A program made the position numbers and the translations under genes. Below the pieces are notes generated by a model. It saw only the letters and a program-made list of their open reading frames with translations. It made no database searches and was not told the DNA's origin. This document shows, piece after piece, positions 1-64,000 of a DNA stretch of 64,000 nt. Numbering within the stretch: position 1 is the stretch's first letter; every line of letters begins with the position of its first letter. Origin of the DNA: Alkalibacter rhizosphaerae (GTDB lineage: Bacteria; Bacillota; Clostridia; Eubacteriales; Alkalibacteraceae); contig NZ_CP071444.1 in the NCBI RefSeq assembly GCF_017352215.1, positions 1,798,001 to 1,862,000 on the forward strand, written 5' to 3'.

Positions 1-1
1 T

Positions 2-1462
2 GGTGCTTTCCCTGAAGTGATCCGGGAACAGTTTCAGCAGATGTTGGAATACTTTGGCCAGTCCCCCATCATCGTCCGGAGCAGCTCCTTGCTGGAAGAC
101 GATTTTGGCAATGCCTTTGCAGGAAAATATGAAAGCGTCTTTTGCGTCAACCAAGGTACACCCGAAGAGCGATACACCGCCTTCGAAACGGCGGTCAAAC
201 GGATCTATGCCAGCACCATGAACGAAGAAGCGCTGTCCTATCGGCTGAATCGGGGATTGTCCGATAAAGACGAGCAAATGGCCATTCTGGTCCAGCGGGT
301 CTCTGGAGATTACCACGACGATTTTTTCTTTCCCCATCTGGCTGGAGTGGGCAACTCATCGAACCTGTATGTATGGGACCAAGGAATCGATCGGAATGCC
401 GGAATGCTGCGGCTGGTGTTTGGACTTGGGACTCGGGCCGTGGACCGGATCCAGGGAGACTACCCCAGGATCGTGTCCTTGGACCGGCCGGAACAGTCCC
501 CCCTGGTGGACTACCAGGATGAGGCCAAGTTTTCCCAGCGCAATGTGGATCTGCTGGACGTAAAAGCCAACCAGTGGACCGACAGGTCTCTGGAAAAGGT
601 GCTGTCTCTGGATTTGGGAACGGATCCCTCCATGTTTGCAAAACCGGATCACAAAACCAACCAACGCATGAAAGAATTGGGTTTCAAGGATCGGCGGCAG
701 TACATCTTGGGATTCGACAGATTGTTGAAGGAAAGTGCATTTCCCGCTTGGATGCGAAAAATGCTGCAGACATTGGAAAGGGTTTATGAATATCCGGTGG
801 ACATTGAATTTACCGCCAATTTCGATAAGGAAGGGGATTTTCGCGTCAACCTGGTCCAGTGCCGCCCCTTGCAGACCAAGGGACCTGGAGAACCGGTGGC
901 CATGCCGAAAACGATCGATGAAACGAACTGCCTCTTTCACTTCACAGGGAATTTTATGGGCGGCAATGTGCGATTGCCCTTGGACTATATTATTTATGTG
1001 GATCCCAAAGCCTACATGGAATCGAGCTTGGAAGACAAGTATGCCACGGCGAGGACGATCGGAGCCTTAAACAGCAAACTCAAAGACGACACGGTGATGA
1101 TCATGGGACCGGGTCGGTGGGGGACCACCACTCCTACTCTGGGAGTTCCGGTCAACTTTTCAGAGATCGGCAATGTGGAGGCCATTTGCGAGATGTCTTA
1201 CAACATCGGCGGGTTCATGCCGGAACTTTCCTATGGCAGTCATTTCTTTCAGGACATGGTGGAATCGAACATCTTTTATGCGGCCATCTTTGACGGGTAT
1301 CCCAATGTAGTTTTCCATCCCCAACGACTGTTGGAGCGGGAGAACCTGCTGGTGACCTTGGAACCATCGGCCATACGGTTGTCGGAAATGGTCCGTGTGG
1401 TCCATGCAGATGGCTTGGAGATCTATTCAGACATCATCAGTCAGCGTGTTTTATGCCAATAA
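2..1462 (+). CDS. PEP/pyruvate-binding domain protein, 5' end outside window
   Basis: The reading frame is open from the first bases of the window (it reads G-A-F-P-E-V-I-R), so the GTG at 17 is an internal Val and the true start lies upstream. The visible part carries the PEP synthase/PPDK N-terminal ATP-grasp signature: SPIIVRSSSLLEDDFGNAFA near its beginning and a QCRPLQ strand near residue 290. The roughly 190 residues after it do not look like the phosphohistidine swivel domain or the PEP-binding barrel of a full PEP synthase, but contain GPGRWGTTTPTLG and a tail ending in VLCQ. It may be a shortened phosphotransfer-type relative. The substrate is unknown. It converges with gdhA across a hairpin. 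Confidence 0.75.
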   Translation, partial: GAFPEVIREQFQQMLEYFGQSPIIVRSSSLLEDDFGNAFAGKYESVFCVNQGTPEERYTAFETAVKRIYASTMNEEALSYRLNRGLSDKDEQMAILVQRVSGDYHDDFFFPHLAGVGNSSNLYVWDQGIDRNAGMLRLVFGLGTRAVDRIQGDYPRIVSLDRPEQSPLVDYQDEAKFSQRNVDLLDVKANQWTDRSLEKVLSLDLGTDPSMFAKPDHKTNQRMKELGFKDRRQYILGFDRLLKESAFPAWMRKMLQTLERVYEYPVDIEFTANFDKEGDFRVNLVQCRPLQTKGPGEPVAMPKTIDETNCLFHFTGNFMGGNVRLPLDYIIYVDPKAYMESSLEDKYATARTIGALNSKLKDDTVMIMGPGRWGTTTPTLGVPVNFSEIGNVEAICEMSYNIGGFMPELSYGSHFFQDMVESNIFYAAIFDGYPNVVFHPQRLLERENLLVTLEPSAIRLSEMVRVVHADGLEIYSDIISQRVLCQ

Positions 1463-1486
1463 AAAAGGTCCTGCCTCGGCAGGACC
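1459..1486 (-). terminator. Intrinsic terminator of gdhA
   Basis: Perfect 8-bp stem GGTCCTGC/GCAGGACC with a four-base loop (1467-1486). On the minus strand the stem is followed by six T residues (the A run 1461-1466), so it is strongest for gdhA. It may also stop transcription of the convergent plus-strand gene. Confidence 0.8.
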
Positions 1487-1500
1487 TTCACACATTTCTT

Positions 1501-2865
<1,365 letters not shown>

Positions 2866-2918
2866 TTAGAATAATGACAATACTGCAGAATAAAGACACC
2901 TGTTTTTATTTTGCTAAC

Positions 2919-2947
2919 ATATTATCATAGAGAAAAGCCTCCTGCAA
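2919..2947 (-). promoter_or_regulatory. Probable gdhA promoter
   Basis: On the minus strand, TTGCAG (2942-2947) is followed after 17 bp by TAATAT (2919-2924), about 70 bp before the gdhA start. The -35 hexamer lies in the 3' arm of the VanY-gene terminator. Confidence 0.4.
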
Positions 2948-2977
2948 CAAAAAAACGATTTAAATTGCAGAAGGCTC
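2933..2977 (-). terminator. Terminator of the VanY-like gene
   Basis: Inverted repeat GCCTCCTGCAA (2937-2947) and TTGCAGAAGGC (2965-2975), one mismatch, with a 17-base loop. It is followed on the minus strand by TTTTCTC just after the VanY-like stop codon. Confidence 0.6.
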
Positions 2978-2983
2978 AAAAAA

Positions 2984-4021
2984 TTACGGTTGTAAACGAT
3001 TTGGGTCGAAATATTCTTCCATGGTTAGGCTGGATTGGTAAATTTCGGTAGCTAAAGAGGTGCCCACATAACGCAAATGCCAGGGTTCGTAGTTGTATCC
3101 GGTAATGTCTTCCTTGCCTTTTGGGTACCGGATGATGAATCCGAATCGATGGGCGTTTTCCGCCACCCACATTCCCTCTGACGTGTCGCCGAAGGAATCG
3201 CTGAGCTGGTTGTTGACGGAGGATGCGGTAATGTCCATGGTCAGCCCCGTCTGGTGCTCGCTGTGTCCTGGTTTTGCGCTGTATTTATTGGCATATTCCA
3301 GTCCGTTTCGCTCCACGCTGGAGCGGTAGAGGCTGTCTTGGGTGCTGTAGGACCGGTAGCCGGATCGGGCCCGCAGTGTAAATCCTTCTTCCTTCGCTTC
3401 CTCAAACAGAGCATTTAATGCATCGGAAGCCGGTTGGCGAAGCTGATTGATCTCTGGGTTTGGCAATACCGTAGGTACGGTCAGTTTTACCAGGTCGGCC
3501 GGAACGTAGTCGGCCGGCAAGGCTCTCTCCTTGTTGACAAGACTGTCGATCTGGGTGAAATCCGTGATGACCCCATTCTCATCGATGTAGTCGGCGGGAT
3601 CTTTCTTGACCAGGATGTTGATCACGACATTGTTCACATTCGTCACCTCTGTAGTGTAAGGATCGGATACTTGAACCTGGATCCAGGAACCGCTCAAGGC
3701 ATCTTGATTTACTATGACTTGCTGTTCTTCGATGACTGCATGCTCGTTTCCGCTTAAAATCTCCAAGGAAAGTCTATCCTGGGGAACGGATTCCTCCGTA
3801 CCGTCGTTGTAAACAAGGGTCAGTTCCGGCTGGACCCGATCGCCGGGCTTTGGATCCAGGTTGGCCCTTCCATCGATGGACCAGGATATGCGGACGGTGT
3901 CGACAAAAACTTCGTCTTTTCCATCGTCCGGCGGATTTGGGCCCGAATCTTCGTCCATGCTGCAGGATGAGGCGAAAATCAAAACCATAAAAATCAGGAT
4001 CAGCGTCAATTTTTTCTTCAT
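2984..4021 (-). CDS. VanY-family D-Ala-D-Ala carboxypeptidase lipoprotein
   Basis: 345 residues. A lipoprotein signal peptide ends in FASSC with lipid-modified Cys20. Residues 30-150 form an Ig-like extracellular segment, and residues 190-325 are an M15B peptidase domain. Zinc ligands and catalytic residue are visible: PGHSEHQTGLTMDI (His256, Asp263) and YEPWHLRYVG (Glu312, His315), plus SGYRSYSTQ upstream. The family trims the terminal D-Ala from peptidoglycan stem peptides. Here it would act outside the membrane. No VanS/VanR/VanH genes are nearby, so a housekeeping wall role is more likely than glycopeptide resistance. RBS GAAAGGAC precedes the ATG. Confidence 0.88.
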   Translation of the reverse strand: MKKKLTLILIFMVLIFASSCSMDEDSGPNPPDDGKDEVFVDTVRISWSIDGRANLDPKPGDRVQPELTLVYNDGTEESVPQDRLSLEILSGNEHAVIEEQQVIVNQDALSGSWIQVQVSDPYTTEVTNVNNVVINILVKKDPADYIDENGVITDFTQIDSLVNKERALPADYVPADLVKLTVPTVLPNPEINQLRQPASDALNALFEEAKEEGFTLRARSGYRSYSTQDSLYRSSVERNGLEYANKYSAKPGHSEHQTGLTMDITASSVNNQLSDSFGDTSEGMWVAENAHRFGFIIRYPKGKEDITGYNYEPWHLRYVGTSLATEIYQSSLTMEEYFDPNRLQP

Positions 4022-4103
4022 GGAACAAGTCCTTTCTCTAATAGAAATACCGGGTTTTGGTAGTTGCGCAAAAACTCCGGTCTGTGGTAGTATTATAGTT
4101 GTT

Positions 4104-4179
4104 GCGCCCGTAGCTCAGGGGATAGAGCAATGGTTTCCTAAACCATGTGTCGGATGTTCGATTCATCTCGGGCGCGCCA
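4104..4179 (+). tRNA. tRNA-Arg (CCT)
   Basis: 76 nt with an encoded CCA end. Acceptor GCGCCCG pairs with CGGGCGC, the D arm contains GCTCAGGGGATAGAGC, and the anticodon loop TTCCTAA gives CCT, flanked by ATGGT/ACCAT. The T loop is TTCGATT. A T run follows directly at 4180. A possible promoter (TTGCGC, TAGTAT) lies upstream but is weak. Confidence 0.95.
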
Positions 4180-4314
4180 TTTTTTTTGTCTATTATTCTT
4201 TCTTGACGATTTCCATTGTACCCTTTTTTCTTGTAGAAATCAAAACAACTCTTTCATTCCAATACATGTGACATTATATCTGCTTTTTCTGTGTAGGAAC
4301 GGCCTTTCCAGATA

Positions 4315-4328
4315 GTTGACAAATCAAC
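4315..4328 (+). promoter_or_regulatory. Small dyad over the -35 box, possible MarR operator
   Basis: GTTGACAAATCAAC is a 5-bp inverted repeat (GTTGA/TCAAC) overlapping the -35 hexamer of the marR-MATE promoter. MarR proteins commonly repress their own operon from such sites. Assignment is by position only. Confidence 0.35.
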
Positions 4329-4344
4329 GTTTTCTCTGTATAAT
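4316..4344 (+). promoter_or_regulatory. Consensus promoter of the marR-MATE operon
   Basis: TTGACA, 17 bp, TATAAT: both hexamers match the vegetative sigma consensus exactly, 37 bp before the MarR start codon. Confidence 0.85.
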
Positions 4345-4380
4345 TTCCTTCATGACAAAGAAATAATCGGGGGAAATACC

Positions 4381-4824
4381 ATGAAAAAAAGTATCGGGCG
4401 GATGATCTCCATCCTCCACAGGCAAGCTCAGGTCTACCACAACTGCACATTGAAGGATCTGGAGATCAGTTCTGCAGAATACCCGTTTTTGTTGTACTTG
4501 TACCAGCGGGATGGAGCCAGCCAGGACGAACTATCGTCCTACTTGTATATCGACAAGGCCGCTACTGCCCGGTCCATCAACTCCTTGGAAGACAAGGGAT
4601 TTGTGGAGCGCAGGAAGAAGGCGGAGGACAAACGTTTCAACCACGTTTATTTGACGGACAAGGCAAAGGATGTGGAAAAAGAAGTCCGGGAAAGAGTCTG
4701 GAACTGGAGCAAACTCCTTACGGACGGAATGGACGAAACGGAAGTGGAAAAACTGATGGATACTTTACATGAAATGGTGCAGAAAGTGGAAAAACATCAA
4801 GGGAAGAAGAAGACGGAGGAGTAG
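4381..4824 (+). CDS. MarR-family transcriptional regulator
   Basis: 147 residues, normal MarR length. The winged-helix core runs from about residue 30 to 105, including DELSSYLYIDKAATARSINSLEDKGFVERRKKAEDKR, which combines recognition helix and wing. It is the first gene of a two-gene operon: its stop codon is one base before the MATE start, and the MATE ribosome site lies inside its 3' end. MarR repressors next to MATE pumps typically sense the exported toxic compound and repress both genes. The ligand cannot be told from the sequence. A dyad over the -35 box could be its operator. Confidence 0.88.
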   Translation: MKKSIGRMISILHRQAQVYHNCTLKDLEISSAEYPFLLYLYQRDGASQDELSSYLYIDKAATARSINSLEDKGFVERRKKAEDKRFNHVYLTDKAKDVEKEVRERVWNWSKLLTDGMDETEVEKLMDTLHEMVQKVEKHQGKKKTEE

Positions 4825-4825
4825 C

Positions 4826-6208
4826 ATGGAAAAAATGACCGAACAAAACCCTTTGGGGGTAGAAAAAATACATAAACTGCTGACAAAGTTTTCTGTTCCC
4901 GCCATTGTGGGGATGATGGTCAACTCTTTATATAATGTAGTCGATCGGATCTTTATCGGGAATGCACCGGATCTTGGGGCCAATGGATTGGCCGGGATCA
5001 CCATAGCTTTCCCCATCATGATCATTCTCATGTCCATTGGGGTCCTTTTCGGCATGGGCGGAGCCACCATGTTTTCTCTCAAGATGGGGGAAGGTCGAAA
5101 AGACACGGCGGAACACGTTCTTGGCAACGCATTTTTCATGCTGGTGGCCACCGGCTTGTTCTTTGTTATTTTAGGACAGATCTTTCTACGTCCCATCCTG
5201 ACGGCTTTTGGCGCCAGTGAAACGGTCCTGCCCTTTGCCATAGAATATATGCGCATCATTTTCATTGGTTCCATCTTTCAAACCGGCAGCATGGGCCTTA
5301 ACAACTTTGTTCGTGCCGACGGAAATCCAAGGGTCGCCATGATCACCATGTTTTTTGGAGCCGGATTGAACATTATCCTAGATCCCATCTTCATTTATGG
5401 ATTAAAGATGGGAATGGCCGGAGCGGCTCTGGCCACGATCATCGCCCAAGCTTGTGCCTTTGCCTGGGTCCTTGCATACTTCCTGGGATCAAGAAGCGAT
5501 GCCAAGCTGCGCAGAAAAAATTTACGGCCAAGATGGAGCATGGTGAAGTCCATCATGGCCTTGGGGATCCCTGCGGCATCTTTACAGTTTGCAAACAGTT
5601 TTCTCAATGCGATTTTGAACAAAGGACTCTTGCTCTATGGTGGAGACATCGCCGTGTCCGCCATGGGGATCATCAACAGCTTGAAAATGCTGCTTCTATT
5701 GCCGGTCATCGGCCTGCGGCAGGGTCTGCAGCCCATTATCGGATTCAACTATGGGGCGAAGAAGTATGGACGGGTCAAAGAGGCGGCAAAGCTTGGCGTT
5801 TTGGTGGCAACGGCAATTTCTGTGTTTAGTTTCATCATCACCAGATTGTTCCCGGAACAGTTGATCCTGTTTTTCAACCAGGATCCGGAACTGCTGGCTT
5901 TTGGCGTACGTGCATTGAAGTACTGGTTTTTGTTCATGCCGGTGGTGGGGATCCAGATCGTGGGCTCCAGCTATTTTCAAGCCATTGGCAAAGCAAAGAT
6001 CGCCATGTTTTTGACCTTGACCAGACAGGTGATCTTGCTCATCCCCGCATTGTTGATCTTTCCTAGATTCTTGGAGATGGACGGAATTTTATTCTCCACA
6101 CCCTTTGCGGACTTCTTTTCGTTCATGTTAACGGCCGGGTGGTTTGTATCGGCATTGCGGAAGTTGGAGCAACCAGAGGAAAAGAGAACGGCGGAAGATG
6201 CCGGTTGA
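4826..6208 (+). CDS. MATE-family multidrug efflux transporter
   Basis: 460 residues with about 12 hydrophobic segments in two similar halves. The N-terminus KFSVPAIVGMMVNSLYNVVDRIFIGN is typical of MATE pumps, which export cationic drugs using a Na+ or H+ gradient. The start ATG at 4826 follows GGAGGAG at the end of marR; an upstream ATG at 4769 lies inside marR and is not used. Co-transcribed with the MarR regulator. A second, clearly related MATE gene is at 19417. Substrate unknown. Confidence 0.92.
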   Translation: MEKMTEQNPLGVEKIHKLLTKFSVPAIVGMMVNSLYNVVDRIFIGNAPDLGANGLAGITIAFPIMIILMSIGVLFGMGGATMFSLKMGEGRKDTAEHVLGNAFFMLVATGLFFVILGQIFLRPILTAFGASETVLPFAIEYMRIIFIGSIFQTGSMGLNNFVRADGNPRVAMITMFFGAGLNIILDPIFIYGLKMGMAGAALATIIAQACAFAWVLAYFLGSRSDAKLRRKNLRPRWSMVKSIMALGIPAASLQFANSFLNAILNKGLLLYGGDIAVSAMGIINSLKMLLLLPVIGLRQGLQPIIGFNYGAKKYGRVKEAAKLGVLVATAISVFSFIITRLFPEQLILFFNQDPELLAFGVRALKYWFLFMPVVGIQIVGSSYFQAIGKAKIAMFLTLTRQVILLIPALLIFPRFLEMDGILFSTPFADFFSFMLTAGWFVSALRKLEQPEEKRTAEDAG

Positions 6209-6249
6209 AATTACCATTGACAATGAAGCAAGATTCGTCATATCATAAT

Positions 6250-6350
6250 AGAGTTAGTAGAGGGAGTAGCCGACCGATAGGGATTAAAGTCGTCAATACG
6301 GAGTCTGTATAAGATTCCCGGCTTTAATGGCGCAAGTCCGGCGAGACTCT
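6250..6350 (+). promoter_or_regulatory. yybP-ykoY manganese riboswitch
   Basis: Conserved features of the Mn2+ aptamer are present in order: GGGAGTAGC (6262-6270), AAAGTCGTCAAT (6286-6296), the pairing segment CGGCTTT, and CGAGACTCT closing the element. P1 forms between AGAGT (6250-6254) and ACTCT (6346-6350). The same ACTCT is the 5' arm of the following terminator, so ligand-stabilised P1 would block termination. This matches the known ON behaviour of this class. Confidence 0.9.
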
Positions 6351-6393
6351 GCACCAAACGTCATTTTGTGGCGCTTGTTGCAGAGTTTTTTTA
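6346..6393 (+). terminator. Riboswitch-controlled intrinsic terminator
   Basis: ACTCTGCA (6346-6353) pairs with TGCAGAGT (6379-6386), with CCAAA/TTTGTGG-type pairing inside, followed by seven T. It is mutually exclusive with P1 of the manganese aptamer. Confidence 0.85.
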
Positions 6394-6431
6394 TATGCAA
6401 AACAGGCCCCATCCTAAAGGAGGAAAAGTTT

Positions 6432-7469
6432 TTGGAAGAATTGATGCATGAGTTTTTATTGGGAATGCCCACCTTGGTCTTATTGGGCGTCATTGCCGTC
6501 GCTTTTGTGTTTCTAAGCAAGGGAGCGGACGTCCTGGTGGATGAGGCGGTGGAATTGTCCATTCGATGGGGCGTACCTAAAATGATCATAGGTGCCACCA
6601 TCGTGTCCTTGGGGACCACTTTGCCGGAAGCAAGCGTGTCCGTCTTGGCGGCAATACAAGGGAACGCGGATTTAGCCTTGGGAAATGCCATCGGATCCAT
6701 TATTGCGGATACGGGACTGATCATCGGCCTTGCAGCACTGATCGGTCATTTGCCGGTGGATCAGATGGTGGTGGAACGCCAAGGGAAGATCCAAGTTCTG
6801 GCAGGTTTGCTGCTGGCGGGAGTTGCGTTGCCCTTCTTGTCTCCAGGGGATGGAGGAAGGGTCACCCAGTGGATGGGTTTCGTGTTTTTGATCTTGTTGG
6901 CGGCCTATATCTATACTTCCATCAAATGGTCTCGAATCACCAATGTACTGGAAGATCAGGAAGAAGCCATGGAGAAATCGGTGGCTTTGGAAACGACGGA
7001 AGAAAAGAGTTTGATCGTGTTGCAGATCGTCAAGATCTTTGCAGCCATTACCGTCGTCATCCTATCCTCAAAAGTGTTGATCTCTTCCGTTGAGATCACG
7101 GCGATCCGGGTAGGGATCCCCCAAAGCGTTATAGCTGCCACCCTTGTTGCATTTGGCACTAGTTTGCCGGAGTTGATCACGGCCATCAATGCCGTGCGAA
7201 AAGGTCACGGAGAGTTGGCTGTGGGAAACATCGTCGGTGCGGATATTTTGAACGTGCTGTTTGTTGTGGGAAGTGCGGCTGCCGTTACTACAGGCGGATT
7301 GATCGTACCTGCCAATTACTACAAGCTGCAATTTCCGGCCATGCTGATCATTCTGTTGACGTTCCGATTCTTTACCATGAAAAAAGATGATGTCATCACG
7401 AAAAAAGAAGGTGCTTTTTTACTAGGTGTATACTTGGTATATCTGGTACTGAACTTTACTTGGATCTAA
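6432..7469 (+). CDS. Ca2+/Na+ antiporter family (CaCA) cation exporter
   Basis: 345 residues from a TTG start at 6432, set 8 bp after AAAGGAGG. The in-frame ATG at 6444 is too far from that site, and earlier codons lie inside the riboswitch. The protein has two homologous halves of about five membrane helices, each with the acidic alpha-repeat motif: GTTLPEASVSV...GNAIGSIIADTGLIIG and GTSLPELITAI...GNIVGADILNVLFVVG. The family exchanges Ca2+ or other divalent cations for Na+ or H+. Control by a manganese riboswitch suggests Mn2+ export, though Ca2+ remains possible. A hydrophilic loop near residues 175-195 separates the halves. Confidence 0.88.
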   Translation: MEELMHEFLLGMPTLVLLGVIAVAFVFLSKGADVLVDEAVELSIRWGVPKMIIGATIVSLGTTLPEASVSVLAAIQGNADLALGNAIGSIIADTGLIIGLAALIGHLPVDQMVVERQGKIQVLAGLLLAGVALPFLSPGDGGRVTQWMGFVFLILLAAYIYTSIKWSRITNVLEDQEEAMEKSVALETTEEKSLIVLQIVKIFAAITVVILSSKVLISSVEITAIRVGIPQSVIAATLVAFGTSLPELITAINAVRKGHGELAVGNIVGADILNVLFVVGSAAAVTTGGLIVPANYYKLQFPAMLIILLTFRFFTMKKDDVITKKEGAFLLGVYLVYLVLNFTWI

Positions 7470-7477
7470 AAAACAAA

Positions 7478-7520
7478 GATGGGATCCTGCTCCAAATGGG
7501 AGTGGGATCCTTTGCTTTTT
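7478..7520 (+). terminator. Terminator after the antiporter gene
   Basis: A long stem built on GGATCCTGCTCC and GGGAGTGGGATCC with an AAAT loop, followed by TTTGCTTTTT. It ends the manganese-regulated transcript. Confidence 0.75.
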
Positions 7521-7532
7521 GCCTGTGTTTCA

Positions 7533-7561
7533 TTGACTTTGCGAGGGTTATCTTATATTAT
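7533..7561 (+). promoter_or_regulatory. Promoter of the SpoIID-dockerin gene
   Basis: TTGACT, 17 bp, TATTAT, about 53 bp before the start codon. The -10 hexamer and spacing are the same as those of the second cohesin gene (12051-12079). Confidence 0.65.
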
Positions 7562-7614
7562 GAGGATAAGTTTATCGTGGTCTTATAGGGAGAGAGTAGA
7601 GAGGTTGAGAGTAT

Positions 7615-9744
7615 ATGGTATCAAGGAAAAAACGATGGATCGTCTACCTGGTGGTCGCATTGCTGATCGGATGGATCATGCCAGCTACTTCGGCAGCCAC
7701 GGACTACCGTACCATACGGGCGCGCATCACCATGGGATCAAGCAATTTGAAAAGCGTGACCATTGCTTTGAATGGTGATTACGCTTTGATGCAGGATCCT
7801 TCTTTGACCTTGCCCGTGGGAGCCTACACCATCAAGGTGGAAGCAGATGCAACCAACCTGCGTCTTGTGGGCAACGGGATCGACGTCGTTGTGGGACCGG
7901 AGATCCGATTCATCCGGATGAAATACAGCGGGACTGCCGTCAGCACCCTGCGTCTGAACGGAACCTATCATGGCGATAAAAATTATTTGGGGGATATGCG
8001 CTTTCATACATCCTCCGGGTCAATTTTGGTGACCAACCATGTGCCTTTGGAAGAATACTTGTATGGCGTGGTCGCCTATGAAATGAGCAACGCTTTTCCA
8101 GTGGAAGCTTTGAAAGCCCAGGCGGTCAGTGCACGAGGCTATGCCATCATGAGCATGACGGACCGGCGGGATTATGACATCGGGGATACTGCCAGTACTC
8201 AGGTATACAAAGGATATGACCCCAACGTAACAAGAGTCATCCAGGCAGTGAACGAGACCAAGGGCCAGGTAGTGGCCTACAACGACAAGATCGTTTCCAC
8301 CTACTATGCCGCTTCCAATGGGGGTCAGATGGACCTGGTCAGCAATGTGTGGGGATCCAACGATGCATCCTACCCTTATTTGGTGATGAAGGATGATCCA
8401 TACGATCTCAGAAATCCCAGCAGCTTGACTCAAAGAGTTTTTGTTCCATCGCAGGTTACGGGAACGAAGTATGACGTGATCAGTTCTGAAAAGGTGGTGC
8501 GGGTGATCAATGTATCTACCTACTTGAATATACGAAGCGGACCAACGACTTCTTATGATGTTATCGGACAGGCAACGTTGAATCAGTTGTTTGCATATGT
8601 GGGAACCGATGCCTCCGGATGGCATAAGATCAATTTTTACAAAGACGGGAAGCTTACAGTTGGATATGTCAGCGATGATTATAGCGTGGTGGAAACAAAT
8701 CAACAAAACGGGTATCTGTATGGAAATCCTGTTCTGCAGGACCTACAGAAGCAAGTATTTGAACAGATCGGAGCAAGCAATAGTATTGCAAATGCCAATC
8801 AGATCAAAATCAATCAGGTGGACCGGTTCGTCAATGGACAAAGACGTTGGCCGGAGCCTTCCAGAAGCTATGTGACAGCCGTTGCCGATGTAAAGATCCA
8901 ATACAAAAAAGCAGATGGAAGTTTGTCCAATGAAATGGCTGTCACCAACGTGACCATTGCATTGATGATGCCAAACGGTTCCGGCGGTTATTATCTGGGA
9001 CACGATTATTTGAATTCCAACCTTCGCTTGCGGTTTGTGGAAACAGCCCAAGACAATGATGGGATCACCGGCTACAATATTGTCAACTTGCGTTATGGCC
9101 ATGGCATAGGAATGAGCCAGCGGGGTGCCCAGCAAATGGCCAATGAAGGATTAAAATATACGGACATTTTATCTTTTTACTTTGAGGGAACGACCTTGAA
9201 GACTTACGAAACGACCGTACCGGAACTACCAAATAGGGGAGATTCACCACCAGATCCACCGACAAATCCCGAAGAGCCACCAACCACGCCAGAGGATCCT
9301 CCTACTACTCCAAACCCAACCCCAACCGTAACTACTACGACTTATACCCTTGGAGCAAACAGCATCAGCGGAATCAGTGAAAAAACGCCAGTTGAAACAT
9401 TTGTAAGCAAGTTTACAGTCAAAGATGGGTCCTTGGCATTGGTAGGATCGGACAACAAGGCAAAGACTACCGGCAATGTAGCCACTGGCGATGTGCTGTA
9501 TGTCAAAGATGGTGCCGAGAAAATTGTCAAGAGCTATACCATCGTGATCTATGGGGATGTCAATGGGGATGGGGAAATAGATATTTTTGATAGTACTACA
9601 GTTAGGCGGCACATAATGAGTATTACGCAACTCTCGGGTGTATATTACAATGCTGCAAATCTTGTCGACGATAACAATATAGACATTTTTGATTCGACAG
9701 TAATAAAAAGACATATTTTAGGTATTACCTTGATTAAACAATAA
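7615..9744 (+). CDS. Secreted SpoIID/LytB-domain wall enzyme with SH3 insert and C-terminal dockerin
   Basis: 709 residues. A signal peptide ends near residue 27 (IMPATSA). The SpoIID domain begins near residue 115 and has the catalytic-glutamate segment VVAYEMSNAFPVEALKAQAV. It is interrupted by a bacterial SH3 domain at about 300-362 (YLNIRSGPTTSYDVIG) and closes with GHGIGMSQRGAQQMA. SpoIID proteins are lytic transglycosylases acting on glycan strands. A Pro/Thr linker (about 543-568) leads to an X-module-like segment and a type I dockerin: DVNGDGEIDIFDSTTVRRHI and DDNNIDIFDSTVIKRHI. The second calcium loop is slightly degenerate. The next gene encodes a cohesin protein, so non-covalent docking to the surface is inferred. 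Confidence 0.9.
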   Translation: MVSRKKRWIVYLVVALLIGWIMPATSAATDYRTIRARITMGSSNLKSVTIALNGDYALMQDPSLTLPVGAYTIKVEADATNLRLVGNGIDVVVGPEIRFIRMKYSGTAVSTLRLNGTYHGDKNYLGDMRFHTSSGSILVTNHVPLEEYLYGVVAYEMSNAFPVEALKAQAVSARGYAIMSMTDRRDYDIGDTASTQVYKGYDPNVTRVIQAVNETKGQVVAYNDKIVSTYYAASNGGQMDLVSNVWGSNDASYPYLVMKDDPYDLRNPSSLTQRVFVPSQVTGTKYDVISSEKVVRVINVSTYLNIRSGPTTSYDVIGQATLNQLFAYVGTDASGWHKINFYKDGKLTVGYVSDDYSVVETNQQNGYLYGNPVLQDLQKQVFEQIGASNSIANANQIKINQVDRFVNGQRRWPEPSRSYVTAVADVKIQYKKADGSLSNEMAVTNVTIALMMPNGSGGYYLGHDYLNSNLRLRFVETAQDNDGITGYNIVNLRYGHGIGMSQRGAQQMANEGLKYTDILSFYFEGTTLKTYETTVPELPNRGDSPPDPPTNPEEPPTTPEDPPTTPNPTPTVTTTTYTLGANSISGISEKTPVETFVSKFTVKDGSLALVGSDNKAKTTGNVATGDVLYVKDGAEKIVKSYTIVIYGDVNGDGEIDIFDSTTVRRHIMSITQLSGVYYNAANLVDDNNIDIFDSTVIKRHILGITLIKQ

Positions 9745-9763
9745 TTGGACAATGGGAGAGAAA

Positions 9764-10903
9764 ATGAAAATACTTATAAAAAAGCTTCAAACTTTAGGGA
9801 TTTTATTGCTTGCTTTGATTTTATCAGTCAATGTAGTAAGTGCTTCAGGATATACAGTTGGTGCGAATGCATCTTCTTACAATGTTGGTTCAACTGTAAA
9901 AGTCACAGTAACATTCTCTGCTCCCAAAATTATTGGAGTACAGGCCAGTGTTGGTTTTGATTCAGCGGTCTTAAAAGGACCAAATCGAATTTATTTTGAA
10001 AGCGACAGTCAAGATGAGGCTGGACTCAAGGACACTTATACAACGACATTACAGTTTACAACACTAAAAAGTAGCGCTGCTACAACTATTACTATTGATA
10101 ATGTTAAAGTAGGGACAGCAACTGAATTTATCAATATGGGGCAGAAAAGTGTTACAGTTAAGGTTAGTGCTCCTACCCCACCATCAACGACAACCAAACC
10201 TCCAACACAAACTCCAACTACCCCGAAACCCACAGCTCCAGTAGAGCCGGAGCCGGATCCCATGGATGATGCCATCGAGGTGACTTTTGGAAGTGAGAAA
10301 TTGTACTTATGGCCCAAGCTGACGGGGGTCAAGGTCCCAGAAGGGTTCGAAAAAGGAGAAAGCACCTATGGAGAGGACTCCCTTGAAGTGGTGACGAAGG
10401 AACCTCTGGCCTTGGCTTACTTGACCGATGAAGAAGGTGAAAACGGAGCCTTTTGGAACTATGATGAGAAAGAACAAAGTTTTTATCCCTACATAAAAAT
10501 TTCAACACAGAGCACTTATGTTTTCTTGCAACCGGGAGAGGATGTAGTTGTTCCGGAAGGGTACGAAGAAACGTCTGTAACTATCGATGAGCAGACATTG
10601 AACGGTTGGGCCATCGATGATCCGGAGTTAAAAGATTTTGTATTGTTATACGCATTGAATAACGAAGCAGAAGAAGGGTTTTATCTCTACGATAAGGTAG
10701 AGGGGACCATGCAGCGATATGGTGAGCGGATCGTGGAGGTGGAAGTGGAAGTCGAGGTGGAACCGGAACCTCAAACCATCACCCAACAGATTTTTGGGAA
10801 TCCCATTTTGGCCGGTATATTTTCCGGACTGGGATTGTTGGCTGCCGGTTTGGCGGCTGCCTTGATTCGAGTCATACAAAAGAATAAACGTAACTTTCAA
10901 TAA
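9764..10903 (+). CDS. Membrane-anchored cohesin-domain protein A
   Basis: 379 residues starting at ATG 9764 behind GGGAGAG; the ATG at 9752 has no ribosome site. Order: signal peptide to about 28 (ALILSVNVVSASG), cohesin-like beta domain about 30-138 (NVGSTVKVTVTFSAPKIIGV then ASVGFDSAVL), Pro/Thr linker, a roughly 145-residue domain of unknown function with two G-F/Y-Y-D motifs, a Glu/Val stretch, then a membrane helix (ILAGIFSGLGLLAAGLAAAL) and basic tail IQKNKRNFQ. It lies 19 bp after the dockerin gene, so co-transcription is likely. It probably holds the dockerin protein at the membrane. The first 450 bp are markedly AT-rich compared with the rest. Confidence 0.82.
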   Translation: MKILIKKLQTLGILLLALILSVNVVSASGYTVGANASSYNVGSTVKVTVTFSAPKIIGVQASVGFDSAVLKGPNRIYFESDSQDEAGLKDTYTTTLQFTTLKSSAATTITIDNVKVGTATEFINMGQKSVTVKVSAPTPPSTTTKPPTQTPTTPKPTAPVEPEPDPMDDAIEVTFGSEKLYLWPKLTGVKVPEGFEKGESTYGEDSLEVVTKEPLALAYLTDEEGENGAFWNYDEKEQSFYPYIKISTQSTYVFLQPGEDVVVPEGYEETSVTIDEQTLNGWAIDDPELKDFVLLYALNNEAEEGFYLYDKVEGTMQRYGERIVEVEVEVEVEPEPQTITQQIFGNPILAGIFSGLGLLAAGLAAALIRVIQKNKRNFQ

Positions 10904-10904
10904 A

Positions 10905-10934
10905 AAAGACCCGGCGGATCATCCGCCGGGTTTG
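10905..10934. terminator. Bidirectional terminator between cohesin gene A and the K+ channel gene
   Basis: Perfect 11-bp stem ACCCGGCGGAT/ATCCGCCGGGT around a single C, with an A run before it and TTT after it, between convergent stop codons. Confidence 0.85.
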
Positions 10935-10936
10935 GT

Positions 10937-11953
10937 TTATCCATTCTTGGGGCACGCCATGACCTGCAATTTTTTGACTTGGGCTTCTTGTCCCAGGACG
11001 ATCATGGTATCTCCATCTTGAAGTATTTCCGTTGAACTTGGATTGAAAGTCAGCTTGGTTGAATTTTTTCTTTTTAAAGCAAGAACGACCAACCCGGTGA
11101 TTTCAGGGATCTTAGCATCCATAAGGGCCAAGTTCACCAATTCGGATCCATTGCATATGGTCACTTCTTCCAGATCCAAAGTAACGTCTCCGGCCTGGGT
11201 GATGATGTCTAGAAAGGAGATGACAGATGGCCTTAGGACCAGGGATGCCATCCTGCGTCCGCCGATCTCATTAGGAGAGATGGTGTTGTTGGCTCCCGCT
11301 TTTCTCAACTTGTTGTGTGCATTCTTTTCGATGGCTTTGGAAACGATATAGATATCCTCATTCATTTGTCTTGCTGTCAGTACGGTAAATACGTTGTCCG
11401 CATCATTGGACAGGGTGCAAATGACTCCTTTGGAATGGGCAATGTTGGCTTGCTCCAGGGTGTCTTCACTGGTGGCGTCTCCCAAGATCACCAAACAATT
11501 CTCCTTGATCAGTTCTTCAAACCTTTTTTGGTTTTTTTCAATGACGACAAAAGGAACGTTATTTTCTTGAAAAGAGTCGATCACCGTATGGCCGATCTCC
11601 CCTGCACCGCAAACAATATAATGATCTGTCAACTGTTTTATCTTGTTTTCCATTTGCTTTCGCCTCCAGGCATCTTTGAGTTCTCCTTCAAAAAACAGAG
11701 CCACTAAACTGGTGATTCCATAACCCGCCACAGACAATCCTGCAAAGATGATCCCAATGGAAAAAAACTTGGCCGGGTCCGTCATTTCAGCTACCTCGCC
11801 ATAACCGACAGTGGATATGGTGATAACGGTCATGTAGAGGGCATCAATGAAATTTATTCGGAGCAGATTCATGTATCCGATGACGCCAACGGTGATGATG
11901 ATGATAAATGTGGTGATGATAAATATGAACTTCCTTCTCGCTTCCATCTTCAC
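10937..11953 (-). CDS. Two-helix potassium channel with RCK (TrkA-N/TrkA-C) domains
   Basis: 338 residues. Helix one (FIFIITTFIIIITVGVIGYM), pore loop with selectivity filter TISTVGYGEVAE, and helix two make a 2TM K+ channel. The cytoplasmic part has the TrkA-N nucleotide-binding fold (VCGAGEIGHTVIDSF, about residue 115) and a TrkA-C domain from about 250. Such MthK-like channels are gated by ligand binding to the RCK ring. It lies on the opposite strand between the two cohesin genes and is transcribed alone. No functional link to the surface proteins is evident. Confidence 0.9.
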   Translation of the reverse strand: MKMEARRKFIFIITTFIIIITVGVIGYMNLLRINFIDALYMTVITISTVGYGEVAEMTDPAKFFSIGIIFAGLSVAGYGITSLVALFFEGELKDAWRRKQMENKIKQLTDHYIVCGAGEIGHTVIDSFQENNVPFVVIEKNQKRFEELIKENCLVILGDATSEDTLEQANIAHSKGVICTLSNDADNVFTVLTARQMNEDIYIVSKAIEKNAHNKLRKAGANNTISPNEIGGRRMASLVLRPSVISFLDIITQAGDVTLDLEEVTICNGSELVNLALMDAKIPEITGLVVLALKRKNSTKLTFNPSSTEILQDGDTMIVLGQEAQVKKLQVMACPKNG

Positions 11954-12050
11954 TCCCCGTTCAAGTCAGTATAAGGTTTTCGTTTTTAAGAATACCTTGA
12001 AAATAGTATATCAATGATTTGCTCTTCCGTCCACAACTGGGCTAGTGTGT

Positions 12051-12079
12051 TTGACATTGCAGGGTGGTTTATATATTAT
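12051..12079 (+). promoter_or_regulatory. Promoter of cohesin gene B
   Basis: TTGACA, 17 bp, TATTAT, 30 bp before the start codon. Consensus -35, and the same -10 as the SpoIID-dockerin promoter. Confidence 0.75.
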
Positions 12080-12109
12080 GAATTTAGTAAATATTAAAGG
12101 CGGAATGAA

Positions 12110-13201
12110 ATGATACGACGTATAAAGTATGCATCTGTTTTCATGATTTGTTGGTTGTTTTTACTACAACCTGTCTTGGTTTTTGGACAAGAGTCCACCC
12201 TGAATCTGGATGCGAATCGCACGGAGTTGGAAGTCGGGGATTATGTGCAGGTGACCATGGTTTTTACCGGGGAAGAAGATATCGGATCCATCAATGCCTC
12301 CTTGCGCTACGACAGTACCAGGCTGCGGTATGTTTCCGGCAACAGCAATGCCCTGGTTATGGGAAATGGGACTGGAAGCCTGTCGGATACTTTTTCCCAA
12401 GGGATCGATCGGCTGACCTATAGTTTGGAATTTGAAGCGATCGCTGACGGAAGTGCAGGGGTAGAGGTATCAAACAGCGAAATCATATCTGCACTGACTG
12501 GAAGAAGTTTGGGTAATCCTACCGCAGTTGAGCAAGTCCGAATTTCTCCGAAGCAGGTGGAAGAACCGGAAGTGGAAACTCCGGTGGAACCACCGGAAGA
12601 AACGACGGTCATTATTAAAAGTCATTTGGGGGAAGATGTATACGTCATGGAAGAATTTCCGGACCACATGCTACCTGATGGATTCTATAAAAAATTCTTC
12701 ACCGTGTCGGGCAACGACATCGAAGGGGCCACCAACGAGGAAGAAGCATGGAAAGTATTTTATGGGATCAGCGAGCAGCTAAGGGAAGGGTTGTATTTCT
12801 ATCATGATAAAAGGGAAGTGTTATATTCTTATGTGCCGATGACGTTTGACCACGAATTGGTGTTGTTGCCTTTTGAAAAAACGTTCCAAGGACTTGACCA
12901 GGTAGTAGCAAACATTCAGGGAATGGAAGTTTTGACCTATAATATGAAGAAAGACGGTTTTTATTTGCTCTATGGAATGGATGTAAACGGCGTAAAAGGA
13001 TATTATAGTTACGACATGGAAGAAGATACATTTCAGAAAGTAAACATTCAGGAAACCGACGTACAATCAGAAACGATTTCGGAAGCTGGTGAAGAAAGAC
13101 GAATCTATTTGATTTTGGGGATCCTTGCCTTGATCTGTTTGATTTTACTGGGGTCCATCCTTTACTTCCGAAAAAGCGACAAGACTCAGAAAGTGCAATA
13201 G
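12110..13201 (+). CDS. Membrane-anchored cohesin-domain protein B
   Basis: 363 residues, paralogous in layout to the protein at 9764. Signal peptide to about 26 (LLQPVLVFGQ); cohesin-like domain about 28-145 (LEVGDYVQVTMVFTGEEDIG, then ASLRYDSTRLRYVSG); acidic/Pro linker; about 145-residue unknown domain with GLYFYHDKREVLYSY and GYYSYDMEEDTFQKV; membrane helix near 326-346 (LILGILALICLILLGSILYF); basic tail. The cohesin is only distantly like that of protein A, so the two may bind different dockerins. It has its own strong promoter. A role as surface receptor for dockerin proteins is inferred from domains and neighbours. Confidence 0.78.
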   Translation: MIRRIKYASVFMICWLFLLQPVLVFGQESTLNLDANRTELEVGDYVQVTMVFTGEEDIGSINASLRYDSTRLRYVSGNSNALVMGNGTGSLSDTFSQGIDRLTYSLEFEAIADGSAGVEVSNSEIISALTGRSLGNPTAVEQVRISPKQVEEPEVETPVEPPEETTVIIKSHLGEDVYVMEEFPDHMLPDGFYKKFFTVSGNDIEGATNEEEAWKVFYGISEQLREGLYFYHDKREVLYSYVPMTFDHELVLLPFEKTFQGLDQVVANIQGMEVLTYNMKKDGFYLLYGMDVNGVKGYYSYDMEEDTFQKVNIQETDVQSETISEAGEERRIYLILGILALICLILLGSILYFRKSDKTQKVQ

Positions 13202-13205
13202 TTTA

Positions 13206-13234
13206 TTCACATTAGAACCAATTTATAGTATGAT
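13206..13234 (+). promoter_or_regulatory. Promoter of the sugar-nucleotide dehydratase gene
   Basis: TTCACA, 17 bp, TATGAT, 46 bp upstream of the ATG at 13280. Confidence 0.45.
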
Positions 13235-13279
13235 ATATTGGTAAAGATTTGAAAGATACACAGATTGAAGGAGATAAAC

Positions 13280-15136
13280 ATGCCAAGACAATTAAAGATA
13301 TTGATATTGATCATCATCGACATCCTGCTGGTTGGCTTTTCTTATGTGGCCGCTTTGGCCCTGCGGTTTGATTTTCAAATTCCTGCAAGCAATTGGGCCA
13401 GTCTGAAACAACATATTTGGATATTTATAGCATTGCAGATCATCGTATTTATTTTGGGCAGGATGTACCATAGCCTGTGGAAATATGCCAGCATTCGAGA
13501 ATTGGTGCAGATCATGGTGACCATCGGACTGTCCAACGCCGTAGTGGTGGCCTACGCATACTTGTCCATTGATTTTTTCCAGGTCAATTATCCAAGAAGT
13601 GCTTTTCTAATTTCCACCATCATCGACATATTTCTGGTAGGTGGAGTTCGCATCGCTTATCGGGTCATTCCTGCGAAAATAAGAAAATACCGTGGGTATG
13701 AAAACAAAAAAAGAGTCTTGATCGTTGGCGCTGGGGATGCTGGCGCCATGCTGATGAAAGAAATCAACAACCACACTGAGCTCAACAGCAAAGTAGTAGC
13801 TTTTGTGGACGATGATGTAAAGAAAAAGGGAATGCGCATAAGCGGAGCTCCAGTGGTCAGTACCAGCGATGATATTCCAAAAGTGGTCAAGAAATATCAA
13901 ATCGATGAGATCGTCATAGCCATTCCTTCCGCTTCCAAAGGCCAAGTGCAAGAAATTGTTTCCGTATGTAAAAAGACGAAAGCGAAGCTGAAGATCTTGC
14001 CGGGGATCTATGAGATCATCGGAGGAATGGTGAAAGTAAGTCATATTCGGGACGTACAGATCGAGGACCTTCTGGGCCGGGAACAGGTACGATTGGACAT
14101 GGCGGAGATTCGAAACTTCTTGAAATACAAGACCGTCATGGTTACGGGAGCCGGCGGATCCATTGGATCCGAACTGTGTCGTCAAATCGCATTGTTCCAA
14201 CCCAAAGAATTGATCCTTTTAGAAATTTACGAAAACAGCGTATATGACTTGGAGCATGAATTGCGAGGTACATTCCAGGACATCAATCTGAAAGTGGTGA
14301 TCGCATCTGTCCGAGATCGGAAACGAATCGAAGAAGTGATGGACCAGTGTCGACCGGAAGTGATCTTTCATGCAGCAGCCCACAAGCACGTTCCTTTGAT
14401 GGAAAACAACCCCAAGGAGGCAGTGAAAAATAACGTATTTGGTACTTTGAACCTTGCCCAAATGGCCGATCGCTATGGTGTGAAAAAATTTGTTCTTATC
14501 TCAACGGATAAGGCCGTCAATCCCACCAATATCATGGGGGCGACCAAACGTCTTTGTGAAATGATCGTTCAATCCATCGATCGGGAAAGCAAAACGGAAT
14601 TTGCAGCTGTCCGGTTTGGAAACGTGCTGGGCAGCAACGGCAGCGTTATTCCTTTATTTAAGAACCAGATCGCCAAAGGCGGGCCAGTAACCATTACTCA
14701 CGAAGACATTATTCGATACTTCATGAGCATACCGGAAGCGGCTCAACTGGTACTTCAGGCGGGAGCCATGGCACAGGGTGGAGAGATTTTCATTCTAGAT
14801 ATGGGCGAGCCGGTCAAGATCATGGATCTGGCACAAGACTTGATTCGTTTATCCGGCTTCGAACCAGGAGTCGATATGAAAATCGAAGTGACCGGTCTGC
14901 GGCCCGGAGAAAAGTTATATGAAGAACTTTTATTGGATGAAGAGGGAATCAGCAAAACGATCCACGAAAAAATATTTGTGGGAAAACCGATCTTCACAGA
15001 CTATAGCAAGATCCTTGCACATCTGGATGAACTTCGCATTGCCATGGATTCTCAAAATGCAAATGTCAAACATTTGGTGAGCCAGATCGTACCAACCTAT
15101 AAAGTTTATGAAGAAAAAAAGATGCAAAAGGTATAG
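13280..15136 (+). CDS. FlaA1/EpsC-type membrane nucleotide-sugar 4,6-dehydratase
   Basis: 618 residues from ATG 13280 behind GAAGGAGATAAAC. Four N-terminal membrane helices (about 5-110), a first Rossmann-like region (VLIVGAGDAGAMLMKEI), then a catalytic SDR domain with TGAGGSIGSELCRQI. The motif STDKAVNPTNIMGATKR carries Met in place of the usual SDR Tyr, as in the PglF/FlaA1/CapD group. These enzymes turn UDP-N-acetylhexosamine into the 4-keto-6-deoxy form used for diamino-sugars in glycans or surface polysaccharide. No glycosyltransferases follow, so it probably feeds a pathway elsewhere, possibly glycosylation of the neighbouring surface proteins. Confidence 0.9.
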   Translation: MPRQLKILILIIIDILLVGFSYVAALALRFDFQIPASNWASLKQHIWIFIALQIIVFILGRMYHSLWKYASIRELVQIMVTIGLSNAVVVAYAYLSIDFFQVNYPRSAFLISTIIDIFLVGGVRIAYRVIPAKIRKYRGYENKKRVLIVGAGDAGAMLMKEINNHTELNSKVVAFVDDDVKKKGMRISGAPVVSTSDDIPKVVKKYQIDEIVIAIPSASKGQVQEIVSVCKKTKAKLKILPGIYEIIGGMVKVSHIRDVQIEDLLGREQVRLDMAEIRNFLKYKTVMVTGAGGSIGSELCRQIALFQPKELILLEIYENSVYDLEHELRGTFQDINLKVVIASVRDRKRIEEVMDQCRPEVIFHAAAHKHVPLMENNPKEAVKNNVFGTLNLAQMADRYGVKKFVLISTDKAVNPTNIMGATKRLCEMIVQSIDRESKTEFAAVRFGNVLGSNGSVIPLFKNQIAKGGPVTITHEDIIRYFMSIPEAAQLVLQAGAMAQGGEIFILDMGEPVKIMDLAQDLIRLSGFEPGVDMKIEVTGLRPGEKLYEELLLDEEGISKTIHEKIFVGKPIFTDYSKILAHLDELRIAMDSQNANVKHLVSQIVPTYKVYEEKKMQKV

Positions 15137-15200
15137 ATTTTACTTTGCCTAGAAGGAATATTATAAGTTATCCGATGTTTTTACTTTTTTTTAATATTTC

Positions 15201-15230
15201 TTGATTAATTACCCCATATGGGTGTATAAA
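15201..15230 (+). promoter_or_regulatory. Promoter of the riboswitch-adhesin transcript
   Basis: TTGATT, 18 bp, TATAAA, about 40 bp before the c-di-GMP aptamer. The spacer contains the palindrome CCCATATGGG at 15213-15222, a possible repressor site. Confidence 0.5.
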
Positions 15231-15269
15231 TAAGGTAACACAAATTTATCAATGAACTAAATAATTTGA

Positions 15270-15345
15270 AAAAGGTAAACTTGGTGAAAGCCAAGGACAC
15301 AAAGCATGAAGTCTAAGGTCGAAAGACTATGACGGTTCAGCTGCC
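15270..15345 (+). promoter_or_regulatory. c-di-GMP-I (GEMM-I) riboswitch
   Basis: The element has the GEMM-I order: GGTAAAC, a short hairpin TTGGTGAAAGCCAA with a GAAA tetraloop, the conserved GGACACAAAGC, and a second hairpin carrying the tetraloop-receptor halves CTAAGG and CTATGAC, ending in GGTTCAGCTGCC. GGTA (15274-15277) can pair with TGCC (15342-15345), which is also part of the terminator's 5' arm. If that pairing is real, c-di-GMP binding would favour read-through. The switch direction is inference. Confidence 0.9.
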
Positions 15346-15370
15346 AAATTTAATTTGGCAGCTTTTTTTA
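15339..15370 (+). terminator. Riboswitch terminator before the adhesin gene
   Basis: AGCTGCCAAATT pairs with AATTTGGCAGCT and is followed by seven T, 30 bp before the adhesin start codon. Its 5' arm overlaps the 3' end of the c-di-GMP aptamer. Confidence 0.88.
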
Positions 15371-15399
15371 GTTGGTTTTTGCAATAAGGGGGAGAGATT

Positions 15400-19215
<3,816 letters not shown>

Positions 19216-19263
19216 AGAAGGATCCTTGCAAGAAGCAACAAAATGAAGTAAGATAATAACCTG

Positions 19264-19300
19264 AACCACGGTCGACGAAGGTTGACCGTGGTTTCATGTT
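19264..19300 (+). terminator. Hairpin after the adhesin gene
   Basis: Perfect 10-bp stem AACCACGGTC/GACCGTGGTT. The T tract after it is poor (TTCATGTT), so termination efficiency is uncertain. Confidence 0.5.
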
Positions 19301-19335
19301 GCGGAAGAAAAGAGTGAATATCAAACAAAAAATAC

Positions 19336-19364
19336 TTGATTTCGCTAAATGTTGGATGTATCAT
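19336..19364 (+). promoter_or_regulatory. Promoter of the second MATE gene
   Basis: TTGATT, 17 bp, TATCAT, about 52 bp before the start codon. Confidence 0.45.
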
Positions 19365-19416
19365 ATACGTATGTCTTATTTAGCCTACTAATTAAATAGA
19401 AGCAAGGAGAATTATT

Positions 19417-20781
19417 ATGGATAATGCAACACAATTAGGTGAAGTAAAAGTTTCAAAATTACTATTAAAGTTTTCCATTCCTGCCATCGTAGGAATGCTG
19501 GTCAACTCCATATACAACATCGTTGACCGTATCTATATCGGAAATGGAGTTGGATCCTTGGGGATCGGCGGGATCACCGTTGGTTTCCCGGTTATGATGA
19601 TCAACATGGCAATTTCCATGCTGATCGGTTTCGGTGCAAATGCAGTCATTTCTATTCGACTGGGTCAGAATCGTCGGGATGATGCGGAAGAAATTTTAGG
19701 AAATGCATTTATTTTGTTTATTATTTCCGCTTTTGCCGTTACCACACTAGGACTGATCTTTCTGGAGCCGCTGCTTCGGATTTTCGGTGCATCGGATGTC
19801 CTCTTGCCTTATGCAAAAGACTATATGTCCATCATTTTGATGGGAAACATCTTTATGACCCTGAGTTTTGGGATGAACAACTTTATCCGTGCAGAGGGAA
19901 ATCCCAAGATCGCCATGAAGACCATGATCATCGGAGCCGTCACCAACATCATACTGGATCCGATATTCATCTTTGTCCTTGGTTGGGGAATGAAAGGCGC
20001 TGCATTTGCCACCATTTTGTCCCAAGGCGTTTCCATGTTGTGGGTCCTGAATTATTTCTTTGGAGGGAAAAGCTTGCTGAAGATCCACACCAAAAATTTT
20101 CGACTGCGTTTTGAGACGGTTCGAACCATTGCAGCATTGGGATTTGCACCTTTTGCCATGCAGTTGGCCAACAGCGTGCAAAACATGATCATGAACCAAA
20201 GCCTGATGACCTACGGTGGGGAGATCGCATTGAGTGCCATGGGTGTCACCATGAGTATCATGACCCTGATTTTCATGCCCATGATCGGCATCAACCAGGG
20301 CTCCCAACCCATCATCGGCTACAACTACGGGGCAAAGAAGTATGACCGTGTGAAAGAAACGTTGAAATTGGCGATTATAGCTTCCGTCAGCATTGCATTA
20401 TTTGGGTGGATCATCACCAGATTGTGGCCGGGTCAGCTGATTGCTGTCTTTAACCGTTCTGATGCAGAGTTGCTGGAAATCGGGAAAATGCAAATGCGCA
20501 TCGGCTTGTCTGTATTTCCCTTGATCGGTTTCCAAATCGTTGGGGCCAACTATTTCCAAGCCGTGGGAAAACCGAGACATGCTTCCTTCTTGAGTTTGTC
20601 CAGACAATTCTTTTTCTTGATACCCCTATTGTTGATCATGCCGAGATTTTTCGGTTTGGCCGGTGTCTATGCTGCCATGCCCGTTTCGGATATATTGGCT
20701 GTTACAGTCACGGGAATATTTTTGTATCATGAGATCCGCCATCTGGATGACTCCCATGCCAGCACGGTGGCACAGCGATAA
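19417..20781 (+). CDS. MATE-family efflux transporter (second copy)
   Basis: 454 residues with about 12 membrane helices. The opening KFSIPAIVGMLVNSIYNIVDRIYIGNG closely parallels the MATE protein at 4826, and later blocks match too (GSQPIIGYNYGAKKYDRVKE here, GLQPIIGFNYGAKKYGRVKE there), so the two are paralogues. Start ATG follows AAGGAG. It is transcribed alone with a UUCG-loop terminator and has no adjacent regulator, unlike the first copy. Substrate unknown; drug or metabolite efflux driven by an ion gradient is expected for the family. Confidence 0.92.
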   Translation: MDNATQLGEVKVSKLLLKFSIPAIVGMLVNSIYNIVDRIYIGNGVGSLGIGGITVGFPVMMINMAISMLIGFGANAVISIRLGQNRRDDAEEILGNAFILFIISAFAVTTLGLIFLEPLLRIFGASDVLLPYAKDYMSIILMGNIFMTLSFGMNNFIRAEGNPKIAMKTMIIGAVTNIILDPIFIFVLGWGMKGAAFATILSQGVSMLWVLNYFFGGKSLLKIHTKNFRLRFETVRTIAALGFAPFAMQLANSVQNMIMNQSLMTYGGEIALSAMGVTMSIMTLIFMPMIGINQGSQPIIGYNYGAKKYDRVKETLKLAIIASVSIALFGWIITRLWPGQLIAVFNRSDAELLEIGKMQMRIGLSVFPLIGFQIVGANYFQAVGKPRHASFLSLSRQFFFLIPLLLIMPRFFGLAGVYAAMPVSDILAVTVTGIFLYHEIRHLDDSHASTVAQR

Positions 20782-20784
20782 CCC

Positions 20785-20809
20785 AAAAGAGACTTCGGTC
20801 TCTTTTTTT
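20785..20809 (+). terminator. Terminator after the second MATE gene
   Basis: AAAGAGAC-TTCG-GTCTCTTT stem with a stable UUCG tetraloop, then a T run. Confidence 0.9.
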
Positions 20810-20880
20810 GTACGGATTCAAGAATGAAAATCAGGTTTATGATATCATGTAGAGTGACAGAACAGGAGGAGGAAGTGGCA

Positions 20881-21468
20881 TTGGAACGATTGAAAAAGCA
20901 GCTGGAATTTATTGTGGAGATCGACAAACTGAAACACATTTTTCGTCAAAATGTCCTGATCAAGGATCGCAGGAACGAAAATGATGCAGAGCATTCCTGG
21001 CATATCACCCTGATGGCCATGCTGCTGAAAGAATATTACGTTCATCCCGATATAGATCTGTTGAAAGTAATGAAAATGACCATCGTCCACGATTTGGTGG
21101 AAGTATATGCAGGAGACACCTTTTGTTATGACGAGGAAGGAAATATGGATAAAGTGGCTCGTGAAAAGGAAAGTGCGAAGAAACTATTTGGCATGCTGCC
21201 GGAAGACCAGGAGCAGGAGATGTGGTCCCTGTGGTGGGAATTTGAGACCCAACAGACCCATGAAGCCAAGTTTGGTGCCTGCCTGGACCGGCTTCAGCCC
21301 TTGATCTTGAATAGCAGAACAGAAGGACACACGTGGAAAAAACCAGGTGTCAACAAGGAAAAAGTGTTGGAAAGAAATGCGGTAATGAAAGATTATGCAC
21401 CTCGATTATGGGAATATGTATTGCAAGAGCTCAATATTGCGGTGGAACAGGGGTATTTGGCGGAGTAG
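20881..21468 (+). CDS. HD-domain phosphohydrolase (YfbR/HDDC2-like)
   Basis: 195 residues from TTG 20881, 8 bp after AGGAGGAGG; GTG 20875 is an alternative, and the ATG at 20824 lies before the ribosome site. HD-superfamily metal ligands appear as DAEHSWHITLMA (His) and IVHDLVEVYAGD (His-Asp), with a later Asp in CLDRLQPLILN. The closest family pattern is the 5'-deoxynucleotidase YfbR/HDDC2 group, which dephosphorylates nucleoside monophosphates. The HD domain also occurs in c-di-GMP and ppGpp hydrolases, but no HD-GYP or RelA features are present. It precedes the GGDEF-EAL gene by about 60 bp. Confidence 0.8.
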   Translation: MERLKKQLEFIVEIDKLKHIFRQNVLIKDRRNENDAEHSWHITLMAMLLKEYYVHPDIDLLKVMKMTIVHDLVEVYAGDTFCYDEEGNMDKVAREKESAKKLFGMLPEDQEQEMWSLWWEFETQQTHEAKFGACLDRLQPLILNSRTEGHTWKKPGVNKEKVLERNAVMKDYAPRLWEYVLQELNIAVEQGYLAE

Positions 21469-21530
21469 CCGAAAATGGCAAGAATTATTAATGAAATGTG
21501 GTGGGCGATATCAATAAGAAAGAATTCAAC

Positions 21531-23996
21531 ATGCAAGATGTGGACAAGAAGTTGGAGTATTTTATAAAAATCAAGGAAGACATCAGCCCCCGCAGGGAAG
21601 CAAAAAGGATCATACTGATCTATCTGCTTTTAGGAGGGCTCTGGATCGTATTGTCGGATCGTGTGGCGGCCTATCTTTTTACGGATGTGGAGACCTTGGC
21701 TGCTTTCAGTACCTGGAAAGGCTGGTTTTACGTTATCGTTACCGGCTACATTTTTTATCGGATCATCCGTAGAAGTTTGAAACTTTATCAAAATGCGGTG
21801 GAAACCATATTCGACAATTACAAGGGTTTGGGTTTTGCCCACAAGGAACTGATTCGCACAGAACAGCAGCTGCAGAAAAAGTATCAGGAATTGGACGAGA
21901 GCATCCGAGCTTCCAAGATCAATGAAATGCGATTGGATCTGGCGGTGGCTGGTGCCAAGGACGGGATTTGGGAATGGGATATCCAGAAGGATGAGTATCG
22001 GGTGTCGGAGCGATGGATCCTGGATTGCGGATACGACACGGAGGATCTGCCTTCCAGCTGGACTCAGTGGTTGCGACTGATCCATGCTGACGATGCCAAC
22101 CAGGCAGACCAGGAGATGAAAGACTTTCTTGAAGGAAGAGAAGAAGCCTTTCAGAGTGTCTATCGCATCCGATGTCGAAATGGACTTTATCGTACTATTT
22201 TGAGCAAAGGCGTCTGTGTGAGGAATGAAAATGGGGAACCGGCCCGAATGGCAGGATCCCATTCGGACATCACGGCAGAGCTGAAACTGCATAAGTCTTT
22301 GCGGGAAGAACAGGAACTCAGCGACAACATCATCGACGAATCACCCATCATGGTTTTGTTGTTGTCTCCGGATTGGACCATTTTACGGGCCAACGAACAC
22401 GCATTGGAGAAAACCGGATACAGAAAAGAAGAAGTGGAGGGACGAAAAGCCTTTGATTTTGTTCCGAAAACCTACGAAGATCCCCTTATGGAATCCTATA
22501 AAAATCTGGTAACCGGTGAAAGAGTACGAGCGTTGGAAAGCGAGATCTACACCAAAGACCAGCAAAAATTGAACATTCTTTGGAACTTCAGTCTTCTTCA
22601 TGATGAAAACGAGGAAACCAGGGGAATTATTTTATCCGGGACCGACATCACGGGGCGGAAAGAAATGGAGAGCAAACTTTACGAGCGGGCCTACTATGAT
22701 TTCCTTACTGGACTGCCCAATCGGGCCTTGCTGCTGGATACGGTACAGGAATGGCTGACACAAGATGAAAATCCTATGGATAAAATGGCCTTGATCTATG
22801 TAGATGTGGACAACTTCAAGCACATCAACGAGATCCACGGCCATCATGTTGGAGACCAGATGTTGAAATACTTGGGCCTGAAAATCAGCGAGAATGTCCA
22901 GAATGCAGGCATTAGCGCAAGACTGGGCGGGGATGAGTTTGCCATTGCTCTTAAGGGTGCCGATGAAGCCATGGTTCAATACGTACTGGATTGCTTGTTG
23001 GAGGACCTTCAAACGCCTTGGATCTATGAAGAAAACGCCTTCTATATTCAAATCAGCGCCGGAGTGGTCATGTACCCCAAAGACGGGACGGACGTGGAAA
23101 GCCTGTTCCGTCGGATGGATCTGGCTGCCTTTGAAGCGAAAGAAAAAGGAAAAAACCGGACAGAGTTTTATCATTCCGACATGGAGCAAAAATCCCATCG
23201 TTTTGTACAAATGGAAAACTGGATCCGAAGTGCTATTTCAAATCAGGAGTTTGCCGTTCATTACCAGCCCCAGGTGAACATGAAAACGGGAGAGATCATC
23301 AAGATGGAGGCGCTGATCCGTTGGGATCGCCCGAATCATGGGATCATATCCCCAGTTGTGTTTATTCCAGTGGCGGAACAGACGGGACATATGGAAGCCA
23401 TCACCACCTGGGTCTTGCGGGAAGCCAGCCGGCAGAAGAAAGCGTGGGAGGAGAAGGGCATCGCCGTTCCAACCATATCCATCAACTTGTCCAGTGTCCA
23501 TTTGAGCCAGGGGATCATCACAGATGAGCTGATCGACGAGTATAAGGAAGGTTGGCGGGAACCAGGCAGTTTGGAGCTGGAAATAACGGAAGCGGCCATA
23601 TTGTATAACGAAGGACAAGCCTTGGAACAGTTGAAACGGTTGAAAAAGAGGGGGATCACCATTGCACTGGATGATTTTGGGACCGGATATTCTTCCTTGA
23701 CCCATCTGCAAAAACTCCCCATCGATACGCTGAAGGTGGATCGATCCTTCCTACTTCATGTCCTGGAAGATCCCAGAGAAAGAAGCCTATACATGGGCGT
23801 TGTGAATTTGGCCCATGATCTGGGGTTGAGGGTGGTAGCAGAAGGTGTGGAAACCAAGGAACAGGTGGAGTTTTTGTTGAGCAACCATTGTATTTTGGGT
23901 CAAGGATACTATTTCAGCAAAGTATTGCCGCCGGAAGAGATGGAAACCCTGCTGCGTCAAGGCAGTGTAGTGGTAGAAAAAGAAATGGAGGATTAA
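21531..23996 (+). CDS. Membrane GGDEF-EAL protein with PAS sensors (c-di-GMP turnover)
   Basis: 821 residues from ATG 21531; GTG 21498 would add 11, and neither start has a strong ribosome site. Order: two membrane helices (about 20-80), PAS domain (about 125-255), second PAS (about 268-385), GGDEF (about 395-555) with intact active site ARLGGDEFAIAL, and EAL (about 565-815) with EALIRW, ISINLSS, ELEITEAAILYN, LDDFGTGYSSL, LKVDRSF and AEGVET. Motifs for both synthesis and hydrolysis of c-di-GMP look complete, so the net activity is open. It lies about 6 kb from a c-di-GMP riboswitch, a plausible target. Confidence 0.9.
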   Translation: MQDVDKKLEYFIKIKEDISPRREAKRIILIYLLLGGLWIVLSDRVAAYLFTDVETLAAFSTWKGWFYVIVTGYIFYRIIRRSLKLYQNAVETIFDNYKGLGFAHKELIRTEQQLQKKYQELDESIRASKINEMRLDLAVAGAKDGIWEWDIQKDEYRVSERWILDCGYDTEDLPSSWTQWLRLIHADDANQADQEMKDFLEGREEAFQSVYRIRCRNGLYRTILSKGVCVRNENGEPARMAGSHSDITAELKLHKSLREEQELSDNIIDESPIMVLLLSPDWTILRANEHALEKTGYRKEEVEGRKAFDFVPKTYEDPLMESYKNLVTGERVRALESEIYTKDQQKLNILWNFSLLHDENEETRGIILSGTDITGRKEMESKLYERAYYDFLTGLPNRALLLDTVQEWLTQDENPMDKMALIYVDVDNFKHINEIHGHHVGDQMLKYLGLKISENVQNAGISARLGGDEFAIALKGADEAMVQYVLDCLLEDLQTPWIYEENAFYIQISAGVVMYPKDGTDVESLFRRMDLAAFEAKEKGKNRTEFYHSDMEQKSHRFVQMENWIRSAISNQEFAVHYQPQVNMKTGEIIKMEALIRWDRPNHGIISPVVFIPVAEQTGHMEAITTWVLREASRQKKAWEEKGIAVPTISINLSSVHLSQGIITDELIDEYKEGWREPGSLELEITEAAILYNEGQALEQLKRLKKRGITIALDDFGTGYSSLTHLQKLPIDTLKVDRSFLLHVLEDPRERSLYMGVVNLAHDLGLRVVAEGVETKEQVEFLLSNHCILGQGYYFSKVLPPEEMETLLRQGSVVVEKEMED

Positions 23997-23998
23997 AA

Positions 23999-25189
23999 AT
24001 GGGTAAGAAAATGACAGACAAGGTGACCTGGGTCGGGAAGACGGACTGGGAACTGCGACATTTTCATGGAGATGAACTGTCCACAGATAAAGGAACTTCT
24101 TATAATTCCTACTTGATACGAGATGAGAAAACGGTTTTGATCGACACGGTCTGGGGGCCCTACGGGCGTGAATTCGTAGAGGCGCTGGAAGAGGAGATCG
24201 ATCTGCAAAAACTCGATGCCGTCATCATGCTGCACGGGGAGAGCGATCACTCCGGGGCATTGCCTTTATTGATGGAAAAGATCCCCGATACGCCCATTTA
24301 CTGCACGAACAACGCAGTAAAATCTTTAAAAGGCCTGTACCATAAGGATTGGGACTTTCATCCCGTAAAAACCGGAGATCAATTCTCCCTTGGTGAAACC
24401 ACCCTGACATTTGTAGAAGCGCGGATGCTTCATTGGCCGGATACCATGTTTGCCTACATGTCGGGTGAAAACATTCTTTTCAGTTCCGATGGCTTCGGCC
24501 AGCATTATGCTACGGAGATGCTCTACAACGACCTGGTGGACCAGAACGAGCTGTTTCAGGAAGCCATGAAATACTATGCCAACATTCTGACGCCATTTAA
24601 CAAGATGGTCACCGCTAAGATCAAGGAGATCCTGGCCATGGAATTGCCCTTGGATCAGATTTGCACCAGCCATGGTGTGATCTGGCGAAAAGAGCCTGCC
24701 AAGATCATCGAGAAGTATTTGGAATGGGCGGACGACTATCAGGAAGATCAGATCACTGTGCTCTACGACACCATGTGGGAAGGGACCCGGCAACTGGCGG
24801 AAGCCATTGTACGTGGGATCCAGCAGAAAGATCCCAAAACGACGGTCAAGCTGTTCAATCTGGCAAAAACCGATAAAAACGATCTGTTGACAGAAGTTTT
24901 TCGATCCAAAGGGATCCTGGTGGGTTCTCCTACCGTAAACAAGGGGATCACCCATGCGACGGCAGGATTGCTGGAGATGATGGAAGGCTTGTCCTTCAAA
25001 AAGAAAAAAGCAGGAGCCTTTTGTTCCTATGGTTGGAGCGGAGAGGCGGCCGGAGTCATTGAAAAGCGGTTGGAAGCTTCAGGATTCGACCTGGCTGTTT
25101 CGTCGATCCGGTCCTTGTGGAATCCGGACGAGGAAGCCGTACAAAACGGTGTGGAACTTGGTGTGGCGTTTGCAGGATCTTTCAAGTAA
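23999..25189 (+). CDS. Flavodiiron protein (O2/NO reductase)
   Basis: 396 residues from ATG 23999, behind GGAGGATT that overlaps the end of the previous gene. The N-terminal beta-lactamase-like domain carries the di-iron motif HGESDHSG; the C-terminal flavodoxin domain (about 250-396) includes VLYDTMWEGTRQLAEAI and a GSPTVNKG loop. Family members reduce O2 to water or NO to N2O with electrons from rubredoxin, protecting anaerobes. There is no fused rubredoxin or reductase domain. The location directly after the GGDEF-EAL gene suggests shared transcription, perhaps with oxygen or NO as a common theme, but this is inference. Confidence 0.93.
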   Translation: MGKKMTDKVTWVGKTDWELRHFHGDELSTDKGTSYNSYLIRDEKTVLIDTVWGPYGREFVEALEEEIDLQKLDAVIMLHGESDHSGALPLLMEKIPDTPIYCTNNAVKSLKGLYHKDWDFHPVKTGDQFSLGETTLTFVEARMLHWPDTMFAYMSGENILFSSDGFGQHYATEMLYNDLVDQNELFQEAMKYYANILTPFNKMVTAKIKEILAMELPLDQICTSHGVIWRKEPAKIIEKYLEWADDYQEDQITVLYDTMWEGTRQLAEAIVRGIQQKDPKTTVKLFNLAKTDKNDLLTEVFRSKGILVGSPTVNKGITHATAGLLEMMEGLSFKKKKAGAFCSYGWSGEAAGVIEKRLEASGFDLAVSSIRSLWNPDEEAVQNGVELGVAFAGSFK

Positions 25190-25193
25190 ACAA

Positions 25194-25224
25194 AAAAGGG
25201 GGATGGCCTTGGCTGTCCCCCTTT
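25194..25224 (+). terminator. Hairpin after the flavodiiron gene
   Basis: GGGGGATGGCC and GGCTGTCCCCC form a stem flanked by AAA and TTT. The T tract is short. Confidence 0.6.
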
Positions 25225-25320
25225 GGGTATCATAGGATGGAAAAATCCAGAAAATTATGGAAATTTAACAGAATTTGGAGTATAATAAAGTTATACAAGT
25301 GCAACGATCCTGCATGTGAA

Positions 25321-25440
25321 ATGAAGATGATGGGTTTTATAAGATCCTCCGACAAGCCTGCCGTGTTGCGTTATTCTCTCCCGATTATAGGCAACCAAGG
25401 TGTTGTGGAGGATCTTAAGAACCTATTACAGGAACAATGA
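25321..25440 (+). CDS. Possible 39-residue small protein, unrecognised
   Basis: An open frame reads MKMMGFIRSSDKPAVLRYSL and continues to LLQEQ. A TATAAT-like box lies about 40 bp upstream at 25281, but there is no convincing -35 and the ribosome site is weak (GAAATGAAG). Its last 15 bases overlap the convergent UbiA gene. No signal peptide, Cys pair or membrane helix. It could be a chance frame or a remnant. Confidence 0.25.
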   Translation: MKMMGFIRSSDKPAVLRYSLPIIGNQGVVEDLKNLLQEQ

Positions 25441-26382
25441 GACCAAATAGGAAATGATCAGGATCAACAGTAAAGAGACATCCACCAGCAAGAAATTTTT
25501 GATGGCCAGGTGGAACGTGTCTTTTTTTGTTTGTATTTTATGAAAGGCATCTATGTTTTTTCGAAGCAAGGGGATGGTCCCCAAGACCAGCAAACCCATG
25601 ATCGGAAGGGTGCCGGAGAAAACGCCGATCAATAAAACAACATAGATGCTGTAATAGCTCCAGGTAAAAAGGGTCAAAGCCTTCTCTTTTCCTATGTAAA
25701 TGGGGAGTGTAAAACGTCTGTTTTCCCAGTCTTCCTCCATGTCGCACAGGTTGTTGGCCAACATGATGTTGCCGATGCCAATGATGGACGGCCAGGATAC
25801 CAGAAGGATCCGGACCAGGAAATCAAGATCAATTTGCACCAGCAAGGCGCTATTCTGGAAGGTCCATGCAAGGGGTCCCAAATCGACTACGTGGATGAAG
25901 ACTGCCAGAAAGGTGATGAAATACCCCATGACAAAACCGGAAAACATTTCACCGAAAGGGGTCCTGGAGATGGGAATGGGGCCGAAGGAATACAAGATCC
26001 CAACAAGAAATGCAGCGCCGCCGATTAAAAGGGTGAGAATGTGGGTATGAACAAACAACAGAAAGCCGCTGATCACGGCAACCAGGAGAAGTACTACCAA
26101 AGTCATCCGCACCGTGGATTCCCGCAGCTGATGACGGACGATGGCATTGTGTTTTTCATAACCGTAGCCTTCCCGCTTGTAGGCTTTGAGGAAATCGATG
26201 TAGTTGTTGGATACGGTAGTGGCCATATCAAAGCTCAATAAGGAAACCAGCATGAGAAAGAAATGCAAGGGTACGAATTTCTGGAAATAGTACAGGGTAA
26301 AGAAAGTTCCGATAAATAATGGAACCATGCTTGCTACTTTTGTCTGGATCTCCGCTAATTTTAAAAATTGTCCGAGTTTCAT
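25426..26382 (-). CDS. UbiA-family prenyltransferase, MenA-like
   Basis: 318 residues from the ATG at 26382, behind AAAGGAGGAGACC; an upstream in-frame ATG would place the ribosome site inside the gene. About eight membrane helices. The two Asp-rich prenyl-diphosphate motifs are NNYIDFLKAYKREGYG (about 58-73) and NNLCDMEEDWENRRFTLPIY (about 204-223), the latter like the MenA pattern NNLxDxxxD. The family joins a polyprenyl chain to an aromatic ring such as dihydroxynaphthoate. No other menaquinone genes are in the window, so the acceptor is uncertain. Confidence 0.82.
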   Translation of the reverse strand: MKLGQFLKLAEIQTKVASMVPLFIGTFFTLYYFQKFVPLHFFLMLVSLLSFDMATTVSNNYIDFLKAYKREGYGYEKHNAIVRHQLRESTVRMTLVVLLLVAVISGFLLFVHTHILTLLIGGAAFLVGILYSFGPIPISRTPFGEMFSGFVMGYFITFLAVFIHVVDLGPLAWTFQNSALLVQIDLDFLVRILLVSWPSIIGIGNIMLANNLCDMEEDWENRRFTLPIYIGKEKALTLFTWSYYSIYVVLLIGVFSGTLPIMGLLVLGTIPLLRKNIDAFHKIQTKKDTFHLAIKNFLLVDVSLLLILIISYLVSLFL

Positions 26383-26470
26383 GGTCTCCTCCTTTGCTTT
26401 CAACGCATCCAATTATAACATGGAGATCATCAAGCAAACATAGTGAAAAAATAAAAAAATGAAAAAAAGG

Positions 26471-26499
26471 TTTACTTATACCCCCCGGGGGTATATAAT
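26471..26499 (+). promoter_or_regulatory. Promoter of the thioredoxin operon
   Basis: TTTACT, 17 bp, TATAAT, 49 bp before the thioredoxin start. The whole spacer is occupied by a palindrome. Confidence 0.75.
26477..26495 (+). promoter_or_regulatory. CsoR/CstR-like operator palindrome
   Basis: TATACCCCCCGGGGGTATA is a perfect 9-bp inverted repeat around one C. It fills the promoter spacer and enters the -10 box. G/C-rich centres with TATAC/GTATA flanks are the known operator style of CsoR, RcnR and CstR repressors, which sense Cu(I), Ni/Co or persulfide. No such repressor gene is in the window. Confidence 0.65.
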
Positions 26500-26547
26500 G
26501 TTCAGAGTGGATCGTTAAAAAAATAAAAATATATTGGAGGAAAAGAT

Positions 26548-26862
26548 ATGAAAGAAGTAATGGATGCAACATTTATGGAAGAAGTAATGAACAGCGAACA
26601 ACCCGTTTTGGTTGATTTTTGGGCACCATGGTGTGGACCTTGCAAGATGGTAACTCCTGTTATGGAAGAATTGAGTACACAATACGATGGAAAAATTAAA
26701 GTAGTGAAGGTCAATGTGGATGAAAATCCGGAGATCTCGGAAGCACTTCGAATTACCAGCATCCCCACTATTGTACTCTTTAAAGAAGGTCAACCGAAAG
26801 ATGCCGTTGTAGGATTCCGACCAAAGCAAGATTTCGAGAAAATGATCGAGAAACACCTTTAA
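26548..26862 (+). CDS. trxA: Thioredoxin
   Basis: 104 residues, a single thioredoxin fold with active site WAPWCGPCKM near residue 30 and the cis-proline segment SIPTIVLF (about 72-79). It reduces protein disulfides in the cytoplasm. Start ATG 12 bp after TTGGAGG. It is the first gene of a two-gene operon with the reductase 14 bp downstream, so the pair likely forms a complete electron path. Expression is probably under the palindromic operator in its promoter. Confidence 0.95.
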   Translation: MKEVMDATFMEEVMNSEQPVLVDFWAPWCGPCKMVTPVMEELSTQYDGKIKVVKVNVDENPEISEALRITSIPTIVLFKEGQPKDAVVGFRPKQDFEKMIEKHL

Positions 26863-26876
26863 GAAGGAGTGTTTAG

Positions 26877-27758
26877 ATGAACCAAGGACAAGATTTGATC
26901 GTCGACCAACGATATGACTTGATCGTCATAGGAAGCGGGCCTGCAGGGATCTCTGCGGCGATCAATGGCGTCATTCGAAAGAAAAAAGTGAAAGTGTTTG
27001 GCATTTCCGACCTGAGCGAAAAATTGACCAAGGCTCCCCGCATCGACAACTATCTCGGATTTTTCGGAGTTTCCGGTATGGACCTGAAAAATAGTTTTGC
27101 CAATCACATTCAAAAGATGGACATCCAGATCACTGAAGAAAAAGTGGATGCTGTGTACGCCATGGGGGATCACTTTGCCGTGTCCACCCGGTTGAACATG
27201 TATGAAGCAACTTCCGTGGTAGTGGCTACCGGTGTGAGCATCAAGAAATCCATTCCCGGAGAAGATGTATTCCTCGGCAAAGGCGTGGGATATTGTGCGA
27301 CCTGCGATGCACCCATTTACAAAAACAAGGTAGTGGCCATTGTCGGGTATGATGTCCATGCAGAAGAAGAAGCCAACTTCATGTTGGATGTAGCCAGCAA
27401 AGTATACTACATCCCCATGTACAAACCCATCAAAAAAATTCGGGAAGGCATTGAGATCCTGGAGAAAAAACCCAAGGAGATCATTGGCGACGACCATGCA
27501 AAAAAACTATTGTTTCAAGACGGGGAGTTGGAGGCCGACGGATTTTTCATCCTGAAGGACAGTGTGGACCTGGATCAACTGGTACCGGGAGTTGAAATTG
27601 CAGAAGGCCATTTTAAGGTGGATCGACACATGGAGACCAACATTCCCGGGCTGTATGCTGCCGGAGACTGTACGGGCAAACCATATCAATATTTGAAAGC
27701 AGCAGGAGAAGGTCAAGTGGCAGCCTTGAATGCCGTATCCTATCTGGACAACCGGTAA
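26877..27758 (+). CDS. Thioredoxin reductase lacking the NADPH motif (FFTR-like)
   Basis: 293 residues, shorter than NADPH-thioredoxin reductase (about 315). FAD motif GSGPAGISAA (19-28), redox pair YCATCDAP (Cys140, Cys143) and terminal FAD motif GLYAAGDCTG are present. The NADPH site is not: GxGxxA is replaced by VGYDVHAEEEA (156-166) and the HRRxxxR phosphate-binding segment by YIPMYKPIKKI. This is the pattern described for clostridial ferredoxin-dependent flavin thioredoxin reductases, so ferredoxin is the likely donor. Directly downstream of trxA and followed by a strong terminator. Confidence 0.85.
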   Translation: MNQGQDLIVDQRYDLIVIGSGPAGISAAINGVIRKKKVKVFGISDLSEKLTKAPRIDNYLGFFGVSGMDLKNSFANHIQKMDIQITEEKVDAVYAMGDHFAVSTRLNMYEATSVVVATGVSIKKSIPGEDVFLGKGVGYCATCDAPIYKNKVVAIVGYDVHAEEEANFMLDVASKVYYIPMYKPIKKIREGIEILEKKPKEIIGDDHAKKLLFQDGELEADGFFILKDSVDLDQLVPGVEIAEGHFKVDRHMETNIPGLYAAGDCTGKPYQYLKAAGEGQVAALNAVSYLDNR

Positions 27759-27778
27759 GGATAATACAGATGATTTCT

Positions 27779-27805
27779 GCGGACACCCTGGTGTCCGCTT
27801 TTCGT
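27779..27805 (+). terminator. Terminator of the thioredoxin operon
   Basis: Perfect 9-bp stem GCGGACACC/GGTGTCCGC with a two-base centre, followed by TTTTCGTTT. Confidence 0.88.
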
Positions 27806-27844
27806 TTAAGAAAACACATATAAGGGTATAAAATACCATGCCGG

Positions 27845-27868
27845 ATCAGGTGACCTGCCTGATTTTTC
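27845..27868 (+). terminator. Hairpin in the dnaJ leader, possible attenuator
   Basis: ATCAGG and CCTGAT pair around TGACCTG and are followed by five T, 25 bp before the DnaJ-like start. The overlapping palindrome CAGGTGACCTG offers an alternative fold. A further dyad GGTATAAAATACC lies at 27825-27837. Confidence 0.35.
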
Positions 27869-27892
27869 TGGTTGGGAAAGGGGGAACAACAA

Positions 27893-28846
27893 TTGAAGTT
27901 CAAAGATTATTACGAGATCCTGGGAGTGGAAAAATCTGCTTCTGCAGATGAGATAAAAAAGGCATATCGAAAACTTGCAAAGAAACATCATCCGGATGCC
28001 AACCCGGACGACAGTACAAGCGAAGAAAAATTCAAGGACATCAACGAAGCCTATGAAGTCCTGGGAGACGGGGAGAAGCGAAAAAAATACGATCAATTCG
28101 GGTCTTCCCAACAATTCACCAACGGATATGATTTTGATCCTTCCCAATATGGATTTGGGCGGGAAGGAGGCCGCACCTACACCTATAGCACCGGAGGAGG
28201 CGGAGATTTCAGTGATTTTTTTGAAGCATTCTTTGGTGGAGGAATGGGAGCCGGCGGCACGGATGATTTCGATATCGAAAATCTTTTTGGCCGTCGAACC
28301 GGTGGCGGTTATCGCAGCCCTGGGAGAAAAGGCCACGATCTGGAAATGGAACTGGAAGTCAGCCTGGATGATGCATTTCACGGAGCAAGTAGGACCATCG
28401 CTTTTCAGCGGGATGGAAAACGGGTCCAACTCCAGGTCAAGATCCCAAAAGGGATTCAAACGGGTGAAAAAATACGTTTGAGCGGCCAGGGATCGCCAGG
28501 AACCGGAGGAGGTGGCAGCGGTGATCTGTATTTGAACATCCGCATTGCCACCGGGAAAGATGTGGAACTGGACGGACTTCACGTACACAAACGAGTGGAT
28601 GTCTACCCTTGGGAAGCATTGTTGGGAACAAAAAAAGAAGTGGAGACCCTGGGAGAAAAATTGTCCATCAAGATCCCGGCAGGCATCCAATCGGACAAGA
28701 GCATCCGATTGCGGGGAAAAGGGCATGTAGATAAAAAGGGACAACGGGGAGATCTCTACATCAAGGTGCGGATCGTCAATCCGGATAAACCAAGTCCGGA
28801 GATTATGGAAATGTATGAACAGCTGCAAAAAAAATATCTAAGTTAA
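27893..28846 (+). CDS. DnaJ-type co-chaperone without zinc finger (CbpA-like)
   Basis: 317 residues from TTG 27893, 7 bp after AAAGGGGG. The J domain (1-65) contains KHHPDANPD, the HPD motif that stimulates DnaK ATPase. A Gly/Phe-rich region (about 75-145) follows, then two beta-sandwich substrate-binding domains (about 150-310). The four CxxCxGxG zinc motifs of classical DnaJ are absent, so it is the class B/CbpA type. It lies 18 bp before clpB, and the DnaK-ClpB disaggregase pairing makes shared heat-stress expression likely. No CIRCE or CtsR site was recognised upstream. Confidence 0.9.
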
Positions 28847-28864
28847 ATACGAGGAGGGATGATC

Positions 28865-31462
28865 ATGAACATGGACCGATTTACACAAAAGGCACAAATG
28901 GCCATCGCATCCAGCCAGGAGACGGCACTGCGCTACGATCATCAGGAAATCGATGCGGAACATCTCCACTATTCTCTGGTAAAACAGGAAGATGGCTTGA
29001 TTCCGAAATTGCTGGGATACATGGGAGTGGACGTGGATCTTTACAAAAAAGATTTGGAGAACCACTTGGAGACATTGCCGAAAATTTTCGGTAATGCAGG
29101 AAACAGCTACATGTCCCGAAGAATGAACCAGTTGCTGATCGCTGCCCAGGATGAAGCAGGACGGCTCCAAGACGAATACACCAGTGTGGAGCATCTCTAC
29201 ATGGCGATTTTAAAGGAAAAACACGCCGTGTCGGAGAAGTTGTTGAAGATCCACAATATCACCCTGGATCGCTTCATGGAAGCCTTAAGCAAGGTGCGCA
29301 GCGGACAGCGGGTGGTCTCCCAAAATCCGGAAGACACCTACGAAGCCCTTCGGCGTTTCGGGCGGGATCTGGTGGAGCAGGCAAAAGACGGTAAGCTGGA
29401 TCCGGTGATCGGACGAGACAGTGAGATCCGCAGGGTCGTTCGGATCCTGTCGAGAAGAACAAAAAACAACCCGGTCCTCATTGGTGAGCCGGGAGTGGGG
29501 AAGACGGCAGTCGTGGAAGGATTGGCACAGCGGATCCTCAAAGGGGACGTGCCGGAAGGATTGAAAGACAAGACGGTTTTTGCACTGGACATGGGATCTT
29601 TGATCGCCGGGGCGAAATACCGCGGAGAGTTTGAAGAACGGCTCAAAGCCGTATTGGATGAAGTGCAAAAATCCAATGGACGGATCCTCCTCTTTATCGA
29701 TGAGCTCCATACCATCGTCGGAGCAGGTAAAGCGGAAGGAGCCATGGATGCAGGCAACATTTTAAAGCCCATGCTGGCACGGGGTGAACTCCATTGCATC
29801 GGCGCCACCACACTGAATGAATACCGCCAGTATATTGAAAAAGACGCAGCGTTGGAACGCCGGTTCCAGCCGGTGATGGTGGACCAGCCTTCCGTAGAGG
29901 ATACCATTTCCATTCTTCGAGGATTGAAGGAAAAATTCGAGATCCATCACGGGGTGCGGATCACCGACAGTGCCCTTATTGCAAGTGCCGTTTTGTCCAA
30001 TCGTTACATCACAGAACGTTTCCTTCCGGACAAGGCCATCGATCTCATGGACGAAGCCGCCTCCATGATCCGAACGGAGATCGACAGCATGCCGGCGGAG
30101 TTGGATGAGCTGAGTCGCCGGATCATGCAGCTGGAGATCGAACGGGAGGCCATGAAGAAGGAAACGGATAAGGCCGCTCTGGAACGGTTGGAGGTCATCG
30201 AAAAGGACATTGCAGCACTCAAGGAAAAAAGCCAAGGCCTCTTGGCTCAATGGGAATTGGAAAAACAAAGCATCAAGGGAGAAAAAGAAATCAAGCAGGA
30301 GATCGAACAGGTCAATCACCAGATCGAAGAGGCGGAAAGAAATTACGATCTGGAAAAGTTGGCCCAACTCAAACATGGTGTTCTTCCCGGTTTGCTTCAG
30401 CAGTTAGAGAAGGCAAAGGAACCCATGGAGAGAAAGCTGCTCAAAGAAGAGGTGACAGAAGAAGAGATCGCCCAGATCGTATCCAAATGGACCGGGGTAC
30501 CCGTTTCTAAACTAATGGAGCAGGAAAAGGAAAAACTCCTTCATTTGGCGGATATTCTCCACCATCGGGTCATCGGTCAGGATGAAGCGGTGGAAGCGGT
30601 CAGCGATGCCGTGATACGTGCCCGGTCCGGCCTCAAGGACATGAACAAGCCTATTGGATCTTTCATATTTCTGGGTCCTACTGGAGTCGGGAAAACAGAA
30701 CTGGCAAAATCCCTGGCAGAGGCATTGTTCGACAATGAAGAAAACATCATTCGAATCGACATGTCCGAATACATGGAAAAGCATGCCGTATCCCGTCTGA
30801 TTGGAGCGCCTCCCGGCTATGTGGGATATGAAGAAGGAGGGCAATTGACGGAGCGGGTCCGAAGAAAACCATACAGCGTTATACTTTTTGATGAGATCGA
30901 AAAGGCCCATCCTGAAGTCTTCAACGTACTGCTCCAGCTGCTGGACGACGGGCGATTGACGGATTCCCAGGGGAGAACGGTAAACTTCAAAAATACCGTA
31001 GTGATCATGACATCCAACATCGGCAGTGAACTTCTTTTGGAAGGCATCGACATCCAAGGCGATATTCCGGAAGAGGTCCGGGATCAGGTCATGAATCGGA
31101 TGCAGCGTCATTTCAAGCCGGAATTTTTGAATCGCATCGATGACGTAGTTTTATTCAAACCATTGAAGAAAGAGGAGATCATCCGCATCATCGATCTGGC
31201 CTTGAGGGATGTGGAAGACCGGCTGGCAGATCGAAAGATCGGTCTGGTCGTAGAAAAGGATGCAAAAGACTGGATCGCCGAGCAGTCCTATTCCACCGTG
31301 TATGGAGCAAGACCGGTGAAGCGATATCTGCAGAAAAATGTGGAAACGGTTTTGGGCAAGATGATCATTGGAGGGAGCCTTCAGGAAGGTATGACGGTTC
31401 GCTTGACCCTGGAAGAAGGGGCGTTGAATTTTTATCTGGAGGAGCGAGGCGAAAAACCATGA
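28865..31462 (+). CDS. clpB: ClpB protein disaggregase
   Basis: 865 residues from ATG 28865 (6 bp after GGAGGG; ATG 28859 is too close). Order: Clp N domain (1-145), AAA-1 with GEPGVGKTA and [14 protein letters not shown], coiled-coil middle domain (about 400-520), AAA-2 with GPTGVGKTE and [10 protein letters not shown], and the C-terminal D2-small domain. The presence of the middle domain and absence of a ClpP-binding loop mark ClpB rather than ClpA/C. With DnaK and DnaJ it pulls proteins from aggregates. Its last codons overlap corA by four bases, so the two are translationally coupled. Confidence 0.96.
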
Positions 31463-32415
31463 TCCAAATCACGGCATTTGCCAATGGCAGGTGGATCCAT
31501 CCGGATTCTCTGGAAGCCTTGGATATGGAGGGATTTCAATGTTGTTGGGTGGATTTTGCCCATCCCACTTCCCAGGAAGTGGAGTATCTGGACAACTATT
31601 TTCATTTTCATCCCCTTGCCATTGAAGACTGCCTCCATTGGCTTCAGCGGCCCAAAGTGGATTTTTACGAGGAGTACAGCTTTTTTGTCCTCCATGCCAT
31701 GAACAAGGAATCCCTGTCTCCCGACGAGGTCAATTTGTTTGTTGCCGACCGTTTTGTAGTGACCTATCATGAAAAAGATGAGCTGGAGGAATTGGCGTTT
31801 GTCCGGGAAACCATTAAAGAAGAAGGAGCTCCGGCCTGGAAAGAAGGAAACATGTACGTGGCTTATCTGATCATGGACACCATTGTAGACGGCTATTTCC
31901 CAGCCGTTTTTGAGCTGGAGGACCGTTTGAAGGAATTTGACGACCTGGATCGGCAAAAAAACGGCAAGGATCAGATACAAATGTTGTATACTGTTCGTGG
32001 GGATCTATTTAAACTGCGAAGGACCGTTCATGGAATGAGCGACATGCTATATCGGATGCTCCACACCAGCCATGCAAAGAGATTTTCAGAAAATCAATGG
32101 TATTTTGACAACATCTACGATCACTTGATCAAGATCGGTGAGACCATCGATGCAAATCGGGAAATGACGTCCGATATTCGGGACAGCCTCATTTCTCTTC
32201 ATGCAGACCGGATGAACAGCGTCATGACCTTGCTGACGGTGATCACCACCATTTTCATCCCACTGACCTTTATTACGGGAATCTATGGAATGAACTTTAG
32301 AAACATGCCGGAAACACAACACCCTTACGGATATTTCTTCATCTTGGGGATCATGTTTATTGGCGGATTCGCCATGTACAAGTGGTTCAAAAAAAAGGGT
32401 TGGTTTAATTTTTAA
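31459..32415 (+). CDS. corA: CorA-family magnesium transporter
   Basis: 318 residues. A large N-terminal cytoplasmic funnel domain precedes two C-terminal membrane helices. The first helix ends in the signature ITGIYGMNF (Gly-Met-Asn) that forms the outer pore mouth, followed by the basic tail [13 protein letters not shown]. CorA pentamers conduct Mg2+, and sometimes Co2+ or Ni2+, down the membrane potential. The start overlaps the clpB stop (ATGA). Confidence 0.93.
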
Positions 32416-32431
32416 TAACGGGAGGATGCCA

Positions 32432-32770
32432 ATGGCAACGTACACAGAAGGACACATGTTGAAAATTTTTATCGGAGAGTCGGAAATGTACAACCACGAA
32501 ACTTTGTATCACGCCATCATACTGAAGTTGAAAGAGTATGGTGTCTCCGGGGCCACCACATTGCGGGGAATCGAAGGCTTTGGCCAGAACAATCGACGAA
32601 GTCACAAACCATTGCACATGCTTTCCGGGGATCTGCCCATCGTTATCGAAGTCATTGATACGCCGGAAAGGATCGATGCCATTTTGGAAGTGATCCAACC
32701 CATGGTCAAAGAGGGAATGATCGCCAGGATCCACAACGTGGAGATCATTCATAGCGATTCGTCCATTTGA
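32432..32770 (+). CDS. DUF190 PII-like protein
   Basis: 112 residues from ATG 32432, 6 bp after GGGAGG; ATG 32426 abuts the ribosome site. It matches the DUF190 family: MLKIFIGESEMYNHETLYHA, then GVSGATTLRGIEGFGQNN and LPIVIEVIDTPERID. The fold is PII-like (ferredoxin-like trimer) and such proteins often sit beside ion channels such as CrcB as small-molecule sensors. Here it is 16 bp after corA, so a regulatory partnership with Mg2+ transport is a reasonable guess. No ligand is known from sequence. Confidence 0.85.
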   Translation: MATYTEGHMLKIFIGESEMYNHETLYHAIILKLKEYGVSGATTLRGIEGFGQNNRRSHKPLHMLSGDLPIVIEVIDTPERIDAILEVIQPMVKEGMIARIHNVEIIHSDSSI

Positions 32771-32845
32771 ACTATTTGTTGCATTGACCAGGAAGATATG
32801 ATACACTTTGGTCAACAGAATAATTCGAGCCAGTGTAAAAGTGAG

Positions 32846-32893
32846 GCCGTGCAGACAGTTGTCTTTCGACAGTTGTTTGTAGCGGCTTTTTTG
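32846..32893 (+). terminator. Leader hairpin upstream of the glp-type operon (attenuator or terminator)
   Basis: A long stem-loop: GCCG/CGGC, CAGACA/TGTTTG and GTTGTC/GACAGT stack around a TTTC loop, then six T. It ends 53 bp before the oxidoreductase start and 76 bp after the DUF190 stop. It could end the corA operon or be an antitermination site of the kind GlpP uses on glycerol operons. A promoter-like TTGCAT-17-TACACT lies before it. Confidence 0.6.
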
Positions 32894-32945
32894 TTTTTTA
32901 CAAACCGGAGTTAGCGGTTTGAATGATGAATCGAGGAGTGATCAA

Positions 32946-34394
32946 ATGTATGACGTGTTGATTATCGGAGCAGGCGTGGTAGGATGTGCGGTGGCAAGAG
33001 AGTTGTCCCGATTTGATTTGTCCGTGGGCGTATTGGAAAAGGATTCCGATGTGAGCAACGGCACCAGCAAGGCAAACAGCGGGATCGTCCATGGTGGATA
33101 CGACGGGGAGCCGGGTACGTTAAAGGCCAGACTGGGCGTGGATGGAAACGCCATGTTCAAGGAACTGGACAAGGACCTCCAGTTTGGTTTTAACAAGTGC
33201 GGATCCTATGTTTTGGCGTTTGATGAGAACGACCATGAAGAATTGAAAAAACTGTACGAAAAAGGCATGAAAAACAACACAAGAAACATCTCCCTGGTGG
33301 GTCGGGATTTTGTGTTGGCCAATGAACCCAACGTAAATCCCAACATACACTCCGCCTTGTATTGCGGCAGCGCCGGCATCATTTCTCCTTTTGAATTTAC
33401 CATCGCCCTGGCGGAGAATGCAGGAGACAACGGGGTGGAGTTTCATTTGGAAACGCCGGTCACCGCCATCAAAAAAGGGGGATCCGGATACCTGGTATAC
33501 AGTGGAAATCAGGTGTTCCAAACCCGATTCGTCGTCAATGCCGCCGGATTATACAGCGATGTCATTGCGGGGATGGCAGGTGCCGGTTCCTTTAAGATCA
33601 CCCCCAGAAAAGGAGAGTATCTGCTCTTTGACAAGGAAGTGGGAGGTACGGTGGGGTCTGTGTTGTTTCAAACGCCGAAAAAGGATTCCAAGGGGATCCT
33701 GGTCACGCCGACGATCCACGGGAACCTGATGATCGGTCCCAATGCCCAGCATGTGGATGACAAGGAATCCCTGCTTACCACCAGGGAAGGATTGCAGGAA
33801 GTGGCGACCCAGGCGAGACGGACGGTGCCGAAGCTGGACATGAGCAAAGTGATCACTCAATATGCGGGGCTTCGATCCTCCCTGGAGACCTATGATTTCA
33901 TCATGGAAGAAACCTTGACCGGTTTCATCAATCTGGTGGGCATCGATTCACCGGGACTCACTTCCTCTCCAGCCATGGCAAAAGAAGTCGTAGGGATGCT
34001 GGATGATGCCGGATTGGCAATGAAAGAAAAGAAGAACTACATCTCTTACCGGGCGCCTTACATTCGAATGGATCGGATGTCCAATGAAGAGATCAATGAA
34101 CTGATCGTCCAGGATCGGCGATTTGGCAAGATCGTCTGTCGGTGTGAAAGCATCTCAGAGGGGGAGATCGTCGATGTCCTTCACCGATCCATCCCGGTGA
34201 GAAGCATCGACGGCATCAAGCGCAGGGCAAGAGTCACTTCCGGTCGATGCCAGGGCGGATTCTGCACTCCCCGGGTCATGGAGATCATGACGCGAGAACT
34301 TGATCTGGACATGCTGGAGATCACAAAAAACAACAAAGGTTCCAATATTCTGACGGGGATCACCAAAAAAGGACTGGGAGGGATGAAGAAATGA
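32946..34394 (+). CDS. FAD-dependent glycerol-3-phosphate dehydrogenase-type oxidoreductase with BFD domain
   Basis: 482 residues from ATG 32946, behind GAGGAGTGATCAA. N-terminal FAD motif VLIIGAGVVGCAVARELS, a DAO/GlpD-type catalytic domain to about residue 370, then a C-terminal [2Fe-2S] BFD-like domain with CRCESISEGEI and GRCQGGFC. Together with the next two genes it forms the three-gene set common in Clostridia and Thermotoga, taken to be an anaerobic glycerol-3-phosphate dehydrogenase (GlpA-like). Related proteins oxidise L-2-hydroxyglutarate, so the substrate is not proven. Its stop overlaps the next start (ATGA). Confidence 0.85.
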   Translation: MYDVLIIGAGVVGCAVARELSRFDLSVGVLEKDSDVSNGTSKANSGIVHGGYDGEPGTLKARLGVDGNAMFKELDKDLQFGFNKCGSYVLAFDENDHEELKKLYEKGMKNNTRNISLVGRDFVLANEPNVNPNIHSALYCGSAGIISPFEFTIALAENAGDNGVEFHLETPVTAIKKGGSGYLVYSGNQVFQTRFVVNAAGLYSDVIAGMAGAGSFKITPRKGEYLLFDKEVGGTVGSVLFQTPKKDSKGILVTPTIHGNLMIGPNAQHVDDKESLLTTREGLQEVATQARRTVPKLDMSKVITQYAGLRSSLETYDFIMEETLTGFINLVGIDSPGLTSSPAMAKEVVGMLDDAGLAMKEKKNYISYRAPYIRMDRMSNEEINELIVQDRRFGKIVCRCESISEGEIVDVLHRSIPVRSIDGIKRRARVTSGRCQGGFCTPRVMEIMTRELDLDMLEITKNNKGSNILTGITKKGLGGMKK

Positions 34395-35650
34395 TCTACG
34401 ATATCATTGTAGTAGGCGGCGGTCCGGCTGGATTGGCGGCGGCCGTTACAGCATACGAAGCAGGCGTGGAAAAGATCTTGGTCGTAGAGCGGGACTACAT
34501 GCTTGGCGGCATTCTCAACCAGTGTATCCATAACGGTTTCGGCCTGCACAAGTTCAAGGAGGAATTGACCGGACCGGAATACAGCCAGCGCTATATTCGG
34601 CGGCTGCAGGAGTCGTCCATCGAGGTGGCAACGGAAACCATGGTGCTTAAAGTGACTGCCGACAAGGAAGTCCATACCCTTAGCGAAAAAAATGGATTCC
34701 AGGTTTTAAAAGCCAAAAGCGTGATCCTGGCCATGGGATGTCGGGAGCGTACCAGGGGAGCCATCAACATTGCAGGAGACCGTCCTTCCGGCGTATTTAC
34801 CGCAGGAACGGCCCAACGATTCATCAACCTGGAAGGGTTCATGCCCGGCAGGGAGGTGGTGATCTTGGGTTCGGGAGACATCGGATTGATCATGGCCAGA
34901 AGAATGACCCTGGAGGGTGCAAAAGTCAAAGGGGTCTATGAATTGATGCCGTATTCCAACGGATTGACCAGAAACATCGTCCAATGCCTGGATGATTTTG
35001 ATATTCCCCTTCACTTGAGTCACACCATACTTTCCATACACGGGAAGAGTCGTCTGGAAGGAGTGACGGTGGCACAAGTGGACGAGAATCGAAAACCCAT
35101 AGATGGAACGGAAGAATATGTTGCTTGCGACACCCTGTTGCTCTCCGTAGGACTGATCCCTGAAAACGAGTTGTCCAATCAATGCGGCATTCACATGGAT
35201 CCGACAACCAAGGGGCCGGTGGTCACCCAGACAAGAGAAACTTCCGTACCCGGAATCTTCGCCTGCGGCAACGTGCTCCATGTCCACGATCTGGTGGATT
35301 ACGTATCCGAGGAGGCGGAGACGGCGGCCATGGGTGCTGTCGAGTACATTAAAAATGCATCCGAAAAAGGTGATTTTGCAAAAACCGTCGGGACAGCCGG
35401 GATCACTTATGTGGTCCCCCAGTCGGTGGAGATCACGAAAGACACCCAGCGGACCAAAATGTACATGCGGGTGGATCGGGTCTATGCAAATGCCTCTATA
35501 GAAGCAACGGTGGATGGAAAAGTCCTACTCTCCAAAAAGTTTGAACGGTTGATGCCGGGAGAGATGGCCAGCTTGCAAGTACCAGGGAATGTACTGGACC
35601 AGGCTGCCGGCAAGGAATTGGTTTTTCAGGTGCAGGGAGGTGAGAAGTGA
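34391..35650 (+). CDS. FAD/NAD(P)-binding pyridine nucleotide-disulfide-type oxidoreductase subunit
   Basis: 419 residues. N-terminal FAD site IIVVGGGPAGLAAAVTAYEAG, a second dinucleotide site EVVILGSGDIGLIMARRM near residue 155, and SVPGIFACGNVLHVHDLVDYV, the conserved FAD-contact region. A CxxC redox pair of disulfide reductases is not evident. It is the middle gene of the glp-type trio, overlapping the preceding stop by four bases and the next start by one. It probably passes electrons from the dehydrogenase subunit to NAD+ or another carrier. Confidence 0.85.
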   Translation: MIYDIIVVGGGPAGLAAAVTAYEAGVEKILVVERDYMLGGILNQCIHNGFGLHKFKEELTGPEYSQRYIRRLQESSIEVATETMVLKVTADKEVHTLSEKNGFQVLKAKSVILAMGCRERTRGAINIAGDRPSGVFTAGTAQRFINLEGFMPGREVVILGSGDIGLIMARRMTLEGAKVKGVYELMPYSNGLTRNIVQCLDDFDIPLHLSHTILSIHGKSRLEGVTVAQVDENRKPIDGTEEYVACDTLLLSVGLIPENELSNQCGIHMDPTTKGPVVTQTRETSVPGIFACGNVLHVHDLVDYVSEEAETAAMGAVEYIKNASEKGDFAKTVGTAGITYVVPQSVEITKDTQRTKMYMRVDRVYANASIEATVDGKVLLSKKFERLMPGEMASLQVPGNVLDQAAGKELVFQVQGGEK

Positions 35651-36012
35651 TGGAGAAAAACTTTACCTGTGTGGTTTGTCCCATCGGTTGTTCTCTTCAT
35701 GTAAAAGAGGAGAAGGATGGAAGCATCGACGTGACCGGAAATCGATGCAAGCGTGGACTGGATTACGGGATCAACGAATGGACGGATCCCAGAAGGATCG
35801 TCACCTCCACCATTGGCGTTGTGGGCGGACTGGAACCGGTGACTTCCGTAAAAACAGTCTCCCCCATCCCAAAAGGGCGGATCATGGAATTGATGGACAT
35901 GTTGAACAAGGTGATGGTAGAGGCGCCGTGTTCCGAAGGAATGGTGGTCCTGGAAGGCATATTTGGAGAAGACAACGATGTAGTGGTCACCCGGGACGTC
36001 GTAAAAGGATGA
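35650..36012 (+). CDS. DUF1667 iron-sulfur-type small protein
   Basis: 120 residues from ATG 35650, which shares bases with the preceding TGA (TGATG); RBS GGAGGTG. The N-terminus [14 protein letters not shown] and a later GNRCKRG supply four cysteines, likely a small Fe-S or zinc site. DUF1667 is the regular third member of this oxidoreductase operon and is presumed to be the electron-transfer subunit. Followed by a strong terminator. Confidence 0.87.
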
Positions 36013-36017
36013 TATTG

Positions 36018-36057
36018 GGCACATTCGCTTTTTTTTCGAATGTGCCTCTTTTTTTTA
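36018..36057 (+). terminator. Terminator of the glp-type operon
   Basis: Perfect 10-bp stem GGCACATTCG/CGAATGTGCC with a T-rich loop, followed by TC and a long T run. Confidence 0.92.
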
Positions 36058-36086
36058 TTTACATCAAAAAAGAATTGGTGTACACT
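36058..36086 (+). promoter_or_regulatory. Promoter of the pyr operon
   Basis: TTTACA, 17 bp, TACACT, starting directly after the preceding terminator. Confidence 0.6.
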
Positions 36087-36107
36087 ATAGTAGGAATTTA
36101 CCTTTAA

Positions 36108-36132
36108 GTTGGTCCTGTGAGGCTGGTAAGGT
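36108..36132 (+). promoter_or_regulatory. PyrR-binding loop of the pyr attenuator
   Basis: GGTCCTGTGAGGCTGGTAAG matches the conserved PyrR-binding RNA (TCCNGNGAGGCT ... AAGG). With UMP, PyrR would hold this anti-antiterminator and allow the downstream terminator to form. Confidence 0.88.
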
Positions 36133-36151
36133 GATGCATAGAGTCGTACGC

Positions 36152-36190
36152 AGAATCTTTTTACCATGCCGTAAAAAGATTTTTTTTTTG
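36152..36190 (+). terminator. pyr attenuator terminator
   Basis: AATCTTTTTAC pairs with GTAAAAAGATT around CATGCC and is followed by about nine T. It ends about 35 bp before the pyrR start. Confidence 0.9.
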
Positions 36191-36223
36191 TGCAGAAACC
36201 ATTGGTTGAAAAGGAGGGTGGAC

Positions 36224-36766
36224 ATGACCGATCGGATCGAAATTCTGGATGAGAGTGCACTTCAACGGGCCATCACGAGAATTTCCCATGAAATCGTGGA
36301 AAAAAACAAAGGGATCGAAGGTTTGGTCATTTTGGGCATACGAACACGGGGCATGCCCATTGCCAAGCGGATCGCGGAAAACATCGAATCCTTTGAGAAT
36401 GGGAAGGTGGTTTTGGGTTCGGTGGACATCACAGCCTATCGAGACGACAAGGAAGAGACTGGGGAAAACCGAAGATCAAGCCGCATCGATGTGGATGTAA
36501 AAGACAAAAATGTGGTATTGGTAGACGATGTCATCTACACCGGACGAACCTGCCGGGCGGCCATCAATGCAGTCATGGACAAGGGCCGTCCCCAAAAGAT
36601 CCAACTGGCTGTCGTCATCGACCGGGGACATCGGGAACTTCCCATTCGACCGGATTACACAGGGAAGAACGTTCCCACATCCAGGGAAGAAATGATCCAA
36701 GTCTTGTTGAAGGAACAAGATGGAAAAGATGCAGTGGTATTAACAAAAAGAGGAGGAATAGAATGA
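36224..36766 (+). CDS. pyrR: PyrR bifunctional pyr RNA-binding attenuator / uracil phosphoribosyltransferase
   Basis: 180 residues from ATG 36224 behind AAAAGGAGGG. The PRPP-binding loop is [18 protein letters not shown] (about 95-112). Other PyrR-typical parts are [15 protein letters not shown] and [20 protein letters not shown]. It binds pyr mRNA leaders when UMP is high and has weak uracil phosphoribosyltransferase activity. Its own leader contains the binding site and terminator, so it autoregulates together with the uracil permease, whose start overlaps its stop (ATGA). Confidence 0.95.
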
Positions 36767-38004
36767 ACACACTATCAGCAGGGAAAAAAGCGATCTTAGG
36801 GTTTCAGCACTTGTTGGCCATGTTTGGGGCCACGGTGCTGGTGCCGATCTTGACGGGAATGGACACATCGGTGGCTCTTCTCAGTGCAGGTTTGGGTACA
36901 TTGATTTTTCACGCAGTGACAAAGAGAAAGGTTCCGGTATTTTTGGGATCCAGTTTTGCATTTATAGGAGCCTTGGCCATGACCCTGTCCCAATACGGTA
37001 TCGGATCGGTAAAAGGCGGAGTCATTGGAGCGGGCATCGTTTATGTCTTGATGGCCTGGATCATACAAATTGCCGGAGCAGATACGATCCGTTCCTTCTT
37101 TCCTCCCATCGTCACCGGTCCGGTGATCATCGTAATCGGTCTGCGGTTAAGCCCTGTAGCATTGAGCATGGCCGGTTATGCTTATGATGGAGCCACCCAG
37201 ACGGGGTCTGTGGACGGGAAATCCATCATCGTTGCATCCATCGTTATCCTAACCATGATCATCGTATCCATTTTTGCCAAAGGATTTTTCAAACTGGTAC
37301 CGATTTTAGCGTCTGTCGTCGTCGGTTATATCGCCGCAGCTGCCATGGGGATGGTAAACTTTACGGGCATCCAGGAAGCCGGCTGGTTGGGAATGTCCGG
37401 TGTTGCCTGGGAAACGGTCACAACATTGCCGACATTCAATCTGGCTGCCATTACTGCCATCGCGCCTATCGCCATGGTCATATTCATTGAACACTTTGGG
37501 GACATTACTACCAATGGTGCCGTTGTCGGTAAAGACTTCTTTAAAGATCCTGGTGTCCATCGCACCATGCTGGGTGACGGACTTGCAACCATTCTTGCCG
37601 GATTTCTTGGTGGACCGGCCAATACCACCTACAGCGAAAACACGGGAGTATTGGCGGTCACAAAAGTATACGATCCCTCCGTATTGCGACTAGCAGCCAT
37701 TTTTGCCATCGTCTTGAGCCTGATCGGCAAATTTGGGGCATTGATCAACTCCATACCTACAGCTGTCATGGGTGGAGTCAGCATCATCCTTTTCGGTATG
37801 ATCGCCAGCGTTGGCGTTCGGACCATGGTGGAAGCCCAACTGGATTTTGCCCACAGCAGAAATTTGATCATTGCATCCTTGATCCTGGTTACCGGGATCG
37901 CCATTGACAATATATTCATCGGTGGAACCTTGTCCATCTCCGGACTGGCCATTGCTGCATTTATTGGGATCGTATTGAACAAGGTCCTTCCTTCGGATAT
38001 TTGA
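36763..38004 (+). CDS. uraA: Uracil permease (UraA/PyrP, NCS2 family)
   Basis: 413 residues with about 14 membrane spans, starting [21 protein letters not shown], the typical NCS2 opening. Family-specific blocks include [13 protein letters not shown] and the substrate-site helices [13 protein letters not shown]-like ([18 protein letters not shown]) and [20 protein letters not shown]. It takes up uracil with a proton. Translationally coupled to pyrR and under its attenuator, so it is expressed when pyrimidines are short. Confidence 0.93.
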
Positions 38005-38045
38005 TCTGTTGAATTTGGAAAAAAATAAGAGCCGTTTTTAAAATT

Positions 38046-38104
38046 GCCTCCCAGGCGGAACCTCCGATTCATTGGAATTGGATGATCTGCTTGGGAGTTT
38101 TTTT
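38046..38104 (+). terminator. Terminator of the pyr operon
   Basis: Outer stem CTCCCA/TGGGAG and inner stem CCGATTC/GAATTGG with an ATTG loop, followed by seven T. Confidence 0.7.
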
Positions 38105-38188
38105 AACTTGGAAAATAAAAAAACACAATAGGTCGAAAATGAACATTGTGTTAAAAATTGTAAAACTTTAAACGATATTAAAATTCAT

Positions 38189-38217
38189 TTGAAATATCAA
38201 ATCAAAAAATGTATAAT
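38189..38217 (+). promoter_or_regulatory. Promoter of the GPH transporter gene
   Basis: TTGAAA, 17 bp, TATAAT, about 78 bp before the TTG start. Confidence 0.65.
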
Positions 38218-38236
38218 AAATTATAAAAATGAAATG

Positions 38237-38262
38237 AGTATGACATTTACAATGTCTATACT
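38237..38262 (+). promoter_or_regulatory. Dyad downstream of the GPH promoter, possible operator
   Basis: AGTATGACATT and AATGTCTATACT form an imperfect inverted repeat with a 3-base centre, about 20 bp after the -10 box. A second inverted repeat, AACACAAT (38122-38129) with ATTGTGTT (38145-38152), lies upstream of the promoter. Regulator unknown. Confidence 0.4.
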
Positions 38263-38294
38263 TGTTTCAAAAAAAATATAAAGGAGTGATTTTT

Positions 38295-39686
38295 TTGGAA
38301 AAGAAACCTTTAAGCAAAACGATTCGAACTTTTTTTGGAGTCGGAGACATGGGATTTTCTTTGATGACATTGGTGGAAATGTATTTCTTCGTTTTCTTCC
38401 TTACCAATGTAGCCAAGTTTCCGCTGGCAACGGTTGCCGTGATCGGTACCGCTACCAGTATCGGTGATGCACTGCTTTCTCCCTTTTACGGAGCATTCAT
38501 TGACAGTATAAAGCCTTTGAAATGGGGCAAGTACCGTTCCTGGTTGCTGATCTGTCCGCCCATTGTAGTGGTCTTGTATATGTTTCAGTTTACAAAAATC
38601 GGTGGAGATGCCATCGGCGCCATCATCGTAACATTGGGTTTTGTTATCAGTCACATTGCATGGAATATTCCTTGGGTGGCAAATATTGCACTGATCCCTC
38701 TTCTTGCGACAAAACCCAGTGAACGTGGTCTTCTATCATCCCGACGTGCAACTTGGGGAGCTGGGGCAGGAATCATATTTTCTTATACGGGAGCAAATTT
38801 GGCCGCTCTTTATGGTAGAGTCACGGGAAATGAAGTTTTAGGCTATACTCTTTTGGCCGGAACATTTGCCTTTATCATGCTACTGGGCTATTGGTTCCAT
38901 TTCAAAATGACCGAAGGCTATGAAGAAACTGGTGCGGAGGTTGCTGCGAACAAGTCGACCAAGCCTCGCTTGGGATTGATCCAAATGCTGAAAATGGCAG
39001 GGACCAATCATTATTTGATCATTCTTCTCATTGGTGATTTCTTCCGCTATATGGCCAGCTTCATCATGACGGCGGCAGCGGCGTATTATTTCACCTATGT
39101 TCCCAAAAATGCGGGATTGCTCGCCACGTATCTATTGCTGGTATCTCTCGCACAGTTGGTTGGATCCTACTTGGCCGCACCGCTGACACAGAAAATTTCC
39201 TCCAGAGCGGCATCCATCATATCTTTGGTTCTTTGCAGTGCCGCCCTGATCGTAGCGAAGATCGTTGGATACAACATCGTGTTGTTCTTGATCGCAGTGA
39301 TCACGGCAGCCATCTTTCTTGGGGTGCTTCGAGCCACCATGGTCACATTGTACTCCGATGTTGCCGTGTACAGTGAGTGGAAAACCGGCCAGACTGCAAC
39401 TGCTTGGATCATGGGTCTGATGAACTTGTCTCTGAAGACAGCCATTATTTCCAGAGGTACGGTAATTCCTTTCGTATTGGCAACAGCCGGTTTTGTAGCA
39501 ACAGCCGATCCTGCCACAGCATCGAAAGAATTGACCGACGCGGTCATTACTGTATTTGTATTGATCCCGGCGATCTTCATGCTGCTTTCCTCCGTCATCT
39601 TGGGATTCGGTTACAAATTGAACCAGGAGAAATTGGAAATATACGAGAGAGAGATCGAAGAAAGAAAAGTAAAAGCTGCGCAATAG
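38295..39686 (+). CDS. GPH-family (glycoside-pentoside-hexuronide) cation symporter, MFS
   Basis: 463 residues from TTG 38295, 8 bp after AAGGAG; no ATG suits the ribosome site. Twelve membrane helices in MFS arrangement. The first helix FGVGDMGFSLMTLVEMYFFVFFLTNVA carries the acidic residue position used by MelB-type symporters for Na+/H+ coupling, and GDALLSPFYGAFIDSIKPLKWGKYRSWLL is the family signature loop. It probably imports a sugar or glycoside. No hydrolase or sugar kinase is adjacent, so the substrate is unknown. Nearby dyads suggest it is regulated. Confidence 0.85.
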   Translation: MEKKPLSKTIRTFFGVGDMGFSLMTLVEMYFFVFFLTNVAKFPLATVAVIGTATSIGDALLSPFYGAFIDSIKPLKWGKYRSWLLICPPIVVVLYMFQFTKIGGDAIGAIIVTLGFVISHIAWNIPWVANIALIPLLATKPSERGLLSSRRATWGAGAGIIFSYTGANLAALYGRVTGNEVLGYTLLAGTFAFIMLLGYWFHFKMTEGYEETGAEVAANKSTKPRLGLIQMLKMAGTNHYLIILLIGDFFRYMASFIMTAAAAYYFTYVPKNAGLLATYLLLVSLAQLVGSYLAAPLTQKISSRAASIISLVLCSAALIVAKIVGYNIVLFLIAVITAAIFLGVLRATMVTLYSDVAVYSEWKTGQTATAWIMGLMNLSLKTAIISRGTVIPFVLATAGFVATADPATASKELTDAVITVFVLIPAIFMLLSSVILGFGYKLNQEKLEIYEREIEERKVKAAQ

Positions 39687-39696
39687 ACTCAACTAC

Positions 39697-39733
39697 AAAA
39701 CGGCACCCTCTGAAAAGAGGATGCCGTTTTGTT
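39697..39733. terminator. Bidirectional terminator between the GPH and DUF1858 genes
   Basis: AAAACGGCACCCTCT and AGAGGATGCCGTTTT with a GAAA loop; A/T tracts on both sides serve the convergent genes. Confidence 0.88.
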
Positions 39734-39773
39734 GAAGTGCAGAAACTTAGACCCGCAAATATTTTGCAGCTGC

Positions 39774-39968
39774 TTATTGTACTGCTTCGTTTAAAGCGTT
39801 GATCAGGGAATCCACGTCGATCCCATGAGCAACGGCACCTTCTTCGATGTTTTCAAATCTTGCAGCCATGCACCCAAAACAGTGCATCCCGAATCGTTGA
39901 AAAACATCTATGGTTTCCGGATAGCTGTCCACGGCGGACATAATACCCATTTCTTTTGTGATCTTCAT
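39774..39968 (-). CDS. DUF1858 small protein
   Basis: 64 residues, start set by GGAGGTGAACGTCA before ATG. It matches the DUF1858 domain: KEMGIMSAVDSYPETIDVFQ, then FGMHCFGCMAARFENIEEGA with a CxxC pair. The domain is also the N-terminal part of ScdA/Ric iron-sulfur repair proteins and stands alone in many anaerobes. A redox or Fe-S-related role is likely, but no function is established. Single gene, divergent from ptsH. Confidence 0.85.
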   Translation of the reverse strand: MKITKEMGIMSAVDSYPETIDVFQRFGMHCFGCMAARFENIEEGAVAHGIDVDSLINALNEAVQ

Positions 39969-40048
39969 TGACGTTCACCTCCAAATTATTTTCATTATAT
40001 CACAGGTTTTGATAATTGGAATAATCTCCAACGAATTTTCAAATATAT

Positions 40049-40076
40049 TTGATAAAAAATAAATAACCTGTATAAT
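40049..40076 (+). promoter_or_regulatory. Promoter of ptsH
   Basis: TTGATA, 16 bp, TATAAT, about 40 bp before the HPr start. Confidence 0.6.
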
Positions 40077-40115
40077 AAAGATAGGGTTTTGCAATACGTT
40101 AACAGGGGTGATGTA

Positions 40116-40385
40116 ATGGTTTACAAAAAGGTAGTGGTCCAAAACAAGTTGGGGCTTCATGCCAGACCGGCGGCACGATTTGTAGAATTGGCCAATCGGT
40201 TCAAAAGCGACATTTATATAAAAAAGGAAACGGCCACCGTCAGTGCCAAAAGCATTATGGGGGTCATGGTCATGGGAGTTAACAAGGGAGCGGAAATCAT
40301 CATCGAAGCCAGTGGATCCGACGAGCAGGAAGCCTTGGAAGCCTTGGTGGAATTGGTGGAAAACAGCCTGGGTGAAGAAGAATAG
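40116..40385 (+). CDS. ptsH: HPr phosphocarrier protein
   Basis: 89 residues from ATG 40116 behind AGGGGTG. NKLGLHARPAARF gives the phospho-accepting His15, and SAKSIMGVM gives regulatory Ser46, the target of HPr kinase in Gram-positives. HPr carries phosphate from enzyme I to sugar-specific EII components, and as Ser46-P it is a CcpA co-repressor. No ptsI or hprK is nearby, so it is either the general HPr encoded away from ptsI or a Crh-like regulator. His15 favours true HPr. Confidence 0.93.
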   Translation: MVYKKVVVQNKLGLHARPAARFVELANRFKSDIYIKKETATVSAKSIMGVMVMGVNKGAEIIIEASGSDEQEALEALVELVENSLGEEE

Positions 40386-40398
40386 AACAAAAGGGAAA

Positions 40399-40427
40399 AG
40401 AGATAATGAAAATTATCTTTTTTTTTA
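40399..40427 (+). terminator. Terminator of ptsH
   Basis: AGATAAT-GAAA-ATTATCT hairpin followed by about nine T. Confidence 0.85.
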
Positions 40428-40482
40428 TGTTGCAAGATTTTATGGTATTATATGTAAGAAGAACGAATCGGAGGAATGATGT

Positions 40483-40665
40483 ATGAACAAGGAAAAAATG
40501 GAACGGATCAACGAACTGGCAAGGAAAAAGAAGGATACCGGATTGACACCGGAAGAAGCGGCGGAACAAAAGGAATTGCGGGAAGAATACCTGGCCGATT
40601 TTCGAAAAAACTTCCGGGCCCAGTTGGAGAATATTGAACTTGTGGATGAGGATGGAGGATATTAA
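40483..40665 (+). CDS. DUF896 (YnzC-like) small protein
   Basis: 60 residues: MNKEKMERINELARKKKDTG, then LTPEEAAEQKELREEYLADF and FRKNFRAQLENI, the full DUF896/YnzC pattern of a short helical-hairpin protein. Function unknown; B. subtilis YnzC is SOS-associated. RBS CGGAGGAATGAT. The next gene starts one base after its stop codon, so they are co-transcribed. Confidence 0.9.
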   Translation: MNKEKMERINELARKKKDTGLTPEEAAEQKELREEYLADFRKNFRAQLENIELVDEDGGY

Positions 40666-42075
40666 ATGGAGAAGAAGACAACGTTGAAGAGGGAAAATAT
40701 CAATGCCTGGGAAGGATTGAAGGATCTTCATCCCCAGATCCATTCTTTCGGAGAAGGCTACAAGGAATTTTTGGATCAAGGGAAAACGGAACGGATGTCT
40801 ATCCAGCGGATCATTGCCATGGCGGAAGAGGAAGGGTTTCGATCCTTGGATCATTATGTGGACCAGGGGGAAAAGATCGGCGTCGGCGATAAAGTGTATG
40901 CGCAACACAAGGGAAAACAAGTGGTTCTTTTTCGGATGGGAAACATGGACCCGGAACAAGGTTTTCTCATGGTGGGCTCTCACGTGGATGTACCGCGTCT
41001 GGATGTAAAACAGGCCCCTCTTTATGAAGACGGCAAGCTGGCCTTTTTAAAGACCCATTATTATGGCGGCGTGAAGAAATACCAATGGGTGACCCTGCCC
41101 TTGGCCATACACGGTACCGTGGTTCGGGCGGACGGCAGCCAGATTTCCATTTCCATTGGAGAAGAAGAATCGGATCCTGTCTTTTTCATCACGGATCTGC
41201 TGCCCCACTTGTCCAGAGAGATGATGGAGAAGAAGTTGTCGGATGCTGTTGAAGGAGAGATGCTCAATGTTCTTGTAGGTAGCATCCCGGCGGAGGACAA
41301 GGAAGAAAAGGAACGGTTCAAGACCAATGTGCTGCAACTTCTTCATGAAAAGTACGGCATGGTGGAGGAAGATTTTATTTCCGCCGAGTTGGAAGTGGTA
41401 CCAGCAGGCAAGGCAAGGGATGTGGGTTTTGACCGCAGTGTTATCGGTGCTTATGGTCATGACGACCGGGTTTGCGCCTACACCAGCTTGAAAGCAATCT
41501 TTGATGCAGAGAACATCGGCAAATCCGTTTTTGGTCTTTTTGTGGATAAGGAAGAAATAGGCAGCGTCGGAGATACCAGCATGAGCTCCCGATTTTTTGA
41601 GAATGTGGTCTATGAATTGTTGAGTTGCGCTATGGACGGATCCGTGGAGAGGGTCCTTCGAAGAGCGCTTCAACGATCCAAGTTTCTATCAGCGGACGTC
41701 AATGCAGCTTTTGATCCCAATTTCCCTAATACCCATGACAAGCGCAATGCAGCATACCTTGGGGAAGGGGTGGTACTGACCAAATATACGGGAGTTCGAG
41801 GTAAAAACTCCAGCAACGACGCCCATGCAGAATTCGTCGGGGAGATCCGCCGTTTGTTCAACCAGAAAAAAGTGCCGTGGCAAATCGGCGAATTGGGCAA
41901 AGTGGATATGGGAGGCGGTGGGACCATCGCATTCATACCGGCAGAACTAGGGATGGATGTCATGGACTGCGGCATCGGTCTACTGAGCATGCACTCTCCA
42001 TGGGAGCTGGCTTCCAAGGCGGATATTTATGCCATGTATCTGGCTTTCAAAACCTTTTATGAAAGCGACTTGTAA
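40666..42075 (+). CDS. M18-family aminopeptidase
   Basis: 469 residues. The dinuclear zinc ligands of M18 peptidases are visible: VGSHVDVPRLDVK (His, Asp), SVIGAYGHDDRVCAY (Asp), DKEEIGSVGDTS (catalytic Glu and ligand Glu), DVNAAFDPNFP and IAFIPAELGMDVMDCGIGLLSMHSPWE (His). These enzymes remove N-terminal residues, often Asp/Glu, from peptides in the cytoplasm. In an amino-acid-using anaerobe this fits peptide turnover. Grouped with the DUF896 gene upstream and coaE three bases downstream. Confidence 0.9.
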   Translation: MEKKTTLKRENINAWEGLKDLHPQIHSFGEGYKEFLDQGKTERMSIQRIIAMAEEEGFRSLDHYVDQGEKIGVGDKVYAQHKGKQVVLFRMGNMDPEQGFLMVGSHVDVPRLDVKQAPLYEDGKLAFLKTHYYGGVKKYQWVTLPLAIHGTVVRADGSQISISIGEEESDPVFFITDLLPHLSREMMEKKLSDAVEGEMLNVLVGSIPAEDKEEKERFKTNVLQLLHEKYGMVEEDFISAELEVVPAGKARDVGFDRSVIGAYGHDDRVCAYTSLKAIFDAENIGKSVFGLFVDKEEIGSVGDTSMSSRFFENVVYELLSCAMDGSVERVLRRALQRSKFLSADVNAAFDPNFPNTHDKRNAAYLGEGVVLTKYTGVRGKNSSNDAHAEFVGEIRRLFNQKKVPWQIGELGKVDMGGGGTIAFIPAELGMDVMDCGIGLLSMHSPWELASKADIYAMYLAFKTFYESDL

Positions 42076-42078
42076 AAA

Positions 42079-42693
42079 ATGAAAATACTTGGGATCACCG
42101 GAGGCATTGGTTCTGGGAAAACGGCAGTGGCCAAAATATTGAACAGGGAGCTGGGAGCACCCGTCATCGACGCAGACGATTTGGCCCGAAAAGCGGTGGA
42201 ACCGGGGACCCCTGGTTTGACGGAAGTGGTGGAAGCGTTCGGTCCTGCCGTTGTTCTGGAAGACGGGTCTTTGGATCGGAAAGCTCTGGCAGCCATCGTC
42301 TTTCACGATGAAAAAGCGAGAAAGCGACTGAACGGCATCGTTCATCCCCAGGTCGAAGCATTGTTTTACAAAAAGGTGGAGGAAGAAAAACAAAAGGGTA
42401 CATCCTGGCTGGTCTACGATTGTCCCTTGATGGTGGAGGAGAAACTTTTTCATCAGGCAGACCGGATCTGGCTGGTCCGGGCGCCGGAGAAAGAACGGAT
42501 CCGGCGGATCGTCGCGCGGAGCGGGATCACCGAAGAAGAGGCAAAGGCAAGAATGGATGCTCAAATGCCTGATGAAGAGAAAGAAGCATACGTTCACTCT
42601 GTGGTATGGAACGACGGTTCCATGGAAGCACTGAGCCGGGTCGCAGTGCATCTGTGGGAAAAGTCTTTCAAAATACTCTTGTCAATTGGATAG
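42079..42693 (+). CDS. coaE: Dephospho-CoA kinase
   Basis: 204 residues with P-loop ITGGIGSGKTAVAKIL at the N-terminus, DADDLARKAVEPGTPGL (substrate-site Asp) and VYDCPLMVEEKLFHQADRIWLV. It phosphorylates the ribose 3'-OH of dephospho-CoA, the last step of CoA synthesis. It starts three bases after the M18 peptidase stop. The ribosome site is poor, so coupling to the upstream gene is likely. Confidence 0.93.
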   Translation: MKILGITGGIGSGKTAVAKILNRELGAPVIDADDLARKAVEPGTPGLTEVVEAFGPAVVLEDGSLDRKALAAIVFHDEKARKRLNGIVHPQVEALFYKKVEEEKQKGTSWLVYDCPLMVEEKLFHQADRIWLVRAPEKERIRRIVARSGITEEEAKARMDAQMPDEEKEAYVHSVVWNDGSMEALSRVAVHLWEKSFKILLSIG

Positions 42694-42707
42694 ATAGCGT
42701 TTATAAT
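42679..42707 (+). promoter_or_regulatory. Promoter of tRNA-Leu
   Basis: TTGTCA, 17 bp, TATAAT, 27 bp before the tRNA; it overlaps the end of coaE. Confidence 0.75.
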
Positions 42708-42733
42708 ATCAGTTGTATATTATAAACCTATGT

Positions 42734-42820
42734 GCGAGGGTGGCGGAACCGGCAGACGCGCATGCTTGAGGGGCATGTGGAAGAAATTCCGTGGGGGTTC
42801 AAGTCCCCCCCTTCGCACCA
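42734..42820 (+). tRNA. tRNA-Leu (GAG)
   Basis: 87 nt with encoded CCA. Acceptor GCGAGGG pairs with CCTTCGC (one G-T). Anticodon loop CTTGAGG gives GAG between GCATG and the matching stem. A long variable arm TGGAAGAAATTCCG marks a class II tRNA. A T run follows at 42821. Confidence 0.95.
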
Positions 42821-42959
42821 TTTTTTTGCCCATTTTCAATGAAAAAAATAGCACACTTTTGAAGATGTTCCTGCGTGGATATCTTTTTGTCGTTGTGTTA
42901 AAATGAAGTGGAAAGAACATCGACAAAAGGGAGAATCGTAGGAAACGGGGAGGTAGCGC

Positions 42960-43310
42960 ATGAAGTTGCTGGAAATAAAAGAATTTATTGATGCAAAAGT
43001 GTTGTGTGGAGAAGAACATTTGAAAAGGGAAGTGGCCTACGCTTGTGCCTGCGATTTAATGAGCGAGGTTTTGCGATTGGCGGACAAGGACATGGTGCTC
43101 ATCACCGGGTTGACAAACATCCATGTTCTGAAGACGGCGGAAATGGCCAACATACGCACGTTGATCTTTGTTTGGGGGAAATTGCCCGACGACACTCTGG
43201 TACAGGAAGCAAAAGAACTGGACATGGTGGTTCTGTCGACAGAGCTACCCATGTATGAATGTTGCGGTATTTTATATAAGAAAGGACTGGGAGAGCCATT
43301 AGAACCATGA
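42960..43310 (+). CDS. DRTGG-domain protein, first of the HydS-like cluster
   Basis: 116 residues matching the stand-alone DRTGG domain: MKLLEIKEFIDAKVLCGEEH, MVLITGLTNIHVLKTAEMA, and LPMYECCGILYKKGL. Related domains occur in phosphotransacetylase and CBS proteins and probably bind nucleotides. RBS GGGGAGGTAG. Its stop overlaps the next gene by four bases. In Clostridia and Thermotoga this gene regularly opens the cluster with HATPase, HydS-like, DRTGG, PHP and HATPase genes, implying a signalling role in that complex. Its precise function is unknown. Confidence 0.8.
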   Translation: MKLLEIKEFIDAKVLCGEEHLKREVAYACACDLMSEVLRLADKDMVLITGLTNIHVLKTAEMANIRTLIFVWGKLPDDTLVQEAKELDMVVLSTELPMYECCGILYKKGLGEPLEP

Positions 43311-43732
43311 CAAATATCTATGAAATGGAATATAATGTAAACAACAGGGACTTTGTTGTTGCGGGAGACGTGTCCCGCATCATCAAAAGGACGCTGCAGA
43401 GGATCGGTGTAGACCCTAAAATCGTTCGACGGGTGGCCATCGCTTCTTACGAAGCTGAGATGAATATTGCCATACACTCCAATGGAGGGAGGATTTCGGC
43501 GAAGATCGATACGGACAAAGTATTGGTTTGTACCCAGGACTTCGGGCCGGGAATACCGGATATCGATTTGGCCATGACGGAAGGATGGTCCACGGCCACT
43601 GCTGAGATCAGAGAAATGGGATTTGGCGCCGGCATGGGTCTTCCCAACATGAAAAAATGCTCGGATGTCTTTGAAATCGATTCCCAAGTTCCACAAGGGA
43701 CGACCATAAAAATGACCTTTTGGTTGACTTGA
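43307..43732 (+). CDS. RsbW-type HATPase (anti-sigma/serine kinase-like)
   Basis: 141 residues with a GHKL ATP-binding fold: RRVAIASYEAEMNIAIHSNG (N box), DFGPGIPDIDLAM (G1) and MGFGAGMGLPNMKKCSDVFEI (G2). There is no histidine phospho-acceptor domain, so it resembles RsbW/SpoIIAB protein kinases that bind sigma factors or their antagonists. Overlaps the DRTGG gene (ATGA). In this cluster it may transmit the redox signal of the HydS-like protein. Confidence 0.85.
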   Translation: MTNIYEMEYNVNNRDFVVAGDVSRIIKRTLQRIGVDPKIVRRVAIASYEAEMNIAIHSNGGRISAKIDTDKVLVCTQDFGPGIPDIDLAMTEGWSTATAEIREMGFGAGMGLPNMKKCSDVFEIDSQVPQGTTIKMTFWLT

Positions 43733-43763
43733 TCGATTTTGGTTGTGCTGCAAAGGTGGTGTA

Positions 43764-45110
43764 ATGATGAATAACGAGTCGGTTCACTCGGTTTATCTGG
43801 ATTTGGATCAATGCAACGGTTGTCTTACCTGCTTGCGCTATTGCCCAACGGAAGCCACGCGGATCCGTCACGGCAAGGCTACCATTATCACAGACCGCTG
43901 CATCGACTGTGGTGAATGCATAAGGGTTTGTCCCAATGGTGCACGAAAAGCAATAACGGATACGATGGACAGTTTGGATAAAAGAAAGTATAGAGTGGCC
44001 ATCCCATCCCCGACGTTGATTTCTCAGTTTAAGTCCACATTCAGCATCAATCGGATTTTGAGTGCGTTGAAAAGCGTTGGCTTTGATGAAGTTTTTGAAA
44101 TGGCATACGGGGCGGAGATCGTCGGAAAAGCCATCCAGTACGAGCTGGAAAAACCGGATGCTCCAAGACCGCTGATCTCCACAGCCTGTCCCGCAGTGGT
44201 GCGGCTCATTCAGGTTCGTTTTCCCGAATTGGTGGACAATTTGATTTCCCTGGAATCGCCAATGGAAGTGACGGCAAGGATCATTCGGAAAAAACTGAAG
44301 GAAGAAAAAGGGTTGGCGGACGACGATATGGAAATCGTTTTCGTGACGCCCTGTGCGGCAAAAACTACCACCATACATAGTTACATTCCTTGGGACAGCG
44401 CAAAATCCAGTGTAGATGCCGCCGTAGCCATCAGCGACATCTATCCGGACATCCTTCACCGGTTGAAGACCGTAGAAGAGGAAGATCTTCAAATCTCCAC
44501 CACCAGAGGGCTTTTATGGGCCCAATCCGGCGGGGAGTCCAGCTTTGTGGCAGACAAGCAGATCATCAATGTAGACGGCATCCACAACGTCATCGACGTA
44601 CTGGATGAGATCGAAGCAGGACGGCTTCGGGGGTTGGATTTTTTTGAGGGCATGAGTTGTATCGGTGGGTGCGTCGGCGGTTGTTTCACAGTGGAAAACA
44701 ATTACATAGCGAAGAAACGGCTGTTCGACCGAACAAAAGAAAAAGATGAAGCAAAAAATGACATCACGGATGAAATGATCCGGGAGTATTACAAAAGCGG
44801 ATTTTTAAATCGGCATGAGGAGATTTTGCCCATGCCCCAAAAACCGATCCACAAGGATTTGGCAAAGGCATTGCAGATGCTGGAACAGATCGAAGGAGTG
44901 GAATCCCGTTTGCCGGGGATCAATTGCGGAACCTGCGGATCGCCAAATTGTCAGGCTTTTGCCGAAGATGTGGTGTGTGGATTCATCAAGGAAGAAGAAT
45001 GCATTTTCCGACTGAAGGAAGCATACAACAACTTGTTGAAAGACAATAAAAATTCGAGTATAAGCAAGGAGCAGACGAATAGACCCTTTGAAGGAACAAC
45101 CAAGTCATGA
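43764..45110 (+). CDS. HydS-like sensory [FeFe]-hydrogenase family protein
   Basis: 448 residues from ATG 43764 behind AAAGGTGG. Two [4Fe-4S] motifs (CNGCLTCLRYCP, CIDCGECIRVCP) precede an H-cluster domain with TACPAV, VTPCAAK and EGMSCIGGCVGGC. All four H-cluster cysteine ligands are kept, but the proton-transfer cysteine of TSCCP is Ala, as reported for Thermotoga maritima HydS (group C). A C-terminal CGTCGSPNCQAFAEDVVCG motif binds another Fe-S cluster. It lacks the PAS domain often seen. Such proteins are thought to sense H2 or redox state rather than make H2. The flanking DRTGG, HATPase and PHP genes support a signalling role. Confidence 0.85.
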   Translation: MMNNESVHSVYLDLDQCNGCLTCLRYCPTEATRIRHGKATIITDRCIDCGECIRVCPNGARKAITDTMDSLDKRKYRVAIPSPTLISQFKSTFSINRILSALKSVGFDEVFEMAYGAEIVGKAIQYELEKPDAPRPLISTACPAVVRLIQVRFPELVDNLISLESPMEVTARIIRKKLKEEKGLADDDMEIVFVTPCAAKTTTIHSYIPWDSAKSSVDAAVAISDIYPDILHRLKTVEEEDLQISTTRGLLWAQSGGESSFVADKQIINVDGIHNVIDVLDEIEAGRLRGLDFFEGMSCIGGCVGGCFTVENNYIAKKRLFDRTKEKDEAKNDITDEMIREYYKSGFLNRHEEILPMPQKPIHKDLAKALQMLEQIEGVESRLPGINCGTCGSPNCQAFAEDVVCGFIKEEECIFRLKEAYNNLLKDNKNSSISKEQTNRPFEGTTKS

Positions 45111-45124
45111 AAGGTGTGAAAATC

Positions 45125-45469
45125 ATGAAAACGTATTCTGTGGATGCTTTACTGGCACATGAAAAATTCCAACTGGCCAACCCCGGTGTGGAAACCAACA
45201 AGGAGATCGGAAGTGTGTATATAGGCGACCTTCTCAGCTGGGTCATGAGCCATTCCGAGCAGAATTGTGCCTGGATCACCGTCCAGACCCACATCAACAT
45301 CGTGGCAGTGGCAGTATTGCTGGAAATGAGCTGCATCATCCTGCCGGAAGGCTGCACTCCTGATGAAGACACCCAAAAGAAGGCATTGGAGGAAAACATC
45401 CCATTGCTGGTATCTCCCTGGACCGCGTATAACATCGCTTGTTTTCTAAAAGAAAAAATGGAGTCATGA
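45125..45469 (+). CDS. Second DRTGG-domain protein
   Basis: 114 residues from ATG 45125, 7 bp after AAAGGTG; ATG 45107 overlaps the previous stop but has no ribosome site. It resembles the DRTGG protein at 42960 in length and plan: VDALLAHEKFQLANPGVETN, CAWITVQTHINIVAVAVLLEMS, and a closing VSPWTAYNIACFL. Fourth gene of the HydS-like cluster; it overlaps the PHP gene by four bases. The paired DRTGG proteins may form a heteromeric sensor, which is speculation. Confidence 0.75.
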   Translation: MKTYSVDALLAHEKFQLANPGVETNKEIGSVYIGDLLSWVMSHSEQNCAWITVQTHINIVAVAVLLEMSCIILPEGCTPDEDTQKKALEENIPLLVSPWTAYNIACFLKEKMES

Positions 45470-46194
45470 AAAACAAGGCCTTTGCAGTAGATCTTCATAT
45501 CCACTCCTGCCTGTCACCATGCGGCGATGAAGACATGACGCCAAACAACATCGTCAACATGGCGCTACTGAAAGGATTGGATGTCATTTCCGTCACCGAC
45601 CATAATAGTGGAGCCAATCTTCCTGCAGTGGATGCTTTGGCCCGGGAAGCAAACCTCGGATTCCTCCCCGGGATCGAAGTGAATACGAAAGAGGAGATCC
45701 ACGTGTTGGCATATCTACCAAATCTGGAACGGGCCATGGAATTGGATGAGATCATCATGAAGCGCTTGCCGAAGATACCAAACAATGAAAAGTTTTTTGG
45801 GGCACAGCTCATATTGAATGAGGAGGACGAGTGCATCGGAAAGATCGGCGACCTGTTGATCAATGCCGTGGACCTGTCCCTTGGTGACTTGAAGACATTG
45901 GTGGAAAAGATGGAAGGAGCCATACTCCCGGCCCATATCGACAAGAAGAGCTTCAGCCTGATCGCCAACCTGGGGTTCATACCCCCGGATCTTCATCTCC
46001 GCAGCGTAGAGCTCTCCTCGAACTACAAGCAAGGAGACAATACGCTAATGGATTCCATGATCAAGGACTTGAGGATCTTTCGTTCTTCAGATGCCCATTA
46101 TCTGCATCAGATGTTGGAGAGGTCTTTTTTTCTCCATCTAAAGGAAAAAGATCCCATGGAGGTCATTCAAAAAATCCGAGGAAGTGAGTCATGA
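45466..46194 (+). CDS. PHP-domain phosphoesterase
   Basis: 242 residues from ATG 45466. Metal-binding PHP motifs: DLHIHSCLSPCGDEDMTPNN (HxH, then Asp/Glu), SVTDHNSGANLPAV (DH), GIEVNTKEEIHVLAYL (Glu, His), LPAHIDKKSFS (His) and FRSSDAHYLHQM (D-x-H). The family hydrolyses phosphoesters, including nucleotides and 3',5'-bisphosphates (TrpH/RnaAM type). It is a constant member of the HydS-like cluster, where its substrate could be a signalling nucleotide. Overlaps neighbouring genes by four bases on both sides. Confidence 0.88.
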   Translation: MKNKAFAVDLHIHSCLSPCGDEDMTPNNIVNMALLKGLDVISVTDHNSGANLPAVDALAREANLGFLPGIEVNTKEEIHVLAYLPNLERAMELDEIIMKRLPKIPNNEKFFGAQLILNEEDECIGKIGDLLINAVDLSLGDLKTLVEKMEGAILPAHIDKKSFSLIANLGFIPPDLHLRSVELSSNYKQGDNTLMDSMIKDLRIFRSSDAHYLHQMLERSFFLHLKEKDPMEVIQKIRGSES

Positions 46195-46742
46195 AAGAAT
46201 TGTCACTGCATATCAACGACATCATCGAAAACGCATTAAAAGCCGAAGCCACCCTTGTAAAATTGACCATTGTGGAAGAACCGGTTCAAAACAAACTTCT
46301 GATAAAAATCAGCGATAACGGCAAAGGGATGCCCAAGGAATTTAGAAGCAGGGCAATGGATCCGTTCACCACCAGTAGGACGACCAGACCCGTTGGATTG
46401 GGTCTTTCTCTTTTTGAAGCATCGGCAAAACGTTCCGGCGGATCCTTGAAATTATTATCCAAGGAAAACGTCGGCACAGTGGTCCTTGCACGTTTTCAGT
46501 ACGATCACATCGATCGGGCACCTTTGGGGAACATGGTCTCTACCATAACTGCCGTGATCTTGGGATTGAACAAGGCTGATTTTATTTATGTGCATCGAAT
46601 AGGAGGGGAAACCTTTCGACTGGACACCAGGGAGATCCGACAGATGCTGGGAGACAAGGTGGATTTGAATGACATGGAGGTGATCCGCTGGGTCAGGGGA
46701 TATGTAAGGGAAGGGTTGGCAGAATTGGAAGACCAACGTTAA
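46191..46742 (+). CDS. HATPase-domain protein (histidine-kinase ATPase-like)
   Basis: 183 residues. GHKL ATPase motifs: LHINDIIENALKAEATLVK (N box), ISDNGKGMPKE (G1), and TTRPVGLGLSLFEASAKRSGG (G2). There is no dimerisation/His domain, so it needs partner proteins. It ends the HydS-like cluster, 289 bp before rnfC. With the RsbW-like gene this gives the cluster two ATPases, suggesting a protein-phosphorylation relay. Confidence 0.85.
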   Translation: MKELSLHINDIIENALKAEATLVKLTIVEEPVQNKLLIKISDNGKGMPKEFRSRAMDPFTTSRTTRPVGLGLSLFEASAKRSGGSLKLLSKENVGTVVLARFQYDHIDRAPLGNMVSTITAVILGLNKADFIYVHRIGGETFRLDTREIRQMLGDKVDLNDMEVIRWVRGYVREGLAELEDQR

Positions 46743-46949
46743 ATCCGGTTATTTGTTTAAAAAATATCAAAGATCTTTTAAAACGATCCATATTTATTAA
46801 AATCATTATCGATGATTTTCAAAAAAAATGTATAATTAGCCTGAAATCAGGAAATTCAGCTTTATTATTTGAGATATATGTATTAAAATGAGAACAATCG
46901 TCCTATTACGTTTCAGCAAAAACGTTTAATTATTAACAAATCAGAAGTC

Positions 46950-46977
46950 TTGATACGTGGAGCTGATATGGTATAAT
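46950..46977 (+). promoter_or_regulatory. Promoter of the rnf operon
   Basis: TTGATA, 16 bp, TATAAT, 54 bp before rnfC. The 289-bp gap upstream is AT-rich and also holds a dyad AAAATCAT/ATGATTTT (46799-46819) and a half-matching Rex-like box (46922-46939). Confidence 0.6.
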
Positions 46978-47031
46978 GGGTAAGATTATAGAACTTGTAT
47001 ACAATATTCATACAATGTGAGGTGTTAAGTA

Positions 47032-48363
47032 ATGGATGTGAAACATTCAACATTCAAGGGTGGGATCCATCCTCCGTATCGCAAGGAGTTGACAAAGGAC
47101 AAGCCCCTGAAAGTAGCCAGAACGCCGGATCAGGTCGTGATCCCCATGTCATTGCATATTGGTGCGCCGTGTACTCCCATGGTAAAGAAAGGGGATACGG
47201 TAAAAAAAGGACAACGGATCGGAGATCCAAACGGATTTGTATCTGTACCGATCCATGCCAGCGTATCGGGTCAAGTAGTGGCAGTAGAACCGAGACTCCA
47301 TCCCAACGGCCAGCAGGTGATGTCGGTGGTGATCCAGAATGATGGTTTGGAGACCCTGTCGGAAGAGGTGGTACCCAAAGGCGAACTGGATAACCTGGAA
47401 CCGGCAGCGATCAAGGAGATCATCTTGAATGCCGGAATTGTCGGATTGGGTGGAGCAACCTTTCCCACCCATGTCAAATTGTCGCCGCCACCGGACAAGA
47501 AGATCGACTTTGTCGTGATCAATGCGGCAGAATGTGAGCCGTACCTGACCACAGACGACCAGCTTATGCGGGTCTATCCCGAAAAAATCATTTATGGGTT
47601 GAAAGCCATGATGAAGGTTTTGGGCGTGGACAAAGGCTTTATCGGAATCGAAGACAACAAGCCGGAAGCGTTGGAGGCCATATACCAGGCCATCGACGAC
47701 AAAGGGAAAATCGAAGTATTTTCACTCCATACCAAATATCCTCAAGGTTCGGAAAAACAGTTGATCACTGCCGTTACCGGCCGTGAAGTACCTTCCGGTG
47801 GATTGCCCATGGATGCAGGTGTGGTGGTGTCCAATGTAGGTACGGCTGTTGCCGTCAGCGACGCCATCCAGCTGGGAATGCCTTTGGTGGAGCGGGTAGT
47901 CACTGTTACCGGCAGTGCCATAGCAGATCCCCAAACATTGATGGTAAAGATCGGAACTTCTGTGAATCATCTGATCGACGAGTGTGGAGGATTCAGCGAA
48001 CCGCCGGCAAAGATCATCAATGGTGGACCCATGATGGGAATCGCACAATTTTCGTCGGAGATCCCCGTCATAAAAGGAACGTCCGGGATCCTTTGTCTCA
48101 ATGAAAAAGATGCTCATGTGGAAGAACCGTCGGCTTGCATTCGGTGTGGAAAATGCGTCAGTGTTTGTCCAGTGAAGCTGTTGCCTTTATACCTTTCCGA
48201 ATACTCCCTCCGAGGAGATTATGACACTTGCAAAAAATACCATGCACTGGATTGCGTGGAATGCGGAAGCTGCTCCTTTATATGTCCGGCAAAACGAACG
48301 TTGGTTTCGTCCATTCGAGTCGCAAAAAGGGAAATCATCGCAAGCAGCAGAAAAGGAAACTAG
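47032..48363 (+). CDS. rnfC: Rnf complex subunit C
   Basis: 443 residues, within the usual range of clostridial RnfC. N-terminal NQR/Rnf domain, an NADH/FMN-binding NuoF-like region with GIVGLGGATFPTHVKLSPP and INAAECEPYLTTDD, a SLBB segment, then two [4Fe-4S] motifs CIRCGKCVSVCPVKLLP and CVECGSCSFICPAKRTL. It is the NAD-facing peripheral subunit of the Na+- or H+-pumping ferredoxin:NAD+ oxidoreductase. First gene of the operon C-D-G-E-A-B, with its own promoter. Confidence 0.95.
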   Translation: MDVKHSTFKGGIHPPYRKELTKDKPLKVARTPDQVVIPMSLHIGAPCTPMVKKGDTVKKGQRIGDPNGFVSVPIHASVSGQVVAVEPRLHPNGQQVMSVVIQNDGLETLSEEVVPKGELDNLEPAAIKEIILNAGIVGLGGATFPTHVKLSPPPDKKIDFVVINAAECEPYLTTDDQLMRVYPEKIIYGLKAMMKVLGVDKGFIGIEDNKPEALEAIYQAIDDKGKIEVFSLHTKYPQGSEKQLITAVTGREVPSGGLPMDAGVVVSNVGTAVAVSDAIQLGMPLVERVVTVTGSAIADPQTLMVKIGTSVNHLIDECGGFSEPPAKIINGGPMMGIAQFSSEIPVIKGTSGILCLNEKDAHVEEPSACIRCGKCVSVCPVKLLPLYLSEYSLRGDYDTCKKYHALDCVECGSCSFICPAKRTLVSSIRVAKREIIASSRKGN

Positions 48364-48377
48364 GGGGATAAAGGATC

Positions 48378-49319
48378 ATGAATGAACAATTGTTAACCGT
48401 CTCATCATCGCCGCACATCCGGGCATCCCATAGTACTGCATCCATCATGCGGGATGTGGTCATTGCCCTGTTGCCTGCCATGGCGGCCGGAATCATATTT
48501 TTGGGGATCAATGCGGCAATTTTGACGTTGATTTGCATCGTCACCAGCGTATTGACCGAGTTTGTCGTACAGAGATTCATCATGAAAAGAAAAGTTACCG
48601 TCACCGATTGGAGTGCAGTGGTCACGGGAATCCTTCTTGGATTCAACTTGCCTGTGACAGCGCCCTGGTGGTTGGCTGTCATCGGATCCATATTTGCCAT
48701 TGCCATCGTAAAGCAGGCCTTTGGCGGTATCGGACAGAACTTCATCAATCCGGCCTTGGCGGCAAGGGCATTTTTGCTGGCATCCTGGCCGACGAGAATG
48801 ACCTCTGCAGCATTTGTTACGGATACGTACACAACGGCCACTCCTCTTGCACTTTTAAAGAGCGGAGAAGTGACAGCAGCCGGATTGCCTAGCTACATGG
48901 ACTTGTTTATGGGAAACATTGGAGGATCCATTGGTGAAATTTCGGCCTTGGCCTTGTTGATCGGAGGGATCTATCTCATCGTGCGACAAGTGATCAGTTG
49001 GAGGATCCCGGTCATCTTTATTGGAACGGTCATGGTATTTACGTTTGCAGCAGGGCAAGATCCCCTGTACCACGCCATGGCTGGTGGTTTGCTGCTTGGA
49101 GCGTTTTTTATGGCAACGGACTATTCCTCTTCGCCGGTAACGGTTCGGGGCCAGATCATTTATGCTTTGGGCTGCGGGATCATTACCAGCGTCATTCGAC
49201 TTTGGGGAGGATACCCGGAAGGGGTCTCCTATTCCATCTTGTTGATGAATGTGGCAACTCCGTTGATCGAACGATTCAGTATGCCTAAAATTTACGGGGA
49301 GGTGAAGGGCGATGCGTGA
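48378..49319 (+). CDS. rnfD: Rnf complex subunit D
   Basis: 313 residues, membrane protein with about nine to ten helices and covalent FMN in the family. Typical segments: SPHIRASHSTASIMRDVVIALLPA at the N-terminus, GGIGQNFINPALAARAFLLASWP and FFMATDYSSSPVTVRGQ. It forms part of the ion-translocating core with RnfA, E and G. It lies 14 bp after rnfC and overlaps rnfG by eight bases. Confidence 0.95.
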   Translation: MNEQLLTVSSSPHIRASHSTASIMRDVVIALLPAMAAGIIFLGINAAILTLICIVTSVLTEFVVQRFIMKRKVTVTDWSAVVTGILLGFNLPVTAPWWLAVIGSIFAIAIVKQAFGGIGQNFINPALAARAFLLASWPTRMTSAAFVTDTYTTATPLALLKSGEVTAAGLPSYMDLFMGNIGGSIGEISALALLIGGIYLIVRQVISWRIPVIFIGTVMVFTFAAGQDPLYHAMAGGLLLGAFFMATDYSSSPVTVRGQIIYALGCGIITSVIRLWGGYPEGVSYSILLMNVATPLIERFSMPKIYGEVKGDA

Positions 49320-49902
49320 AATAGTACGGTTGTCTTTGGTCTTGTTTGTCATAGCTGCCATCTCCGCCTTGTTGTTGGGTGCGACCAATTACGTAACAAG
49401 AGACATCATAGCAGAACAGATCCGGGTCCAGAATGAACAGGCCAGGATCGAAGTATTGGGGGAAGCGGATGCCTTTGAACAAATGGATCCGGCCCAACTT
49501 CGTTCCCTGGTGGAAAATCTGGGTTTTGAAAATCCGGAGATCATGGAAGAAGTGTATATTGGGAAAAAGAGCGGAGAGATCATTGGCTATACCTTCAAAT
49601 CCTTGCCGAAAGGATACGGAGGCAATATAACGGTCCTTACCGGCATTGCCTTGGATGGAACCGTCACCGGCATGCGGGTGGTCAGCCACAGCGAGACACC
49701 TGGTTTGGGAGCCAAATCCACGGAGCCGGCGTTTATGGACCAGTTCCAGGGTTTGTCCGCAGGCGAACCTGTGTCCGTTATCAAGAGCGGAACGTCCCAG
49801 GGCAATGAAGTGAACGCCATCACCGGTTCCACCATTACTTCCCAGGGCGTGACCGACGGTGTGAATGCTTCCATTGAAGTGTTCGGCGAACTTAATAAGT
49901 AG
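49312..49902 (+). CDS. rnfG: Rnf complex subunit G
   Basis: 196 residues: one N-terminal membrane helix (LSLVLFVIAAISALLLGA), then an extracytoplasmic FMN-binding domain. The flavinylation motif reads NAITGSTITS, where the second Thr is the expected covalent FMN site. Also seen: GYGGNITVLTGIALDGTVTGMRVVSHSETPGLG, the FMN-binding core. It shuttles electrons across the membrane in the Rnf pump. Confidence 0.94.
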   Translation: MREIVRLSLVLFVIAAISALLLGATNYVTRDIIAEQIRVQNEQARIEVLGEADAFEQMDPAQLRSLVENLGFENPEIMEEVYIGKKSGEIIGYTFKSLPKGYGGNITVLTGIALDGTVTGMRVVSHSETPGLGAKSTEPAFMDQFQGLSAGEPVSVIKSGTSQGNEVNAITGSTITSQGVTDGVNASIEVFGELNK

Positions 49903-49920
49903 GGTGGAGGTGTAATAATC

Positions 49921-50511
49921 ATGGAATTTGGAAAAAACTTATTTAATGGAATTATTCCCGAAAACCCGATCTTTCGATTGATGCTGGGCATGTGTCCCAC
50001 GCTGGCCGTTACCACATCGGCCGTCAACGGAGTGGGAATGGGACTATCTACAACAGTGGTGCTGATCGGATCCAACGTGGTCATCGCGTTGTTGAAGAAA
50101 GTCATCCCGGATAAAATTCGGATCCCCGCTTTTATCGTGGTCATTGCCACGTTTGTAACACTGGTGGGATTGTTGTTGAAAGCTTATATTCCGGCATTGG
50201 ATCAATCCTTGGGGTTGTTCATCCCATTGATCGTGGTCAACTGCATCATTCTGGCTCGAGCGGAAGCCTTTGCTTCCAAAAATACGGTCATGAATTCTTT
50301 GGCGGACGGCTTGGGAATGGGTCTGGGCTTTACCCTGGCGTTGACCATCATTGCATCCATTCGAGAACTTTTCGGTGCTGGAAGCATATTTGGGATCTCC
50401 ATCCTTGGCGCGAGTTTTGAGCCGGCCTTGATGATGATTCTTCCTCCGGGAGCTTTTCTGACACTGGGTCTGTTGTTGGCACTTTTAAACAAAGTGACCG
50501 CATCGAAGTAG
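49921..50511 (+). CDS. rnfE: Rnf complex subunit E
   Basis: 196 residues, six membrane helices. Family signatures [20 protein letters not shown] and [17 protein letters not shown]-like text ([20 protein letters not shown]). RnfE and RnfA are homologous inverted-topology subunits that hold a [2Fe-2S] cluster between them through conserved cysteines, here the Cys of GMCPTL and of [19 protein letters not shown]. Fourth gene of the operon. Confidence 0.95.
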
Positions 50512-50524
50512 AGGGGGGAGAGAC

Positions 50525-51100
50525 ATGGTAAAATTATTCGTCATTTTATTGAGTGCCATCCTGGTCAATAACTTTGTGTTGTCTCGATTCTTGGGGATCT
50601 GTCCGTTTTTGGGCGTATCCAAGCAAGTAGAGACAGCCGTAGGCATGGGAGCGGCGGTAACTTTTGTTATGGTATTGGCCAGTGCCATTACCTACGTGAT
50701 CCAATACGCCGTGCTGGAACGATTTGGTTTGGAGTACCTGCAGACCATCGCATTTATTCTGGTCATTGCGACCCTGGTCCAGTTTGTGGAAATGGTCATA
50801 CAAAAGTCCAGTCCAACACTGTATCAGGCGTTGGGGGTGTATCTGCCTCTGATCACGACAAACTGTGCCGTTTTGGGTGTTGCCATTTTGAACATAGAAC
50901 AAAAATACAACTTTATCGAGACGCTGGTCCATGGATTTGGAGCCGCAGTCGGCTTTACCCTGGCCATCGTCTTGTTTGCTGGAATTCGAGAACGTCTCGT
51001 GATGTCAGATGTGCCCCAACCATTGCAGGGATTTCCCATTGCATTGATTACGGCAAGCTTGATGTCCATGGCCTTCCTTGGATTTCAAGGCTTGTTATAG
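50525..51100 (+). CDS. rnfA: Rnf complex subunit A
   Basis: 191 residues, six membrane helices. Opens with [31 protein letters not shown], the near-invariant RnfA start, with [15 protein letters not shown] later; these cysteines supply the intramembrane [2Fe-2S] cluster shared with RnfE. RBS GGGGGGAG-like just before the ATG. Confidence 0.95.
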
Positions 51101-51112
51101 GAGGAGGAGCGT

Positions 51113-51940
51113 ATGATCGGTGAATTGATAACTCCCGTATTGTGGCTTGGGGTCTTCGGTCTGCTCTTCGGAGGTGGTTTGGCGTTTGCGTCCAGGGTGT
51201 TTGCCGTGGAAGTGGATCCAAAAGTGCCTTTGTTGAAAGACGTGTTGCCCGGCGCCAATTGCGGCGGCTGCGGATATCCGGGTTGCGATGCCTTTGCGGC
51301 AGCGCTGGCATCCGGAGAAGCACCGGCAAACGGCTGTCCCGTTGGAGGTGCTGCTGTAACGGAAAAAGTAGCGGAAATCTTAGGGGTTGCTGCAGATGAA
51401 GGGGAGCGTATGGTTGCCCGGGTCATTTGCAACGGCACTTATGACAATGCTGTGGAACGTGCAAAATATTATGGTGTCATGGATTGCCGGGAAGCCAACA
51501 TTGCCAACGGCGGCAGCAAAGGCTGTCAGTACGGTTGCATGGGTCTTGGGACCTGCGAGCGGGTATGTCCTTTTGATGCCATCCATGTCAACGACCAGGG
51601 TGTGGCTGTTGTAGACAAGGAGAAGTGTACGGCTTGCAACAAATGCGTGGTCGCCTGCCCGAAAAATGTCATTAAACTGGTACCGGCTTCTAAAGGAGTT
51701 CATGTAGACTGCAATTCCCTGGACAAGGGAAAAGACGTGAAAGCCAACTGCAAAGTGGGCTGCATCGGATGTCAGATCTGCGTGAAAAACTGTCCGGAAA
51801 AAACCATCGGATTTGAAAACAATCTGGCTTTCATCAAGTATGAAGGTTGTACCGAGTGTCAAATCTGTGTACAAAAATGTCCGACAAAAGCTATCAGCGG
51901 ACAATTGGAAAAGCTGCGGGAACAGGCGGCAAACCAATAA
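51113..51940 (+). CDS. rnfB: Rnf complex subunit B
   Basis: 275 residues. One N-terminal helix, then an Fe-S domain GANCGGCGYPGCDAFAAALASGEAPANGCPVGG, followed by ferredoxin-type [4Fe-4S] motifs, several with CxxCxxC spacing (CTACNKCVVACP, CIGCQICVKNCP, CTECQICVQKCP), plus CQYGCMGLGTCERVCP. It is the ferredoxin-facing entry point for electrons in Rnf. Last gene of the operon, followed by a strong terminator. Confidence 0.95.
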   Translation: MIGELITPVLWLGVFGLLFGGGLAFASRVFAVEVDPKVPLLKDVLPGANCGGCGYPGCDAFAAALASGEAPANGCPVGGAAVTEKVAEILGVAADEGERMVARVICNGTYDNAVERAKYYGVMDCREANIANGGSKGCQYGCMGLGTCERVCPFDAIHVNDQGVAVVDKEKCTACNKCVVACPKNVIKLVPASKGVHVDCNSLDKGKDVKANCKVGCIGCQICVKNCPEKTIGFENNLAFIKYEGCTECQICVQKCPTKAISGQLEKLREQAANQ

Positions 51941-51950
51941 AGTCTACTTG

Positions 51951-51981
51951 AAGCCTTCGCATATTTGCGAAGGCTTTTTTA
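51951..51981 (+). terminator. Terminator of the rnf operon
   Basis: AAGCCTTCGCA/TGCGAAGGCTT perfect stem with a four-base loop and a T run. Confidence 0.92.
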
Positions 51982-52043
51982 ACGGGATCATCGATTTTCA
52001 GGTTGGATCAGATCGTGTACAATGTATAATTTTCCGTACACTG

Positions 52044-52072
52044 TTTACTTGACTGCCCATTTAATTTATAAT
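52044..52072 (+). promoter_or_regulatory. Promoter of the DUF4321-maf pair
   Basis: TTTACT, 17 bp, TATAAT, 28 bp before the start codon. Confidence 0.65.
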
Positions 52073-52100
52073 AAGGATAAATTAGAAGGAGAAATCGACC

Positions 52101-52361
52101 ATGAGAGTAAACGGCAGCAAAGGGCTTTTTATCTTTATATTATTGTTTTCACTGATTGCCGGAACATTTATCGGTGAATTGTTGGGACCCACCATCCCGA
52201 TTTTTGCGAGAGGGTTTGATTTGAGCCTGTTCAATCAAGGATCCGGTTCCTGGATCGTGGATCTACATTCCATCAAGCTGAACTTGGGCTTGTATATGAA
52301 ATTGAATCTTGGCAGTATCCTGTTTCTTATTGCCGCGATCGCAGTATTTTATAAAAAGTAA
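52101..52361 (+). CDS. DUF4321 small membrane protein
   Basis: 86 residues with two membrane helices (GLFIFILLFSLIAGTFIGELL and LNLGSILFLIAAIAVFYKK) joined by an outside loop. It matches DUF4321, found in Clostridia just upstream of maf and mreB. Function unknown; the location suggests a part in envelope or cell-shape maintenance. RBS AGAAGGAGAA. Confidence 0.85.
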   Translation: MRVNGSKGLFIFILLFSLIAGTFIGELLGPTIPIFARGFDLSLFNQGSGSWIVDLHSIKLNLGLYMKLNLGSILFLIAAIAVFYKK

Positions 52362-52373
52362 AGGGGCGTTAGC

Positions 52374-52961
52374 ATGAATAAAAAAAAGAGGATCGTGTTG
52401 GCATCCACGTCCACCAGAAGAAAAGAGATCCTGGAAAATTTGGGATTGGACTTCGATATCGCACACAGCAACGTAGAAGAGAAGGTGGACAAATACTTGT
52501 CTTTTGAAGAAAATGTGGAGCGCATTGCATTGGATAAGGCATTGGATGTATCCGAGCAACTCAAGGACGACGACGTACTTATCATTGCGGCTCACACCAT
52601 GTTGATCCAGGAAACCCTGATCGGCATGCCTACCACGGAACAGGAAGCATACGATATCCTGAAGCGGCTTTCCGGAAAGGTCCATGAGATCATTACTGGG
52701 GTCTGTGTTTTTGACACGCTGGAAAACAGGGGCATGTTCACCCACAAGAAAACGAAGATCCGGTTTGTAAACTTGAAAGACGATTTTATTCGAAAATACA
52801 TCAATTACGGCGATACATGGAGAAAGGCGGGAGCCTACTCCATTACCGGTAAGGGCGCCTTGTTGGTAGAAGACATCGAAGGGTGCTACACGAATGCCAT
52901 GGGACTTCCCGTAAGTCTGTTGGGCGAAATGCTGGTTGAATTTGATATCAAAGTCATTTGA
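52374..52961 (+). CDS. maf: Maf-like protein with altered catalytic motifs
   Basis: 195 residues, the usual Maf length. It has the N-terminal pattern VLASTSTRRKEILENLGLDF and LSGKVHEIITGVCVFD, as in Maf nucleotide pyrophosphatases, which remove non-canonical NTPs. Two hallmark sites differ: the catalytic ADTxV is AAHTML (Asp to His) and GKP is GMP (Lys to Met). Activity may be lost or changed. The place before mreB is the classic one. The family was first named for septum inhibition. Confidence 0.82.
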   Translation: MNKKKRIVLASTSTRRKEILENLGLDFDIAHSNVEEKVDKYLSFEENVERIALDKALDVSEQLKDDDVLIIAAHTMLIQETLIGMPTTEQEAYDILKRLSGKVHEIITGVCVFDTLENRGMFTHKKTKIRFVNLKDDFIRKYINYGDTWRKAGAYSITGKGALLVEDIEGCYTNAMGLPVSLLGEMLVEFDIKVI

Positions 52962-52976
52962 CGACAAAAGCAAGCA

Positions 52977-53006
52977 AGGAACCGCCATCAGCGGTTCTTT
53001 TCTTTT
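52977..53006 (+). terminator. Terminator after maf
   Basis: GAACCGC/GCGGTTC stem with a five-base loop and TTTTCTTTT. Confidence 0.8.
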
Positions 53007-53012
53007 GTCTTG

Positions 53013-53041
53013 TTGTGGCAATTGTTTTAAATTGGTATACT
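53013..53041 (+). promoter_or_regulatory. Promoter of the mre operon
   Basis: TTGTGG, 17 bp, TATACT. A second candidate, TGCAAT-16-TATAAT, starts seven bases downstream at 53048. Both precede the mreB GTG by 55-90 bp. Confidence 0.45.
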
Positions 53042-53128
53042 GTAGGTGCAATTTTGTTTCAATTAAGCTATAATAAACTTTCGCAGTTTATAATCGTAGT
53101 TGTTTAAACTAGAGGAGGAGAAAAAAGC

Positions 53129-54139
53129 GTGGGATTATTCAATAAATCATATATAGGGATCGACTTGGGTACGGCAAATACATTGGTTGCTGTCCGAGGG
53201 AAAGGGATCATCATTAGGGAACCATCCGTGGTGGCCATCAACAAGAACACCAATGAAGTTATTGCTGTTGGGATGGAAGCGAAAAAGATGATCGGGAAAA
53301 CACCAGGAAACATCATCGCCATTCGGCCGCTGAAAGAAGGAGTCATTGCAGACTTTCATATCACGCAGAAAATGCTCAAATACTTCATGGGGAAAGCCAT
53401 GCAGGGATTCAACCTCTCAAAGCCTCGGGTCCTTATAGGAATTCCGTCGGATATAACGGAAGTGGAACGAAAAGCAGTGATCGAAGCAGCCCAAATGTCG
53501 GGAGCCAAAGATGTGGGACTCATCGAAGAAGCCTTGGCAACGGCCATAGGTGCCGGTTTGCCGGTCAACGAACCAACAGGAAGCATGGTAGTGGATATCG
53601 GTGGAGGAACGACGGATATCGCTGTTATCAGCCTTGGCGGAATGGTGGTTTCCAGTTCGGTCCGAATCGGCGGGGATGATTTTGACGAAGGGATCATCCA
53701 TTACATCAAAACAAAACACAATCTGATGATCGGTGAAAAAACAGCCGAGACCATCAAAATGAGCATTGCTGCCGTCAGCGACATCAACAAGGATATCTAT
53801 ATCGATATCAAAGGACGAGATCTGGTTTCCGGACTTCCAAGAACGGTGCGTTTCGACCAGGCCCAGGTTTGCGAGGCCATCGAACCGACCGTGTATTCCA
53901 TTGTGGACCGGGTGAAAAATGTGTTGGAAAAAACCCCGCCGGAGCTCCTTTCGGATATTATGAACGGAGGCATTGCCATTACCGGAGGGGGAGCGTTCTT
54001 GCCGGGAGTGGATGTCTTGTTGTCTCGAGAAACGGGAGTGCATTGTTACGTGGCGGAAGATCCTTTGGATTGCGTTGCGAAAGGGACGGCCATGGTACTG
54101 GAACAAGGCTACACCAACATTATTTTTTCCCATTCCTAA
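53129..54139 (+). CDS. mreB: MreB rod-shape actin homologue
   Basis: 336 residues from a GTG start 8 bp after AGGAGGAG. Actin-fold ATP motifs: IGIDLGTANTLVAV (phosphate 1), VVDIGGGTTDIAVISLGG (phosphate 2) and AITGGGAFLPGVDVLL (adenosine). MreB filaments under the membrane guide lateral wall synthesis. First gene of mreBCD-PBP2, the standard elongasome operon. Confidence 0.97.
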   Translation: MGLFNKSYIGIDLGTANTLVAVRGKGIIIREPSVVAINKNTNEVIAVGMEAKKMIGKTPGNIIAIRPLKEGVIADFHITQKMLKYFMGKAMQGFNLSKPRVLIGIPSDITEVERKAVIEAAQMSGAKDVGLIEEALATAIGAGLPVNEPTGSMVVDIGGGTTDIAVISLGGMVVSSSVRIGGDDFDEGIIHYIKTKHNLMIGEKTAETIKMSIAAVSDINKDIYIDIKGRDLVSGLPRTVRFDQAQVCEAIEPTVYSIVDRVKNVLEKTPPELLSDIMNGGIAITGGGAFLPGVDVLLSRETGVHCYVAEDPLDCVAKGTAMVLEQGYTNIIFSHS

Positions 54140-54157
54140 CAGAGGAGGTGCTCTTTG

Positions 54158-54964
54158 GTGAAGTGGTTGAAAGAACGCCGGTTTGGGCTGGTCATCGTCA
54201 TTTTGGTGATCTTGCTGGTGACCGGTGTTGGTATGAGTGCTGGAGGAAGAAGTGAATCCACTTTCCCGGAATCCGTGGTCAGTGGAGGCTTTGGTTCCGT
54301 GAGCGGTTTTTTCTACTCTGCTTCTCATTATGCAAACAATTTCTTTGCATATGTTTCCAATATAGGTTCCCTGCAACAGCGCAATCAGGCACTGGAGGAA
54401 CAACTCAATGAATACAAGAATCGACTGACGGATTATGAGCGGATGGCCAATGAAAACGACATGTTGAAAAATTTGTTGGATTTCAAGGAGGAAAACAGTC
54501 AGTACGAATATCTGTCGGCAACAGTGACGGCCATCGACCCTGATATTGGGTTCAACATGTTTGTACTGAACCGGGGAACAAGAGATGGTGTACAAGCCAA
54601 TATGAGCGTCGTGGTCCGGGAAGGACTGGTGGGCCGGGTGATGGAAGTCTCGGAATTCACATGCAAGGTTTTAGCGGTGACGGACCAAAACAGCATGTTC
54701 AATGGGATCAATGTGCGAACAGGCGCCTATGTTCGTGTGACGGGCACGGAAGATTATCAGTTGGTCGGTTTCATGGATACGGAAGCCGACGTGGTGGACG
54801 GTGACATCATCGTCACTTCCGGATTGACGGGAACCTTCAAGCCGGCCCTGGTCATAGGAGAAGTGGCGGAAGTGACCAGGCCCCAAGGGAAATTGGAGCA
54901 GGTCATTCGCCTCGCTCCTGTGGTGGACATGGAACGGATCATGCATGTCCTGATCATTAAATAG
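54158..54964 (+). CDS. mreC: MreC rod-shape protein
   Basis: 268 residues from GTG 54158 (9 bp after AGGAGG; TTG 54155 is also possible). One N-terminal membrane helix (FGLVIVILVILLVTGVGMS), a coiled coil about 75-115 (NQALEEQLNEYKNRLTDYER), and an extracellular double beta-barrel with VLNRGTRDGVQANMSVVV. It links MreB inside to penicillin-binding proteins outside. Confidence 0.93.
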   Translation: MKWLKERRFGLVIVILVILLVTGVGMSAGGRSESTFPESVVSGGFGSVSGFFYSASHYANNFFAYVSNIGSLQQRNQALEEQLNEYKNRLTDYERMANENDMLKNLLDFKEENSQYEYLSATVTAIDPDIGFNMFVLNRGTRDGVQANMSVVVREGLVGRVMEVSEFTCKVLAVTDQNSMFNGINVRTGAYVRVTGTEDYQLVGFMDTEADVVDGDIIVTSGLTGTFKPALVIGEVAEVTRPQGKLEQVIRLAPVVDMERIMHVLIIK

Positions 54965-54975
54965 TTGGTGATAAG

Positions 54976-55479
54976 ATGCGTACGATAGGAATTCTACTGA
55001 TATTGCTGTTTGGATTGATCTTACAGTCCACCTTCTTCCAATTCATCAACATCGGAGGCCACTATCCGGATCTGGTGTTGATGACCTTGTTGGTCATCGG
55101 CGTTTTTTACGAAAAAGAAGAGTCGTGGAAATACGGATTGATCATCGGCGTGTTGAAAGACGTCCTTTTTGGGGGAGTGTTCGGCATGTTCGGATTGGCG
55201 TATTTGACCACTGTGCTGACAGTGAGTTATTTGGGTGCTTCCGTTTTCAAAGAAAATGTCATTGCCCCTTTGCTCATGTTTCCCGTAGGGGTGGTTTTAT
55301 CCAACGGCATGCTTTTTCTGTTGCGCTATTTCACCGGCTTGCCGACAGCTCTTGATCTGTATCTAGAAACTTGGACCATCGGATATTGGATGATGAATTT
55401 GGCTGGTTTGGTATTGATCTACGTCATATTCAAGCAGTTGAGACAACGAGGTCACTTGTTGGATTCGACAAAAATGTAG
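54976..55479 (+). CDS. mreD: MreD rod-shape membrane protein
   Basis: 167 residues with five to six membrane helices, typical of MreD: YPDLVLMTLLVIGVFYEKEE and GLIIGVLKDVLFGGVFGMFGLAYL. Its sequence is poorly conserved in general; the location between mreC and PBP2 gives most of the support. Confidence 0.9.
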   Translation: MRTIGILLILLFGLILQSTFFQFINIGGHYPDLVLMTLLVIGVFYEKEESWKYGLIIGVLKDVLFGGVFGMFGLAYLTTVLTVSYLGASVFKENVIAPLLMFPVGVVLSNGMLFLLRYFTGLPTALDLYLETWTIGYWMMNLAGLVLIYVIFKQLRQRGHLLDSTKM

Positions 55480-55500
55480 AATGGAAAGGCAGGTGGCGGA

Positions 55501-58035
55501 ATGAAGGTGAATGAAAAAAAATATCGCATCCCATTTTTGTTTGGTTTTTTGGTGGTCATGATGGGTTTGTTCCTCTTCCGCCTGGCACAGCTGCAGATCG
55601 TGGATGGAGAGTATTATCAGGTGGCTGCAGACAGTAAAATGATGCGAAAAGTCAATGAATCGGCACCCCGAGGTGAAATTTATACAGCGGATGGATATCA
55701 GGTGGCAAAAAACCGGATCGGGTACTCCATCGATTTGACCTATGCGGACATGGATGAAGAAAAACGAAACGAAGTATTTTTGGAATTGTACCAGATATTG
55801 GACAGAAATGAAGAAGAATTCGTGGATGAATTTCCCATACTTATGGAGAACAATACTTTCGAATTTACTTTTTTAAGGGACGAAGTTTCATGGAAAAAAG
55901 ACAATGAGATCCCCGAGAATGCAGACCCCCGGGAAACCTTGGACATCCTTCGTCAACGGTATAATGTGAAGCCGGAAGTCAATGATATCGTGGCTTTGGA
56001 AGCCATTGAAAAAGTTCATCTGGAACAGGCCTTGCCTATTTTGAATAGAGATGGTTCGCTGATATACCGGTTCAAGCATCAGGAAAACCTGTGGAAAAGA
56101 TCTTACGGTTTCAAGGACCTGGAACTAGATTTCAATGCACGGGAATCTTTTGAAAAACTGCGGGAGATCTTCGAGATCGATAATAGCTACAGCGACGAGG
56201 AAGCCCGCAAGATCATGATCTTTCGTCAAATACTGAAAAATCAAGGGTTTCGCAGTTGGGAACCGGTGGAGATCACCAAGGATGTAAAACTGGCCACTGT
56301 TTTGGAGATCGACGAAAAGATCCACCAGCTTCCTGGAGTTTCGGTTATAGCCCGGCCTATTCGAGAGTATCCTTTCGGCAACTTGGCTGCCCATATACTG
56401 GGTTACATTGGAAAAGTCAACGAAACCGATGTAGAAGAAGGATACAAAATGACGGACATGAAAGGGATCTCCGGCATTGAAGCGGTTTACGAAGAGTATC
56501 TCAAGGGAGAAGACGGAGTTCGCCTGGCCGTTACCGACTATTTGGGAAGGCCTCAGGAAGCAGGTGGAGGAGAAACCGTAGAACCCATACCTGGAATGGA
56601 TGTGATCACCACCATCGATTACGATCTTCAAAAGGTGGCGGAGGAGGCATTGGAAGAACAGATCAAGGCCATTCGAGCAAACAATCGGGCACCAAAAGCC
56701 AGTTCCGGAGCTGCAGTCGTCATTGACGTAAAGACGGGAGCAGTCAAAGCCATGGCCAGCTATCCGGATTACGACCCCAATCTATTTGTGACGGGGATCA
56801 GTACGGAAGACTGGAAACAACTCAACGTAGTGGTGGACGATCCCCTGTACCCAAAACCTTTGTACAACAACGCCACCATGACGGCCCTGCAGCCTGGGTC
56901 CACATTCAAACCGCTGCTGGCCATAGCCGGCCTGGAAAATGGTGCAATAACTGCAACCAGTCAGATCTATTGCTATGGAGTTCATCCGATTTTTACCCAA
57001 TTTAGTTGCCTGGGCAGGCATGGTGGAGAGACCGTAGTGGAGGCTTTGCGAGATTCCTGCAATGTGTTCTTTTACGAAACTGGGTATCGCCTCGGAGTGG
57101 ATACCATGGAAGAGTATATAACCGCCTTTGGATTGGGTCAGCGAACAGGGATCGAAATTGCTGAATCACCGGGATATTTGGCGACAAAGACGGAGAAAAG
57201 GCAGGTTTGGACCTACGCCGCGTCGGATTATCTTCGAAAAACCATCGGCATCGAAGGGACTGCAACCATCGTCAATGATGAAGGCAACGAACAGTTGGTA
57301 TACAAATCCTATGCTATCGCCAAAGAATTGTACGATCAAGTGGACGAAGATACCTACAAGACATACGGGGATGTTTATCGGAAAGCGGCAGAAGTCCTTC
57401 AGAAATACAACATTCGGGATACTCGTTATCTTCATCGGATCACAGAGTATCTGCTGGCAGGACGCTGGGTGGTTTCCGATACCATCAACGCGTCCATCGG
57501 ACAGGGTGGGAACTCTTTTACACCGATCCAGATAGCCAATGCCGTTGCTACTTTGGTCAACGGAGGAAACCGGATGGAAACCTATCTGGTGGAACAGGTA
57601 TTGGATTTTGAGGGGAACGTGGTATACGAACACATTCCCAATATCAAGGATACCGTGGAAATGAAAGACAGCAATCTTGCCTTGGTGAAGCAGGGTATGA
57701 AGCTGGTCACCACCGTCAGTACCGCACGAAGCGGTTTTGCAGGATTTGACCATCAAAACATCGGTGTGGGAGGAAAAACGGGAACTGCCCAGTATGGTGG
57801 GACCCGCTATGACAATACCGGTTGGTTTACCGCATTTGCCCCATACGATGAGCCGGAAATTGCCGTGGCGGTGATGATCGTTCAGGGCAAGACCAGTTCA
57901 AATTCAGTGCCGCCGGCTCGAAAGATCCTGGATGCATACTTTTATGACAATATGACATTTGAAGAACGACAACAGGCGGAACTGGATCAGCAGGCGGAAG
58001 AAGAAACGATGGACGAGGAAGAGTTGGAAAGGTGA
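55501..58035 (+). CDS. mrdA: Penicillin-binding protein 2 (elongasome transpeptidase), enlarged
   Basis: 844 residues, well above the 600-700 usual for PBP2. One N-terminal helix (FLFGFLVVMMGLFLFRLAQ), a long dimerisation region (about 60-390), and a transpeptidase domain with catalytic QPGSTFKPLLA (Ser about 467), RDSCN (about 519) and VGGKTGTAQYG (about 759). An insert of roughly 85 residues sits between GIEIAESPGYLA and WVVSDTINASIGQGGNSFTP. It cross-links peptidoglycan during side-wall growth with RodA and MreBCD. The C-terminus is acidic (Gln/Glu-rich). Confidence 0.93.
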   Translation: MKVNEKKYRIPFLFGFLVVMMGLFLFRLAQLQIVDGEYYQVAADSKMMRKVNESAPRGEIYTADGYQVAKNRIGYSIDLTYADMDEEKRNEVFLELYQILDRNEEEFVDEFPILMENNTFEFTFLRDEVSWKKDNEIPENADPRETLDILRQRYNVKPEVNDIVALEAIEKVHLEQALPILNRDGSLIYRFKHQENLWKRSYGFKDLELDFNARESFEKLREIFEIDNSYSDEEARKIMIFRQILKNQGFRSWEPVEITKDVKLATVLEIDEKIHQLPGVSVIARPIREYPFGNLAAHILGYIGKVNETDVEEGYKMTDMKGISGIEAVYEEYLKGEDGVRLAVTDYLGRPQEAGGGETVEPIPGMDVITTIDYDLQKVAEEALEEQIKAIRANNRAPKASSGAAVVIDVKTGAVKAMASYPDYDPNLFVTGISTEDWKQLNVVVDDPLYPKPLYNNATMTALQPGSTFKPLLAIAGLENGAITATSQIYCYGVHPIFTQFSCLGRHGGETVVEALRDSCNVFFYETGYRLGVDTMEEYITAFGLGQRTGIEIAESPGYLATKTEKRQVWTYAASDYLRKTIGIEGTATIVNDEGNEQLVYKSYAIAKELYDQVDEDTYKTYGDVYRKAAEVLQKYNIRDTRYLHRITEYLLAGRWVVSDTINASIGQGGNSFTPIQIANAVATLVNGGNRMETYLVEQVLDFEGNVVYEHIPNIKDTVEMKDSNLALVKQGMKLVTTVSTARSGFAGFDHQNIGVGGKTGTAQYGGTRYDNTGWFTAFAPYDEPEIAVAVMIVQGKTSSNSVPPARKILDAYFYDNMTFEERQQAELDQQAEEETMDEEELER

Positions 58036-58040
58036 TCGAC

Positions 58041-59201
58041 ATGTTGGAAAAATGGTTGATTCGACGATTTGTCAAAATAGAAAAAGAGTCGGTTAAAACC
58101 AGGGAAAATTACGGGATCATGAGCAGTTTTGTTGGGATCTTCTGCAATGTGGCCCTCTTTGCCGTCAAACTGGTGGTTGGGATCCTCTCCAGCAGTATCT
58201 CTCTCATAGCGGACAGCGTCAATAATTTATCCGATGTGGGGACCAATATCGTTACCCTGGTAGGTTTTCGAATGTCGGGAAAACCTGCGGACAAGGAACA
58301 TCCTTTTGGACACGGGAGAACGGAGTACCTTTCCGCGTTGGGTGTCTCTTTTGTTATCTTGCTTTTGGGGTATGAGCTGATGAAAACCTCCATTCAGCGG
58401 ATCCTCGACCCGGTGGTGGTGGATATCGGACTCGTCAGTGCCGGTGTCATCCTTCTTACCATACTGGTCAAGATCTGGTTGGCGCGATTCTATGGGAATA
58501 TCGCCAAAAAAATCGATTCCCAGGCATTGTCTGCAGCAGCAGTGGACAGCAGAAACGATGTGTTGGCAACAGGATTGGTCCTAGTTGCTTTTGGCGTTGC
58601 CAGGCTGACCGGCCTGATGATCGACGGATACGCAGGTATGATCGTTGCTGCTTTTATTGTTTATAACGGGATCCAGTTTATTCGGGAATCCATGAATACA
58701 CTTATCGGAGTGCAGCCGGAAGACGGTCTTCTGGAGCGGATCCATGAGTACATCCTTGGTTTTGACGGCATCATGAGTTTGCACGACGTGATCGTACATG
58801 ATTACGGTCCTGTATCCAAGATGGCCAGTGCCCACGTAGGTATTTCTGCGGAGTACAGTTTGATCGTGGCCCACGAGATCGTGGACCGGATCGAACGGGA
58901 CATTTTGGAGGACATGGGAATCTCCCTGGTGATCCACATCGATCCCATTGAACGGGAAACCAATGCCGGTACGAAAATCAAGGATGACATTGAGAAGTAT
59001 TTGAAAAAATACGGCCAGGATGTGACGATCCGCGATTTTCGGATCATTGAAGAAGAAAACGTGGTGCTGTTTGATCTTTTCTTTCCGGAAACCTTTGATG
59101 GAGATCTGGGACATATGAGAACCAGCATCAATCTGTTTTTGCAGAGCAAATATCCCTACTACTTTTTGTTGAATCTGCGAAAGGAGAAGCTATATTTGTA
59201 G
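58041..59201 (+). CDS. Cation diffusion facilitator (CDF) transporter
   Basis: 386 residues from ATG 58041; GTG 58032 overlaps the PBP2 stop but lies on the ribosome site. Six membrane helices (about 30-205) with the family metal sites SLIADSVNNLSDVGTNIV and HPFGHGRTEYLSAL in the first half and SQALSAAAVDSRNDVLATG in the second. A C-terminal cytoplasmic ferredoxin-like domain, longer than usual (about 180 residues), follows. It exports divalent metals (Zn, Mn, Fe or Co) against H+. The DxxxD-type second site SRNDVLA cannot fix the metal. Confidence 0.9.
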   Translation: MLEKWLIRRFVKIEKESVKTRENYGIMSSFVGIFCNVALFAVKLVVGILSSSISLIADSVNNLSDVGTNIVTLVGFRMSGKPADKEHPFGHGRTEYLSALGVSFVILLLGYELMKTSIQRILDPVVVDIGLVSAGVILLTILVKIWLARFYGNIAKKIDSQALSAAAVDSRNDVLATGLVLVAFGVARLTGLMIDGYAGMIVAAFIVYNGIQFIRESMNTLIGVQPEDGLLERIHEYILGFDGIMSLHDVIVHDYGPVSKMASAHVGISAEYSLIVAHEIVDRIERDILEDMGISLVIHIDPIERETNAGTKIKDDIEKYLKKYGQDVTIRDFRIIEEENVVLFDLFFPETFDGDLGHMRTSINLFLQSKYPYYFLLNLRKEKLYL

Positions 59202-59219
59202 TCCTGTACAAATCATGTC

Positions 59220-59248
59220 TTGCAAAGATGTGTCGATTATGCTATACT
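59220..59248 (+). promoter_or_regulatory. Promoter of tRNA-fMet
   Basis: TTGCAA, 17 bp, TATACT, 12 bp before the tRNA. Confidence 0.75.
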
Positions 59249-59259
59249 AGTCATTACGA

Positions 59260-59335
59260 CGCGGGGTGGAGCAGCTGGAAGCTCGTCGGGCTCATAACCC
59301 GGAGGTCGCAGGTTCGAATCCTGTCCCCGCAACCA
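59260..59335 (+). tRNA. Initiator tRNA-fMet (CAT)
   Basis: 76 nt with encoded CCA. The acceptor has the initiator-specific unpaired C1-A72, and the anticodon stem carries GGG/CCC around CTCATAA, the second initiator hallmark. The T loop is TTCGAAT. Confidence 0.95.
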
Positions 59336-59344
59336 AGACGATGC

Positions 59345-59375
59345 AGCCAAACCATATGGTTTGGCTTTTTTTTTA
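59345..59375 (+). terminator. Terminator of tRNA-fMet
   Basis: AGCCAAACC-ATAT-GGTTTGGCT stem followed by nine T. Confidence 0.92.
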
Positions 59376-59407
59376 TTTTTTGAAAGCTTAATATAAACTT
59401 TTGAGGA

Positions 59408-59436
59408 TTGACAGTGACTGTTCAATTTCGTATGCT
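59408..59436 (+). promoter_or_regulatory. Promoter of the RND-TetR operon
   Basis: TTGACA, 17 bp, TATGCT, 42 bp before the RND start codon, with an operator-like palindrome just downstream. Confidence 0.7.
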
Positions 59437-59445
59437 GTTATTGAC

Positions 59446-59459
59446 CGACTGGTCAGTCG
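59446..59459 (+). promoter_or_regulatory. TetR-type operator
   Basis: CGACTGGTCAGTCG is a perfect 6-bp palindrome around GT, within the wider TTGACCGACTGGTCAGTCG, a form common for TetR/AcrR regulators of efflux pumps. It sits at the expected transcription start, between the -10 box and the ribosome site, so a bound repressor would block transcription. Confidence 0.7.
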
Positions 59460-59477
59460 TTAATTAGGAGGAATCTC

Positions 59478-62400
59478 ATGTTATCCAAATGGAGCGTTAA
59501 GAAGCCATATACTATTTTTGTCGCCGTGATTTTGATCGCAATACTGGGTACGATCTCGTTTATGAATCTGCAGACGGATCTGTTGCCCAGTTTGGAATTG
59601 CCTTATGTAGTAGTAGTTACACCTTATCCAGGCGCCAGTCCGGAAGAAGTGGAGACGGTCGTTACAAGACCTTTGGAACAGGTGCTGGCAACCACGACAA
59701 ACATCAAAAACGTCAGTTCCGTCTCCCGGGAAAGTTCTTCCATGATCATTCTGGAATTCAACAGCACCAGCAACATGGATTCGGTGATGATCGAAGTCAA
59801 CAGCAACCTGGACATGATCAAGGGCAACTGGGGTGAAGAAGTCGGCTCTCCCATGGTCATCAAAGCCAACCCTGAAATGCTGCCTATTATGGTAGCCGCA
59901 GTGGACATGGAAGGAAAAGACACCAGGGAAGTGTCGGAATTCACGGAAGAAGTGCTGATCCCGGATATGGAAAGCATGGAAGGGGTCGCTTCCGTAGAGG
60001 GGACCGGACTGGTGGAGGAAAAGATCGAAGTAAAACTTCTCCAGGAGAAGATCGATGAAATCAATGCACAGATGCTTGCTGTCGTGGATGGCGAGTTGGT
60101 CAAAGCGGAAAGCGATCTGAAAAAAGCCAAAAAAGAACTGGAGTCTGGCTTGGCCAAGCTGGATGAAGAATATGCCAACCAGAGCAAACAGCTTAGCGAT
60201 GGAATGGCTGCCATCAACGAAGGGAAAATCCAGCTGGAAGAAGGAGAGGCAGCACTGCTGGAAGCTCGGGAACAGTTGAACAGCCAGCTGGCTCCACTGC
60301 AACTGGCACTAAGAGGTCTGGAAGCGGCAGAAACGGAGCTGTTGGAGCAGCAGGAAGCCCTTGAGGCATTGGAAGTGCGAACACCGGAACAGGAAACTGC
60401 CTTGGAAGCCATTCGACGAGGTTTGGAGGAAACCCAGACTCAGAAAGCAGAAATGGAGGATAGCATCCAGTTATTGACCCAAGGATTGGCAGAGATCGAA
60501 GCACAGTTGGCTGCGCTCCAGGAAGGAAAACAGGAGATTTTTGTTCGGGAAGATCAAATCTCTCAGGGACGCATCGTATTGAGCCAGGAGATCGGAAATG
60601 CCAGAACCCAGATGGTCCAAGGTCTGGCTCAGATCGAGGAAGGCTTGGCGGAATTGGAAAAAGCCAAGGAAGAAGCGTTTGAGAAAACGGACCTGGGAGC
60701 CATGATCACTACGGACATGATCGGCGGGATCCTGATGGCCCAGAATTTTTCCATGCCGGCAGGTTATGTCCAAGGAGAAGACGGTGATTTCCTGGTAAAG
60801 ATCGGAGACAGCATTGCCGATGTGGAAGAGATGAGAAATCTGCTCTTGTTCGATACCAAGATGGACGAAGTCGGGAAGATCTATTTATCCGAAGTGGCTG
60901 AAGTGGAGTTGGTGGACAATGCCGCTGATCTCTATGCCAAAGTCAACGGAGAAGATGCGGTCATGCTGACCTTTCAAAAACAAAGCAATTATTCTACGGC
61001 GCAAGTAGCGAAAACCATCCGGGATCGAATCGACAAGGTCATGGATGAACACGAAGGAACGACCATAACCCCATTGATGGACCAGGGTGTATACATCGAC
61101 ATCGTCATCGACTCCGTTTTGAAAAACCTGATGTATGGAGGCATCTTGGCCATCCTGATCTTGCTGCTGTTTTTAAGGGACATTCGGCCCACCTTGATCG
61201 TTGCCATGTCCATACCCACCAGTTTGGTTTTTGCCATCACCATGATGTATTTCACAGGCGTCACCATCAATATCATCTCTCTTGGAGGATTGGCGCTGGG
61301 AGTGGGGATGCTGGTGGATAACTCCGTGGTCGTCATCGAAAATGTGTATCGATTGAAAAATCAAGGGGTATCGGCATTTAAAGCATCCATCGAAGGAGCC
61401 AGGCAAGTTGCCGGAGCCTTGACGGCTTCCACGCTGACGACGACAGCAGTATTTTTGCCCGTCGTATTTACCCAGGGAATATCCAGACAGATTTTTACCG
61501 ACATGGGTCTGACCATTGCCTACTCCCTGCTGGCCAGTCTCATCGTTGCATTGACATTGGTTCCGGTATTGTCTTCCGGGATCTTTCGAAACCTGGAATC
61601 CAGGGAACACGGGATGTTCGACCGCTTTGTCGGTTTCTATGAAAAACTTCTTCGGGGAGCTCTGAAGTTTAAAGTTGTCGTCATAGTATTGGTGGTCGCT
61701 TTACTGGGAGGAAGTATTTTTGCAGCCTTTTCCATGGGTACGGCGTTCATACCTGAAATGGACGGAACGGAAATGTCCCTGACTATCGATATGGATCCCT
61801 CGGCCACATTTGAGGAACGTACTGCCATGTCGGACCAAGTGATCGAAAAAATCATGGATGTGGAAGGGATCGAAACCATTGGAGCATTTACCGGAGGCAC
61901 TGCCATGGGTTTTGGTGGCGGCGGCGGCGGAAACATTTCCCTGTATCTCTTATTGAATGAAAACAAGTCCCGAACCAATCAGGAAATTTCCCAGGAAATA
62001 TTGGATCGGACCGCAGATCTGGATGCGGAGATCGCCGTATCCACCTCCAACATGAACCTGGGTGGTCTGGCTGGAGAGGGAATGGAAGTGATCGTAACCG
62101 GTCGCGATCTGGACTCCCTGCGTACAATATCCGATGATGTTGCCGAATTGTTGGCACAAACGGAAGGCATGGTCAACGTGGAGACCAGTTTTGTCAGTGA
62201 AGCTATGGAGATCCGTGTGATCGTCGACAAGGAAAAAGCCATGGGAAAAGGGTTGACCGTGGCCCAGGTATTCCAAGCCGTCAGCTCCAGCATTTCCGCC
62301 GGTAGACAATCTACTGTGCTGCTGGTGGAAAACAAGGAATTTCCGGTCATCGTAGTGGATGACAAAAGTGAAACGGTCACCAGGGAAAACCTTGGAGAAT

Positions 62401-63176
62401 TGGAGATCCCTTTTGAATCGGAAGGAGAAAAGTCCACCGTCCGCTTGGATGAGATCGCTGACCTTCAGGAGACGGAAGGTTTGCAGGCAATCCGCAGGGA
62501 TGCCCAACAGCGGTATGTTTCGGTCACCGGTGATTTGTTGCCGGATTACAACATCGGCCTGGTCAGTCGGGAACTTGAAAAGAAACTGGTCGACTACGAT
62601 GTACCGGAAGGTTATGATGTTCGCATCGCCGGTGAGACGGAAACCATCAACGATACTTTGGGAGATTTGACCTTGATGATCTTGTTGGCCATCGTTTTTG
62701 TGTATTTGATCATGGTGGCCCAATTTCAATCCCTCCTGTTTCCGTTCATCGTCATGTTCACCATTCCTTTGGCTTTCACAGGTGGATTTTTGGCACTGTT
62801 CTTTACAGGAACGGAAATCAGCGTCATTTCCATGTTGGGTTTCCTGGTGCTCAGCGGAGTCGTCGTCAATAACGGCATCGTCTTTGTGGATTACACCAAC
62901 CAATTGATGGAAGAAGGAATGGAGAAAAAGGAAGCCTTGCTGGAAGCGGGACGAGTTCGGATCCGGCCCATCCTAATGACGGCCATCACGACCATTCTCG
63001 GACTGTCCACCCTTTCCTTTGGCATGGGTATGGGCGCGGAAATGCTCCAACCCCTGGCCATCACCGCCATTGGAGGACTGACGTATGCCACATTGTTGAC
63101 ACTCTTCGTGGTACCGGTCATGTACGATCTGTTCCAACGAAAAAGCCACATCAACAAAGCGGCTATGGAGGAATAG
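59478..63176 (+). CDS. RND-family efflux transporter with coiled-coil insert
   Basis: 1232 residues, about 200 more than AcrB. N-terminal helix (TIFVAVILIAILGTISFMNL), outside porter domain, then a helical insert (about 192-404) rich in Glu, Leu, Ala and Gln heptads (AESDLKKAKKELESGLAKLD, LEALEVRTPEQETALEAIRR). Membrane blocks follow (GILAILILLLFLRDIRPTLIVAMSIP, GGLALGVGMLVDNSVVVIENVY), then the second porter half and final helices (FLVLSGVVVNNGIVFVDYTN). The pump expels drugs, lipids or metabolites with H+. No membrane-fusion protein gene is adjacent. Upstream operator and downstream TetR indicate induction by substrate. Confidence 0.9.
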   Translation: MLSKWSVKKPYTIFVAVILIAILGTISFMNLQTDLLPSLELPYVVVVTPYPGASPEEVETVVTRPLEQVLATTTNIKNVSSVSRESSSMIILEFNSTSNMDSVMIEVNSNLDMIKGNWGEEVGSPMVIKANPEMLPIMVAAVDMEGKDTREVSEFTEEVLIPDMESMEGVASVEGTGLVEEKIEVKLLQEKIDEINAQMLAVVDGELVKAESDLKKAKKELESGLAKLDEEYANQSKQLSDGMAAINEGKIQLEEGEAALLEAREQLNSQLAPLQLALRGLEAAETELLEQQEALEALEVRTPEQETALEAIRRGLEETQTQKAEMEDSIQLLTQGLAEIEAQLAALQEGKQEIFVREDQISQGRIVLSQEIGNARTQMVQGLAQIEEGLAELEKAKEEAFEKTDLGAMITTDMIGGILMAQNFSMPAGYVQGEDGDFLVKIGDSIADVEEMRNLLLFDTKMDEVGKIYLSEVAEVELVDNAADLYAKVNGEDAVMLTFQKQSNYSTAQVAKTIRDRIDKVMDEHEGTTITPLMDQGVYIDIVIDSVLKNLMYGGILAILILLLFLRDIRPTLIVAMSIPTSLVFAITMMYFTGVTINIISLGGLALGVGMLVDNSVVVIENVYRLKNQGVSAFKASIEGARQVAGALTASTLTTTAVFLPVVFTQGISRQIFTDMGLTIAYSLLASLIVALTLVPVLSSGIFRNLESREHGMFDRFVGFYEKLLRGALKFKVVVIVLVVALLGGSIFAAFSMGTAFIPEMDGTEMSLTIDMDPSATFEERTAMSDQVIEKIMDVEGIETIGAFTGGTAMGFGGGGGGNISLYLLLNENKSRTNQEISQEILDRTADLDAEIAVSTSNMNLGGLAGEGMEVIVTGRDLDSLRTISDDVAELLAQTEGMVNVETSFVSEAMEIRVIVDKEKAMGKGLTVAQVFQAVSSSISAGRQSTVLLVENKEFPVIVVDDKSETVTRENLGELEIPFESEGEKSTVRLDEIADLQETEGLQAIRRDAQQRYVSVTGDLLPDYNIGLVSRELEKKLVDYDVPEGYDVRIAGETETINDTLGDLTLMILLAIVFVYLIMVAQFQSLLFPFIVMFTIPLAFTGGFLALFFTGTEISVISMLGFLVLSGVVVNNGIVFVDYTNQLMEEGMEKKEALLEAGRVRIRPILMTAITTILGLSTLSFGMGMGAEMLQPLAITAIGGLTYATLLTLFVVPVMYDLFQRKSHINKAAMEE

Positions 63177-63179
63177 AAA

Positions 63180-63788
63180 ATGGATAAGCCATATATGGAA
63201 AAAGAAATTGCCATCATGGAGGGCGCCATTGCCCTCCTGCGATCCGGGATCCATCCATACCAACTGAAGGTCAGCGACATTGCAGATGCAGCAGAGATCG
63301 GGAAAGGAACCGTATACCAGTATTTTTCGACCAAAGAAGAAGTGATCGGCAGAAGCGTCCTCTACAACCTGGAGAAGGAAACCAATGCCATGCTTGAGAC
63401 CCTGACCACCACATCCGGATTTCGGCATCGACTGGATCTGGTTTTGGATCAGATCCAACGAAATCTCCGGGACCCCTTGTCGCCTTTCCATGTTTTGTCT
63501 TCTGCGAAGGAATACGGAGCCATCATAAAAAAATGCATGCCTGGAGACGGCAGTTTTGCCCATGAGATGGATCGTTTTCACCAGGTGGTGGATCTCGTTG
63601 TGCAGGAAGGTCTGAAGGAAGGCATCGTGGATGCCCAAGACGACCGGATGTACTGCCAAACGGTGATCAAAAGCGCTTTGTTTGCTTGGGGGCATAATCT
63701 GATTCGTTTGGCGGTGGAAGGAAATGAAGATGTGTTGTCCGACCGCAGTTCCATCTACAAGATGGTGGAACGTGCGTTCAAAATATAG
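63180..63788 (+). CDS. TetR-family transcriptional regulator
   Basis: 202 residues. N-terminal helix-turn-helix: HPYQLKVSDIADAAEIGKGTVYQYFSTKEEVIGRSV. The C-terminal ligand-binding part (about 65-200) is variable, as usual. It starts three bases after the RND stop, behind GGAGG within the end of that gene, so it is co-transcribed. The palindrome at 59446-59459 before the operon is its likely operator, giving negative autoregulation relieved by the pump substrate. Confidence 0.9.
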   Translation: MDKPYMEKEIAIMEGAIALLRSGIHPYQLKVSDIADAAEIGKGTVYQYFSTKEEVIGRSVLYNLEKETNAMLETLTTTSGFRHRLDLVLDQIQRNLRDPLSPFHVLSSAKEYGAIIKKCMPGDGSFAHEMDRFHQVVDLVVQEGLKEGIVDAQDDRMYCQTVIKSALFAWGHNLIRLAVEGNEDVLSDRSSIYKMVERAFKI

Positions 63789-63802
63789 AGAGGGTGAATG
63801 AA

Positions 63803-64000
63803 ATGTTGGAAAAACTCAAGACCTATCGAAGTATTCGCAAGTATGAGGAAAAGCCGGTGGACGATGAAGTATTGAAGACCTTGTTGGGAGCTGCCTTGCT
63901 GGCACCGTCGTCCCGGGGTTTGCGATCCTGGGAGTTCGTGGTGGTGACAGACCCTGACTTGAAAAACAAGCTCTCCAAAGCAAAAATTGGAGGAGGCGGT
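63803..64000 (+). CDS. Nitroreductase-family protein, 3' end outside window
   Basis: 66 residues are visible, open to the window edge, starting at ATG 63803 behind GAGAGGGTG. LEKLKTYRSIRKYEEKPVDD, then LLGAALLAPSSRGLRSWEFV and VVTDPDLKNKLSKAK are the typical FMN-binding N-terminus of nitroreductases (Arg-Ser-Ile-Arg-Lys-Tyr and the APSS...W segment). Such enzymes reduce nitro compounds, quinones or flavins. It lies 14 bp after tetR, so it may belong to the same efflux/detoxification operon. Confidence 0.88.
   Translation, partial: MLEKLKTYRSIRKYEEKPVDDEVLKTLLGAALLAPSSRGLRSWEFVVVTDPDLKNKLSKAKIGGGG

Follow-up and report, generated by a model that had tools for sequence, protein, structure and literature searches.

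Genes and domains of the locus

The window, the whole stretch of Alkalibacter rhizosphaerae DNA that was analysed, is 64,000 nucleotides in length. Three open reading frames (ORFs) are considered here, and each lies where an earlier note on this DNA had placed it. The first encodes a peptidoglycan enzyme with a C-terminal dockerin, and the other two encode membrane proteins with cohesin domains. The features are listed below by window position.

7533..7561, plus strand: promoter-like site upstream of the enzyme gene, TTGACT-17-TATTAT (consensus match only)
7615..9744, plus strand: SpoIID/LytB-type enzyme, 709 amino acids, predicted to be secreted, with an SH3 insert, an X-like module and a C-terminal dockerin (ORF list, profiles, alignment to 4rwr)
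8014..8280, plus strand: N-terminal part of SpoIID including Glu156 (PF08486, residues 134-222; alignment to 4rwr)
8521..8682, plus strand: SH3_3 domain inserted within the SpoIID fold (PF08239, residues 303-356)
9079..9207, plus strand: C-terminal part of SpoIID, GHGIGMSQRGA (residues 489-531, aligned to 4rwr)
9334..9546, plus strand: X-like module N-terminal of the dockerin, residues 574-644 (kept in both congeners and in relatives; no Pfam match)
9550..9720, plus strand: dockerin, two repeats with matching IDIFDST (PF00404, residues 646-702)
9574..10222, plus strand: island of low GC at third codon positions (GC3) across the dockerin, the gene boundary and the cohesin domain; putative exchangeable cassette
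9752..10903, plus strand: membrane cohesin protein 1, likely dockerin partner, 383 amino acids (ORF list, predicted fold)
9842..10171, plus strand: cohesin domain of protein 1, residues 31-140 (predicted fold, Z 13.1 to 2jh2; family profile)
10262..10726, plus strand: juxtamembrane beta domain of protein 1, about residues 171-325 (alignments; predicted strands 175-322)
10802..10897, plus strand: C-terminal transmembrane helix of protein 1, residues 351-382 (hydropathy, predicted structure)
10909..10931, no strand assigned (the scan lists it on the minus strand): terminator-like hairpin with a 10-pair stem, after the two-gene operon
12051..12079, plus strand: promoter-like site upstream of cohesin gene 2, TTGACA-17-TATTAT (consensus match only)
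12110..13201, plus strand: membrane cohesin protein 2, separate transcription unit (ORF list, Pfam, hydropathy)

The enzyme scores 91.3 bits against the Pfam SpoIID profile, 36 bits against SH3_3 and 30.5 bits against Dockerin_1 (PF00404, cutoff 22.9). It scores 191 bits against TIGR02669 SpoIID_LytB (cutoff 83.3) and misses the equivalog cutoff of TIGR02870, stage II sporulation protein D (127.5 vs 234.75). The SpoIID/LytB and dockerin scores both exceed their curated cutoffs, which confirms the earlier description of the protein as a SpoIID-type enzyme with a dockerin at its end. In the alignment with the Bacillus anthracis SpoIID structure 4rwr, Glu156 falls on a Glu that we take to be the catalytic residue; lytic transglycosylase activity of the window enzyme is inferred. 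This is the only SpoIID copy in the genome, and its motifs are unbroken in the window species and both congeners (3/3). SpoIID is a sporulation engulfment enzyme. The window enzyme resembles the SpoIID of sporulating Firmicutes in its SpoIID domain and conserved Glu, and differs from it by the SH3 insert and the dockerin. The SH3 domain, which lies between the two SpoIID pieces, is absent from the earlier note. That note also described an X-module. A conserved module of approximately 70 residues is present, for which a Pfam search gave no match, and its identity with the cellulosomal X module is not shown.

The dockerin is composed of two loop-helix repeats that are 34 residues apart and carry IDIFDST in both loops. 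All calcium ligands are in place in loop 1. The calcium site of loop 2 looks degenerate, with Asn at ligand position 1 and Val at position 3.

Cohesin gene 1 begins 7 nucleotides downstream of the enzyme gene. Its product has no Pfam match at an E-value of 0.1. A profile of the cohesin domains of six Alkalibacter proteins matched 17 PDB sequences at E-values up to 10, with a best E-value of 1.5e-4. Cohesin or cellulosome entries fill the first 15 places (two labelled endoglucanase), and a flagellin and a viral polyprotein come last. The predicted fold (model residues 30-138) aligns with a cohesin-like module of Clostridium perfringens over 105 residues, with Z of 13.1 and rmsd of 2.2. Judged by profile and model, protein 1 clearly carries a cohesin domain, though one below Pfam detection. 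Its juxtamembrane beta domain also aligns with downstream proteins of other genera. Cohesin 2 scores 23.7 bits against PF00963 when searched as a protein, just under the cutoff of 24.1, and 25.4 bits, above the cutoff, in the genome search. Hydropathy indicates one C-terminal hydrophobic helix in each cohesin protein. The earlier claim of two nearby cohesin proteins with C-terminal helices is borne out by profile and fold for cohesin 1, by a marginal PF00963 score for cohesin 2, and by hydropathy. The Pfam search proposed with that claim gives a match above the cutoff for the dockerin, none for cohesin 1 and a marginal one for cohesin 2. A predicted model of the fused dockerin and cohesin has a pTM of 0.51, and its interface is not readable.

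Promoter-like sites (13 in the scan vs 11.2 expected by chance) and hairpins (7 vs 5.2) are little more numerous than chance predicts. Ten other loci with the two-gene unit showed no riboswitch close to it. A membrane protein with InlB repeats is encoded near the locus.

The locus is syntenic in two congeners, Alkalibacter mobilis M17 and Eubacteriaceae UBA12179, which have one dockerin each. The window genome has two PF00404 matches and two PF00963 matches in total. A second pair, unlinked to the first, consists of an S8 protease with a dockerin followed by a gene for a cohesin with a transmembrane helix, at about 0.855 Mb. Cohesin-dockerin pairs are known as connectors of cellulosomes. The PF00404 and PF00963 search of the genome, with two matches each, found no multi-cohesin scaffoldin with many dockerin enzymes. 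The totals fit the non-cellulosomal character proposed earlier; cellulases and carbohydrate-binding modules were outside this search.

A two-gene unit in relatives

Relatives were gathered across named genomes by the X-dockerin end alone, and the best 80 of 111 gave 79 loci. A next gene is present in 77 of the 79 (best 80 of 111). It matches a cohesin profile built from 18 seeds in 54 of the 77, while 23 have no match (both best 80 of 111). At other neighbour positions cohesin matches number 2/48, 2/50, 2/50 and 1/44, and 0 elsewhere (best 80 of 111). Two of the 54 positive loci come from the congeners, which also contributed cohesins to the seeds. An N-terminal hydrophobic stretch is found in all 54 cohesin partners, and a later C-terminal helix in 49 of them (best 80 of 111). 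Both hydrophobic stretches also occur in 16 of 21 same-strand next genes without a profile match (best 80 of 111).

A Lachnospiraceae set, which partially overlaps the 79 loci, began with 42 loci, of which 32 had a dockerin frame and 30 of those a next gene. The next gene matches the cohesin profile in 29 of the 30. Among 61 relatives in the order group, dockerins were found in 25 and cohesins in 16. The 21 order-level loci were picked by hand, 14 of them for a cohesin already known nearby, and no rate is drawn from them for this reason. By these comparisons the window pair is a member of a widespread two-gene unit, which occurs in many Clostridia and Bacilli and in most cases includes a glucosaminidase. 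The gene arrangement described in the earlier note is real, and it is one case of this unit, not a lone oddity.

The enzymes of the unit are predominantly of one kind. A family profile finds a glucosaminidase-like (Atl/SagB-like) domain in 68 of the 79 dockerin proteins (best 80 of 111), which makes peptidoglycan the theme of the unit. This profile was built from twelve members. A first profile, built from seven other proteins, detected 11 of 101, and the difference between the two indicates at least two glucosaminidase subfamilies. When a profile of 40 dockerin proteins (38 of the glucosaminidase kind or other, 2 SpoIID) was compared with the PDB, the best match was SagB (6u0o, 1.4e-29), and AtlE, Atl and Acd also matched. 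PF01832 at 1e-3 is reached by only 2 of 76 dockerin proteins, and by 7 of 10 in a hand-picked order-level set. Among the dockerin proteins, one is an S11 carboxypeptidase. Outside the glucosaminidase kind are three loci whose proteins are about 1700 amino acids long, and a few others. In genus g244, which includes a Lachnospira locus (L120, with an identical copy, L242), a relative of the enzyme is present in 21 of 22 genomes, and a dockerin is recognised by pattern in 15 of the 21 enzyme loci.

These counts bear on a different use of the same parts, in which the cohesins hold other partners, or a released enzyme docks on neighbouring cells, so that the unit serves adhesion or cell-cell contact and not wall growth. 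The S8 protease of the second pair, the dockerin partners in the window's order that lack a recognised wall domain, and the InlB-repeat protein, which suggests a surface-protein locus, are all compatible with such a use. We consider it unlikely, because both dockerin genes of this genome adjoin a cohesin gene of their own and because glucosaminidase-like enzymes dominate the unit.

The symmetry of the dockerin repeats was measured across relatives. From 133 proteins, 90 dockerins were parsed and 81 unique ones were used. Repeat-versus-repeat identity at positions 8-23 is 0.716 within a protein and 0.291 between mismatched proteins, with a maximum of 0.351 in 5000 permutations. The within-protein excess lies mainly at positions 9-11, 13-15, 17, 18 and 20-24, and none is found at positions 2, 4 and 5 in the 81 dockerins. 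Recent internal duplication was considered as the source of the matching repeats and was rejected, as positions 2, 4 and 5 are no better matched within than between proteins. The pattern argues for selection on two equivalent binding faces. The earlier note had pointed out the symmetry of the two calcium loops in the window dockerin; it recurs across the 81 dockerins at the values given above. In the part of the source available to us, the type I dockerin of cellulosomes is described as having two matched repeats suited to dual binding (PMC5429695). The match at recognition positions is as a dual-mode dockerin would predict; binding itself is inferred.

The cohesin and dockerin families are best known from cellulosomes, and the pair could be pictured as a functionless relic of an ancestral cellulosome. 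That reading is very improbable for a locus whose synteny and SpoIID motifs are kept in three species, whose repeat symmetry is maintained, and whose unit is found again and again beside wall enzymes.

Replacement of the dockerin and cohesin block

The dockerin is at the end of gene 1 and the cohesin domain at the start of gene 2, so lock and key make up one DNA block of 0.7-0.9 kb. Close pairs of relatives were compared across this block. The 31 pairs listed included 6 identical pairs (five of them one genome met twice, as inferred from the identity) and 2 repeats of one pair, leaving 23 distinct pairs. Block edges were set by eye, and identities of 1.0 from very short alignments were ignored.

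In 3 of the 23 distinct non-identical pairs, the dockerin and the neighbouring cohesin domain are replaced between conserved flanks. The replaced blocks are 0.7-0.9 kb in length with 47-65% DNA identity, and the flanks are 88-97% identical. The g19 pair, from two single-contig genomes, has a block identity of 0.647, with left and right flanks of 0.924 and 0.914. The values for L250 and L252 are 0.469 for the block and 0.879 and 0.940 for the flanks. For L136 and L231, where the block includes the X-like module, they are 0.606, 0.970 and 0.948. A fourth pair (L141 and L171) dips but misses the replacement criterion.

Divergence of the two domains is also correlated within one genus. In genus g244 the partial Mantel correlation between dockerin and cohesin divergence, allowing for the rest of both genes, is 0.58 (p 0.0005), and it is 0.48 (p 0.0015) without the mosaic pair L250 and L252. 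Two control correlations in this genus are absent (0.16, p 0.13; -0.01, p 0.49). In the wider family of 29 loci this specificity is lost, where the dockerin-cohesin value of 0.206 is no stronger than the control between dockerin and rest, 0.201.

Such a block could also arise without any exchange, if the dockerin and cohesin domains evolved fast in place, driven by matched diversifying selection. Each of the three Alkalibacter comparisons has its lowest conservation in the cohesin domain (0.30-0.38), and in two of the replaced pairs the two cassettes are still sisters or near sisters, as expected for change in place. Against this, the edges of the blocks are sharp, fall at the domain limits and are flanked by 88-97% identical sequence, and 20 of the 23 pairs have no such dip by the chosen criterion. 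Four-fold sites are also more diverged in the block (0.17-0.61 vs 0.53-0.95; some counts are small, 6-49 codons), and amino-acid selection alone is therefore no explanation. We give evolution in place roughly one chance in five. The DNA of plug and socket appears, from these comparisons, to have been exchanged jointly as one small block in relatives, repeatedly.

The window has a corresponding block of its own. GC3 is 0.236 within positions 9574-10222 and 0.524 outside, with a likelihood ratio (LR) of 59.8 against at most 21.7 in 60 shuffles. The island starts within the first dockerin loop and stops shortly after the cohesin domain. In 355 ORFs of the genome, 8139 segments of 146 codons were compared, and none outside the gene with the island is equally low in GC3. 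The low GC3 is shared by the block in both congeners and is absent from the S8 pair of the genome. It also occurs as a mild general trend in relatives (34 of 52 loci; dockerin p 1e-4, cohesin alone p 0.25). In a cassette tree the window is grouped with UBA12179, and L136 is joined with L231. The tree does not reject a single Alkalibacter clade (p 0.505), so a foreign donor is not shown, and no donor for the window cassette was found. A foreign origin of the A. mobilis cassette was considered and set aside; its best dockerin and cohesin matches lie outside the genus, yet the tree keeps one clade possible at the same p value. With low GC3 shared by the congeners and mildly by other relatives, though not by the S8 pair, replacement of the cassette in the window's lineage is likely and is not shown.

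A probable membrane tether for wall enzymes

The domains, their adjacency and conservation, the repeat symmetry and the mosaic blocks are shown by the comparisons above. From them we consider it probable that the window enzyme is tethered to the membrane through its dockerin and the adjacent cohesin 1, by a widespread unit with an exchangeable block; that the two bind, sit at the membrane and cut the wall is inferred, as is the reason for the swap. The SpoIID-type enzyme would be exported, and its C-terminal dockerin would plug into the cohesin encoded next door. Protein 1 would be anchored in the membrane by its C-terminal helix. The plug would then keep an enzyme that cuts peptidoglycan on the side of the wall facing the membrane, non-covalently, much as SpdC does for SagB, and recombination could swap the matched lock and key in a single step. 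Docking of a wall enzyme at the membrane, the role suggested in the earlier note, is strongly though indirectly supported by the next-gene adjacency, the other wall enzymes, the helices of the partners and the joint replacement; binding remains an inference. That note named two nearby cohesin proteins. Both are present, and cohesin 1, rather than the two equally, is the likely partner of the window dockerin, with binding again inferred.

The window pair resembles type I cellulosome pairs in its Dockerin_1 and cohesin families and its two matched repeats. It differs in having one peptidoglycan enzyme and one membrane cohesin, with no multi-cohesin scaffoldin found in the genome. The closest fold to cohesin 1 is among the non-cellulosomal cohesins of C. 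perfringens (2jh2, 2vo8, 2w1n). Those cohesins lie within a secreted glycoside hydrolase, whereas the window cohesin is on a membrane protein. Surface cohesin-dockerin complexes for substrates other than cellulose are described for the Ruminococcus bromii amylosome (PMC5814915) and the Limousia mucinolysome (PMC12997984). As far as the accessible portions of these two papers go, their scaffoldins gather several glycan-degrading enzymes for feeding, unlike the single own-wall enzyme of the window.

A functional parallel comes from Staphylococcus aureus, where newly made glycan strands are released by SagB together with SpdC, its partner in the membrane (PMC12272431, available in part). As in the proposed unit, a glucosaminidase is held at the membrane by an integral membrane partner, and SagB is the best PDB match of the enzyme profile. 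SpdC, unlike the window partner, is a CAAX-protease-family protein, and the portion of that paper available mentions no cohesin or dockerin for SagB-SpdC. By inference from strand release, a non-covalent membrane tether makes sense for such enzymes.

The joint presence of cohesin and dockerin is otherwise taken to signal cellulosome-like complexes, according to the sections available of PMC12997984. No description of a two-gene wall-enzyme tether with an exchangeable cassette was found in the openly licensed literature that was searched. We regard the unit as a widespread and little-described use of cohesin and dockerin, the tethering of wall enzymes with an exchangeable recognition cassette, in which binding and wall cutting are inferred. 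More speculatively, cohesin-dockerin may have begun or spread as a general membrane tether for a cell's own peptidoglycan enzymes, with the head-to-tail gene order turning lock and key into a compatibility cassette, traded among bacteria so that the enzyme stays private to each one's own cells or so that phages or bacteriocins exploiting the exposed socket are evaded. This idea is tentative, and we think it more doubtful than not.

That plug and socket are replaced together is direct evidence, from evolution, on which proteins bind each other, and the replaced pairs give protein engineering a naturally occurring collection of orthogonal pairs. It also raises the question of which selective force favours a new lock for a wall enzyme. 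In many Firmicutes of the gut and the environment the connector seems to serve the housekeeping growth of the wall, and this use would account for many of the lone dockerins and cohesins carried by genomes without cellulose degradation.

Juxtamembrane domain of the cohesin proteins

A beta domain, encoded in the window at 10262-10726, recurs in the cohesin proteins of many Clostridia and Bacilli, where it lies N-terminal to the membrane helix (alignments A8 and A10). Its C-terminal motif is YAxNxxGxxGxYxYDxxExTxQRY. Pfam and NCBIfam searches returned no family covering this domain, and it is unnamed.

Other dockerin-cohesin pairs

The second pair of this genome (L005, G000:C1:848000-864000) is composed of an S8 protease-dockerin gene followed by a cohesin/Cadherin-like/transmembrane gene, and is adjoined by transposase-like genes. 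The dockerin search found no second dockerin match in either congener (Alkalibacter mobilis M17 DMB and Eubacteriaceae UBA12179). In another genus of the order (L015), the gene of a long dockerin protein, containing an SGNH-like stretch identified by eye, precedes a cohesin-transmembrane gene.

Other features of the window

6327-7469, sodium/calcium exchanger gene
15264-15348, c-di-GMP-I riboswitch (77.2 bits)
15400-19215, membrane protein of 1271 aa with InlB/Flg_new repeats
36097-36189, predicted PyrR binding site (score barely above the gathering score)

The exchanger gene immediately precedes the gene of the dockerin enzyme, and it does so in A. mobilis as well. Calcium is required for dockerin folding. 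The riboswitch precedes the repeat protein gene, and A. mobilis has the same arrangement (riboswitch L014:3337-3421, gene L014:500-3301).
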